Source: Nitrospirota bacterium (GTDB taxonomy: Bacteria > Nitrospirota > Thermodesulfovibrionia > Thermodesulfovibrionales > SM23-35). From it: a DNA stretch of 37,448 nt. How positions within the stretch are numbered: position 1 is the first letter of the stretch; the number at the start of each line of letters is the position of its first letter. Shown piece after piece: positions 1 to 37,448 of the stretch. The notes below the pieces were generated by a model. The model ran no database searches and was not told where the DNA came from. It saw only the letters and a program-made list of their open reading frames with translations. The position numbers were made by a program, and so were the translations under genes. The stretch is taken from contig JACAFE010000038.1 of assembly GCA_013388435.1 (NCBI GenBank), positions 1 through 37,448 on the forward strand, read 5' to 3'.

Positions 1-30
1 AGTTTATTTTGTTTCATAAATTGAGTTATT
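1..30. repeat. 30-bp direct repeat, copy 1
   Basis: These 30 bases, starting AGTTTATTTTG and ending TTGAGTTATT, recur exactly at 166-195. The copies are 165 bp apart start to start, and their flanks differ on the right. The left edge of this copy is the window edge, so the repeat could extend further left. No ORF crosses it. Its function is unknown; it may be the end of a dispersed or tandem repeat outside the window. Confidence 0.85.
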
Positions 31-130
31 TCTATAAAATAATCGGTAACGTTAAGCGGAAACATGATATAGACTAACGACTTAGTTGCTAAACAAAACA
101 GGCATCGTAACCATAAAAGCTTATTTTATA

Positions 131-160
131 CTTCAGCCTTCAGCCTGAAGCCTTCAGCTT
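131..160. repeat. CTTCAGC heptamer repeats with inverted CTGAAG
   Basis: The heptamer CTTCAGC occurs twice in tandem from 131. It is followed by CTGAAG, which with the preceding CTTCAG makes the interrupted palindrome CTTCAGCCTGAAG, and then by another CTTCAGC. The patch lies between the two 30-bp repeats in non-coding sequence. It looks like a simple intergenic repeat family rather than a regulatory site, but the palindrome could form a small hairpin. Confidence 0.7.
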
Positions 161-165
161 ATGAT

Positions 166-195
166 AGTTTATTTTGTTTCATAAATTGAGTTATT
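166..195. repeat. 30-bp direct repeat, copy 2
   Basis: Exact second copy of the 1-30 sequence. To its right, 196-400 holds no convincing gene, RNA or promoter, only AT-rich sequence with a purine-rich stretch near 255-275. The whole 1-450 interval is therefore non-coding apart from these repeats and the terminator at 401-434. Confidence 0.85.
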
Positions 196-400
196 GCCAG
201 TAAACAAGTCCCTGAATTCCTTAACAAAGTTTATAGCGTTATTGCGTTTATCAAAAAAAGGGGGAGAAAGAGGTTGATATAGGGGAATAAATTTTTTCGC
301 AACATATGCATTTTTTAAATTGCATTATTTTGGTTAATTGGTAATTTTTTTGAAAAATGAATTTCAATGAAATAATGGAAAATATTATATACTGTAAAAT

Positions 401-434
401 TAATAAAGGGCTCATTTATTTGAGCCCTTTATTA
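401..434 (-). terminator. Intrinsic terminator of the chemoreceptor gene
   Basis: A perfect 14-bp inverted repeat (TAATAAAGGGCTCA and its complement) flanks a 6-base loop at 415-420. It lies 18 bases beyond the chemoreceptor stop codon. On the minus strand the second arm ends ...CCCTTTATTA and is followed by ATTTTACAG, a modest U-rich tail. No convergent gene is visible on the left. Confidence 0.85.
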
Positions 435-451
435 ATAAATTTTGTTTATAT

Positions 452-2092
452 CTATACTTTGAACAAGCTAACTACATTCTGCAGGTTTCCTGCTAATCTT
501 GAAAGATCCGAAGAAGACTTTGATATCTGTTCCGAACTTACAGAAGTTTCTTTTGATACACTGGCAATGGTCTCTATATCACCGCTAATTTGTTCTGAAG
601 TTGTTGACATTTCTTCTGTTGCAGTAGCAATTTGTTGAACCATTGACTGAAGCTCGCTTACGCTTTTAACAATCTGACGCAGTGCATCTCCTGCCTGAGA
701 CGCAAATTCCACTCCTGTTTCCACCTTTTTTGTACCAGCATTCATGGATTCAACAGTCTTTTCCATTTCCTTCTGTATTCCTAATATCATTCCTCCTATT
801 TCTGATGTAGCTTTAGCGGTTCTCTCTGCAAGTTTTCTAACTTCATCTGCAACTACCGCAAAACCCCTGCCCTGTTCTCCAGCTCTTGCTGCTTCTATTG
901 CAGCATTTAACGCAAGCAAATTTGTCTGGTCTGCAATATCTTTTATTACATTGAGTATATCGCCTATCTGCTTTGAACGTTCACCCAAAGAAGACATTAA
1001 ACTTGCAGATTCATTAACTGTAGCTGCAATTGCTTTAACTTCATCTACTGATTTATTAACTATATTTTCACCATTATTCGCAATATTTACAGTTTCAGAA
1101 GCAGAAGAAGCAATATTTGATGAATTTTTAGCAATATCTATTATAGTCTGGGACATCTCTGTTGAGGCTGTTGCTATCTGAGATGCTCTTCCTGACTGTT
1201 CTATTACCCCTCTTGACATTTGTTCTGCGCTCGCTGAAAGTTCATGACTCGCTGAAGCAAGAGTATCTGCAGTCAATTTTATTTCTCCGAGAAGACTTTT
1301 GAGCTTTTCGACCATTATTTTGGCATGATATAAAAGACTATTTTCATATTTTTTATTTACTGTTATATCAATACTCAAATCGCCTTCGGAAACTTTTTTA
1401 ACAATATTGGCTACATAAGCAGGCTCCCCGCCTAACTGTTTCTGTAAATTATTGATTATTACTGTTGCAAGAAATAAAGATACTGCAACCATTAGAACCA
1501 ATACACCAATTATTTTAAATATTTCTTTTTTCACAGTTGCATTAACATCATCAACATAAATACCGGTTCCTATAATCCATCCCCATGGCTCAAAACCTTT
1601 TACATAAGATATCTTTTCCACTGGATCTCTGTAATTAGGTTTGGGCCACATATAATTTACATAACCTGCTTTTGAATTTCTTACAACATCAACCATACTA
1701 ACAAATAAGGCTTTTCCTGCAGGGTCCTTAAAACCAGACAGATCTTGTCCATCAAGCTCAGGTTTGAAAGGATGCATAATCATTTTTGGCTGCATATCAT
1801 TAATCCAGAAATAATCTTTTTCATCATATCTTAAATTTTTAATTGCAAACATTGCAGATGCCTGTGCGTCTTTTTCTGATATCTTTCCTTCTTTAAACAA
1901 ATTGTAATAATTTTCAATTACTCCATAAGCTGCTTCGACAAGATGACGCGTCTTGGTTTCTTTTTCTTTAAAAAGATTTCTTTTTAATTCAAGTGCAGAC
2001 ATTAATCCAACTATTACAATTCCAAGCATCATGACACCCACAACCACCCATAGTTTGTACCTGATTTTCATATTATTGAGATAATTAAACAT
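452..2092 (-). CDS. Methyl-accepting chemotaxis protein with sCache_2-type sensor
   Basis: 546-aa transmembrane chemoreceptor that would signal to CheA/CheW. A short cytoplasmic N-terminus leads to a membrane segment at about 13-33. A periplasmic domain follows with the single-Cache signatures [15 protein letters not shown] (94-108) and [15 protein letters not shown] (169-183), then a second membrane segment at 191-213 and a HAMP-like linker. The cytoplasmic coiled coil carries the conserved signalling tip at about 388-425 ([20 protein letters not shown] and onward). There is no NWETF-type CheR tether; the protein ends SLFKV. sCache_2 domains commonly bind small organic acids, but the ligand cannot be read here. 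The start is supported by GGGAGG 7-8 bases upstream. It is transcribed alone, with a sigma-28-like element upstream and a strong terminator downstream. Confidence 0.96.
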
Positions 2093-2131
2093 ATATTAAC
2101 CTCCCTATGTATTGTTCATTAAAAAGGCATT

Positions 2132-2155
2132 CGGTTCAGGTTATTAACCCAACCG
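2132..2155 (-). other. Hairpin in chemoreceptor leader: attenuator or upstream terminator
   Basis: CGGTT...AACCG encloses GGTT...AACC, giving a stem with a small asymmetric bulge and a 3-base loop. On the minus strand it is followed by AATGCCTTTTTAATG, a five-U run starting a few bases after the stem. It may end transcripts from the 6917-2316 cluster or attenuate the chemoreceptor mRNA. I do not recognise a riboswitch consensus in it. Confidence 0.45.
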
Positions 2156-2223
2156 ATCTGTTTTGACAAAGAATTTCAAAGTAATTTCTTTTTAAAGTTC
2201 AATTTTTTTATTTTTTAATAATA

Positions 2224-2251
2224 CTATCGTCCATTTACATTTATTTCTTTA
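2224..2251 (-). promoter_or_regulatory. Sigma-28 (FliA)-like promoter for the chemoreceptor
   Basis: On the minus strand TAAAGAAA (-35-like) is followed after 12 bases by GACGATAG (-10-like). The FliA consensus is TAAAGTTT, 11 bases, GCCGATAA, so the match is good in both boxes with spacing one base long. It would place transcription start about 120 bases upstream of the chemoreceptor. The gene type fits flagellar-regulon control. The call is by eye. Confidence 0.45.
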
Positions 2252-2315
2252 ATCCAGATAAATGCCACTTATAAAGATAAGATATGCAGGCTGAATATAA
2301 CAGAAAAAATAATGA

Positions 2316-4175
2316 TTAACGTATTGAGTTCAATGAATTTAGTCTTTGAATCACAATTGAATTTGAAGGGTTAATTTCTCTGGCTTTCAAATACATTGTT
2401 CTCGCATCCTGAAAATCCTGTTTGGCAAAAAAAGCATCTCCCATTGTTATATAAAAATTAGTTTTTTGAGGTACATTTTTAACTTTGTAAGCTGCCTCTG
2501 TTATTATTTCGTTCCACACCCATTTTTTCGGCATTTCATATTTTCTGATAATCTCGGAATTTTCAGGACTTTCTCTAACAAATATCAATGAATTATTATC
2601 CATATACACAAGTAACCATTCAGGATCATTCATTATAAATGGAATAATTGGAATCAGATTGCCTGTAAAATCATTAACAGAATAAGTTATTATAAAGTTA
2701 ATATTATAAACTTTCATAAACGCTTGCCATTCAGGAATATCTCCAAACTGCTGTAAATTTGCACTAAATATCTTGGAATTCTGGAAAAAAACTTCTTCTA
2801 TCAAACCTCTTCCATCCACAAAAACCTTATAATCAGGATATAATGCCCAAATCAGATATCCACCCCATACATATGGATTCAACATGTTACCATGAATCCT
2901 GTTATTTTTTAGAAATTCAGCAGAACCCTTAGGATATCTTTCCCACACAATGCCCTTGTTAATTATTCTGGTGTTTGCAAGAACTATAAACATAACAATC
3001 GATAACAAAGTTATCAATAAAGGCTGTAGAGATCCTAATTTAAATTTTTCAGAGAAACTCCTTAGTCTTTCAATATAATGTAATTTATTATTTAGAGCTC
3101 TCATAGTTTTTATTGCATAACGTACTGTAAATGGTGCATATATGGTTGCAAAAAAAGGTATTGTTCTTGCCGATGTAACACTCATATAAAGAAAAAATAA
3201 TAATATCACTAAATCTGTTATATCTATGCTTTTGAAATTTATAATCACAAAGAACATACAAAATATTATTAAAAAAATATATGTAATAATTTCCTGGTTA
3301 TAGAAACCCGCGGAAAGGAAAATAAAAGGTGATCTCGACTCAACAATTGATTCCATGTATTTACTTTTTTGAAACTCGATTAATACAGAAAATACATCCC
3401 ATTTATTTGGATTTAAAATTGTTATTAAAATAGAGAGAAAACAAACTACAATAAGTATCCTTAATTGTTTAGAAGGCAGACTGTTTCCGGTTTTACATTT
3501 GAAGAATTTAATACTCTCGCAGATAATATATATAGATAGAATTATAACGCCTATAAAAACTCCACCATGCATGTTTGCCCACAGAAGCATTATAAATGGA
3601 ATCGGCAATAGATATAATAAATTTGAATTTCGGTGTCCTGAGTTGATTTCCTTACATGAAGACCGAGAAATGTTCATTTCAGCCATTCTGAACCCTTCGA
3701 ATAAATAAACAAGAAGAAATACAAATAAGAAAGAAAATAGCTGTGGTCTTTCACCGGTGAAATTACTCAATATTATAACTGATGGAATAATCAAGATTAT
3801 GGAACTATAGAAATCAGCCCCTTCTCTTCTAATCGCCCTATAAACAAAATAAATGAGCACCGTGAGAATCGTTGCTCTAAAAAATATAATTCCCTGAAGC
3901 CCGGCCAACTTGTAAATTAAAAAAAATATTATCTGGGAAAGCCAGTACGATGTTAAAATGAATTTAATTCTTTTGGATTCAGGATTTAAAGGGTCCTTAG
4001 GTAAAGTAGTGTATGCAAAAGGATCTGTCTCGGGCAAAGAGCCATTAGTATAAATATATTCACCTGTTTTCAAATGCCACCAGAAATCAGGGTCCCATAT
4101 CCGTCCAGCGAACATCCCGAATATAAATATTAGAATAAGCGAAATAAATATAAATTTCGTAAATCTTAATATCAT
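2316..4175 (-). CDS. Polytopic membrane protein with DPDFWWHL motif and C-terminal TPR
   Basis: 619 aa. The first transmembrane segment is followed at residues 28-35 by DPDFWWHL and then a KTGEYIYTNG...DPFAYTTLP stretch. That resembles a family of large, mostly uncharacterised bacterial membrane proteins whose layout (acidic residues in the first external loop, about ten membrane spans) recalls GT-C glycosyltransferases. Many hydrophobic spans fill residues 10-420. A soluble segment follows (about 425-560), and a TPR-like pair of helices lies at 565-612 (FAKQDFQDARTMYLKAREIN). The start overlaps the upstream hydrogenase protease gene by 4 bases (ATGA), implying translational coupling. Together with the glycosyltransferase and acetyltransferase upstream it suggests envelope glycan work. 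Function is inferred, not shown. Confidence 0.8.
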   Translation of the reverse strand: MILRFTKFIFISLILIFIFGMFAGRIWDPDFWWHLKTGEYIYTNGSLPETDPFAYTTLPKDPLNPESKRIKFILTSYWLSQIIFFLIYKLAGLQGIIFFRATILTVLIYFVYRAIRREGADFYSSIILIIPSVIILSNFTGERPQLFSFLFVFLLVYLFEGFRMAEMNISRSSCKEINSGHRNSNLLYLLPIPFIMLLWANMHGGVFIGVIILSIYIICESIKFFKCKTGNSLPSKQLRILIVVCFLSILITILNPNKWDVFSVLIEFQKSKYMESIVESRSPFIFLSAGFYNQEIITYIFLIIFCMFFVIINFKSIDITDLVILLFFLYMSVTSARTIPFFATIYAPFTVRYAIKTMRALNNKLHYIERLRSFSEKFKLGSLQPLLITLLSIVMFIVLANTRIINKGIVWERYPKGSAEFLKNNRIHGNMLNPYVWGGYLIWALYPDYKVFVDGRGLIEEVFFQNSKIFSANLQQFGDIPEWQAFMKVYNINFIITYSVNDFTGNLIPIIPFIMNDPEWLLVYMDNNSLIFVRESPENSEIIRKYEMPKKWVWNEIITEAAYKVKNVPQKTNFYITMGDAFFAKQDFQDARTMYLKAREINPSNSIVIQRLNSLNSIR

Positions 4176-4639
4176 TTCGAGACTTCAATTTCTTTTAATA
4201 CCAATTCAATAATTCTCGGGATCTGCGCTTCAATTACCGGAGTTAATTCAATTCCGGGACTTATATCCTCTGGTTTAATCCCAATAAATACCACTTCCTT
4301 TGGTGCATTTCCAAACATCTCAGCATTTTTTAAAACATGTGTAAAATCAATATCATGAGCAGAAAATAGCTGACATGCATTACCTTCCAGAAGGTCTTTA
4401 CCGGTAAAATGGTAAATAGACCCTGGTTGATCATCTATTAACACAGCATCTATAACAATAACCTTAGTTCTATCTTCAATATAATAGACGAGCTTCATAC
4501 CAAGTGTACCACCATCAAGAACTTCAACATTCTCGGGCAATGACATATTCATTATCCTTTGAACAACATGCACACCTATTCCTTCATCTTTCAAGAGTAA
4601 ATTTCCAAGACCTAATATCAAAATAGGTTTCTTATCCAT
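4172..4639 (-). CDS. Hydrogenase maturation protease (HybD/HycI family), canonical copy
   Basis: 155 aa. This family removes the C-terminal peptide from the large subunit of [NiFe] hydrogenases after nickel insertion. The N-terminal motif GLGNLLLKDEGIG is present. The three nickel-sensing residues known from E. coli HybD (Glu16, Asp62, His93) have counterparts at Glu19, Asp42 (LDGGT) and His95 (SAHDIDF). The C-terminal GIKPEDISPGIELTP matches the family. It lies 63 bases after a divergent paralogue and overlaps the next gene by 4 bases. No hydrogenase subunit or Hyp gene is in the window, so its substrate is encoded elsewhere or the protein has another target. Confidence 0.92.
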   Translation of the reverse strand: MDKKPILILGLGNLLLKDEGIGVHVVQRIMNMSLPENVEVLDGGTLGMKLVYYIEDRTKVIVIDAVLIDDQPGSIYHFTGKDLLEGNACQLFSAHDIDFTHVLKNAEMFGNAPKEVVFIGIKPEDISPGIELTPVIEAQIPRIIELVLKEIEVSK

Positions 4640-4702
4640 TGAACCTTATCCTCTTCAATATAATCACTTTATGATTCAGTATTTACACCCGGAAAATAAT
4701 TA

Positions 4703-5179
4703 TTAAATATTAATTTCTTTCAAAACCATATCAATAATAACAGGTATTTTTGATTGAAGCACCGGAGACAACTCTATTTTAAGCTTTCCATCCTTATCTC
4801 CTGTATCATATGGTTCTATGCCTATTACGATCAGCTCTTCCGGAGCTGTTCCCATAATACATGTTGTATTATAATAATCCATAAATTCAGCTTCAGCTGG
4901 TGATTTCAATGCATTTTTTCTTTTTTCAATAAATTCATTTCCATTAAACCGGTATATCATTCCCGGTTCTCCTTCAGCTTTTATAGCATCTATAACTATA
5001 ACTTTTTTTCTATTTTCGATCATATACACTATATCAAAAGCTGCTATTCCACCTTCTATTATCTCAACATTAGGAGGCAATGACATAGTTTTTAGTCTTT
5101 CTACTACGTGAAGTCCCACCCCATCGTCTCTGAAAAGTAGATTACCGATTCCAAGAATCAGAACAGGTTTTTTATCCAT
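4703..5179 (-). CDS. Hydrogenase maturation protease paralogue lacking Ni-ligand residues
   Basis: 158 aa, clearly paralogous to the downstream gene (same MDKKP start, GIGNLLFRDDGVG motif, and GxxPEE...VIGIEP...ELSPV ending). The ligand positions differ. Glu16 of HybD is replaced by Asp19, a change also seen in active relatives. Asp62 becomes Glu42 (IEGGI). The SxH region holding His93 is replaced by a stretch with no histidine between about residues 83 and 110. It may have another specificity, cleave a non-hydrogenase substrate, or be inactive. The start is supported by GGAGG 11 bases upstream. It probably shares a transcript with the acetyltransferase upstream (69-base gap). Confidence 0.85.
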   Translation of the reverse strand: MDKKPVLILGIGNLLFRDDGVGLHVVERLKTMSLPPNVEIIEGGIAAFDIVYMIENRKKVIVIDAIKAEGEPGMIYRFNGNEFIEKRKNALKSPAEAEFMDYYNTTCIMGTAPEELIVIGIEPYDTGDKDGKLKIELSPVLQSKIPVIIDMVLKEINI

Positions 5180-5248
5180 TTTAAATAAATACCTCCATCA
5201 ATAATGAATTAAATTAGGATTTAACTATATCTTTCAATTAAATAAAAA

Positions 5249-5968
5249 TTATAATATTTTTCCAAATACCATGTCACAAGAACATAATTTAAATCCGGCA
5301 GAAAGGTAAAATTTCAAAGAATTGATATTAATCAACTGTGTTCTTACCCTTACCTTATTTAAACCCTGACTGTAAAACCATTCTAATGATGAAGCTAATA
5401 AAGCTCTTCCAATGCCTTTACCCCTAAATTTATTAGCGACTCCAATTAATGAAATTTCTCCTATTTTCAAATGGGATTTTTTACAAACAACGAAACCTTT
5501 ATTTTTTACCCAGAAAACCTTATCAGCAGAAATTCCTTTTATTGCATCTTCAATCCATGCTTGATAGATTTTATCAGCATCATCTTTAGTAAAAAACGGA
5601 TCATGGTAGAATCTGCTATGCAGAAAAAGTGATTTTATAATCTTTTTTAAAATTGGTATATCTTTAATTGTTGCTGTATTGATAGGGACTTTAAGTAAAT
5701 TTTCACCCAAATATAAATCCTGCTTTTTTATTTCTAATGTTACCCCTACATCAGTTAAATAAAACCCCGCAGATTCTAAGGATCGAACCTGTGAAAATTC
5801 GGGTGGGTCAATTCTGCAGGTTAAATATAAATATCCTTTTGATCTTGCTACATCTAAAATTGTATCAATCTTTTTCACATGATTCGGAAGCATGCAAAGT
5901 CTTCCGATCTTTTTTTTTAACAATCTGGTATCCCATTTTAATTCAATTATTGGAATTTTATTCTTCAA
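5249..5968 (-). CDS. GNAT acetyltransferase, WecD-like
   Basis: 239 aa. The C-terminal half is a GNAT domain, with the acetyl-CoA pyrophosphate-binding motif at 182-190 (RGKGIGRALL) and the typical NSLKFYLSAGF element at 216-225. The N-terminal half has a KWDTRLLKKKIGRL opening and an LESAGFYLTDVGVTLEI segment, as in WecD-type enzymes that N-acetylate dTDP-4-amino-4,6-dideoxy sugars. The gene overlaps the upstream glycosyltransferase by 11 bases, and a DegT aminotransferase is divergent next door, so acetylation of an amino sugar is the likely job. The exact sugar is not determined. GNAT alone would be safe; the WecD-like call is less so. Confidence 0.8.
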   Translation of the reverse strand: MKNKIPIIELKWDTRLLKKKIGRLCMLPNHVKKIDTILDVARSKGYLYLTCRIDPPEFSQVRSLESAGFYLTDVGVTLEIKKQDLYLGENLLKVPINTATIKDIPILKKIIKSLFLHSRFYHDPFFTKDDADKIYQAWIEDAIKGISADKVFWVKNKGFVVCKKSHLKIGEISLIGVANKFRGKGIGRALLASSLEWFYSQGLNKVRVRTQLININSLKFYLSAGFKLCSCDMVFGKIL

Positions 5969-6917
5969 AGAATGATTCCTTTATTATGTAAAGCGGCCTG
6001 TGCTGCACCTCATGATATGTTCTTCCAATATATTCTCCCATTATACCTAAAACTAATAGTTGAATACCTCCAACGAAAAAAACCGAAACTATTATTGAAG
6101 CATAACCCGGAACCGGAATGTTCAGAAACAGTTTTTTATATAAGAAATATAATCCTATCATAAAACTCAGAAATGAGCTCATAAATCCCAAATAAGAAGC
6201 AAGTTTTAAAGGGATAGCTGAAAATGAAGTTACCGCATGAAAAGCCAATTTAAACATCTTTGGCAGATTATATTTGCTTTTACCCTTATTTCTGGGATTA
6301 TGCCTGATTTCAACATTAGTGGAATTAAAACCCACCCATGCCATTATTCCATGAACAAATCTCGCACTTTCTCTCATTTGTCTTACAGACTCAACAAGTC
6401 GTTTACTTAGAATTCTAAGCATTGTTTGATCTTTTGGCATCTCCACTCCTGAAAATTTTCTAAGTATCCACCAGAATAATTTTGATGTCAATATTTTAAA
6501 TAAAGAGTCATTCCTTTTTTGTCTGATTCCATAGACCAAATCAAATCCTTCCTGAAATCTCTCATAAAGTTTCGGGATTTCCTCGGGCGGATCCTGCAGG
6601 TCTCCATCCATAAGTATTACAGTTCTTCCTTTCACATAATCAAGTCCTGCAGTAATTGCGATATGATGCCCGAAATTACGCGAAAAATTTATTCCTTTAA
6701 CCCTCCTGTCATTATGATGAAGATTTTTTATGATATTCCATGAATCATCTGTACTGCCATCATCTACCATGATTATTTCATAATAATCTGCAGACAGTTT
6801 TCTGGAAGCGCAAAGTTTATCCATTACCTCGGTTAATCTTTTATAAAGCTCGGGAATATTTTCTTGTTCATTATAAACAGGAATAACTATCGAAAATTCT
6901 GGTATTATATTATTCAT
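5958..6917 (-). CDS. GtrB/DPM1-like family 2 glycosyltransferase
   Basis: 319 aa. The N-terminal GT-A domain carries FSIVIPVYNEQENIPELY, DDGSTDD (52-58) and the metal-binding DGDLQDPP at 104-111. Two membrane segments follow (about 232-255 and 265-292). This layout is that of GtrB, ArnC and DPM1-type enzymes that transfer a sugar from a nucleotide donor to polyprenyl phosphate on the cytoplasmic face. It is the first gene of the minus-strand cluster and overlaps the acetyltransferase by 11 bases. The DPDFWWHL protein at the end of the cluster is a candidate GT-C partner that would use the lipid-linked sugar (inference). Donor sugar is unknown. Confidence 0.93.
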   Translation of the reverse strand: MNNIIPEFSIVIPVYNEQENIPELYKRLTEVMDKLCASRKLSADYYEIIMVDDGSTDDSWNIIKNLHHNDRRVKGINFSRNFGHHIAITAGLDYVKGRTVILMDGDLQDPPEEIPKLYERFQEGFDLVYGIRQKRNDSLFKILTSKLFWWILRKFSGVEMPKDQTMLRILSKRLVESVRQMRESARFVHGIMAWVGFNSTNVEIRHNPRNKGKSKYNLPKMFKLAFHAVTSFSAIPLKLASYLGFMSSFLSFMIGLYFLYKKLFLNIPVPGYASIIVSVFFVGGIQLLVLGIMGEYIGRTYHEVQHRPLYIIKESFFEE

Positions 6918-6963
6918 GATTCTTTAAAATGTTTTTATTTTAATTTTATCATATTAGTATATG

Positions 6964-6969
6964 TATAAT
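6964..6969 (+). promoter_or_regulatory. Possible -10 element for the DegT aminotransferase gene
   Basis: A perfect TATAAT lies 31 bases upstream of the aminotransferase start in the 83-base divergent intergenic region. No good -35 hexamer sits 17 bases upstream (TAATTT there), so this is a weak call. The minus-strand cluster must also start from this interval or nearby. Confidence 0.3.
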
Positions 6970-7000
6970 CATGCTACATTTCTAAAATAAATGTCTTGCT

Positions 7001-8152
7001 ATGTTTTATATGAAAAAGATAGAATTTTTTCTCCATAACATTAATAATGATGATTTGTTAAGGCTGAACAAAGTTGTCAAATCAATATTTCTTACCACAG
7101 GAACCGAAGTAGCTCTTTTTGAGCAAGCCTTTTCTAAGTATCTTGGTATAAAACAAACTGTTGGTGTTACAAGCTGTACAGCTGCTCTTCATCTAAGTTT
7201 ATTAGCTCTTGGTATAGGGAATGGAGATGAAGTTATAACAACTCCTATGAGTTTCTGTGCAACAGCCAATGCTATTTTGCACGCAGGAGCAAAACCTGTA
7301 TTTGTGGACGTAGAAGAGGACACCGGCAATATGAATGCAGAACTTATTGAAGCAGCCATAACTGAAAAAACAAAAGCTATCTTGCCCGTGCATTTATACG
7401 GTCAAATGTGTGATATGGAAAAAATTCACGAAATAGCTTCCAGATATAATTTAAAAATAGTAGAAGATGCTGCGCATTCAATTGAGGCATCACGCGCAGG
7501 ATTAAAACCCGGACAAATCTCTGACGCCGCCTGTTTTAGTTTCTATGCTACAAAAAATATAACTTCAGGTGAAGGAGGAGCTATAAGCACAAATAATATA
7601 AGTCTTGCAGAGGGGTTAAGAATTTTAAGGCTACACGGTATTGATAAATCTGCTGCAGACAGATATACAGAGAAATATCGTCACTGGGATATGCCTATTC
7701 TCGGATGGAAATACAATATGGATAACATTCAAGCATCTCTTTTGCTGGGTCAATTGAGACGTATCGATAAATTATGGGAAAAACGTAATCAACTCTGGGA
7801 ATATTACGAAACTCTTTTGAAAACAATAAAAGAAATTGAACTATTAAAGACATTACCAGGTCTTAAACATGCAAGACACCTTTTTACAATTTTGGTCCCT
7901 GCAAAAAGAAGAGACCAGATTTTATGGTCGCTCCAAAAAAATAATATAGGTGTTGCCGTAAATTATAGACCCATCCATTTATTAAAATACTACAGAAAAT
8001 CTTATGGATTTAAAGAAGGTGATTTTCCCGTTGCCGAGGAAATTGGGAAAAGAACCATATCTTTACCTTTATATCCAAAACTTAAAAAATCACAAATATT
8101 ATATATTGTTAATGTATTGAAAAAAATATTTGCAAAAAATAAAAGATATTAA
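7001..8152 (+). CDS. DegT/DnrJ/EryC1/StrS sugar aminotransferase
   Basis: 383-aa PLP enzyme that would aminate a nucleotide-activated keto-sugar. Landmarks are the TSCTAALHLSLLALGIG cofactor-binding turn (57-73), Asp156 in EDAAHS, and the Schiff-base Lys185 in YATKNITSGEGGA. PVHLYGQ and the C-terminal RPIHLLKYY and SLPLYPKL blocks are also typical. An alternative start at 7010 (MKKIEF) is equally plausible because neither ATG has a clear ribosome site. It is divergent from a glycosyltransferase/WecD-like pair, which suggests a dTDP-4-amino-6-deoxy sugar route fed by the dTDP-glucose genes near 31-34 kb. It ends in a strong terminator whose stem begins within the stop codon. Confidence 0.92.
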   Translation: MFYMKKIEFFLHNINNDDLLRLNKVVKSIFLTTGTEVALFEQAFSKYLGIKQTVGVTSCTAALHLSLLALGIGNGDEVITTPMSFCATANAILHAGAKPVFVDVEEDTGNMNAELIEAAITEKTKAILPVHLYGQMCDMEKIHEIASRYNLKIVEDAAHSIEASRAGLKPGQISDAACFSFYATKNITSGEGGAISTNNISLAEGLRILRLHGIDKSAADRYTEKYRHWDMPILGWKYNMDNIQASLLLGQLRRIDKLWEKRNQLWEYYETLLKTIKEIELLKTLPGLKHARHLFTILVPAKRRDQILWSLQKNNIGVAVNYRPIHLLKYYRKSYGFKEGDFPVAEEIGKRTISLPLYPKLKKSQILYIVNVLKKIFAKNKRY

Positions 8153-8178
8153 AGGGGTTCAATAACTTGAACCCCTTT
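8151..8178. terminator. Terminator between aminotransferase and 6S RNA genes
   Basis: A perfect 12-bp inverted repeat (AAAGGGGTTCAA and its complement) has a 4-base loop, TAAC. Its first bases are part of the aminotransferase stop codon. On the minus strand it is followed by T-rich sequence (TTTAATATCTTTTATTTTTT), so it could also stop transcripts reading through from the convergent 6S RNA gene. It is probably bidirectional. Confidence 0.85.
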
Positions 8179-8215
8179 AACTGGTAGAAGGTGAAGAGAT
8201 GATGGCCTTATGTAT

Positions 8216-8396
8216 AAAAATCTCAATTAATCTTCTCCCGGGTTTTGATTTGCTGAAGAGGCTTTCGTAAAATTTTAACCCTGGCTGATGCTTTAGGCTT
8301 CTCTAAATTCAGAGCATGCACACCACATCATGCACTCCGGGATTACACACTATATTTATTCCCTCTGCTCTCAAAACCCGGGAAATCTTAATATTA
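8216..8396 (-). ncRNA. ssrS: 6S RNA
   Basis: This gap holds a minus-strand structured RNA. A perfect 13-bp closing stem pairs 8371-8383 with 8236-8248 (UCCCGGGUUUUGA with its complement). The apical part reads GCAUGCUCU, a short loop, then AGAGAAGCCUAAA (about 8294-8320). It closely matches the hallmark GCAUGCUC...GAGAAGCCU block of E. coli 6S RNA. Unpaired AU-rich flanks between the stems give the expected central bubble. 6S RNA mimics an open promoter and sequesters sigma-70 holoenzyme in slow growth. A U-run lies at 8220-8216, so the 3' end is set there; the 5' end is approximate. The rest of the 8179-8502 gap shows no gene. Confidence 0.9.
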
Positions 8397-8502
8397 ATAT
8401 CGTCAATTAGTAATAAATCTTTAATTCATTAACACGGAAACCAATTATGGTAAAGGATTTTCAAGCAATATCATTATTATTTGGGTTAACATAAAATATC
8501 GT

Positions 8503-9024
8503 ATGAATATAGAAATCTTAGATAATTATGATTCAAGAGATATCGGTAGTTATAAGGGGCTACTTATATTTATGGAACAATTATTTAGCAGACAAGATAA
8601 TGAAATAGCATATATAAAACAACTTGCAATAAAAATAAAAAGGGGAATTGAAGATATAGATTATTTCATACAGAACGCTACTGATAAAGTCTGTCCTGAA
8701 TGTAAAAATATATGTTGTATCAATAAACATGGACGTTTCAATTTTGAAGATCTTATCTACCTTCATGCCATTGGTGCAAAAATACCTGAAGTAGATTTAA
8801 GCAAAAATGATAAAGAACCATGTCATTTTTTAAATGAAAAGGGATGTTCTTTACATAGATCTTTCAGACCTTCAGGATGCAACTGGTATTTTTGTGATTC
8901 TCTATTTGATGCAATGGAACCTGCTGTTAATTACAGGGACTTTGATGATAAATTAAAAGAAATAGCAGAATCATGGATAAAAATGGTTGAGGAGTTTAAA
9001 AAATACATATGCCTAAACCCGTAG
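8503..9024 (+). CDS. Cysteine-cluster protein (YkgJ/CxxCxxCC-like)
   Basis: 173 aa of unknown function. Eight cysteines group in two blocks: CPECKNICC (Cys64, 67, 71, 72) and PCHFLNEKGCSLHRSFRPSGC...FC (Cys107, 115, 126, 131). The spacing resembles the YkgJ family, whose members are thought to bind an Fe-S cluster or zinc. There is no signal peptide or membrane segment. The start lacks a good ribosome site. Its last 16 bases overlap the start of der, so the two are likely co-translated. The pairing with an essential ribosome-assembly GTPase is only contextual. Confidence 0.75.
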   Translation: MNIEILDNYDSRDIGSYKGLLIFMEQLFSRQDNEIAYIKQLAIKIKRGIEDIDYFIQNATDKVCPECKNICCINKHGRFNFEDLIYLHAIGAKIPEVDLSKNDKEPCHFLNEKGCSLHRSFRPSGCNWYFCDSLFDAMEPAVNYRDFDDKLKEIAESWIKMVEEFKKYICLNP

Positions 9025-10334
9025 TAGTAATTGTTGGAAGGCCAAATGTGGGCAAATCAACTCTTTTTAATAGAATTACAGGAACCCGTACGGCAATTGT
9101 AGAAAATATAGCCGGTATTACAAGAGATCGTAATTATCTTGATGCAGAATGGGAAGGAAAACATTTTATTGTTGTTGATACCGGAGGTTTCTACCCTGAA
9201 TCTGATGATGAAATAATTAAGCAGGTTACTGAACAGGCTCTTTTTGCGATTGAAGAAGGAGATGTCATCATTCATTTGCTCGATGGCAAAACAGGGTTGA
9301 CCCCTCCTGATATTGAACTCTCAAAAAAAATCAGAGCATCCGGTAAAAAGGTAATCTGGGCTGTAAATAAAATAGATGCACATTCAAGAGAAGACAGGTT
9401 ATATGATTTTTATCCAATAGGTTCTGAAGAATTAATACCATTATCTGCAGCAACAGGTTATGGTTATGATGATTTCATGGAAAAGCTTGTTTCCTTGCTC
9501 CCGGAATATAAAGAAACATCTCTCATTTTTCCAAAAATTGCAGTTGTGGGCAAACCAAATTCAGGGAAATCAACTCTTATAAATACACTTCTTAACAAAA
9601 AAAGAATGATAGTAAGCCCTGTGCCAGGCACAACAAGAGATTCAATAGATAGTGTATGTTCCTATTATGGCAAGAAATATCTTTTTATAGATACAGCTGG
9701 AATAAGAAAGAAAGATAAATTCAAGTATTCAATAGAAAAATATTCAATGGTGAGAGCTTTAAAAAGTATTGAAAGATGTGATGTAGCGTTAATAGTCATT
9801 GATTCATTCGAAGGAATTACAGAACAGGATCAGAAAATCGCTGGTATCGTTGAGGAATATGGTAAAGGTTCTATATTCATTCTTAATAAATGGGATTTGA
9901 TGAAAGATCCTGAGAATGATTATAAATTTCTTGGCAAAGAACTACTTAGAAAAATGTGGTTTATGCAATATGCACCATTCATTACCATATCAGCCCTTGA
10001 CAAAAGAAGGGTTACAAAAATATTTCCGTTAATAGACGCCATCCTCAAAGAACGCAGTAAGAGAATTCCGACTGCTGAATTAAATAAAGTTCTTAATGAA
10101 ATATTATCTACTGTTAATCTTCCCGGTTATAAAGGTAAAAGTTTGAAAATATATTACATTACACAGATTAAAACCGCTCCGCCTTCATTCGTACTATTTG
10201 CAAATTATCCGGCAGCTTTCAACGATTTCCATATAAGACATATTGAAAAGATATTGAGAGATCATTTCTCCTTTACTGGCACACCAATAAGAATATATAT
10301 CAAAAATAAAAAAGAAACAAAAAAGAATAAATAG
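9009..10334 (+). CDS. der: Ribosome-assembly GTPase Der (EngA)
   Basis: 441 aa with the unique Der layout of two tandem GTPase domains and a C-terminal KH-like domain. First domain: GRPNVGKST (10-18), DTGG (57-60), NKID (120-123). Second domain: GKPNSGKST (181-189), PGTTRD, DTAG (228-231) and NKWD. The lysine-rich tail (KNKKETKKNK) is typical. Der is needed for maturation of the 50S subunit. The gene overlaps the cysteine-cluster gene by 16 bases, with a GAGGAG-type ribosome site inside it. Confidence 0.98.
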   Translation: MPKPVVVIVGRPNVGKSTLFNRITGTRTAIVENIAGITRDRNYLDAEWEGKHFIVVDTGGFYPESDDEIIKQVTEQALFAIEEGDVIIHLLDGKTGLTPPDIELSKKIRASGKKVIWAVNKIDAHSREDRLYDFYPIGSEELIPLSAATGYGYDDFMEKLVSLLPEYKETSLIFPKIAVVGKPNSGKSTLINTLLNKKRMIVSPVPGTTRDSIDSVCSYYGKKYLFIDTAGIRKKDKFKYSIEKYSMVRALKSIERCDVALIVIDSFEGITEQDQKIAGIVEEYGKGSIFILNKWDLMKDPENDYKFLGKELLRKMWFMQYAPFITISALDKRRVTKIFPLIDAILKERSKRIPTAELNKVLNEILSTVNLPGYKGKSLKIYYITQIKTAPPSFVLFANYPAAFNDFHIRHIEKILRDHFSFTGTPIRIYIKNKKETKKNK

Positions 10335-10447
10335 AAATATGTATCCAATAAGTTGAATATAACATATTAAACCTGTTAAATTTTTATTAATATTACAAAG
10401 TTAATGAAAATAATGCTTTTTGAATCTATTTTCTGTTTAAAAAAATT

Positions 10448-11263
10448 ATGTTTAAATTTATAAAGATTATTTCAAGAAGTCTCGTTGATTTTTTCAGGGA
10501 TAACGGAATTATGCTCGCTGGCTCTATATCCTATTTTGCGATGATGGCAATGGTTCCTTTCTGTCTTTTTCTTATTACAGTACTTGGTTATGTACTTGGG
10601 AAATATCATGGTTTTTATGATTTTTTCTCTCACAGGTTAATAGAATTTTTCCCTGAAATTACTTCAGGAATAATAAAAGAACTCAACAAGCTTATTTCTT
10701 ACAAAGTATTAGGTTCTTTAAGCCTTTTATTATATGGATTCTTATCAATTCAGGTTTTTGCATCCCTCGAGAATGCATTAAATATAATATTTAAAGTTAA
10801 AAAGAAAAGATCTTTCTTCTGGTCCGTAATCTTTTCCATAATTATGATAACTTTTGTAATAATAACTGTTTTTGTTTCATTTACTGCTACTTCATTGATT
10901 CCTTTGCTTAAAACCTTAAAACATGTCTTCCCCACACTCAGAATAGGTTTAATTACTGCTTTACTTATCAGATATATAGTACCTTTTATTACGGTACTTC
11001 TTGCCGTAACTATTATGTATTTGTTTTTCCCAAAAAGTAAGGTCAGGATTAAACATGCTTTATCAGGCGCTCTGTTTACAACTTTATTACTTGAAATAGC
11101 AAAGCATATATTTACATGGTATGTTGGCACGGTTGTAAAATTTGGAACAATATATGGTCCTTTATCAGCTTTTATTGTATTTTTACTATGGGTATTTTAT
11201 TCCTCCTGTATTTTTTTAATAGGTGCGGAGATAGTTCATAATCTCAATCCTTCTAAAAAATAA
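10448..11263 (+). CDS. YihY/BrkB-family inner-membrane protein
   Basis: 271 aa with about six predicted membrane spans. The N-terminal DNGIMLAGSISYFAMMAMVPF matches the conserved 'AxSLAYYxLLSLxP' opening of the YihY family. The C-terminal YGPLSAFIVFLLWVFYSSCIFLIGAEIVHN segment (split across two spans) carries the family's conserved GAE. Older annotations call this RNase BN, which is wrong for the family. The role is unknown, possibly transport. It lies 113 bases after der and 38 bases before the MshEN gene, probably in the same transcript. Confidence 0.92.
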   Translation: MFKFIKIISRSLVDFFRDNGIMLAGSISYFAMMAMVPFCLFLITVLGYVLGKYHGFYDFFSHRLIEFFPEITSGIIKELNKLISYKVLGSLSLLLYGFLSIQVFASLENALNIIFKVKKKRSFFWSVIFSIIMITFVIITVFVSFTATSLIPLLKTLKHVFPTLRIGLITALLIRYIVPFITVLLAVTIMYLFFPKSKVRIKHALSGALFTTLLLEIAKHIFTWYVGTVVKFGTIYGPLSAFIVFLLWVFYSSCIFLIGAEIVHNLNPSKK

Positions 11264-11301
11264 CATCTTGATATTTTTCAGTCAAAAATTAATAATGTAT
11301 T

Positions 11302-12270
11302 ATGATGAAACTCGGTGAAGCACTTGTAAAAGAAGCACTCATAACAAAACAACAACTTGACCAAGCATTGAAAAGGCAGATCCAATTTGGAGGCAGGATA
11401 GGAACTAATCTTCTTGAATTGCGATATATTGATGAAGCAGAACTCACAAAATTCCTCAGTAAATATTTTAAAGTCCCCGCTGCCCCGCTCGATTTATTGA
11501 ACAATATTCCCGAGGACATTATATCTTCAATCAATGTTGATATAATTGATAAATACAAAATTCTTCCTTTCAAAAAAGAGCGCAGCAGGATGCATACCGC
11601 TATGCTTAATCCGAAAGATATAAGGGAACTTGATGAATTACGTTTTATTACTGGTTTTGATATTATTCCCTATGTAATATCAGAAATGAGGCTTTTATAT
11701 TCTCTCGAAAAATATTATGGAATTAAACGTAATGTACGTTATGTAAGTTTAAGTGACCGTTTTAATCCTGAAACAAAAGTCGAAGAAGATTCAATTAACA
11801 AAATAAAAATCGCTTTTACAGAAGTTAAAGACAAAGAAGAAATAGCAGGTTTATTGTTAAATGAAGCATATAAAATTGCCAAACGCACAGCGCTATTTAC
11901 TATAAAAAGCGGAACAATTATGGGCTGGAAAGGCAGAGGGCTCAATGTTGATAATTTTTCTTTACAAGAAAAAGAACAATCAACATTTTCGGATGTATTA
12001 AGAAGTAAAAGCAGTTACAGAGGACCAATTCTTAACATAAAGGAAAATGAATCTTTAATAAATCTTTTATCAGGAACCCCGCAAGACGCATTAATAATTC
12101 CAATTATTTTAAGGGATAGAGTAATTTCATTACTTTACGCGGATAACGGTGTTTCTTCAGTTTTAAATGCAAATGTAGGTTTCCTATCATTACTGGCTTC
12201 CATGGCTGCTATTTCATTTGAGATTATAATCTTGAGAAAAAGAATCCTTGATCTTAATTTCCCACTTTAA
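11302..12270 (+). CDS. MshEN-domain (GspE N-terminal-like) protein, no ATPase domain
   Basis: 322 aa. Residues 1-110 resemble the N-terminal domain of type II secretion/type IV pilus ATPases. Two repeats are visible: KLGEALVKEALITKQQLDQA and the RIGTNLLELRYIDEAELTKF block with the FKVP extension. Some such domains bind cyclic di-GMP. The first repeat has Ala where binding versions usually have Gly, so binding is uncertain. Residues about 160-310 look like a small alpha/beta sensor domain, possibly GAF-like (VISLLYADNG...LLASMAAISFE). There is no Walker motif. It sits 17 bases before glnE. It may be a regulatory adaptor; function is inferred. Confidence 0.7.
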   Translation: MMKLGEALVKEALITKQQLDQALKRQIQFGGRIGTNLLELRYIDEAELTKFLSKYFKVPAAPLDLLNNIPEDIISSINVDIIDKYKILPFKKERSRMHTAMLNPKDIRELDELRFITGFDIIPYVISEMRLLYSLEKYYGIKRNVRYVSLSDRFNPETKVEEDSINKIKIAFTEVKDKEEIAGLLLNEAYKIAKRTALFTIKSGTIMGWKGRGLNVDNFSLQEKEQSTFSDVLRSKSSYRGPILNIKENESLINLLSGTPQDALIIPIILRDRVISLLYADNGVSSVLNANVGFLSLLASMAAISFEIIILRKRILDLNFPL

Positions 12271-12287
12271 TACCTTACTCTTTATAT

Positions 12288-15074
12288 ATGAATATAATTA
12301 AACTTTTTAATGAAATTTCACGTAGTACTCCTGATAAATCAAGATGCCTCAAGAATTTAAAAAGAATGCAAAATATGCATCCTGATTTTCTCGAAAAAAA
12401 TATTCCATTTCTTCCAAATATTGCGATGTTATATGCATGCAGTCAGTTTCTTGCTGATTATTCAATCCTTAAACCCGAAAGTCTTTCTTCAGCTTTGAAA
12501 GAAATAGATTTGCCTATTTCAAAAAACCAAATAATTGATAATTATAAAAATCCAGAAAAAAACTTGTACGGTTTTGATTATAAAAAACAATGTTTTAAGA
12601 TACTAAGAACATTTAAAAAAGATTATCTTTTGAGAATAACTCTAAGAGATCTCACTGGAAAAATTAGTACTGAAGAAAGTGCTTATGAACTGACTGTTCT
12701 TGCAGATGCTTTAATTGAAATTGTTCTCAATATGTCCTTAAGATTAATGAAAGATAATTTTGGGGAGATAAAAGATGATTCTTTTTCAATCTTAGGCTTT
12801 GGCAAGCTCGGTGCAGAAGAACTTAATTATAGTTCAGACATTGATATTATGACCATTTATCTCTCAGAAAGAGAAGTATCCTCTGGCGTAAGAACAGCAT
12901 CAGGCATTTTGAAAAACAGAATAAATTCACACGAATATTTCTGCAAATTAACAGAAATAATTACTAATTTACTTCAAACAGTTACTGAAGACGGATTTTG
13001 TTATAGAGTTGATTTAAGACTTAGACCAAATGGTCAAAAAGGTGCTATCTCGTTGCCTTTAAATGCCTGCCTTCAATATTATGAATCATGGGGAAAGTCA
13101 TGGGAAAGAATTGCCTTGATTCGTTCAAGATTTATTGCAGGTAATACTTTATCAGGCTCGTTATTTATTAAGGGCATAGAACCATTTGTCTGGAAAAAAT
13201 CACTCGATTACAATGATATTGAAGAAATAAAAAGTCTTAAAAAAAGGATTGATAGTATATCTGATATAAATGACATCAAACGAGGTTATGGGGGCATAAG
13301 AGAAATAGAGTTTTTTATTCACGCTTTTCAGTTATTATTCGGTGGAGAAAAATCTAATCTGAGAAAAAGAAAAATTTCTGAGACTTTAAATGAATTATTG
13401 ATTGAAAATCTTCTCTCAAAAAATGAAACCGATATATTAAGTAGCAGTTATTTTTTCTTAAGAAGAATTGAACACTTTCTTCAAATGAGAGATGACACCC
13501 AAACCTATATTATTCCTTCTTCGGATGAAGAACTCGAAATAATTGCAAAGAAAATGCTCTTTGAAAACAAAACAGCTTTCACATCCAAATTAAAACTTAT
13601 AAGATTCAAAGTCAGGGATATATATAACCTGCTTTTCAAAGATACTTTTGAATCGAGTGATTCTATAATTTCTGTATTCGAAGAACTTCCCGATGAAGCA
13701 GTTATTGATTATCTTGAATTTAAAAGCTTCCTGAATCCTCATGAAGCACTTAAAAATATCAGGATATTGAGGGAACAGTTAGCCACATATAAAACTTTAT
13801 ATGAGAGAACCTCTTTAAGAAAATTAATAGCATATTTTCTCGACGAAATTATAAAAACAACAAATAAAGATAGGGCACTTTTAAATCTCATTAATTTTAT
13901 TGACAGGATAGGAGAGCATATATCATTTACTGGAATACTTAAAGAAAGACACGATCTTATAAAGATAATTATCACGACCTTTTCTGCGAGCAGTTATTTA
14001 ACAAGGTCTTTGCTTAATATGGAAAATATAGAAAGTATTTTTGATTTACAAAATATTGACGATAATTTTAAGCAATTTGAAGAGTCAGGCAAAATCCTGC
14101 TCGAAGCAAATGAGATAAAAAAAAGCATTCGTAAATTCAAATCTTATGAAGAATTAAAATCAGGCATATTATTCATTACAGGCAGACTTGATGTTTATAA
14201 TTTTATGAAAAGATTGAGCGCAATTGCAGATGCAATTCTAAAAACAATTACTTCTCTTATAATGCATGATATAAATTTTGCGATAATAGCTTTTGGCAGT
14301 TATGGTTCAAAGGAGCTAAATATAGGTTCGGATCTCGACATTGTTTTCATTGTTTCAGAAGACACTGAATATGATGAATTTCCGGATAGAATCATAAAAG
14401 TTCTAACAGAATATACTGATGCTGGAATTGCTTATAAAGTCGATATGAGATTAAGGCCTGATGGTTCAAAAGGAGTTCTTGTAACTAATATTAAGGGATA
14501 TGAAGAATATTTTCTTAAAAATGCAAAAGCATGGGAAATTCAATTATTGCTTAAAGCACGTCCTATAGCAGGAGAGCCGCTTTTAATTAACAACTTCGAA
14601 GATTTGAGAAGAAAAATTATTTCAAAGAGAAGAAAAGATATTCGCTCACAGGATATACAGGAAATGAGGCAAAAAATAATAAAAGAAATCTCAAAAGAGA
14701 AAAAGGGATATGATTTGAAATTAGGTCCCGGAGGTATTAAAGAAATAGAATTTATTGTTCAATATATACAATTAAAATATGCTGATTTATTCCCTGACAT
14801 TATTATTCAAAACACATCTGAAGCACTAAAGAGAATAGCTTCTTTTTCTCTTATTGACAGGTCAATTTCGAGTTTTCTTATAGAGTCTCACAGATTTCTT
14901 AGAACAATAGACACTATTTTAAGAATGAATAATATAGATGTATTGCAGATTAATTCTGATATTCTTGATATAATAGTTAAATTGGTTAATCTAAATTCCA
15001 GAGAAGAATTAATTGTAAAACTGGAAAATATAAGGTTTAATCTGTCACAGATCTCAGCTGTAATTTACAAATAA
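12288..15074 (+). CDS. glnE: Glutamine synthetase adenylyltransferase/deadenylase GlnE
   Basis: 928 aa, the usual length for bifunctional GlnE. It has two nucleotidyltransferase domains. The N-terminal one (deadenylylase side in E. coli) has GFGKLGAEELNYSSDID at about 170-186. The C-terminal one has AFGSYGSKELNIGSDLD at about 667-684, each with the catalytic DxD. The following RVDLRLRPNGQKG and KVDMRLRPDGSKG blocks and the GGIREIEFFIH and GGIKEIEFIVQ blocks are also present. GlnE adds or removes AMP on a tyrosine of glutamine synthetase under PII control. The target may be the product of the gene two positions downstream. No ribosome site is evident before the ATG. Confidence 0.97.
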   Translation: MNIIKLFNEISRSTPDKSRCLKNLKRMQNMHPDFLEKNIPFLPNIAMLYACSQFLADYSILKPESLSSALKEIDLPISKNQIIDNYKNPEKNLYGFDYKKQCFKILRTFKKDYLLRITLRDLTGKISTEESAYELTVLADALIEIVLNMSLRLMKDNFGEIKDDSFSILGFGKLGAEELNYSSDIDIMTIYLSEREVSSGVRTASGILKNRINSHEYFCKLTEIITNLLQTVTEDGFCYRVDLRLRPNGQKGAISLPLNACLQYYESWGKSWERIALIRSRFIAGNTLSGSLFIKGIEPFVWKKSLDYNDIEEIKSLKKRIDSISDINDIKRGYGGIREIEFFIHAFQLLFGGEKSNLRKRKISETLNELLIENLLSKNETDILSSSYFFLRRIEHFLQMRDDTQTYIIPSSDEELEIIAKKMLFENKTAFTSKLKLIRFKVRDIYNLLFKDTFESSDSIISVFEELPDEAVIDYLEFKSFLNPHEALKNIRILREQLATYKTLYERTSLRKLIAYFLDEIIKTTNKDRALLNLINFIDRIGEHISFTGILKERHDLIKIIITTFSASSYLTRSLLNMENIESIFDLQNIDDNFKQFEESGKILLEANEIKKSIRKFKSYEELKSGILFITGRLDVYNFMKRLSAIADAILKTITSLIMHDINFAIIAFGSYGSKELNIGSDLDIVFIVSEDTEYDEFPDRIIKVLTEYTDAGIAYKVDMRLRPDGSKGVLVTNIKGYEEYFLKNAKAWEIQLLLKARPIAGEPLLINNFEDLRRKIISKRRKDIRSQDIQEMRQKIIKEISKEKKGYDLKLGPGGIKEIEFIVQYIQLKYADLFPDIIIQNTSEALKRIASFSLIDRSISSFLIESHRFLRTIDTILRMNNIDVLQINSDILDIIVKLVNLNSREELIVKLENIRFNLSQISAVIYK

Positions 15075-15196
15075 TTAAGTTAAGTAAATTTATAAAACAA
15101 TCGTATCATCCGGATAAAAGGTAACAAAGTCTGATAACTTACTGGCTTTAAATTTTTTACTCTATTCTTTTTACAACGAGTTTTCAGGAGGTTGTA

Positions 15197-15898
15197 TTGG
15201 CAGTATTAATTATTAAAAACATTATAACCGAAGGTCCGGGAACTATCGGAGATTTTCTTAAAGAAAAACATATAAGTTTCAAAATAGTGGAACTTGGTTC
15301 AGGAGAAATTGCGCCTTCACTTGAAAAATATAATGCACTCATAATACTTGGTGGACCTATGGGTGTTTATGAAATGGACAAATATCCTCATCTTTTATCA
15401 GCTTCTCGAATTATCAGGGAAGCAATAAACAGAGATATTAAGGTTATTGGTATCTGTCTCGGTGCACAACTACTCGCTCATTGTCTCGGTGCTGATGTTT
15501 ATCCTGGTGAAAAGAAAGAAATAGGCTGGCACCATATTGAACTCACTGGCGAAGGGATAAAAGACCCTTTAATGAGACAACTCGCAAAGCATCCCTCAGT
15601 CGGAGATTTCTGGAGAAAATTTAAAGTATTCCACTGGCATGGGGACACATTTACTTTGCCAAACGGAGCTGTTCTTCTTGCAAGTTCTAAAATGTATAAA
15701 CACCAGGCATTTAGATATGGTAATAATATATATGCATTTCAGTTTCATATAGAGGTTACACGTGAGATGATTCTTGAATGGCTGAATGACAATCCTGACA
15801 TAAAAGATATATCTACCGAGACTGAAAGAATATATGAAGAATATACAGGCAGGGCAAGGAACTTTTATAAATTGTTTTTTAAAGAAATTAAGCAATAA
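15197..15898 (+). CDS. Class I glutamine amidotransferase (GMP synthase-like domain)
   Basis: 233 aa free-standing GATase1 domain. The catalytic triad is visible as Cys87 (GICLGAQLLAH), His184 and Glu186 (FQFHIEVT); the oxyanion LGGPMG lies at 51-56. Such proteins hydrolyse glutamine or related gamma-glutamyl compounds. No synthetase partner domain is attached. It starts at TTG, supported by AGGAGG just upstream. It is 21 bases ahead of glutamine synthetase, so the two are co-transcribed. The substrate is not evident; gamma-glutamyl-polyamine hydrolysis or ammonia donation are possibilities, not conclusions. Confidence 0.88.
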   Translation: MAVLIIKNIITEGPGTIGDFLKEKHISFKIVELGSGEIAPSLEKYNALIILGGPMGVYEMDKYPHLLSASRIIREAINRDIKVIGICLGAQLLAHCLGADVYPGEKKEIGWHHIELTGEGIKDPLMRQLAKHPSVGDFWRKFKVFHWHGDTFTLPNGAVLLASSKMYKHQAFRYGNNIYAFQFHIEVTREMILEWLNDNPDIKDISTETERIYEEYTGRARNFYKLFFKEIKQ

Positions 15899-15919
15899 TT
15901 AATTCTGGAGGAATTAAAA

Positions 15920-17275
15920 ATGGCAAAAGCAAAAATTAAGAAGTCAGCACAAAAACCAAGGGACAAAAAAGATGTTCTTGAAATTGTAAAGAAATATGAT
16001 GTCAAATTTGTCAGGTTATGGTTTGCCGATATTCACGGACAATTAAAAAGTTTTGCCGTACCTATTGATGAGCTTGAATTCGCTTTTAATGAAGGCATGG
16101 GTTTTGACGGTTCTTCAATAAAAGGTTTTGCAAGGATTGATGAGAGCGACATGATAGCAAGACCTGATCCCGCTACTTTTGTAATGTTACCATGGAGACC
16201 GAAAGAAAAAGCGGTTGCAAGAATGTTTTGTGATATTTATGAACCCGATGGTTCTCCATATAAAGGAGACCCCCGATATATTTTAAAAGTAAATCTGGAA
16301 AAAGCAAAACAAAAAGGCTTCACCTTTTATGTCGGTCCCGAACTGGAATATTTTTATTTTAAAAATGACAAAAGCACAGAACCACTCGATGAAGGCGGAT
16401 ATTTTGATTACCCTCTGGATGCTGCAGAAGATTTAAGAAGAGATACTATACTCGCTTTAGAAACAATGGGAATCCAGGTTGAATACTCACACCATGAAGT
16501 TGCACATTCACAGCATGAAATAGATCTAAGATATGCTGATGCTTTGACCATGGCTGACATTGTTATGACTTACAGAATTATTGTTAAAGAGATAGCCAAA
16601 CAATATAATGTCTATGCCACATTTATGCCAAAGCCAGTATTTGGTCAGAATGGAAGTGGTATGCACACTCATCAGTCATTATTTACTGGAAATAAAAATG
16701 CATTTTTTGATCCTAAAGACCCCTACTTTCTTTCTGATATTGCAAAAAAATATATTGCGGGTCTCCTTACACACATTAAAGAAATAACACTTGTACTTAA
16801 TCAGTGGGTTAATTCCTATAAAAGATTAGTCCCGGGATTTGAAGCTCCAGTTTATATATGCTGGGCAAGAAGAAATAGATCTACTCTGGTAAGAGTTCCC
16901 TTATATAAACCCGGTAAAGAAAAAGCAACACGCGTTGAGCTTCGTTCGCCTGACCCTTCCTGCAATCCATATCTTGCATTTGCGTGTATGCTTAATGCCG
17001 GTTTGAAAGGAATTGAGAAAAATTATATTTTACCTGACCCTGTTGAAATGGATGTTTATCATATGACTGAGGAAGAAAGAAAAAAATATAATATAGATAG
17101 TCTTCCTGGAAGCCTGAATAGAGCACTTGAATTTGCAGAAGAGAGTGAATTACTTAAAGAAACTCTGGGAGATCATATATTTGAACAGTTTATAATGAGC
17201 AAGAAAGTTGAATGGGATGAGTATCGTATTCAGATTCATCCGTATGAAAGAGAGCGCTATTTACCAATTCTTTAA
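15920..17275 (+). CDS. glnA: Glutamine synthetase type I, alpha-subtype
   Basis: 451 aa. Makes glutamine from glutamate, ammonia and ATP. Present are GFDGSSIKGF (61-70), metal ligands Glu141/Glu143 in GPELEYF, the NGSGMHTHQS ATP-site loop (244-253) and the VELRSPDPSCNPYLAFA block. The roughly 25-residue insertion that marks the GSI-beta subtype after the ELE motif is absent, so it is GSI-alpha. Arg72 in GFARIDESDM matches the arginine that mediates glutamine feedback in Bacillus GSI-alpha. Tyr380 (DVYHMT) sits where the adenylylated tyrosine of GSI-beta lies, but without the NLYDLP context. Strong ribosome site TGGAGGAA. No clear terminator follows, and 17276-17515 shows no gene. Confidence 0.97.
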   Translation: MAKAKIKKSAQKPRDKKDVLEIVKKYDVKFVRLWFADIHGQLKSFAVPIDELEFAFNEGMGFDGSSIKGFARIDESDMIARPDPATFVMLPWRPKEKAVARMFCDIYEPDGSPYKGDPRYILKVNLEKAKQKGFTFYVGPELEYFYFKNDKSTEPLDEGGYFDYPLDAAEDLRRDTILALETMGIQVEYSHHEVAHSQHEIDLRYADALTMADIVMTYRIIVKEIAKQYNVYATFMPKPVFGQNGSGMHTHQSLFTGNKNAFFDPKDPYFLSDIAKKYIAGLLTHIKEITLVLNQWVNSYKRLVPGFEAPVYICWARRNRSTLVRVPLYKPGKEKATRVELRSPDPSCNPYLAFACMLNAGLKGIEKNYILPDPVEMDVYHMTEEERKKYNIDSLPGSLNRALEFAEESELLKETLGDHIFEQFIMSKKVEWDEYRIQIHPYERERYLPIL

Positions 17276-17515
17276 CTTAAAAAATTCATTTAAAGACTAA
17301 ATTAAAAGTGCAGTTGAAATAATACAGATTTTTCGAATAATTTTTTTCGATACTTTTGTGTGCTGTTATATTTGTTATCAGTTAATAGTTATACGTTATC
17401 CATGTGAAACATCTTTTTACGGACGCGGACAATGGACACGTAAAATGAATTTATTTTGGGCACTTTCTGCATTATCCGGACTAATCAAAAATAATGAAAT
17501 TGCAACAACGCAGAA

Positions 17516-18103
17516 TTATTTTGAAAGCTTATCTCCTGTTTCTACACATGCTTCATGCAGTGCATTGCTAAGAATTTTTGCAAGAGAGAGAAATGATTTT
17601 TCCTGAAGTTCAATCTTTTTATTTATTCTCGAGCGTTCAATTTCGTTTCCTTCAGGAGAGATTAACACATAATCAAATAATAATTCTCCATAAGAAATAT
17701 TTTCAGAATCAAATCTCTCAAATCTTTTCAAATCAATCTCAAGGGTATAATACCCTTCCTGAGAAGTATATGATGTTTTAACTTCTTTAAATATTTTCAG
17801 GGATGAAATATAATCTTTCATTACTTTTTTAATAATCTCCTGCGGAGAAGCCTCCCATTTTGAGTATTTTGATATTTCCATTTCATATGGCGAGGTTCTA
17901 TAGACAATATATGGTTGTGATAGATGTCTTGGTGCATTAACAACAATCATGACCAGCTTTTCAGAGAATTTACCTTTGAAATCCTTTTCAGTAAAAGGGT
18001 AATTCATATTGATGCTGTAAATTTTTGTTTGGGGCATAGTACATGCATTCATTAATAAGATTATGGAACAAATTATTAAAAGGCATATATTCTTTTTTTT
18101 CAT
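17516..18103 (-). CDS. Mla/PqiC-like ABC-transport auxiliary lipoprotein
   Basis: 195 aa. The signal peptide ends in a lipobox, LMNAC (about 17-21). The body fits the ABC_trans_aux family (PqiC-like), with KIYSI near the start, APRHLSQPYIVYRTSPYEMEIS, the W-x-x-SPQEIIKKVMKDY block and a GDKLSK ending. PqiC-like lipoproteins sit in the outer membrane and work with MCE proteins. It is the last gene of the seven-gene unit, starting one base after the MlaD stop. Outer-membrane sorting is inferred. Confidence 0.85.
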   Translation of the reverse strand: MKKKNICLLIICSIILLMNACTMPQTKIYSINMNYPFTEKDFKGKFSEKLVMIVVNAPRHLSQPYIVYRTSPYEMEISKYSKWEASPQEIIKKVMKDYISSLKIFKEVKTSYTSQEGYYTLEIDLKRFERFDSENISYGELLFDYVLISPEGNEIERSRINKKIELQEKSFLSLAKILSNALHEACVETGDKLSK

Positions 18104-18104
18104 T

Positions 18105-18980
18105 TTATTCTCCCCTTCCCTCTTTATAAATAAGACTCCATGGTTTATTTTTTATTTCCTGTAAAACTTCCTGGAGTTCCTCGGTTGTTCTTGTCATAGA
18201 GTTAATTAATTGATCAATATTTTTTGACTGGTGTATAACTGTTCTGTCAACTGATTTTGAAGTCTTTTCTATGCTTTTCATCATATCACCAGCTTTATCT
18301 ATATTTTCGCGTGCTTTCTTAAGCAATTGTGAAACATCACCTTTATTGTCCTTAAGAAGACTTTCAATCTCATTTAAAACTTTTTCAAGTCTTTCAGTTG
18401 TATTCTTAAGACTGGCTGCGACTTTATCAATGTTTTCTGAGCTTGTTACTATTGCCTTATTTGTATTGCCAATAATATTCTCAATACCTTTTATATTTCT
18501 TTCAGTAAATATTTTATCAACATCATTTATAAGCTTATCAACAGATAAAGAAAGATTATTTAATTTTGCCATAAGAACATCCATCTGCATATACTCTTCT
18601 GAAGGAATAACAGAACCAACCTTCATAATTTCATTAGTTGTATCTTTTACAGAAAGAAGCATATAAATATCTCCAACAAAACCTATCTGTGTTATATAAG
18701 CCTTTGTTCCTTTGTATAGAACAGTACCTTTTTTCAACCCTATTTCTATAGTAACAGGTTCTCCCGGAGAAACCGGAGGTTTAACACTTAGAACCCTGCC
18801 AACTTTTACTCCACCGAGCTTTACCTGAGCACCTGTTTCAAGCCCTGCAGCATTCAATACTTTCACATAGTAAATGTCAAACTTTTCGAACAATTGACCG
18901 CCACCTATTAGTATTATGAAAATACTGAGTATTGCAATAGCTGAGACAACTATTATTCCAGCCTTAAATTCTTCTTTCAT
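18105..18980 (-). CDS. mlaD: MlaD-like MCE substrate-binding protein
   Basis: About 291 aa. One N-terminal membrane anchor (8-27) is followed by an MCE domain (about 35-110: YYVKVLNAAGLETGAQVKLG, then GVKVGRVLSV). A long helical tail with Asp/Asn-rich heptads covers roughly 130-280, longer than in E. coli MlaD and more like MCE proteins with an extended coiled coil. It would form a periplasmic hexamer that moves phospholipid between membranes. The ATG at 18980 is chosen because GGAG lies 6 bases upstream and it begins just after the MlaF stop. A TTG at 18995 is the longer alternative. Confidence 0.93.
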   Translation of the reverse strand: MKEEFKAGIIVVSAIAILSIFIILIGGGQLFEKFDIYYVKVLNAAGLETGAQVKLGGVKVGRVLSVKPPVSPGEPVTIEIGLKKGTVLYKGTKAYITQIGFVGDIYMLLSVKDTTNEIMKVGSVIPSEEYMQMDVLMAKLNNLSLSVDKLINDVDKIFTERNIKGIENIIGNTNKAIVTSSENIDKVAASLKNTTERLEKVLNEIESLLKDNKGDVSQLLKKARENIDKAGDMMKSIEKTSKSVDRTVIHQSKNIDQLINSMTRTTEELQEVLQEIKNKPWSLIYKEGRGE

Positions 18981-18981
18981 A

Positions 18982-19767
18982 TTACTCTCCTGCAATTACC
19001 CTGAAATAATCATCAGGTGAATATTTTTCCTCCTCGGGTTGCCTTTCAAGAAACATTCTGATTCTTGGATTATCAGAATTCTTCAACTCATTGAGTGTTC
19101 CTGTAAAAATCACATATCCTTTGTCAAGCATAATAATATAATCAGCTATTTTGAATACACTTGGCAATTCATGAGTTACAACAATGATTGTCATTCTAAA
19201 AACCTTATTCAATTTAATGATAAGTTCATCAAGCCCCGCAGCGGTAACAGGGTCAAGTCCTGCTGAAGGCTCATCGAAAAAAAGCATTTCAGGATCTAAA
19301 GCAAGTGCCCTCGCAAGCCCTGCTCTTTTTTTCATTCCTCCCGAAAGCTGTGAAGGATAGAAAGAATCAAAACCCGAAAGCCCAACAAGGTCAAGTTTCA
19401 TCCTGACCATTATTTCAATAGTTGATTCTTTAAGTTTTGTATGTTCGTGTAAGGGCAAAGCAACATTTTCAAGAATTGTCATTGAATTTAGCAAGGCAGC
19501 TCCCTGAAAAAGTATACCCATTTTTTTCCTTATTTCATTCATTTGATCTTCGTTCAATTTTGTTATATCATTTCCATTTATAATTATTTTTCCCGATGTT
19601 GGCTTCAGCAATCCTATAAGGTGCTTTAACAAAGTGCTCTTTCCACATCCACTTCCTCCGAGTATTACTGTAATCGAACTCTTCGGGATGGAGAAAGATA
19701 TATTTTTTAATATCTCTCTATCGCCATAATGTGTTATCAGGTTCTCTACTTCTATTACTTTTTCCAT
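18982..19767 (-). CDS. mlaF: MlaF-like ABC transporter ATPase
   Basis: About 261 aa cytoplasmic ATPase of the lipid transporter. Walker A LGGSGCGKST, signature LSGGMKKRAGLARALALDP, Walker B MLFFDEPSAGLDP and switch His in VVTHEL are all present. The GGMKKRAGLARALALDP form is characteristic of MlaF/TTG2A proteins. The ATG at 19767 begins one base after the MlaE stop and gives the usual N-terminus (MEKVIEVENLITHYG). A longer form from 19815 would add 16 residues overlapping mlaE and looks artefactual. Confidence 0.96.
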   Translation of the reverse strand: MEKVIEVENLITHYGDREILKNISFSIPKSSITVILGGSGCGKSTLLKHLIGLLKPTSGKIIINGNDITKLNEDQMNEIRKKMGILFQGAALLNSMTILENVALPLHEHTKLKESTIEIMVRMKLDLVGLSGFDSFYPSQLSGGMKKRAGLARALALDPEMLFFDEPSAGLDPVTAAGLDELIIKLNKVFRMTIIVVTHELPSVFKIADYIIMLDKGYVIFTGTLNELKNSDNPRIRMFLERQPEEEKYSPDDYFRVIAGE

Positions 19768-19768
19768 T

Positions 19769-20575
19769 TCAGGTGAAATAATAAAATAGTGCTGTGAAAA
19801 ATAAGTCAGATACAATTACAAGAAATATGGATGCAACAACAGCTGATGTAGTTCTTAAGCCAACTTCCTCAGCTCCACCTTTTACCATAAAACCCTGATA
19901 TACACCAACTATTGTTATCACCACCCCAAATGCCCATGCTTTCATGAGCCCGGTTAGTACATCTTTAACCAGAAGAGCGTTTACAGTTTGATTAAAATAA
20001 TTTAAAGGATGTATTTCAAGAATAGTCGTTGATAATACAAATCCACCGAATATTCCAATCAAATCGGAAAAAACCGTAAGTGCAGGAACCATTATCATCA
20101 GTGCTACAAGTTTTGGAACAACAATAAATCTGACCGGATTTATTCCCATGCTTATCAATGCATCGATCTCTTCTGCAGCTTTCATTGAACCAATCTCCGC
20201 AGCATATGCAGAGCCGCTTCTTCCCGAGACAATTATTGCCGTAATTATAGGTCCGAGCTCTCTCGTAAGAGAAACTCCAACAAGATTTGCAACATAAATT
20301 AAAGCTCCCACTTTCTTAAGTTGATAAGCAGCCTGAAAAGCAAGAATAACACCTATAAAAAAAGATATTACAGATATTATAGGAACTGAATTATATCCAG
20401 CCTTAACCATCTCGTTAATACAGGCTTTAACCCTGATCGGGAATCCCTTAAACGGGGAAATAAAAGCCCAGTAAAAGATCTCATTTATAATATGTGAAAT
20501 ATTATGTATGCTTATTCTGACAGGTTTTGTTTTACTGCCTATGACTTCTATGAAATTCCTATATTCCGAAGGCAT
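19769..20575 (-). CDS. mlaE: MlaE-like ABC permease
   Basis: About 268 aa with five to six membrane segments. The MlaE family signature is clear: GRSGSAYAAEIGSMKAAEE, IDALISMGINP, then RFIVVPKLVALMIMVP. It forms the inner-membrane channel with MlaF and MlaD. The ATG at 20575 (MPSEYRNF) is preferred because AGGA lies about 9 bases upstream. A TTG at 20611 would add 12 residues. The start overlaps the STAS gene by 17 bases, so the two are translationally coupled. Confidence 0.94.
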   Translation of the reverse strand: MPSEYRNFIEVIGSKTKPVRISIHNISHIINEIFYWAFISPFKGFPIRVKACINEMVKAGYNSVPIISVISFFIGVILAFQAAYQLKKVGALIYVANLVGVSLTRELGPIITAIIVSGRSGSAYAAEIGSMKAAEEIDALISMGINPVRFIVVPKLVALMIMVPALTVFSDLIGIFGGFVLSTTILEIHPLNYFNQTVNALLVKDVLTGLMKAWAFGVVITIVGVYQGFMVKGGAEEVGLRTTSAVVASIFLVIVSDLFFTALFYYFT

Positions 20576-20891
20576 CTTCAAATGTCCTGTAAATCTCAAA
20601 CACCCTGTCAAGTCTCGAAAATCTGAATATTTCCATTATATTCTCGGGTAATCCGTAGAAAAATAATCTGCTACCGGATGTTCTTATCGCCTTAAGTCCT
20701 TCAACAAATGTGGCAATACCTGAGCTGTCAATGTAAGTAACATCAGAAAAATCAACACAAACACACTGATTTCTTGAATTTTTTATTAAAGACAGTAGAA
20801 TTTCCCGGAGTTCAGGAGAAGTATGCATATCTATATCACCCGTGATTTTTAGCTTTTTATTCCCTTTAATTTCTATTATCTCGGTTTTCAT
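20559..20891 (-). CDS. STAS-domain protein, anti-sigma antagonist or MlaB-like
   Basis: 110-aa single STAS domain. LKITGDIDMHTSPELREIL at 14-32 and VDFSDVTYIDSSGIATFVE at 46-64 match SpoIIAA/RsbV-type proteins, including the phosphorylatable serine in DSSG (Ser56/57). Its gene overlaps the preceding HATPase kinase by 4 bases and the following MlaE permease by 17. By position and length it could be the MlaB subunit that binds MlaF, and by neighbours it is an anti-sigma antagonist. It may be both, with phosphorylation controlling the transporter. That is inference. Confidence 0.88.
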   Translation of the reverse strand: MKTEIIEIKGNKKLKITGDIDMHTSPELREILLSLIKNSRNQCVCVDFSDVTYIDSSGIATFVEGLKAIRTSGSRLFFYGLPENIMEIFRFSRLDRVFEIYRTFEDAFGI

Positions 20892-21295
20892 TTCAAATGT
20901 TTAATAAGAATCAGTCTGTTTCCTTTTTTCTTTTTTTCATCAAGCATAAAAACATCGAAAACTCTTTTTATAAAATGTATTCCAAGTCCTCCCGGTTTTA
21001 TATCATCCAGGTTTCTTCCTTTAAGCTTGTTTATATCGGCTTTTATTCCGTTATCTTCGAGAATAACAGTAATTTGAATTGGAGATAATTTATATTTTAA
21101 TATAATCTTCTTTGTTGTATCGCCTTTATATGCATGCCTGATTATATTTGTACATGCCTCATCAACCGCGAGTTTTAAATCATTCACTATTGTTTCATTA
21201 ATTCCGTATATCTCTCCTATCTTTGAAGTAATACTCCTCACTATAGATAGAAATTTTGGATGAGAAGGTATTGTTATTTTAAATGAATCTTTCAC
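20888..21295 (-). CDS. RsbW/SpoIIAB-like serine kinase (HATPase_c_2)
   Basis: 135 aa GHKL ATPase. The N-box reads DEACTNIIRHAY (45-56), followed by DNGIKAD (81-87) and PGGLGIHFIKRVFD (101-114) for ATP binding. Such proteins phosphorylate a STAS partner and bind a sigma factor or another target. It overlaps both neighbours by 4 bases (ATGA type), between a PP2C phosphatase and a STAS protein, which completes a classical partner-switch cassette. No sigma factor is encoded nearby, so the output is open. Confidence 0.92.
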   Translation of the reverse strand: MKDSFKITIPSHPKFLSIVRSITSKIGEIYGINETIVNDLKLAVDEACTNIIRHAYKGDTTKKIILKYKLSPIQITVILEDNGIKADINKLKGRNLDDIKPGGLGIHFIKRVFDVFMLDEKKKKGNRLILIKHLK

Positions 21296-22578
21296 AAACA
21301 GGACACTTCCATAATTGTAATATCATCAGCCATTTCTGTATTTTTTGAATATTCATTAATAAGGCCTGTTATTCTTTCAATCAAATTTTCAATATTTCGA
21401 TTTTCCCTGATAAACTCCAGAATAGTATTAAACCCTATTCGCTCTCCTGAAATATTCTTTGCTTCAAATACTCCATCTGTAAGCATAATAAGCCTATCAC
21501 CGTTCTTTAAAATAACCCTATTCTCATCAAAGTCAGTCTCAATAATTCCAAGTGGAGGTCCAGATGACATTTCCAGAACATATACTTCATCTTTCTTTAT
21601 CATTATGCAGGGAGGATGCCCTGCAACCGAAATAACTGCTTCACCATCTTCGACATCAACAATAAGATATATAGCGGTAAGAAACATTCCTCTTGGCGCA
21701 CCGGATAGTACTTTATTCAATTTATTCATAACATCCGAAGGGGAATTAATTCCACGAGAAATATACCTGAAATCACTTATTATCTTTGCCATATATAAAG
21801 CAGCAGAAACACCTTTACCCGAAACATCACCAATAAAAATACCTGCTTTATTTATGTCAGGTTCTACAAAATCATAAAGGTCTCCTCCAACATGTCTTGC
21901 GGGTATATTTATAGCAGACACTCTAATTCTTCCTTTTTCAAAAACAGGTTTTTCAGGCAAAAAACTTTTTTGCAATGTTGCGGCAATTTCGAGTTCTTGT
22001 TTAATTCTTTCTTTTTCAAGAGTTTCAGCATGGTATAGTGCATTTTCTATTGCAGTTGCAAAATGTCTTGTGAGTATACTTAATATTTCAAGGTCATAAT
22101 CTTCTTTTTGAGGATTAATTATTTCGGCAACTCCTATCAAACCCCGTCTTCCGATTAAAGGAGCAGCAATAAGTGATTTTGTTTCAAAACCTGTCATTTT
22201 ATCCACGTCATGAAAAAATCTTTTATCTTTTTTTACATCCTTTATTACAACAATTTGTTGATTTTGAGCAACCCATCCTGCTATACCCTGTCCCATATCA
22301 AGAGTTATTTTTTTCTTTAACAATTCAGATGTTTCCTCTTCACCACATATTGCAACTTCAAACTCAAGTTTATTATTATTCTTATTATAGATAAGTATGG
22401 AACATGCATCAGCACTTAAAATTTCCTTTGCTTTCTCCATAACAAGAGACATCAGTTCACGGATATCCAGTGTTGATGATATAATAGAAGAAACTTCTGT
22501 AAGAATTCTTAAGGTTTCAACTCTTTTTTCGAGATTTCTAATGTACTCTTTATTATTTGATTTTCTAACCATTTCCAA
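21292..22578 (-). CDS. GAF-PP2C (RsbU/SpoIIE-type) phosphatase
   Basis: 428 aa soluble sensor phosphatase. A short coiled coil (10-30) leads to a GAF domain (about 35-185, with GQGIAGWVAQNQQIVVIKDV). A linker helix (LEKERIKQELEIAATLQKSF) precedes the PP2C/SpoIIE domain (about 200-428). Metal-ligand motifs are VGGDLYDF, FIGDVSGKGVSAALYM and MLTDGVFEAKN. It would dephosphorylate the STAS protein in response to whatever GAF senses. It is the first gene of the unit. The start may be TTG at 22578 or ATG at 22572; neither has a decisive ribosome site. Confidence 0.95.
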   Translation of the reverse strand: MEMVRKSNNKEYIRNLEKRVETLRILTEVSSIISSTLDIRELMSLVMEKAKEILSADACSILIYNKNNNKLEFEVAICGEEETSELLKKKITLDMGQGIAGWVAQNQQIVVIKDVKKDKRFFHDVDKMTGFETKSLIAAPLIGRRGLIGVAEIINPQKEDYDLEILSILTRHFATAIENALYHAETLEKERIKQELEIAATLQKSFLPEKPVFEKGRIRVSAINIPARHVGGDLYDFVEPDINKAGIFIGDVSGKGVSAALYMAKIISDFRYISRGINSPSDVMNKLNKVLSGAPRGMFLTAIYLIVDVEDGEAVISVAGHPPCIMIKKDEVYVLEMSSGPPLGIIETDFDENRVILKNGDRLIMLTDGVFEAKNISGERIGFNTILEFIRENRNIENLIERITGLINEYSKNTEMADDITIMEVSCL

Positions 22579-22597
22579 TTATTCTTCAATTTGAATA

Positions 22598-22626
22598 AGA
22601 TAACAGATAACTATATATACAGTCAA
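22598..22626 (-). promoter_or_regulatory. Sigma-70-type promoter for the partner-switch/Mla operon
   Basis: On the minus strand TTGACT (22626-22621) and TTATCT (22603-22598) are separated by exactly 17 bases. It lies in the 112-base gap between the NusG paralogue and the phosphatase gene, so the downstream unit need not depend on read-through from the exopolysaccharide operon. The predicted start near 22591 leaves a very short leader. Confidence 0.5.
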
Positions 22627-22690
22627 AATATATATATTCATCTTTTACAGCAATATTTATGCTATCTCTTTTATAAACGTATTCTCTGAA

Positions 22691-23173
22691 TCAAGCTATT
22701 TCAAGATAGGTTCCATTAATTACAACCTTATAATTAAGAGTTTCAAGAAGTATCATTACTCTATCAGAGCCTTTAAGTTCTTTTTCAAATATTCCGTAAA
22801 AATTTTTTAAAGGACCTTCCCTGATAAGAACCTTTTCTCCTTTTTTAAATTTGTGTGGTTTTATAATCACAAAACTATCTTCATTCATATTTTCTTTTAT
22901 AGCTTTAATTATTTCTTCGTGAACCACTATTGGATTTTGCCTACCAACAATATAGCGAACACCCCGTGTATATGTAATCATATGAGAATATTTATCTTTA
23001 TCAAAATCAGCAAATATATAACAGGGGAACAAAGGTTCAATGACTTCTGTCAATTTATTGTTTTTGAACTTTTTTATTCTCAACCTGGCATTGATTACTT
23101 CTATCCCGGCATTCTTAAGATGGCTCGAAACTGTATCTTCTTTGCCTGATTTCACATAAATTGCATACCACAT
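22691..23173 (-). CDS. NusG paralogue (RfaH/UpxY/LoaP-type antiterminator)
   Basis: 160 aa. An N-terminal NGN domain (WYAIYVKSGKEDTVSSHL, EPLFPCYIFADFD, RGVRYIVGRQNPIVV) is joined to a C-terminal KOW domain (FKKGEKVLIREGPLKNFYGIF). Housekeeping NusG normally sits beside secE and rplK, whereas specialised paralogues sit in polysaccharide loci and help RNA polymerase through long operons. Here it is the last gene of the exopolysaccharide operon, 4 bases after the O-antigen ligase. Any ops-like recruitment site is not identified. Confidence 0.9.
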   Translation of the reverse strand: MWYAIYVKSGKEDTVSSHLKNAGIEVINARLRIKKFKNNKLTEVIEPLFPCYIFADFDKDKYSHMITYTRGVRYIVGRQNPIVVHEEIIKAIKENMNEDSFVIIKPHKFKKGEKVLIREGPLKNFYGIFEKELKGSDRVMILLETLNYKVVINGTYLEIA

Positions 23174-23177
23174 AATA

Positions 23178-24602
23178 TTATATTAACTCTTTTGAGTTTT
23201 CATAGTTTGCATAGTTTACAAAGTTTTCTTCGTTTTTATTTTGATTTACACTTAACGCATGACATTCTATATCATGTGGTTCTATTTTTGATGAAGCTGC
23301 CAGTATTGCCATTATAAAAGCCAATAACAATAAGTTTGAGGTTATATGAAGATTAAAATCAAATATACTATGGACAATAATAGTCATGACAGAAGAAACG
23401 AGTGAAATTCTGATGATACCCAATTCACCTCGCCAGATTCCTTTCAAGCAATGGATAATATAAAAATAGAGAAATATTGCTAATAAAATAATACCTGCTA
23501 TGCCAGCTTCAAATAAAAATTCAACATAATCATTATGAGCATGATCGTAAATTACAGTTGAAGGTTTTGATGAATAAACTGGAAAAACATTTACAAAAGT
23601 ACCTAATCCGCTTCCAGTTAAAATAAACTCTTTAGCTCCTTTGCATGTATCAGTCCAGATAGTAAATCTTTCCTCGGTAGTTAGATCTGTGCGATAAAAT
23701 CTTTCTATTACAGGATCAACACCAAGATATATTAAATAACTACTTAGAACCATGATAAAAATTAAAAGAGCTATTTTTTTATTGTGTCTAAATTTTTCAT
23801 TTACTATGAAAGCAGAAAAAACAGTAATTGAAATTATAAAACTTATTATGCCTGCTCTTGATAGAGACATAAAAACAGAAACTGTCATTATCACTGCAAA
23901 GAAACCAAATAAAATTTGTTTCTCTTTGCTTTTTCGTATAAAAGCTATACCAAGAGTTGCAGGAATCAACATATCAATAAAGCCTGCATAATGGTTCCTA
24001 TTAACAAAAGGTCCAAAGGGACTTCCCGAGGTTACTTCTCTTAACCAGTAAATTTTACCATTCCATGTTGCCATTTGAATTAAAGCAAAAAAAGCCAGAA
24101 TAAATCCAAATACACTTAAAATCTTTATACTTCTTTCAATAGATAATCTGTCACGGGCCAGAAAATAAACTGGAATAAAAACAGCTATACTGTACAATAT
24201 TTGCTGAATATTTGATATTGTTCTATATGGGTTAAGGCTTATCGGGATAAAACTGCTTTTTGTTAACGAGTAAAAAGTATAAAGTTCATATGCTTTCGGT
24301 GAAATAATTTTAAGTATTTGTTCTGGCAATGGCAAAATTTGAATAAATGCATATAAAGGAAGAGCGCAGATTGCGGCAATAATTTTTACATCATCAAAGC
24401 TGATTTTTCTTATGTTGCAATCTGCAAACTCAGAATCTTTTCTGCATGAAATAATAATCCAGATTACAAAAAGTGTTAGTATAAAAATTCCAGCAATTGA
24501 CGACGACCATATCTCTACAGCTCCAAAACTTAATGCAGAAAAAATAATTATTGACAGAATAATATAAATTATTTTTGAGTAAGAATTATCTGGTCTATCC
24601 AT
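23178..24602 (-). CDS. O-antigen ligase/Wzy-type membrane polymerase
   Basis: 474 aa with about ten to twelve membrane segments and a large external loop. The Wzy_C/WaaL-family region includes the NRNHYAGFIDMLIPATLG stretch and the DHAHNDYVEFLFEAGIAGI motif at its periplasmic face. Such proteins polymerise or ligate undecaprenyl-linked glycans. Its start overlaps the TPR/jelly-roll gene by 34 bases. A hydrophilic Asn-rich tail follows the last span. Ligase and polymerase cannot be told apart from sequence; in an operon with Wza and Wzc, a polymerase role is more likely. Confidence 0.88.
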   Translation of the reverse strand: MDRPDNSYSKIIYIILSIIIFSALSFGAVEIWSSSIAGIFILTLFVIWIIISCRKDSEFADCNIRKISFDDVKIIAAICALPLYAFIQILPLPEQILKIISPKAYELYTFYSLTKSSFIPISLNPYRTISNIQQILYSIAVFIPVYFLARDRLSIERSIKILSVFGFILAFFALIQMATWNGKIYWLREVTSGSPFGPFVNRNHYAGFIDMLIPATLGIAFIRKSKEKQILFGFFAVIMTVSVFMSLSRAGIISFIISITVFSAFIVNEKFRHNKKIALLIFIMVLSSYLIYLGVDPVIERFYRTDLTTEERFTIWTDTCKGAKEFILTGSGLGTFVNVFPVYSSKPSTVIYDHAHNDYVEFLFEAGIAGIILLAIFLYFYIIHCLKGIWRGELGIIRISLVSSVMTIIVHSIFDFNLHITSNLLLLAFIMAILAASSKIEPHDIECHALSVNQNKNEENFVNYANYENSKELI

Positions 24603-25816
24603 ACACTCCCGCTTATTTTATTATCAAGTTTTTGTGACCTATCTCTTTTTATCATTATAGTTAACGCATTGCATGTGTTTGGAACTTTGAAGTCAATTAA
24701 TAATTCTTTCCAGAAATTAGTTCCGGTTACAACTTCTGAATTAACATTTAATTCCTTACAGTCATGTCCTGTAATGTTAAAATAAATTCCATTTGTGGTA
24801 GTAATTTTATTTGTCTTTATATTTGCTTTTAATCTATAAGCTGCTCCTGGTTTAACCATAACAACCTGGGAAGCAAGTGTAATCCCGAGATTTTCTGTTC
24901 CATTAAAATCAATTCCGAGAGAACGTTTTCCATGTATATGAATGTCATTATCTATATAAATATCCACTCCTTTAGCCTCATTAATTTTCCAGTCAAAACC
25001 ACCTCTTAACATTTTAAGTTCAAAGCTATTATTCCATATTTCTGAAGCATTTTCATTTTCCGATTTTTGGAATTTTGCTGAAATGAATTTATCCCAGATT
25101 TCTTTTGCTTCTTCATAATAATGTTCTGATATTAAAAAATCAGTATATTTAAGAATTAATTCATCTTCAACATTCTGTTTATATAAGTTTTTCCAGACAT
25201 TTTTAGCATCATTTATTCTTTTGGTAGAAATTAAATAGAGCAAATAATTTTTGTGATAAGAATAATTGTATGGTAAAAGTACATTAATTATATCATCAGA
25301 ATTAACTGGCAATTTATAAAGTAAATCATAAACAGTTTGTTGAGCCCCGGGATTAAGAATTATAAATTGCTTAAAATTTTGTAACGCATCTTTAATGTTA
25401 TTGTTATTTAAATAAAAAAGACCTGCTTCCCATATTATTTGAGGATTATTAGCATTGAGAGCAACAGCCCTTTTAAGCGTTTCACCAGCTTGTAAAATTT
25501 GTCCTTGTGTTTTATAAATATTTGCAAGATCAAGCCAGCAGCCGCCCTGCAGAGGATTCCTTTTTAATGATTCAAAATAATATTTTTTGGCTTTTTCCAT
25601 ATTTATCTGGTAGATGTCGTACTGATAAAATCTTCCGAGAAGATAATAATAAGTCGCATTGTCTCTATCAAATGAAATAGCAGAAGAAAGTCCTTTTTCA
25701 TCTATTTTTCTTAAAACCATGAAACCTAAAAGCTGAGAAATAATAATTGAAAGAATAAAAAGATAAAGGGGAATGATTATTGAGAGAATTAAAATACAGC
25801 TTTCATTTCTTTTCAT
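24569..25816 (-). CDS. Membrane-anchored TPR protein with C-terminal jelly-roll domain
   Basis: 415 aa. An N-terminal membrane anchor (9-33) is followed by several TPR helices (about 50-270; for example YYFESLKRNPLQGGCWLDLA and AGETLKRAVALNANNP). A beta-rich domain occupies about 280-413 (FDWKINEAKGVDIYIDNDIH, HGKRSLGIDFNG, VKPGAAYRLKANIKT, GSVWIDQIIL). That pattern is typical of carbohydrate-binding jelly rolls. It overlaps the kinase gene by 14 bases. A periplasmic scaffold that touches the polymer is plausible; the exact role is unknown. Confidence 0.78.
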   Translation of the reverse strand: MKRNESCILILSIIIPLYLFILSIIISQLLGFMVLRKIDEKGLSSAISFDRDNATYYYLLGRFYQYDIYQINMEKAKKYYFESLKRNPLQGGCWLDLANIYKTQGQILQAGETLKRAVALNANNPQIIWEAGLFYLNNNNIKDALQNFKQFIILNPGAQQTVYDLLYKLPVNSDDIINVLLPYNYSYHKNYLLYLISTKRINDAKNVWKNLYKQNVEDELILKYTDFLISEHYYEEAKEIWDKFISAKFQKSENENASEIWNNSFELKMLRGGFDWKINEAKGVDIYIDNDIHIHGKRSLGIDFNGTENLGITLASQVVMVKPGAAYRLKANIKTNKITTTNGIYFNITGHDCKELNVNSEVVTGTNFWKELLIDFKVPNTCNALTIMIKRDRSQKLDNKISGSVWIDQIILTQK

Positions 25817-28037
25817 CAGTATAATAATGTCTGTAGTAATAATAGCTATATTTCATTGTTGACTGGTTTACTGAATTTAAAATTACCCCGAGTATTTTTG
25901 CGTTCACACCTTCAAGAATTCTTTTTGTTTCTTTTATATTATATTTTGCTGTTTTGCCTGAACGTACAATAATAATTACGCCATCAGTCTGATGACTTAC
26001 GATAAGCGGATCTGCTATGCCAAGCACAGGAGGAGTATCTACAATTATAAAATTAAAATCTGAATATATGTTCTGAATAAGATCTCGTAACCTGTATGAA
26101 CTCAACAATTCAGCAGGATTGGGCGGAATAGGTCCTGATGTAATTACATATAAATTCTCTATATTACAATGTTTTATTAATCCGTTATCTATTTCTGCAT
26201 TTCCTGATAAATAATTTGCCAATCCGATTGTGTTGTCAAGTTTAAATATTCTATGGAGTCTCGGTTTTCTCATATCTGCATCAATAAGAAGAACCTTAAA
26301 TCCTGATTGAGTAAGACTCACTGCTGTATTAACAGAAGTTGTAGTTTTACCCTCGCCTCTGTCAGGACTTGTAATCATCATTACTCGTGGCGGTTTTCCG
26401 CCGGAAGAAAGCAAAAGGAATGTCCTTATGGACCGATAAGCTTCTGATATTGGTAATTTAGAATCTTCATGAGATACATATTCAACCTGTAAAGGACTTT
26501 TTTCCTCAGAAAAATTTGGCACAATGCCAAGAGAAGGCATGTATGCCTTTTTTTCAACATCCTCAGGAGTCTTTATAGTATCATCAAGATACTCTGTAAA
26601 GAAAGCAAGCCCTATACCTCCAAATATACCTACAACTAAAGACAACATAATATTTAATGGCCAATTTGGCTTATAAGGCTTTTTAGGAATTTCTGCTCTG
26701 TCAAGTATTTGAATATTACTGGCAGTAAGGCTTGCTGAGACTCCTGTTTCTTTCAATCTCTGGAGCAAACCGTTGTATAATTCCTTGTTAGTATCAGCCT
26801 CTCTTTTTAGTATCTGATATTGTATTGCTCTTTCATTTAAACTCAAAGCTTCATTTTTAAGACTATTAAGTGCTGCCTTCAATTGATTTTCACGTTTGAC
26901 TGCTACTTCATAATCTTTTTTAACGCTTGAAATAATTCTTTTAGTCTCAATATCCATTTTCTTTTTTATTTGGTTAATCTGTTCCTGTAGCCTTATCATT
27001 TTAGGATAATCGGGTTTATAAATTTTGAGCATTTGATTATATTCAGCGTCAAGTGATACATAATTCTTTTTTAATTCCAGCATTAGAGGATTATTCATAA
27101 CCACTGAGCTTGATTCCTGCTCACCTGAATGCATTTCACGGCACAGAGCTTCTTTACTTATTCTTTCTGCAGTGGCTGTTGTTAATTCAGAGGAAAGTTC
27201 TGAAAGTCTTTTTGTTATTATATTCTGGTTATCAGTTGCTTTACCTTTGCTATCTTCAGTTTTATCAAGAAAAATAATGCCATTTTTTGCAGCGTATTCA
27301 TTTAGTTTTTCTTCAGCCTGTTCAACCTTTGCTTTCATTTCATCAAGCTGTTTTTCAAGCCATGTTTTTGCTTGATTTGTTGCCTGAAATTTTGATTCAA
27401 TATTCAATTCAATAAATGCATCTCCAATCGCATTTGAAACCTTTGCTGCAAGATAGGGATCATTTGATTGGAAGCTTACATTTACAAGCCTTGATTTTTG
27501 AACAGGTGAAACTTCAATTCTGTTAATAAACGAGTCAATTAATTCGGGAGAGACCTTATCATCTTCAAGAGAGCTATTCTGTTTGTCAAGCAAATTAGAT
27601 TCTGTATTTTGTTTTTTATTTTCATCAAAGCTTGAAAATTCAGGATAAGAAAAAAGATTAAGAGAGTGCACTACTCTTTTAGCAAGATTGCGAGATTTAA
27701 GTACTTTATATTGAGTTTGATAATAGTCATCTTCTATTTTCTCAAGATTTACAACATCTTTAAAAGAAAGTATATTTGGATTTTCTTTGTCAATTTTAAT
27801 TGTAATTGTTGATTTATATACTGGTTTTTTAATAAAAGTGCCTATAACTACAGTTGTTACAACAGCAATAAAAAAAGTTATAACAATCCATTTGCGTCTT
27901 AATACTACATGAAGATAGTCCCTTAGATGAACTTCTTCTTCATTTTGTGGATAATAAATCTGTCCAGGGGTTGCAAGAGAATAGTCGCGGGGTTTATCAA
28001 GAGCTTTTTCTTTGTTTATTTCATTTTCTTCAGACAT
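25803..28037 (-). CDS. Wzc-like polysaccharide co-polymerase and tyrosine autokinase
   Basis: 744 aa. An N-terminal Wzz region with a membrane segment (about 52-72) is followed by a long periplasmic coiled coil (about 210-430), a GNVR-type region with the second membrane segment (IMLSLVVGIFGGIGLAFF), and a BY-kinase domain. Walker A SPDRGEGKTTTSVN lies near 557-570, Walker A' VLLIDADMRKP near 580-590 and Walker B FIIVDTPPVLGIADP near 660-675. The C-terminus holds seven tyrosines in KYSYYYYRHYYTD, the autophosphorylation cluster. It controls polymer length and export with the Wza-like protein encoded just upstream. Confidence 0.95.
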   Translation of the reverse strand: MSEENEINKEKALDKPRDYSLATPGQIYYPQNEEEVHLRDYLHVVLRRKWIVITFFIAVVTTVVIGTFIKKPVYKSTITIKIDKENPNILSFKDVVNLEKIEDDYYQTQYKVLKSRNLAKRVVHSLNLFSYPEFSSFDENKKQNTESNLLDKQNSSLEDDKVSPELIDSFINRIEVSPVQKSRLVNVSFQSNDPYLAAKVSNAIGDAFIELNIESKFQATNQAKTWLEKQLDEMKAKVEQAEEKLNEYAAKNGIIFLDKTEDSKGKATDNQNIITKRLSELSSELTTATAERISKEALCREMHSGEQESSSVVMNNPLMLELKKNYVSLDAEYNQMLKIYKPDYPKMIRLQEQINQIKKKMDIETKRIISSVKKDYEVAVKRENQLKAALNSLKNEALSLNERAIQYQILKREADTNKELYNGLLQRLKETGVSASLTASNIQILDRAEIPKKPYKPNWPLNIMLSLVVGIFGGIGLAFFTEYLDDTIKTPEDVEKKAYMPSLGIVPNFSEEKSPLQVEYVSHEDSKLPISEAYRSIRTFLLLSSGGKPPRVMMITSPDRGEGKTTTSVNTAVSLTQSGFKVLLIDADMRKPRLHRIFKLDNTIGLANYLSGNAEIDNGLIKHCNIENLYVITSGPIPPNPAELLSSYRLRDLIQNIYSDFNFIIVDTPPVLGIADPLIVSHQTDGVIIIVRSGKTAKYNIKETKRILEGVNAKILGVILNSVNQSTMKYSYYYYRHYYTDEKK

Positions 28038-28068
28038 AATATTTCTACCATATAATTTTTATTCCAAA

Positions 28069-29124
28069 CTACATCCCTGCTCCTAAAGATCCGGAACCAA
28101 AACTTATCATACCTCTAAGACTGCTAATAAAACCATTAAAGAAATTTTTTATTCCGCTTACAGGAACAATAATTATATCGTTATTTGCTAAAAGTATATC
28201 AGGAAGTTCGCCTTTTTTGACTGCGTCATAATCAATTCCTATGATATCTCTTTCGCCTCTACCATTATCTCTGAATATTCTTATATCGCTCAGCTTTGCT
28301 TCAGGTTTTAATCCTTTTGCTAAAGTAAGGGCTTGTATAATTGTAGTTTTTCCTTTTAACGGATAAGCTCCGGGTTCTTTTACAGCTCCATCAACAAAAA
28401 ATATTCCTCCTTCAGGTACATTAATTAAATCTCCAGAAAAAACAGGAACATTAAGTGCAAAATTACCCTTAATTAGCAATTCATCAAGATCAATTATAAT
28501 AGTGCTTGTTTGACCATCTGGTTTATCTTTATCAGCTGGACGTATAACATAACAAATATTGGAAGCAGTGTCTTTTAAACCTCCTGATACCATCAGCATA
28601 TCGAGCAAATATCTCTGACCTGTTACAGCATAAACCTGCGGATTTTTAACTGCACCAACTACTGAAATCCTCTGGCTATGATATTCTCTGACAAAAACAT
28701 TTACAACAGTTTCCTGGACATATTTTTCAAGTTTTTCTGCTATAAGTTTTTCAAGTTCAGATGTAGTTAAACCTTTTACTTTAATAATACCTATTAAAGG
28801 TAAAGCAATATCACCCTGTGAATTCACCCTTAATGTTTTCTTAATTTCTTCAACATTATAAGCCTCTATTTCAAGCAAGTCTTCGGGCCCAATGCGATAA
28901 TCGTCATTGGAAATGACTTTATTCGCAGAACTGGCGATTAACATGGCATTGAATTGTTCAGTTTTGTTTTTTGCAGAGATATCAATTGTTGAATATTTTT
29001 TAGCAGGTTGATCGCTGCTGCAACCGCAGAAAAATAAAAAAAGAAATGAAAGACTTATTAATAATGTTTTCTTTAAATAACAAAAAAAATAATTATTATC
29101 TGCTAAAGCTGTGAGGACTTGCAT
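28069..29124 (-). CDS. Wza-like polysaccharide export lipoprotein
   Basis: About 351 aa. A hydrophobic signal ends in a lipobox-like FCGC before SSDQP. A Poly_export domain (YRIGPEDLLEIEAYNVEEI, VNSQGDIALPLIGIIKVKG) and SLBB domains (ISVVGAVKNPQVYAV, VDGAVKEPGAYPL) follow. It would form the outer-membrane exit channel. The ATG at 29124 is chosen because AGAGG lies 7-8 bases upstream. A longer frame from 29193 lies inside the FecR-domain gene and lacks such support. The chosen start still overlaps that gene by 29 bases. Confidence 0.9.
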   Translation of the reverse strand: MQVLTALADNNYFFCYLKKTLLISLSFLFLFFCGCSSDQPAKKYSTIDISAKNKTEQFNAMLIASSANKVISNDDYRIGPEDLLEIEAYNVEEIKKTLRVNSQGDIALPLIGIIKVKGLTTSELEKLIAEKLEKYVQETVVNVFVREYHSQRISVVGAVKNPQVYAVTGQRYLLDMLMVSGGLKDTASNICYVIRPADKDKPDGQTSTIIIDLDELLIKGNFALNVPVFSGDLINVPEGGIFFVDGAVKEPGAYPLKGKTTIIQALTLAKGLKPEAKLSDIRIFRDNGRGERDIIGIDYDAVKKGELPDILLANNDIIIVPVSGIKNFFNGFISSLRGMISFGSGSLGAGM

Positions 29125-29833
29125 GTCCGTTTCCTCTAAATGCCTCAAAAGAAAGACCACCAACAATGGCAGAAAATCCTCCAAGTACAACAACAGGACC
29201 TAAATAAGAGCCAGAGCTTACAATGTGCGATGTTGCAGGAGTTGTTCCTTCTCCAATACCTGCAAAAAAGGTTTCACCATTTTCAATAAGTACATATCGT
29301 GAATTATGTCTTATCATTATCCTTCCTGAAAGGCTTCTTATAAAAGTACCCTGGTCATTACGAATCACCATCCCATAAATATTTGTTATATTCGGGGCTC
29401 CCGGACCTGCAACAAGAGAATAAATACCTCCAGCCTGTGTATTGATTAAAACTGTTGCTTCAGGTGTTAAAACAGAAAAATCAATATCAGAACTTACATT
29501 AAAAGATACAGTTCCTTTTGATAAGTTAACAATGTATTTTCTTTTTGAGGATTCTATAGATAATTCTGAATCTTTTGATATATCAATTCTTCCTCCCTCT
29601 TGAGTTGTAATATAAACGACGCCATCTTTTGTGCGGAGTTTTGTGTTTTTAAGCAAAGGATATACAGGTTGAATATTTTGCCAATTACCAGTTGATGATT
29701 CAATATAAACATTTCCAGAAGAGCGTATTTCGCCAAATGATAAACTTTCCTGAGCCTGGGAAGAATTAGAATAAACAAAACAGATATTAAGTATAAAAAA
29801 TATTAACAACAATGGGTTTAATTTTGGTAACAT
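29096..29833 (-). CDS. FecR-domain secreted protein
   Basis: 245 aa. A signal peptide (1-27, ending SSQA) precedes a FecR-like beta domain (about 35-200). Core repeats include GNVYIESSTGNWQNIQPVYP, LLKNTKLRTKDGVVYITT and VNLSKGTVSFNV. Near the C-terminus a hydrophobic Gly-rich stretch (SGSYLGPVVVLGGFSAIVGG) could anchor it. Such proteins recur at the head of exopolysaccharide loci; their role is unclear and it is not a FecR iron sensor here, having no TonB receptor or sigma gene nearby. AAGGAGG is 7 bases upstream. It is the first gene of the operon. Confidence 0.85.
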   Translation of the reverse strand: MLPKLNPLLLIFFILNICFVYSNSSQAQESLSFGEIRSSGNVYIESSTGNWQNIQPVYPLLKNTKLRTKDGVVYITTQEGGRIDISKDSELSIESSKRKYIVNLSKGTVSFNVSSDIDFSVLTPEATVLINTQAGGIYSLVAGPGAPNITNIYGMVIRNDQGTFIRSLSGRIMIRHNSRYVLIENGETFFAGIGEGTTPATSHIVSSGSYLGPVVVLGGFSAIVGGLSFEAFRGNGHASPHSFSR

Positions 29834-29853
29834 TAAGAAAGTACCTCCTTACA

Positions 29854-29881
29854 CTTAAAGTATTTAGATTAATACTTTAAG
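29854..29881 (-). promoter_or_regulatory. 11-bp inverted repeat downstream of the exopolysaccharide promoter
   Basis: CTTAAAGTATT and AATACTTTAAG form a perfect 11-bp inverted repeat around a 6-base spacer. It sits at about +6 to +33 of the predicted transcript and ends 20 bases before the FecR-domain start, just upstream of the ribosome site. It could be an operator for a dimeric repressor or a 5' mRNA hairpin that affects stability. Sequence alone does not separate these. Confidence 0.65.
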
Positions 29882-29893
29882 TAGTTAAAAACA

Positions 29894-29922
29894 AATATAA
29901 AAGAGATAAATATGTTTGTCAA
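29894..29922 (-). promoter_or_regulatory. Near-consensus sigma-70 promoter of the exopolysaccharide operon
   Basis: On the minus strand TTGACA (29922-29917) and TATATT (29899-29894) are separated by 17 bases. The predicted start is near 29887. This is the best promoter in the window and would drive the six genes down to the NusG paralogue. Confidence 0.8.
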
Positions 29923-29975
29923 GCTTTTTATTAAAATAAAAATTATTCTTTTCCTGAAAAATTAGCTTTTTCTTC

Positions 29976-29988
29976 CAGCAAACTGCTG
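29976..29988 (-). promoter_or_regulatory. SECIS-like hairpin after the second UGA
   Basis: On the minus strand CAGCA-GUU-UGCUG is a perfect 5-bp stem with a 3-base loop that begins with G. The loop starts 19 bases after the UGA at 30005-30003. Bacterial SECIS elements need a small stem-loop at about this distance with G early in the loop; E. coli fdhF has its loop about 18 bases after UGA. The hairpin lies beyond the predicted stop codon at 29996-29994, in the mRNA but not in the protein. Confidence 0.6.
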
Positions 29989-29993
29989 AGTAT

Positions 29994-30209
29994 TCAAACC
30001 ATTCAAGCTCCGCCAAACCCAATAATCACATTGCCTTTTTCAACTATTACAGGAACTTTTCTAATTCCACCAGAAAGCTTCAACATTTCTTCCATTTTTT
30101 TATCATCTGCTTTTACATCATAATACTCAACATTCTCTCCATAAGCATCAAGTGCTTTTTTTGTATATGGTCAACCTGGCTTTCCATAAATAATAATTTT
30201 CTCCAACAA
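29994..30209 (-). CDS. Glutaredoxin-like selenoprotein with two in-frame UGA codons
   Basis: 71 codons if UGA is read as Sec (U). The N-terminus reads EKIIIYGKPGUPYTKKAL, a glutaredoxin-type first strand and active site with Sec13 (UGA 30173-30171) where relatives have Cys. KVPVIVEKGNVIIGFGGA is the thioredoxin-fold cis-Pro strand. A second UGA (30005-30003) gives U69-Met-Val-stop. Both positions are chemically sensible, no other stop or frameshift occurs, and each UGA is followed by a hairpin. I recall a 'Uxx-star' glutaredoxin-like selenoprotein family that fits, but could not check it. Start is TTG at 30209 (AAAGGAG 7 bases upstream) or the adjacent TTG at 30206. It lies 4 bases after the NagA-like stop. 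Read conventionally it would be a pseudogene. If the second UGA is a real stop, the protein ends at residue 68. Confidence 0.85.
30139..30170 (-). promoter_or_regulatory. SECIS-like stem-loop after the first UGA
   Basis: On the minus strand, right after UGA, CCAUA pairs with UAUGG and AGCA pairs with UGCU around the loop CUUGA, with a 9-base bulge on the 5' side. The apical loop starts 18 bases after the UGA. A guanine is in the loop but in fourth place, whereas classical elements have it in the first two positions, so this one is less canonical than the downstream hairpin. Confidence 0.55.
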
Positions 30210-30213
30210 TTTT

Positions 30214-31074
30214 TTACTCCTTTCCTAAATATTTTTTCGGGTTTGATGTTATGCAATTCATTATTATTTCATTTTCATAACCTGAATCAATCAATCTTTT
30301 AGCAGACTCGGTAATTGTTATACCACCGCCAAGCAATTTACCGTAATTATTGTATATACCTTTATTCTCAGAAGAAGTTCCGGTTTCTTTTACTGAGTCA
30401 GAAATAATAATTATTCTTTCAGGATTTTTAACACTAAAAATCAAATCAATTGTTTTTTCATGCAGATGAAAAGGGTCTGCTATTATCTCAATATATACTT
30501 CCTTGTTTAATAAACCAAATCCGGCAAGACCCGGTTCCCTGTGGTGAAACCCTTTCATAGCATTGAATATATGAGTTACTCCCTTTGCACCATGATTATA
30601 CCCATTTTCAGCTTCATTATATGTTGCATCTGAATGTCCCATGCTTGCTATGATTCCAATGTCAGACATTTTTTTAATAAGTTCAGGAGCACCGTCAAGT
30701 TCAGGTGCAATCGTCATAATTTTGATAATATTTTCGTAACCATCAATTAATTCATAGAAATATTTTTCTCTGGGCTCAAGAAAAGTCATGGCATTTAGAG
30801 AGCCGCAATAGGAGGGATTCAGGAAAGGTCCCTCAAGATGTACTCCTGATATTTTTGCTCCTTCATCATTTGATTGATTCTGCATATCCATGGCTTTTCT
30901 TATATTTTCCATATTCTCACGCATTAATTTAATTGTTGCAGGATAAACTGTAAGAATAATTTCTGATACACCTCTTAAGCCTTGAAGACGTGTTATATTC
31001 AGGAGTTGTTTAAAATCTGTGGTTCTTGTGTCATACCCGCCAATTCCATGAGTATGAATATCTATTGTTTTCAT
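30214..31074 (-). CDS. Short NagA-like N-acetylglucosamine-6-phosphate deacetylase
   Basis: 286 aa amidohydrolase. Metal and catalytic residues are recognisable: His7/His9 (DIHTHG), Glu81 (HLEGPF), His147 (MGHSDA), His168 (THIFNAM, followed by REPG) and catalytic Asp226 (SDSV). Their spacing matches NagA. It is about 90 residues shorter than typical NagA (about 380). The N-terminal beta strands before the HxH motif and the C-terminal strands that complete the usual second beta-sandwich domain are missing; it ends at NPKKYLGKE. The ATG at 31074 is preferred, since longer frames run into the divergent rfbA. It is coupled to the selenoprotein gene. NagA versus a related deacetylase is not settled. 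Confidence 0.85.
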   Translation of the reverse strand: MKTIDIHTHGIGGYDTRTTDFKQLLNITRLQGLRGVSEIILTVYPATIKLMRENMENIRKAMDMQNQSNDEGAKISGVHLEGPFLNPSYCGSLNAMTFLEPREKYFYELIDGYENIIKIMTIAPELDGAPELIKKMSDIGIIASMGHSDATYNEAENGYNHGAKGVTHIFNAMKGFHHREPGLAGFGLLNKEVYIEIIADPFHLHEKTIDLIFSVKNPERIIIISDSVKETGTSSENKGIYNNYGKLLGGGITITESAKRLIDSGYENEIIMNCITSNPKKYLGKE

Positions 31075-31133
31075 TAAACTAATCTTATCACAAAAATTAA
31101 TACAATGTGAATAAAAGGGTATTTTAATATTTA

Positions 31134-31147
31134 TTACAGTACTGTAA
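31134..31147. promoter_or_regulatory. Palindromic operator candidate upstream of rfbA
   Basis: TTACAGTACTGTAA is a perfect 14-bp palindrome, 13 bases before the rfbA start, in the 86-base divergent region. It overlaps a possible -10 (TAAAAT, 31145-31150) that would make the rfbA transcript nearly leaderless. No ribosome site precedes the rfbA ATG. The palindrome could bind a small dimeric regulator of both divergent units. Confidence 0.4.
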
Positions 31148-31160
31148 AATAAAATATTAA

Positions 31161-32033
31161 ATGAAAGGAATAATTTTAGCAGGGGGAAGTGGAACAAGAT
31201 TGTACCCTATTACTTTAGGGGTATGCAAACAATTATTACCTATATACGATAAACCCATGATTTATTATCCCTTATCTGTTTTAATGCTTGCAGGGATAAG
31301 GGATATTATGATTATTTCAACACCTGTTGACCTGCCACGCTTTATTCAGATTTTTGGAACAGGAGAAAATCTCGGCCTTAAATTTTCTTACAAGGAACAG
31401 CCGCATCCCGGTGGAATTGCCCAGGCATTTATAATCGCAAAAGAATTTATAGGAGATGACAATGTTTGCCTTGTTCTTGGAGATAATATCTTTTACGGTC
31501 ATGGTTTTACAAATTTACTCAAAAAAGCATATTCTGACATTGAGACAATCGGAGGTGCAACAGTATTCGGGTATTATGTAAATGACCCTGAAAGATACGG
31601 GGTTGTAGAGTTCGATAAAAATGGCAGGGTTCTTTCTATTGAAGAAAAACCAAAAATCCCAAAATCAAAATATGCGGTTACAGGTCTTTATTTTTATGAT
31701 AACAATGTGATTGGTATTGCAGAAAGCATAAAACCTTCCCATAGAGGAGAACTTGAAATAACAGATGTAAATAAAGAATATCTTAAACAACAGAAATTAA
31801 GAGTGGAGCTTATGGGTAGAGGTTATGCATGGCTTGATACAGGCACACATGAAAGTCTTCTTGAAGCAGGAGAATTTATATCTACTATCGAAAAAAGGCA
31901 GGGGCTTAAGATTGCATGTGTTGAGGAAATAGCTTTTAAACTTGGGTATATCACAAAAGAGCAGCTTATCAAACTCGCCCAAAACCTCAATAAAAATGAA
32001 TACGGGAAATACTTAATGCGATTGATAAAATAA
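31161..32033 (+). CDS. rfbA: Glucose-1-phosphate thymidylyltransferase
   Basis: 290 aa. Makes dTDP-glucose from dTTP and glucose-1-phosphate, the first step to dTDP-rhamnose. The N-terminal nucleotide-binding loop [20 protein letters not shown] (6-25) and [18 protein letters not shown] are classic. Metal Asp sits in VLGDNIFYG, and the sugar-binding [16 protein letters not shown] is present. The length matches RfbA/RmlA. It is the first of the plus-strand sugar-nucleotide operon and is followed 4 bases later by rfbC. Confidence 0.97.
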
Positions 32034-32037
32034 AACT

Positions 32038-32592
32038 ATGCCGTTTGCTTTTAAGAAATTATTTATTCCCGAAGTTGTTTTAATTGAGCCAGAGATTTTT
32101 TCTGACAGCAGGGGTTTTTTTGCTGAAACCTATAAATTTTCTGATTTTACAGAAGCTGGAATTAAAGAATTTTTTATTCAGGATAACTATTCATTTTCCC
32201 ATAGAGGAGTTTTACGGGGGCTTCATTATCAAAAAAATCCTGATGCGCAGGCCAAGCTTGTTCAATGTCTGAAAGGCAAAATATTTGATGTAGCAGTAGA
32301 TATAAGAAAAGGCTCTCCTTATTATTGCAAATGGATTTCAGTAGAATTATCAGAAGAAAACAGATTAATGCTCTATATTCCTGTTGGTTTTGCGCATGGA
32401 TTTGTTGTGCTTTCTGAAACTGCAGAAGTTATTTATAAATGTACAAAAGAATATTCACCTTCTTGTGATAGAGGAGTAATATGGAATGACCCTGACATAA
32501 ACATTAAATGGCCTGTCTCAGAACCTATTCTTTCAGAAAAGGATAAAAAGCACCCATGTTTGAAGGAGGCAGACAATAATTTTATTTATTGA
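32038..32592 (+). CDS. rfbC: dTDP-4-dehydrorhamnose 3,5-epimerase
   Basis: 184 aa cupin-type epimerase. FSDSRGFFAETYK, QDNYSFSHRGVLRGLHYQ (catalytic His63), KLVQCLKGKIFDVAVDIRKG and PVGFAHGFVVLSE are the standard family blocks. It converts dTDP-4-dehydro-6-deoxyglucose to dTDP-4-dehydrorhamnose. The gene lies between rfbA and rfbD, in the order rfbA-C-D-B. Confidence 0.97.
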   Translation: MPFAFKKLFIPEVVLIEPEIFSDSRGFFAETYKFSDFTEAGIKEFFIQDNYSFSHRGVLRGLHYQKNPDAQAKLVQCLKGKIFDVAVDIRKGSPYYCKWISVELSEENRLMLYIPVGFAHGFVVLSETAEVIYKCTKEYSPSCDRGVIWNDPDINIKWPVSEPILSEKDKKHPCLKEADNNFIY

Positions 32593-32623
32593 CGTTAATT
32601 TTTATTGCTATTGAGATAATTAT

Positions 32624-33481
32624 ATGAAATTTTTAATAACAGGGGCTAACGGACAACTTGCGAAAGAATTTCCAGAATATTTAAAAGATTTTGGGCACGA
32701 ATTTTGTTCCTTTGATAGAGAAAATCTTGACATTTCAAATATTGAATCTGTTCTGGAAAAAATAGAGAATAACAAGCCTGATATTGTCTTAAATTGTGCG
32801 GCATACAATTTCGTTGATAGAGCTGAAGATGATTATGAGACAGCTCTCAGGGTAAATGCAGAAGGAGTCATGAATCTCGCCATTGCCTGTAAGAAATTTA
32901 ACGCAATGCTCGTACATTACAGCACAGACTATATTTTTGATGGATTTAAAAAAGACTTTTATAATGAAGACGATGAACCAAATCCATTGAATAAATACGG
33001 TCAGAGCAAATTATTAGGTGAAAAATATCTTCAGGATACCATGAGTGATTTTCTTTTATTCAGAGTCAGCTGGGTATTTGGTGGGGGAAGGCAAAATTTC
33101 TTATCAAAATTATTGGACTGGGCTAAAAATAATAAAGTTCTCAATATAGTATGTGACCAGATTTCCATTCCAACTTATACCAAAGATATTGTCAGCCTGA
33201 CACTTTTTGCTATTAATAAAAGACTTCGTGGAATTTATCATTTAACAAACAGCGGATACGCCTCAAGATATGAGGTAGCAAGGTATTTCATAGAACATTC
33301 AGGATTAGAAAATCTTGTTCTGCCGGCAAATTCAAAAGACTTCCCATCTCCTGCAAAAAGACCTTTTTTTTCAGCAATGTCTAATAAGAAGCTATCTGAA
33401 GCTTTAAATGTTGAAATACCAGACTGGCGAACAGGTATTGATAGATATATTGAAACTATATATAAAAAGGAAGATATTTAA
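32624..33481 (+). CDS. rfbD: dTDP-4-dehydrorhamnose reductase
   Basis: 285 aa short-chain dehydrogenase/reductase. FLITGANGQLAKEF at the N-terminus binds NADPH. VLNCAAYNFVDRAEDD, YSTDYIFDG and the catalytic YGQSK are characteristic of RmlD. It finishes dTDP-L-rhamnose synthesis. It sits 31 bases after rfbC and 5 bases before rfbB. Confidence 0.96.
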   Translation: MKFLITGANGQLAKEFPEYLKDFGHEFCSFDRENLDISNIESVLEKIENNKPDIVLNCAAYNFVDRAEDDYETALRVNAEGVMNLAIACKKFNAMLVHYSTDYIFDGFKKDFYNEDDEPNPLNKYGQSKLLGEKYLQDTMSDFLLFRVSWVFGGGRQNFLSKLLDWAKNNKVLNIVCDQISIPTYTKDIVSLTLFAINKRLRGIYHLTNSGYASRYEVARYFIEHSGLENLVLPANSKDFPSPAKRPFFSAMSNKKLSEALNVEIPDWRTGIDRYIETIYKKEDI

Positions 33482-33486
33482 AAAAA

Positions 33487-34479
33487 ATGAAAAGAATTCT
33501 TGTTACAGGTGGAGCAGGTTTTATTGGCAGTGAATTCGTAAGAGTAGGAGTGAAAAAAGGATATTCAATCTCTGTAGTTGATAATCTCAGCTATGCAGGT
33601 GATTTGGAACGTCTTAAAAATATCAATGATAAAATTGCTTTTTACAGAAAGAGCATTACCGACATAAAATCTTTGAGGAAAATTTTCGACAAATTCAAAC
33701 CAGATATTGTTGTGCATTGGGCTGCAGAGAGTCATGTTGATAGAAGTATTCTGGATGCTACACCTTTCATTGACACAAATATTAAGGGTACCCAGATACT
33801 CATGGATGTATCAAAAGAAAAAGGAATCAACAAATTTATTAATATTTCCACTGATGAAGTTTATGGAGAACTCGGTTATAACGGGCATTTTTCCGAAACA
33901 AGCCCGCTTAATCCAAATTCTCCATATTCAGTAAGCAAAGCATCAGCAGATATGCTTGGAAGAGCATATTTCAGAACATATGGACTCCCTGTCATAACTG
34001 TCAGACCTTCAAATAACTATGGCCCGTGGCAGTATCCTGAAAAACTAATACCTGTTGTGATTTTAAAAGCATTAAATAATGAAAAAATACCAGTTTATGG
34101 GAAAGGTGAAAATATCAGGGAATGGCTTTATGTTTCAGATTGTGCCGAAGCAATTTTTAAGATTATAAATAAAGGTTATGCCGGTGAAATTTATAATGTT
34201 GGAAGCGGACAGGAAAAGAAAAATATCGAAGTTGTTAAGAAAATATTGGACTTACTCGGAAAAGACTACAGTCTTATCAAATTTGTTAAGGACAGACCGG
34301 GACACGATTTCAGGTATTCTTTAAGTTCAAGTAAAATACGGAATAAAACTGGCTGGAAACCTAAAGTCTCTTTTGATTCAGGAATTGAAAAAACTGTTAA
34401 ATGGTATATACAAAACATGGACTGGGTTAAAAAGAAACTCAATATTTTAAAAAAATACTGGGAAAAAGTTTACAGGTAA
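33487..34479 (+). CDS. rfbB: dTDP-glucose 4,6-dehydratase
   Basis: 330 aa. NAD-binding GGAGFIG (8-14), the catalytic STDEVYGELG block (Thr122, Asp123, Glu124) and YSVSK (Tyr147, Lys151) are in place. RPSNNYGPWQYPEKLIP and NIREWLYVSDCAEAI follow, as in RmlB. It makes dTDP-4-dehydro-6-deoxyglucose, the branch point to rhamnose or to a 4-amino sugar via the DegT-type enzyme at 7001-8152. It is followed 3 bases later by the phosphomutase. Confidence 0.96.
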   Translation: MKRILVTGGAGFIGSEFVRVGVKKGYSISVVDNLSYAGDLERLKNINDKIAFYRKSITDIKSLRKIFDKFKPDIVVHWAAESHVDRSILDATPFIDTNIKGTQILMDVSKEKGINKFINISTDEVYGELGYNGHFSETSPLNPNSPYSVSKASADMLGRAYFRTYGLPVITVRPSNNYGPWQYPEKLIPVVILKALNNEKIPVYGKGENIREWLYVSDCAEAIFKIINKGYAGEIYNVGSGQEKKNIEVVKKILDLLGKDYSLIKFVKDRPGHDFRYSLSSSKIRNKTGWKPKVSFDSGIEKTVKWYIQNMDWVKKKLNILKKYWEKVYR

Positions 34480-34482
34480 GAA

Positions 34483-35886
34483 ATGGATAAAAATATATTT
34501 AGAGAATACGATATTAGAGGGATTGCCGGGAAAGATATCAATGAAGATTTCGCTTATAATCTTGGACTCGCTTTTGGAACCTATCTTAAAAAATTTAATC
34601 CAGATGCAAAATGGGTGAGTGTTGGGAGAGATGGGAGACTCAGTTCTGAATCACTGGCTAATTTTGTTATTAAAGGTATTATTAAAACAGGTATAAATGT
34701 ATATGACATAGGACTATGCCCAACCCCTCTACAGTATTTCTCAATTTTTCATCTAAATCTTGATGGCGGTATAATGGTAACAGGAAGTCACAATCCACCC
34801 GAGTATAATGGTTTCAAAATAAGCGCTGGGAAAGAAACAATTTTCGGTGAAAAGATACAGGAAATCAAATATATTATCGAGCAAAAGGCATTTATAAATA
34901 ATATATCAAAAGGAACTGTAGAATCTTTTGATATAAAAACCGTATATAAAGACTTCATGAAAGAAAAGTTTTCTTACCTTTCCAGTGATAACTACAGAAA
35001 ATTAAAAGTAGTTATTGATGCTGGAAATGGTACCGGAGGCATAGTATCTCCCGAAATAATTCAATCAATGGGCTGTAAAGTTATCCCTCTCTATTGTGAA
35101 CCTGATGGTAGATTTCCAAATCATCATCCTGATCCAACTGTTGTGGATTATATCAAAGATTTAATTCATACTACTGTCAAAGAAAAAGCAGATATTGGAA
35201 TAGGATATGACGGAGATGCTGATCGAATAGGAGTAATTGATAATAACGGCAATATTATATGGGGAGATCAATTGATGGTTATACTCGCCAGAGATATTCT
35301 AAAAAGATTGCCTGGCTCAGTTTTTATAGCTGACGTAAAATGCTCACAATCAGTATTTGATGATATCGAAAAAAATGGTGGAAAATCCATAATGTGGAAG
35401 ACAGGGCATTCACTTGTAAAAAACAAAATGAGAGAAGAAAAAGCAATCCTTGCGGGAGAATTTAGCGGACATATTTTTATAGCTGATAAATATTTTGGAT
35501 TTGACGATGCATTATATACATCTTTTCGGATTATTGAAATAATGAAAAAAACTGGCTTGAATTTGAAGGAATTGCTAAAAGGAATCCCTTATTTATTTCA
35601 TACTCCTGAAATACGTTTTGAATGTGAAGAAAACAAGAAGAAAAAAATTGTTGACAGACTTGTTGATAAATTCAGGCATTATATTTCTACAGGACAAAGC
35701 CCCCTGCCAATAAAAAAAATTGTTGACATAGACGGCGTAAGGGTAATATTCGAAAAAGGATGGGGACTTGTAAGAACAAGTAATACACAGCCTGTTATAG
35801 TGATGCGTTTTGAAGCCGAAGATCAGGATTCCCTGAATATCTACAAACAATTTATTGAAAATGAATTAAATAAATGTATAAATTAA
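34483..35886 (+). CDS. Phosphomannomutase/phosphoglucomutase
   Basis: 467 aa of the alpha-D-phosphohexomutase family. The phosphoserine loop TGSHNPPEYNGFKI has Ser102, the Mg-binding loop DGDADR is at 243-248, the sugar-binding GEFSGHIF is present, and the phosphate-binding RTSNTQP is near the C-terminus. It most resembles AlgC/ManB, converting mannose-6-P to mannose-1-P (and probably the glucose isomers). It directly precedes the GDP-mannose synthesis gene, which supports the mannose role. Confidence 0.94.
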   Translation: MDKNIFREYDIRGIAGKDINEDFAYNLGLAFGTYLKKFNPDAKWVSVGRDGRLSSESLANFVIKGIIKTGINVYDIGLCPTPLQYFSIFHLNLDGGIMVTGSHNPPEYNGFKISAGKETIFGEKIQEIKYIIEQKAFINNISKGTVESFDIKTVYKDFMKEKFSYLSSDNYRKLKVVIDAGNGTGGIVSPEIIQSMGCKVIPLYCEPDGRFPNHHPDPTVVDYIKDLIHTTVKEKADIGIGYDGDADRIGVIDNNGNIIWGDQLMVILARDILKRLPGSVFIADVKCSQSVFDDIEKNGGKSIMWKTGHSLVKNKMREEKAILAGEFSGHIFIADKYFGFDDALYTSFRIIEIMKKTGLNLKELLKGIPYLFHTPEIRFECEENKKKKIVDRLVDKFRHYISTGQSPLPIKKIVDIDGVRVIFEKGWGLVRTSNTQPVIVMRFEAEDQDSLNIYKQFIENELNKCIN

Positions 35887-35904
35887 CTATCCGGAGGTTA
35901 TAAA

Positions 35905-37317
35905 TTGAAAGCTTTAATTCTCGCAGGGGGTTCTGGTACAAGGTTATGGCCGTTGAGCAGAAAAAATTTTCCAAAACAATTCTTAAAATTGCGTGAAAAC
36001 AACTCTCTATTACAACAAACCATAAAAAGGCTTTTAAATATATTTTTACCAGAGGAAATAATCGTAATGACAAATAATGAATATAAATTTCACGTTATTT
36101 CTGATCTGAATTCTATTTCCAATAGTAAAAAAACAATAAATAATATTATTCTCGAACCAATTGGGAGGAATACCGCGCCTGCGATAGCATTGGGTATGAA
36201 ATATTGTCTTGAGAAGCTTGGAACTTCAGAGGATGAAATATTATTTATTTCTCCTTCAGACCATTTGATAAGACCGGACGAAAAGTTTTCAGAATATGTA
36301 AAAGCCGCAGAAGAAATATCCCGCAAAGGGTATATTGTTACATTTGGACTGAAGCCAACAAGGCCTGAAACAGGTTATGGTTATATTAAGGTAGAAAATA
36401 AGGGACATACCAGAAAAAGCAAAGGATATTTTAAAGTAGAAAAATTTACTGAAAAGCCTGACACTAAAACAGCAGAAAAATATATCAAGGATGGTAACTA
36501 TTACTGGAACTCGGGTATGTTCGCATTTAAAATCGGGACAATGATAAAAGAATTTAAGAAATATGCTCCAGATATTAGCGGTATGTTTGACTTAGGATTT
36601 GAGGAATTGATAGCGAGATTTGATGAAATGCCTGATATTTCGATTGATTATTCCATTGCCGAACAATCAGAAAAAATGACTGTACTTCCAATAGATGTTT
36701 ACTGGAATGACATTGGTTCATGGGATTCACTTTATGATGTTGTTGATAAAGATGAAAAGGGCAATGTGAAAATGGGAGATATTATTACTGTTGATACAAA
36801 AGATACTTTAATAATAAGTAATAAAAGACTCATTTCCACTATAGGTATTGAGGGATGTCTTATAATAGATACTGACGATGCTGTTTTAATTGCAAAAAAG
36901 GGAGAAACCCAGAAAGTGCGAGAAATAGTCAAGATTCTCAATAACAGTAAAAGAAAGGAAGCTCTTGAACATTTGACTACTTATAGACCATGGGGCAGCT
37001 ATACAATACTTGAAGAAGGTACAAGGTATAAAATAAAAAGAATTGTCGTTAATCCCGGAGAAAGACTCAGCCTTCAAATGCATTATCACCGCTCAGAACA
37101 CTGGGTAGTTATAAAAGGAGCTGCAAAGGTAACCATTGGAGATAAAGAGATTTATATTCATGAAAACGAATCAATATATGTTCCCAAATCAACTTTACAC
37201 AGGCTTGAAAATCCCGGTAAGGTTCCACTTGAAATAATAGAAGTTCAAAATGGTGAATATGTTGGTGAGGATGATATTGTGAGATTGGATGATATTTATG
37301 GGAGAAAAGCTCAATGA
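35905..37317 (+). CDS. Mannose-1-phosphate guanylyltransferase, type II with cupin domain
   Basis: 470 aa. The N-terminal nucleotidyltransferase has [20 protein letters not shown] (6-25), the IGRNTAPAIALG block, FTEKPD and YWNSGMFAF. The C-terminal cupin (about 355-460) carries the PWGSY opening and the metal-site QMHYHRSEHWVV, as in ManC/AlgA-type enzymes that can also isomerise mannose-6-P. Start is TTG at 35905, chosen because CCGGAGG lies 7-8 bases upstream and the LAGG loop needs this N-terminus. Its stop overlaps the next ATG (ATGA). Confidence 0.95.
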   Translation: MKALILAGGSGTRLWPLSRKNFPKQFLKLRENNSLLQQTIKRLLNIFLPEEIIVMTNNEYKFHVISDLNSISNSKKTINNIILEPIGRNTAPAIALGMKYCLEKLGTSEDEILFISPSDHLIRPDEKFSEYVKAAEEISRKGYIVTFGLKPTRPETGYGYIKVENKGHTRKSKGYFKVEKFTEKPDTKTAEKYIKDGNYYWNSGMFAFKIGTMIKEFKKYAPDISGMFDLGFEELIARFDEMPDISIDYSIAEQSEKMTVLPIDVYWNDIGSWDSLYDVVDKDEKGNVKMGDIITVDTKDTLIISNKRLISTIGIEGCLIIDTDDAVLIAKKGETQKVREIVKILNNSKRKEALEHLTTYRPWGSYTILEEGTRYKIKRIVVNPGERLSLQMHYHRSEHWVVIKGAAKVTIGDKEIYIHENESIYVPKSTLHRLENPGKVPLEIIEVQNGEYVGEDDIVRLDDIYGRKAQ

Positions 37318-37448
37318 AAGAGTTAATCGAAAAAATAAAGAACAGGGATGCTACTGTTGGTGTCATTGGGCTCGGTTATGTCGGACTTCCATTATGTCTC
37401 CGTTTTTCACAGGAACGATTTAGAGTCACGGGATTTGATATTGATACA
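37314..37448 (+). CDS. Nucleotide-sugar dehydrogenase, N-terminal part
   Basis: Only the first 45 codons are in the window and the frame stays open to the last base. ATVGVIGLGYVGLPLCLRFS is the Rossmann GxGxxG loop of the UDP-glucose/GDP-mannose dehydrogenase family, followed by a beta strand ending FDID. The start with a KELIEKIKNRDATVGVIG lead is like WbpA/WecC-type UDP-GlcNAc or UDP-ManNAc dehydrogenases. The substrate cannot be fixed from this fragment. It starts at an ATG overlapping the stop of the preceding gene. Confidence 0.88.
   Translation, partial: MKELIEKIKNRDATVGVIGLGYVGLPLCLRFSQERFRVTGFDIDT

Follow-up and report, generated by a model that had tools for sequence, protein, structure and literature searches.

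A partner-switching gene cassette linked to an Mpc/Mla-like lipid transporter: a candidate phospho-switch on a proposed MlaB-type STAS subunit

In the standard topology of partner switching, the kinase holds the target and the STAS protein releases it. Among lipid transporters, E. coli MlaFEDB has a STAS subunit, MlaB. Its Thr52 lies centrally in the contact surface with MlaF, residues Tyr261, Leu265 and Leu266 of the MlaF tail contact MlaB, and retention of MlaF in the complex depends on MlaB (PMC7367683). The MlaB variant T52E weakens MlaF binding in pull-downs, while T52A keeps binding but much reduces the ATPase activity of the complex (PMC7367683). Phosphorylation disrupts STAS partner binding in known systems (cited in PMC7367683); phosphorylation of the STAS subunit was put forward in the MlaFB structure paper, whose authors knew of no evidence for its occurrence, and none was reported for E. 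coli MlaB itself (PMC7367683).

We analyzed a window of 37,448 nt (the whole stretch of DNA under study) from a Thermodesulfovibrionales (Nitrospirota) genome of 2.15 Mb that is 98% complete. Re-reading the sequence base by base yields the minus-strand array PP2C-kinase-STAS-mlaE-mlaF-mlaD-lipoprotein (Table 1), in which Pfam confirmed every gene identity of the original prediction. The overlaps it described were also found: 4 nt between the kinase and PP2C genes (GTGA), 4 nt between the STAS and kinase genes (ATGA), and 17 nt between the STAS gene and mlaE, whose ATG lies inside the STAS gene. The tight succession claimed for mlaF, mlaD and the lipoprotein gene is there as well, each gene following after a one-base gap.

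Table 1. Genes of the array, with coordinates in the window.
Feature	Coordinates	Strand	Evidence and remarks
GAF-PP2C (SpoIIE/RsbU-type) phosphatase	21292..22578	-	GAF 2e-15, SpoIIE PF07228 9e-43 (Pfam); start TTG at 22578 or ATG at 22572
RsbW/SpoIIAB-type serine kinase	20888..21295	-	HATPase_c_2 PF13581 1.5e-22 (Pfam); GTG start
STAS protein, proposed MlaB-type subunit	20559..20891	-	STAS 5e-19 (Pfam); phosphosite D55-S56-S57-G58
mlaE permease	19769..20575	-	PF02405 2e-76; TIGR00056 above cut-off; ATG at 20575
mlaF ATPase with C-terminal extension YSPDDYFRVIAGE	18982..19767	-	ABC_tran 4e-34 (Pfam); ATG at 19767
mlaD/MCE protein, 291 aa from ATG, long C-terminal part	18105..18980	-	MlaD 2.4e-9
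PqiC/MpcA-like lipoprotein, lipobox LMNAC	17516..18103	-	ABC_trans_aux PF03886 9e-10

The permease scores 239.3 bits against TIGR00056 (cut-off 212.2), which places it in the MlaE family of lipid ABC permeases, and solved MlaF relatives match the ATPase at 2.5e-61. The MlaD protein also matches Mtu_fam_mce at 9e-19, under that model's cut-off, and the lipoprotein matches the pqiC model at 9e-6, again below cut-off. The operon thus holds the Mpc-type set of STAS, MlaE, MlaF, long MlaD and PqiC-like lipoprotein; the genome's one MlaC is encoded on another contig. The assignment of these genes to a lipid ABC transporter stands, but the label Mla needs correction: with its long MlaD, its PqiC-like lipoprotein and an operon lacking mlaC, the transporter resembles the chimeric Mla-Pqi (Mpc) type more than it does E. 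coli Mla.

Both regulatory enzymes have intact motifs. The PP2C protein carries the GGD, GDVSGKG, TDG and DD motifs of a SpoIIE-type phosphatase with its metal-binding aspartates; among 74 relatives, TDG is found in 74, DD in 73, GDVSGKG in 70 and GGD in 62. The kinase has the E-x3-N of GHKL serine kinases in its N-box EACTN, with E46 and N50 invariant in an alignment of 19 sequences (A1), and its RsbW-like match (2.6e-21) is under the equivalog cut-off. This array holds the genome's only SpoIIE phosphatase, only short RsbW-type kinase and only stand-alone STAS protein. At a related locus (L093), the kinase and STAS reading frames run together; the predicted fold of this read-through (pLDDT 93, pTM 0.70) has halves matching SpoIIAB/RsbW and RsbV/SpoIIAA respectively, and we do not count it towards kinase-STAS binding.

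The phosphorylatable DSSG motif that had been noted in the STAS protein occupies residues 55-58. In alignments, its Ser56 matches the SpoIIAA serine known to be phosphorylated as well as Thr52 of E. coli MlaB, and it is invariant in all 93 unique STAS loci. A second MlaB-type STAS protein in the genome would have told against the original prediction; we searched the 98%-complete genome for one, and the only other STAS domain proved to be C-terminal in a SulP transporter (C56) and was rejected as a candidate. The STAS gene, next to mlaE in the operon, is therefore the only MlaB candidate. Against the MlaB equivalog NF033618 its product reaches 23.9 bits where the cut-off is 90, and we regard it as MlaB-like in role only, not as an MlaB orthologue. 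Sequence and fold are nearer to RsbV/SpoIIAA/TM1442 (Z 17-19) than to P. aeruginosa MlaB (Z 13.3), and the protein has an extra C-terminal strand and helix, which are absent from E. coli MlaB. The VIA-align ranking of the STAS protein does not tell apart the MlaB and anti-anti-sigma roles.

To survey the linkage we collected loci by kinase similarity alone. Of 97 distinct kinase loci, from records of about ten phyla, 87 have mlaE within 5 kb, and we therefore reject coincidental neighbourhood as an explanation. Conservation of the order PP2C-HATPase-STAS-mlaE-mlaF-mlaD had been suggested as a check: among the other Thermodesulfovibrionales genomes, all 24 that encode an orthologue of the kinase show the order from PP2C to mlaE, and most have mlaF and mlaD as well. 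The arrangement recurs in many phyla. The linkage of the kinase and STAS genes to mla survives gene fusion, inversion and relocation. PP2C and kinase genes are fused in Rhodospirillales and Lindowbacteria, and at L136 they are placed after mlaD. Deltaproteobacterial loci read mlaFED-STAS, in one case with mlaC next, so that STAS occupies the place of MlaB; the kinase lies alongside in divergent orientation. At L129 a divergent kinase-PP2C pair stands beside mlaF-mlaE-mlaD-STAS-mlaC (MlaC 3e-47). Three genomes (L166-L168) have a STAS-mlaE pair without adjoining kinase, phosphatase or mlaF, the serine being kept, and a few kinase-STAS relatives (L116, L069, L070, L075, L076) lack a nearby mla gene. 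At L087, STAS, mlaE and mlaF are joined by read-through. The C-terminus of MlaE is on the periplasmic side, and we dropped the L087 single chain as a misleading model of the complex.

A further association concerns the C-terminal tail of MlaF. The hydrophobic tail motif occurs in 70 of 74 cassette MlaFs and in E. coli MlaF, but in only three of 30 STAS-less MlaFs from the same set of genomes, and those three match outside the tail position; at the other mlaE loci of these genomes, none of 37 has a comparable adjoining STAS gene. The tail of MlaF and the STAS protein thus tend to occur together.

The original prediction held that no sigma factor gene is nearby. None was found in the window, and a PF04542 search extended this to the genome, whose sigma factors are four RpoD-like proteins and FliA; no sigma factor of SigB/SigF size and type was found in the 98%-complete assembly. 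We therefore reject a sigma-factor output for this genome.

We consider it probable that the cassette is a partner-switching module dedicated to the Mpc/Mla lipid transporter, with the STAS protein as its MlaB-type subunit: phosphorylation at Ser56 would prevent MlaF binding, and the GAF phosphatase would undo the modification. The evidence supporting this reading is the overlapping array, the regulators unique in the genome, the missing stress-type sigma factor and the cross-phylum linkage; the STAS gene in the MlaB position (mlaFED-STAS-mlaC), the Brucella STAS-MlaE fusion and the MlaF tail tracking STAS; and the invariant Ser56 together with the E. coli data on MlaB Thr52 and the MlaF tail (PMC7367683). 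The earlier proposal that lipid transport is switched by phosphorylation of an MlaB-like subunit is thereby supported; STAS-MlaF binding, phosphorylation, the sign of control, the signal, and the transported lipid and its direction are what we infer. The unphosphorylated STAS protein would use its helical face to bind MlaF, C-terminal tail included, which would hold MlaF on MlaE and keep transport going. Ser56 lies centrally on this face, and its phosphorylation by the RsbW-type kinase would abolish MlaF binding so that transport drops; the kinase may also hold the STAS protein. A signal sensed by the GAF domain would lead the GAF-PP2C phosphatase to remove the phosphate and restore transport. 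MlaF would take the place of the sigma factor in partner switching, but as a partner of STAS.

Some observations sit less easily with a dedicated transporter switch, namely the kinase-less STAS-mlaE pairs that keep the serine and the kinase-STAS relatives without mla (e.g. L116). The latter, with L069, L070, L075 and L076, would suit a module that controls a non-transporter target (transcription or a second messenger) and shares the mla operon for co-expression, and the resemblance of the STAS protein to RsbV/SpoIIAA/TM1442, C-terminal strand and helix included, leaves room for such a plain anti-anti-factor role. We think this unlikely given a genome without a stress-type sigma factor, an mla linkage that fusion, inversion and relocation have not broken across phyla, a STAS protein that takes the place of MlaB or is fused to MlaE, and an MlaF tail that accompanies STAS.

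The standard topology, and a kinase linked to mla as tightly as STAS, would instead favor a kinase that binds and inhibits MlaF or MlaE and is removed by unphosphorylated STAS, which itself never joins the transporter. This seems very improbable: at L129 the mla operon contains the STAS gene but not the kinase gene, STAS-mlaE pairs without a kinase exist, and E. coli MlaB (PMC7367683) and Brucella MpcE (PMC12436622) put the STAS domain, not the kinase, on the transporter. Another unlikely reading is that the same players act with opposite sign or by tuning in place, STAS being always on MlaF and phosphorylation altering the ATPase rate or activating transport. By analogy with E. coli T52A, bound but inactive, serine phosphorylation could tune activity rather than binding; the weakened binding of T52E and the breaking of STAS partner binding by phosphorylation in known systems (PMC7367683) make us doubt this.

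No description of the cassette was found in the open-access full-text journal literature; as far as we searched, phospho-control has been suspected for the Mla pump family, with no kinase previously known. We give slightly better than even chances to the view that this is an undescribed class of envelope regulation spanning about ten phyla, in which a kinase and a phosphatase in the cytoplasm, through reversible phosphorylation of the STAS subunit, gate a lipid transporter between the membranes, an ABC ATPase replacing the sigma factor. The finding bears on the post-translational regulation of Mla-type transporters, for which a candidate kinase and a candidate phosphatase show genetic linkage to the transporter genes in many phyla. 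If the switch operates as proposed, a GAF-sensed signal would quickly switch the movement of lipids to or from the outer membrane, an ABC transporter would join the known partner-switching outputs, and an ancestral phospho-switch would have left its trace in the phosphosite of E. coli MlaB. The cassette is present, with its kinase and phosphatase encoded by a single fused gene, in a cultured strain, Terasakiella pusilla DSM 6293, which makes the idea directly testable with few purified proteins.

Among described systems, Brucella abortus Mpc shares the order STAS-MlaE, MlaF, long MlaD and PqiC-like lipoprotein in an operon without mlaC; there STAS is fused to MlaE, whereas here the genes are separate with a 17-nt overlap, and the consulted passages of that report describe no kinase or phosphatase, in contrast to the dedicated pair found here (PMC12436622). 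The transporter is thus Mpc-like, not a copy of Brucella Mpc. E. coli MlaFEDB shares the Ser/Thr at the STAS phosphosite, the hydrophobic MlaF tail and the MlaE and MlaD homologues, but its MlaB is a shortened STAS protein encoded last in mlaFEDCB (PMC7367683). SigB/SigF switching (RsbU-RsbW-RsbV, SpoIIE-SpoIIAB-SpoIIAA) shares the PP2C phosphatase, the GHKL serine kinase and the STAS substrate with DSSG; the sigma factor that is the kinase's usual target is absent here, and the apparent target is an ABC transporter. The partner switches SypE/SypA, SiaA-SiaD and BtrU/V/W likewise put these parts to use outside sigma-factor control, but what they govern is biofilm, cyclic-di-GMP or secretion rather than a lipid ABC transporter.

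The seven genes of the cassette lie where the original prediction had placed them, all on the minus strand, and the window sequence bears out their overlaps of 4, 4 and 17 nt, followed by one-base gaps. Pfam and NCBIfam assign the regulator genes to a GAF-SpoIIE phosphatase, an RsbW-like kinase and a STAS protein, and the transporter genes to MlaE, MlaF, MlaD/MCE and a PqiC-like lipoprotein, in which a lipobox (LMNAC) is present. The kinase (EACTN) and phosphatase (GGD/GDVSGKG/TDG/DD) motifs are intact as read from the sequence, as is the STAS DSSG motif. A putative NusG-like gene lies 112 nt before the phosphatase gene, between the cassette and an exopolysaccharide cluster; its product may set read-through of both.

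Features in the window and at loci from relatives or the wide genome survey (L; positions local to each locus)
Sequence	Positions	Strand	Feature
Window	4172-5179	-	Two tandem paralogues resembling hydrogenase maturation proteases (by eye)
Window	17516-22578	-	Cassette
Window	22691-23173	-	Putative NusG-like gene, 160 aa (by eye)
Window	23178-29833	-	Exopolysaccharide cluster
L058	2685-3520	+	Second kinase-STAS pair, divergent, a few kb from cassette
L166, L167, L168	around 3050-4200		STAS-mlaE pairs with DSSG serine; no adjoining kinase, phosphatase or mlaF
L176	4143-5450	+	MlaF of STAS-less Mla locus, degenerate C-terminal GGDEF (6.5e-6)
L192	4348-5625	+	MlaF of STAS-less Mla locus fused to C-terminal GGDEF domain (E 6e-38)

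The source assembly (2.15 Mb, 98% complete; the window is contig C21) encodes one SpoIIE phosphatase, one stand-alone STAS protein and one short RsbW-type kinase, all in the cassette; weaker HATPase_c_2 matches belong to long reading frames (about 370-650 aa). No separate MlaB-type STAS gene, which would have spoken against the original prediction, was found elsewhere in this genome, whose second STAS domain forms the C-terminal part of a SulP transporter. Two of its three MlaE loci are outside the cassette and have no STAS gene. The sigma-70 family, named by eye, comprises four RpoD-like proteins (440-510 aa) and one FliA-like protein adjoining FlhG/FlhF-like genes, and thus offers no obvious candidate for a standard sigma-type output.

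The kinase gene shows dedicated linkage to mla genes. Its alignment, a query containing no mla sequence, was scanned against 84 980 species genomes and yielded 80 loci; together with the relatives, and with duplicates removed, these gave 97 distinct kinases. A STAS gene accompanies 93 of them, and mlaE is within 5 kb in 87, where chance would give about 1% (our own estimate, from two or three mlaE genes per 2-3 Mb genome). By record title, the loci come from Nitrospirota, KSB1/Calditrichota, Nitrospinota, Planctomycetota, Desulfobacterota, Rhodospirillales, Omnitrophota, Auribacterota, Tectomicrobia, Lindowbacteria and Verrucomicrobia, although many are metagenome bins and single labels may be wrong; one (L139) is from a cultured strain, Terasakiella pusilla DSM 6293. 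About 57 of 395 sampled Nitrospirota genomes have a kinase below 1e-34 by family profile.

An orthologous kinase (E below 1e-30) occurs in 24 of 100 relatives, and every one of these keeps the predicted order PP2C-kinase-STAS-mlaE; in most, mlaF, mlaD and the lipoprotein gene come next. Weaker kinases of the relatives are in stand-alone modules or in large fusions, mostly away from mla (loci L069-L076); the single exception, L058, has a second kinase-STAS pair, possibly an upstream tier.

Several observations strongly suggest that the STAS protein is a transporter subunit. The counterpart of Ser56 in an alignment with E. coli MlaB is Thr52, a residue near the middle of the MlaB-MlaF interface at which a phosphomimetic weakens MlaF binding (PMC7367683). 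Tyr261, Leu265 and Leu266 of the E. coli MlaF C-terminal tail lie between MlaB and MlaF (PMC7367683), and the cassette tail matches it (window, YSPDDYFRVIAGE; E. coli, YPAGDYHADLLPGS). In counts that are descriptive, the loci not being phylogenetically independent, Ser56 is kept in 93/93 distinct STAS proteins; a simple Tyr/Phe-hydrophobic motif occurs in 70 of the 74 distinct MlaFs from cassettes and in three of 30 STAS-less MlaF paralogues of ordinary length from the same genomes (all three outside the tail position); and a comparable STAS gene adjoins mlaE at none of the 37 non-cassette loci sampled. At one of these loci (L204), a weak, distant STAS-like frame without DSSG lies about 2.2 kb away. 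STAS-mlaE pairs without adjoining regulators also occur, in three genomes (L166, L167, L168), and these too keep the serine. The window STAS scores 23.9 bits against an MlaB equivalog cut-off of 90, and by sequence and predicted fold is nearest TM1442, RsbV and SpoIIAA; we therefore consider it MlaB-like in role and not an MlaB orthologue. E. coli MlaB lacks the C-terminal strand and helix that the window STAS has.

On the most economical reading, the kinase and MlaF would share one STAS face, competing for it or acting on it in turn. Unphosphorylated STAS would keep MlaF on MlaE, phosphorylation of Ser56 by the kinase would release MlaF, and the GAF-PP2C phosphatase, on receiving a signal, would reset the STAS protein. 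Such phospho-control, and its sign, are inferred from the E. coli MlaB mutants and partner-switch logic. A kinase-STAS read-through chain is predicted to fold with high local confidence, a figure that covers the local fold of that single chain.

In the literature searched, no kinase or phosphatase acting on an Mla/Mpc STAS subunit was found to be described, and the MlaFB structure paper leaves significant MlaB phosphorylation in cells to be determined (PMC7367683). The circuit is new as a variant, its parts all being of known kinds. MlaF-GGDEF fusions at STAS-less loci (L192, degenerate in L176; MlaF is similarly long in L189, L193, L201 and L202) suggest a second route linking Mla ATPases to signalling.

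The linkage to mla is kept at rearranged loci. Phosphatase and kinase form one GAF-SpoIIE-HATPase protein in Rhodospirillales and Lindowbacteria, and lie downstream of mlaD at one locus (L136). Five deltaproteobacterial loci (L123, L129, L135, L140, L155) have an mlaF-mlaE-mlaD-STAS unit, STAS last, with a divergent kinase adjoining. The one examined further, L129, has its phosphatase gene with the kinase gene and a true mlaC (PF05494, 3e-47) after the unit; this is the gene set of E. coli mla, but with the STAS gene in the place of mlaB. In Brucella Mpc, STAS is fused to MlaE and followed by MpcF, a 331-aa MpcD and a PqiC-like MpcA (PMC12436622). Apart from that fusion, this order matches STAS-mlaE-mlaF-mlaD-lipoprotein in the window, whose transporter is best named Mpc-type.

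Follow-up and report, generated by a model that had tools for sequence, protein, structure and literature searches.

The usual glutaredoxin core has a C-terminal helix after its VP strand and GG loop; this loop, the stretch following the cis-Pro (VP) strand, borders the glutathione site as well as the active site. A Sec residue close to the C-terminus occurs in the animal thioredoxin reductases, FAD enzymes with a eukaryotic SECIS that end in Gly-Cys-Sec-Gly. The closest described system to the locus reported here is UXX-star selenoprotein family 1 (NCBIfam NF041114, gluta_UXX_star_1), which a 2026 review tabulates as 'Distant Grx-like protein 1' with the motif UxxT and two Sec residues (PMC13188914).

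We analyzed a stretch of 37,448 bases, referred to below as the window, in which a gene of this type lies on the minus strand. Its features are as follows:

29994..30209, minus strand: UXX-star selenoprotein gene, starting with TTG at 30209, 71 codons, two UGA codons (predicted Sec)
30171..30173, minus strand: first UGA, predicted Sec13, within the glutaredoxin-type active-site motif U-P-Y-T (G-U-P-Y-T)
30143..30157, minus strand: hairpin after the first UGA, candidate SECIS 1 (AAGCA / loop CUUGA / UGCUU, 5-bp stem)
30003..30005, minus strand: second UGA, predicted Sec69, three codons ahead of the stop
29994..29996, minus strand: terminal UGA, the true stop; the same codon is TAA, TAG or TGA in relatives
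29975..29989, minus strand: predicted SECIS 2 (UCAGCA / GUU / UGCUGG), beyond the stop codon

The minus strand reads TTG (30209) TTG GAG AAA at the beginning of the gene, GGT TGA (30173-30171) CCA TAT ACA around the first UGA, and GGC GGA GCT TGA (30005-30003) ATG GTT TGA (29996-29994) at the 3' end. The second UGA is thus in the same frame as the first, 56 codons beyond it, and is separated from the terminal UGA by one Met codon (ATG, 30002-30000) and one Val codon (GTT, 29999-29997). When both internal UGA codons are read as Sec, the product has 71 residues: MLEKIIIYGKPGUPYTKKALDAYGENVEYYDVKADDKKMEEMLKLSGGIRKVPVIVEKGNVIIGFGGAUMV. An earlier sequence-only reading had proposed a protein of this length with two in-frame UGA codons and a C-terminal U-x-x-stop, ending GFGGA-U-M-V; sequence and frame are as it claimed, the C-terminus follows directly from the last four codons, and the homologues described below agree. 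TTG 30209 is preferred as the start because an RBS-like GGAG (30220-30217) precedes it by 7 nt and because it aligns with the ATG of the homologue from a genus-mate (L010, MSEKVIIYGKPGU...). The preceding frame (30214-31197) reaches its stop 4 nt ahead of the gene start. Sequencing error was considered as the source of the two UGA codons and rejected; the genus-mate shows the same arrangement.

The product matches NF041114 with 108 bits (cut-off 72) over positions 1-70 of the 70-position profile, so that the profile ends at the Met-Val following the second UGA. The broad subfamily model NF041212 (Uxx_star) is also passed (82.4 bits, cut-off 66), as is the Pfam glutaredoxin model PF00462 (42.4 bits, gathering cut-off 22.9), and the glutaredoxin fold is further backed by sequence matches to solved glutaredoxins. 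The name 'Uxx-star', which had been tentatively suggested for this ending, is therefore the correct one (NF041114, NF041212; review PMC13188914). We are confident that the gene encodes a glutaredoxin-like protein of 71 residues with two selenocysteines, a new member of the already catalogued UXX-star family 1. Because NF041114 is catalogued with two Sec residues, the U-x-x-stop ending is typical for the family and not new. Our analysis adds three points: within the homologue set read, the C-terminal Sec is kept more strictly than the first one; SECIS 2 covaries and is located past the stop; and the assemblies of this genus lack selD.

To examine the second UGA, homologues were drawn from the reference genome contigs, from the window's class and from the window's phylum, and read with UGA as Sec. 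The main set comprised 41 homologues, including the window, and was obtained with an extraction pattern that itself required a C-terminal U; three loci missed by the pattern were read by eye and also had the C-terminal U, and a search of the phylum added 12 further distinct sequences. In each of the 56 homologues, window included, a UGA stands exactly three codons ahead of the stop, and the residue was never replaced by Cys or by any other (0/56). All 56 end in U-x-(V/I/L)-stop, and the Val codon shows synonymous changes. Within the 41 homologues, the dipeptide after the C-terminal Sec was GV in 34 and NV, AV, MV, IV or RI in the others, and the stop codon that follows was TAA in 18, TGA in 13 and TAG in 10. 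The conserved dipeptide, followed by a second and freely varying stop, indicates that UGA 30005-30003 is not a real stop. Endings at GG(A/S/T), which the sequence-only reading had named as the finding that would make the second UGA the true stop, were sought among the 56 homologues and none was found; the alignment it had proposed, for Cys or UGA three codons before the stop, gave UGA throughout. A Cys form of this position was also sought in the phylum through family 2 (NF041211), with no match above the cut-off, and no plasmid relatives of the UXX-star gene were found.

The second UGA is followed by a hairpin whose stem has five perfect pairs, CAGCA (29988-29984) with UGCUG (29980-29976), plus one U.G pair, closed by the loop GUU (29983-29981). 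This hairpin had been placed 19 bases after the UGA, which holds for the loop, with G as its first base, but not for the stem, which begins 13-14 nt after. In the window alone the hairpin is not significant, since its stem of 6 was equalled by 10.8% of 1000 dinucleotide shuffles. Across the 41 sequences, however, when the loop was required to lie 16-21 nt downstream of the second UGA, the best stem had a mean of 6.93 pairs, versus 3.31 in dinucleotide shuffles. Covariation of the helix was scored in 34 relatives with an imperfect alignment (0.413 versus 0.212 shuffled, reached in 0/500 shuffles) and in 22 relatives picked for clean alignment, with a 3-nt loop or the 5-nt equivalent (0.515 versus 0.260 shuffled, 0/500). 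In these 22 relatives, 92% of positions were paired, 25 cells were changed on both sides versus 7.6 in shuffles, and pairing fell to 30-42% when the partners were shifted by one base. Since the hairpin lies beyond the stop codon, this pairing is unexplained by coding constraint, and the homologues bear out a hairpin that belongs to the second UGA.

A covariance model built from the 22 relatives, with the window and its genus-mate left out, was then scored over both strands of the 37,448 bases with filters off. The best match was 30005-29966 (20.8 bits, E 0.0013; E-values are rough at this calibration), and as the UGA and its two following codons are part of the model, the score does not come from the stem alone. 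The site in the genus-mate scored only 4.8 bits, yet it has its own 7-bp stem and G-first loop, so there the hairpin is retained though the sequence has diverged. The second-best match (13.4 bits, E 0.085), at 8988-9011 on the plus strand (UGAGGAGUUUAA), has no hairpin; it falls at the overlap of the open reading frames 8503-9024 and 9009-10334 and is probably a chance match. A search of the window against Rfam, with the gathering threshold and with a relaxed one, found no SECIS, and sub-threshold matches within the gene were taken as chance.

These results bear on the possibility that translation ends at the second UGA, in which case a protein with one Sec would end at GFGGA and both the MV-UGA extension and the hairpin would be due to chance, or the hairpin would be a terminator. 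The shuffles of the window alone would allow a chance hairpin. We nevertheless regard this explanation as extremely improbable: every homologue runs on for two codons and no more, in most cases Gly-Val, before any one of the three stop codons, and the hairpin shows covariation and an almost constant spacing from the UGA. Moreover, gene neighbours vary across lineages, which means that the conservation is not carried by a common 3' context, and there is no T run directly after the hairpin. Both chance read-through and a terminator hairpin were rejected, and we take decoding of the second in-frame UGA as selenocysteine to be almost certain.

The first Sec position is less strictly kept. It is UGA in most homologues and Cys in 5 of the 56 (L023, L024, L025, L026 and L096), which all keep the C-terminal UGA; the presence of Cys at the active site together with UGA at the C-terminus indicates that the two Sec residues evolve independently. 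In one further homologue (L030, genome G181, contig 63, about position 1525), TAA replaces UGA at the first Sec codon and the C-terminal UGA is again kept. A tRNASec (UCA) lies about 720 bp from this gene, and a second, more divergent tRNASec copy is found on contig 55. The alignment of 38 family members shows a UxxT active site without a second Cys. The loop of the SECIS 1 candidate lies 18 nt after the first UGA, the same place as in most relatives, and the mean stem at this site was 4.17 versus 2.76 expected (41 sequences). In the window alone this candidate has a P of 0.07 in dinucleotide shuffles, and its loop lacks a leading G, which makes the assignment weaker.

We propose that SelB and Sec-tRNASec(UCA) would read UGA 30005-30003, because the stem-loop at 29989-29975 sets a G-first loop 19 nt downstream of it. 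SECIS 2 would then act from the 3' untranslated stretch, past the stop codon. Nine bases on, the terminal UGA is probably too near to the loop for recoding and would terminate the chain, giving a product that ends ...IGFGGA-U-M-V.

Bacterial SelA requires SelD, the selenophosphate synthetase, and we searched for the Sec machinery in the window's genome (G000, a draft of 88 contigs, 98% complete) and in that of its genus-mate (G099). The window's genome contains selA (631 bits), selB (contig 27), a second selB (contig 20), a tRNASec with anticodon UCA that is nearly identical to the tRNASec of SelD-bearing relatives, and a formate dehydrogenase alpha gene with one in-frame TGA (contig 58). In both genomes tRNASec has been kept, as have selenoprotein genes with UGA codons, FdhA among them. 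No selD scored over the cut-off in either genome; in the other family genomes tested it did so in 12 of 12, nearly always with one TGA. The five AIRS_C matches in the window's genome are PurM, HypE and ThiL, identified with NCBIfam models, and two within one 1326-aa frame, which by its size is PurL; the genus-mate likewise has five. In a relative (G104), selD, yedF and an aminotransferase gene stand beside selC*/selB*. The equivalent place in the window's genome (region L130:2819-3859) is occupied by A+T-rich sequence, a Se/S-carrier-like ORF (PF11823), yedF and the aminotransferase gene, and no selD remnants were found there. A cysteine desulfurase family gene, yedF and the Se/S-carrier-like gene persist where the relative has selD.

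The missing selD could be a true loss or a gap common to both assemblies, and nothing else weakens the case for Sec as the residue inserted. It seems unlikely that the genus has lost selD and yet keeps selA, selB, tRNASec, a UGA-containing fdhA and the double-UGA UXX-star gene with its hairpins preserved, a situation that would call for another selenium donor or for UGA being decoded otherwise. On contig 20 of the window's genome, a tRNASec-like tRNACys with anticodon GCA (15540-15631) lies directly upstream of the second selB (13633-15489) (L056, L002, L130), and tRNAs of the same type occur in the genus-mate and in several family members. The contig 20 pair fits the selC* tRNACys / selB* system of Mukai 2017, for which Nitrospirae are named (PMC7609411). 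In principle, UGA could be recoded to cysteine (or serine) through the loss of SelD or through such a second SelB/tRNA pair, and both the lack of a detected SelD in the two genomes and the tRNACys adjoining the second selB fit with this. By the usual rules, however, the GCA anticodon of selC* does not read UGA, whereas the tRNASec carries UCA and scarcely differs from that of relatives having SelD. Retention of this tRNASec and of UGA-containing FdhA in both genomes also argues against such recoding, and SelD might be absent from the assemblies only, so that we consider insertion of cysteine or serine very unlikely. Actual insertion of Sec at the second UGA is strongly expected.

In the UXX-star product the GG loop is followed only by A-U-M-V. 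Since the GG loop borders the active site in glutaredoxins, the tail Sec69 is probably near the active-site Sec13. Sec69 would then be in reach of Sec13, and the two could form a diselenide or jointly hold a substrate or metal. The protein is thus likely a seleno-glutaredoxin, in which the tail Sec would be paired with the active-site Sec for redox or metal binding. A redox pair formed by Sec13 and Sec69, which we give about an even chance, is slightly favoured over metal binding. The alternative function, which leaves the decoding unchanged, is that of a double-Sec ligand or carrier for metals or metalloids, with the Sec pair binding a soft metal (Hg, As, Cu). The UxxT motif, which leaves the active site without a second Cys, would suit this role, and the Sec residues of UXX-star proteins have been proposed as possible metal ligands (PMC13188914). 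Metal-resistance genes, however, were not seen among the neighbours, which in the window include polysaccharide genes and in relatives vary, and we hold the metal-carrier role to be possible though rather unlikely. Conserved gene neighbours were also sought across lineages as a clue to function, and there were none.

The presence of two Sec residues in a protein of 71, one of them three from the end, suggests strong selection on recoding at the last codons of the gene. The tail Sec (56/56) being stricter than the active-site Sec, it may be the tail that is essential in this uncharacterised family. The position of SECIS 2 past the stop makes its covariation readable free of coding constraint, and the 13 of 41 scored members (about a third) that end in U-x-x-UGA provide a natural test of how close a UGA can be to its SECIS and still act as a stop. 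The case also helps annotation, since genes of this kind may be cut short or overlooked by gene callers.

In comparison with known systems, the product shares with NF041114 the UxxT site, the two Sec residues with the second one three residues from the end, and a full-length match. It differs in the tail, which is U-M-V or U-I-V in the window's genus and U-G-V in most members, and in the weaker, more A+T-rich hairpins of this genus. With UXX-star families 2 and 3, the Uxx_star subfamily and the HUGP/GUXX-star fusion, it has in common the glutaredoxin-like core and the U-x-x-stop naming, although it scores under the cut-offs of the family 2, family 3 and fusion models (NF041211, NF047338 and NF045501). 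It belongs to the same sequence family as the glutaredoxins of PF00462 (including Grx3 and NrdH), with the same active-site position, VP strand and GG loop, but it is shorter, ending after the GG loop, has UPYT instead of CPYC, and carries a C-terminal Sec. The animal thioredoxin reductases are unrelated proteins, the FAD enzyme and the eukaryotic SECIS being theirs; the inferred likeness to them is a near-terminal Sec on a short tail that would work with a second redox centre.

Follow-up and report, generated by a model that had tools for sequence, protein, structure and literature searches.

UXX-star selenoproteins of family 1 are modelled in NCBIfam as NF041114 and appear in a review as 'distant Grx-like protein 1', with a UxxT motif and two selenocysteine (Sec) residues; metal binding or unknown substrates have been suggested for the UXX-star family (PMC13188914). 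In the literature that we searched, no biochemical function for the family was found. It is among the few small proteins bearing two selenocysteines. For the hairpins that direct Sec insertion, the bSECIS model gives a loop of 3-9 nt, an upper stem of 4-16 bp, a G in the first two loop bases, a spacing of 16-37 nt and an MFE of at most -7.5 (PMC13188914). Glutaredoxin 3 and NrdH-redoxin (PF00462; PDB 3ic4, 3grx, 4fiw), which have a CPYC active site, are related in fold. The family has been catalogued before, its two Sec residues included (NF041114; PMC13188914), and the gene described here is a further member.

The gene lies on the minus strand of a 37,448-nucleotide stretch of DNA from a Nitrospirota bacterium, which was analysed as a whole and is referred to here as the window. 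A preliminary description, made by reading the raw sequence, had placed a glutaredoxin-like gene with local Sec recoding at 30209..29994, behind a good ribosome site and just past the end of a NagA-like gene. The location was correct: the gene (29994..30209) has a TTG start codon at 30209 and 71 codons, and a Shine-Dalgarno GGAG (30217..30220), recognised from the sequence, is situated 7 nt 5' of the TTG. The upstream neighbour on the same strand, the NagA-like gene (30214..31197), has its stop at 30214, leaving a 4-nt gap; its name comes from the preliminary description and inspection of the sequence. We consider with high confidence that the gene encodes a 71-residue glutaredoxin-fold UXX-star family 1 selenoprotein with two SECIS-directed Sec residues, at positions 13 and 69, and a UGA stop. 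The recoding proposed in the preliminary description was supported but incompletely described, as a second Sec lies two codons before the stop. Reading of the raw sequence can evidently reveal a genuine selenoprotein; easily overlooked are the second Sec and the hairpin for it in the 3' UTR.

Family membership and predicted fold

When the frame 30209..29994 was translated with Cys at the UGAs, it scored 107 bits against NF041114 ('UXX-star selenoprotein family 1'; cut-off 72). Read directly against the same model, the genome gave 94.1 bits and an E-value of 1.1e-26 with two TGA codons inside the match, and chance is excluded for a match of this quality with the UGAs read through. The protein resembles the family over its whole length, at both Sec positions and in its U-x-x-stop end, and differs from it in the TTG start and in a Met-Val tail where Gly-Val is usual. 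Matches over the cut-off were found in 61 of the 396 genomes of the phylum, and a phage search returned no match. The preliminary description had expected conventional gene callers to drop or truncate such a gene; it is indeed easily missed by them, but the NCBIfam model of the family (NF041114) brings it within reach of current annotation.

The broad Pfam glutaredoxin domain PF00462 was also matched (41.5 bits, cut-off 22.9), whereas the scores against the NCBIfam models for Grx3 (TIGR02181, 30.5 bits) and NrdH (TIGR02194, 27 bits) were below their cut-offs of 90 and 85.75 bits, respectively. An AlphaFold2 model, built from an alignment of the window protein and ten relatives, had a pLDDT of 88 and a glutaredoxin arrangement, selenium chemistry being outside the model; its best PDB neighbours, with a TM of about 0.7 on the query, were glutaredoxins and NrdH-redoxins. 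The predicted fold and the position of the active-site chalcogen residue are those of Glutaredoxin 3 and NrdH-redoxin, but the window protein has UPYT in place of CPYC and an extra C-terminal Sec. Cys-containing UXX-star homologues (e.g. L077 from Nitrospirae, L078 from Pelotomaculum, and L086) are 44-68% identical to it and have the same two redox positions, the first of which (codon 13) is occupied by Cys, as is codon 69 in L086.

Three in-frame UGA codons

The frame holds three in-frame UGAs, at 30173-30171 (codon 13), 30005-30003 (codon 69) and 29996-29994 (codon 72). We compared these codons in 66 members, taken from the 61 genomes of the phylum with matches and from named genomes; one mis-registered match (L084) was dropped, and the contig search in the named genomes read U as C and therefore returned mainly Cys forms. 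Codon 13, the putative active-site Sec (UPYT, CxxC-like), was UGA in 53 members, Cys in 12 and UAA in one. The UGA stands exactly where Cys is expected, as had been claimed, and 65 of the 66 homologues, which the preliminary description had proposed as a check, conserve Cys or Sec there. At codon 69, in the sequence Gly-Gly-Ala-Sec-Met-Val-stop (UGA-AUG-GUU-UGA), UGA was found in 65 members and Cys in one (L086), never UAA or UAG; the two codons that follow are mostly Gly-Val, and then comes a real stop. At codon 72, TGA, TAA and TAG were about equally frequent, and no conserved protein frame was found in the relatives beyond it. It is clear from this codon usage that codons 13 and 69 behave as Sec/Cys codons and codon 72 as a stop. 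This agrees with the 'U-x-x-star' in the name of the family.

G178, the one congener that was available (the genus comprises two genomes in total), shows the same usage, having at locus L034 UGA at codons 13 and 69 and TAA at codon 72. Comparison of the two genes gave a dN of 0.076, a dS of 0.666 and a dN/dS of about 0.11, i.e. purifying selection. We infer that the UGAs at codons 13 and 69 are very probably read as selenocysteine. The UGA at 30005-30003 lies inside the coordinates given in the preliminary description and had been overlooked, so the part of the protein after codon 13 is not simply the normal thioredoxin-fold remainder that was described. The UGA at 29996-29994 had been taken as the end of the gene, and it is the true stop.

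One member (L028, G352:C63) has TAA at codon 13 and keeps the UGA at the second Sec codon, which may be a sequencing error or a real change.

Hairpins downstream of codons 13 and 69

A hairpin, SECIS 1 (30139..30170, minus strand), directly follows codon 13. It was assigned from its fold and from the same geometry and a covarying upper stem in relatives. The upper stem is formed by AGCA (30156-30153) and UGCU (30147-30144) around the loop CUUGA (30152-30148), and the lower stem by CCAUA (30170-30166) and UAUGG (30143-30139). Members of the family have a 4-bp stem at +17..20/+26..29 after codon 13 with a 5-nt loop, and pairing of the upper stem was 92% among the members with UGA at codon 13 and 65% among those with Cys. 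Codons 12-24 are identical between the two congeners, whereas 27 of the 58 remaining codons differ (p 0.0009 for this particular block, 0.025 for any run that long). As the loop codons encode Leu-Asp, the loop reads CUUGA and the usual G in the first two bases, present in 43 of 52 UGA members, is absent; the congener shares this G-less loop. Loop, stem and spacing are within the limits of the bSECIS model, but the loop G and the energy are outside them. Folded as a single sequence (-5.1 kcal/mol), SECIS 1 was no better than shuffles of the 52-nt stretch.

The second hairpin, SECIS 2 (UCAGCA-GUU-UGCUGG; 29975..29989, minus strand), lies in the 3' UTR, with its apical loop 22 nt from the U of codon 69, and its loop, stem, G and spacing are all within the bSECIS limits. 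Because loop lengths differ, a MAFFT alignment of this region was unusable, and the hairpins were placed sequence by sequence. A hairpin of this type was present in all 66 members, the apical loop starting on average 22 nt (sd 3) from the U of the UGA, with a G among the first two loop bases in 65. The mean stem score was 17.1, compared with 9.0 for shuffles (sd of the mean 0.5) and 8.0 for a control further downstream, and the mean fold z over the region was -2.04, against about -0.2 in control stretches. Among the members, 31 different stem endings were counted on the 5' side, so that the structure is kept while the sequence varies. Similarly, the congener has AUUUAGC-GGCA-GCUAAAU, another sequence of the same shape. 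Taken by itself, the window hairpin was weakly better than shuffles, with an energy that depends on the stretch folded. As SECIS 2 sits 3' of the stop, protein coding cannot explain its conservation, and the covariation data provide a clean set of SECIS hairpins beyond the stop codon, outside protein-coding constraint.

These data bear on three other ways of reading the frame. If codon 13 alone were Sec and translation stopped at the UGA of codon 69, a single-Sec protein of 68 residues would result. UGA is the normal stop of other genes in the window, as the preliminary description had correctly pointed out for rfbC (32592) and the mannose-1-P guanylyltransferase (37317) and as we saw in six other ORFs, and inefficient Sec insertion would yield some 68-residue product in any case. 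Nevertheless, a plain stop would hardly be UGA in 65 of 66 members and Cys in the remaining one, nor be followed by Gly-Val (Met-Val in the window), a real stop and a conserved hairpin at SECIS distance, and we regard this reading as highly unlikely. It could also be argued from the three in-frame UGAs within so short a frame that the gene is a decaying pseudogene or contains sequencing errors, the UGAs being ordinary nonsense mutations. The same two UGAs, however, occur in the congener and in dozens of other genomes, and both codons are only ever UGA or Cys, bar the one UAA at codon 13; given these conserved UGAs and the purifying selection, the pseudogene was rejected as having a negligible probability. 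The same minimal probability applies to Sec at codon 72, with a protein running on to the UAA at 29945-29943. The frame does continue for a further 16 codons in the window, but the sequence downstream is not conserved as protein, and we rejected a third Sec because any of the three stops can occupy codon 72 in the family, TAA in the congener included. Two Sec residues followed by a UGA stop thus remains the preferred reading.

Selenocysteine machinery and the missing selD

The preliminary description had proposed a search of the genome for selA, selB, selC and selD. We found selA (631 bits), two full-length selB-like genes (380 and 364 bits) and a tRNA-Sec with the anticodon UCA (72 bits), which ends 32 nt short of a contig end. 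A genome lacking selB and selC, named in the preliminary description as a refutation, was therefore not what we found. In addition, a UGA lies inside the formate dehydrogenase gene fdhA (DHCARY-U-HS), and the hairpin after it, AGCC-GGUCU-GGCU, has the geometry of SECIS 1. In the congener, selA, tRNA-Sec and the UGA-containing FdhA with its hairpin are all present; the selB profile was searched in the window's genome only.

The outcome was different for selD, which was not found over the cut-off in either of the two genomes of the genus; three weak matches to the profile were ThiL-, HypE- and PurM-like by inspection. Of the 12 further genomes sampled from the family, 11 had a selD over the cut-off, and ten of these selD genes contain a TGA. 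The missing selD and the G-less SECIS 1 loop are this member's own features, and the former is a loose end for the Sec reading. The gene may be truly absent, may have diverged, or may have fallen into a gap independently in each of the two assemblies. The window's assembly consists of 88 contigs and is 98% complete. We consider a true absence of SelD less likely than an assembly gap or a selD that was not recognised. It is improbable that the genus maintains UGA-containing genes together with SelA, SelB and tRNA-Sec but has no SelD, in which case either the selenophosphate would have an unknown source or the UGAs would encode a residue other than Sec, e.g. Cys.

Decoding of the UGAs as Cys in this genus could be imagined either through SelA acting without selenophosphate or through the second SelB with a selC*-type tRNA-Cys, which adjoins it in the genome. 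The contrast between the two genomes of the genus and the rest of the family in selD would agree with this. The GCA anticodon of the selC*-type tRNA, however, does not pair with UGA, intact copies of SelA and of the canonical tRNA-Sec(UCA) are present, and selD could simply sit in an assembly gap. Moreover, codon 13 is TGC or TGT in 12 relatives and still UGA in both congeners. We therefore consider Cys decoding very unlikely and retain selenocysteine at both codons.

The selC*-type tRNA-Cys (L014, G000:C20:15540-15631) is tRNA-Sec-like and scored 57.7 bits against RF01852. Such tRNAs lie 48-67 nt upstream of a SelB N-terminal motif in five genomes of the family, namely this one, where the motif belongs to the second SelB, and four others (L014 with L070, L068, L074, L071, L073). 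selC* is known from Nitrospirae, and a partner SelB was mentioned only for Syntrophobacterales and Desulfobacterales (PMC7609411). We also noticed that two assemblies, G209 and G314, have a Sec-type selD with one internal TGA and no match to selA or tRNA-Sec.

Proposed function and gene neighbourhood

In the mechanism that we propose, SelB and Sec-tRNA-Sec would decode each UGA, guided by the hairpin directly downstream; for Sec69 this hairpin would act from the 3' UTR beyond the stop, and the UGA 9 nt after that of codon 69 would be read as an ordinary stop. Sec13, which belongs to the UPYT motif and is predicted at the beginning of the first helix, would be a highly reactive nucleophile and may attack a substrate such as a disulfide, a persulfide or a metal or metalloid. 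Sec69, two residues from the carboxyl end and probably mobile, may then resolve or co-ligate the Sec13-bound substrate. The C-terminal Sec of thioredoxin reductase plays a comparable role. In both proteins a Sec is situated near the carboxyl end of a redox protein, but thioredoxin reductase is an unrelated flavoenzyme and the comparison is an analogy only. The protein is most likely a selenol redoxin, acting as a reductant, or a metal or persulfide carrier.

The order of the NagA-like and the selenoprotein gene is common to the congener and one other genome of the family. Beyond these, no conserved gene neighbours were found, and none indicating a substrate; as the neighbours are not conserved, they give no clue to the function of the selenoprotein. 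Elsewhere in the window, at 4172-5179 on the minus strand, there are two adjacent paralogous genes that resemble hydrogenase maturation proteases by inspection.
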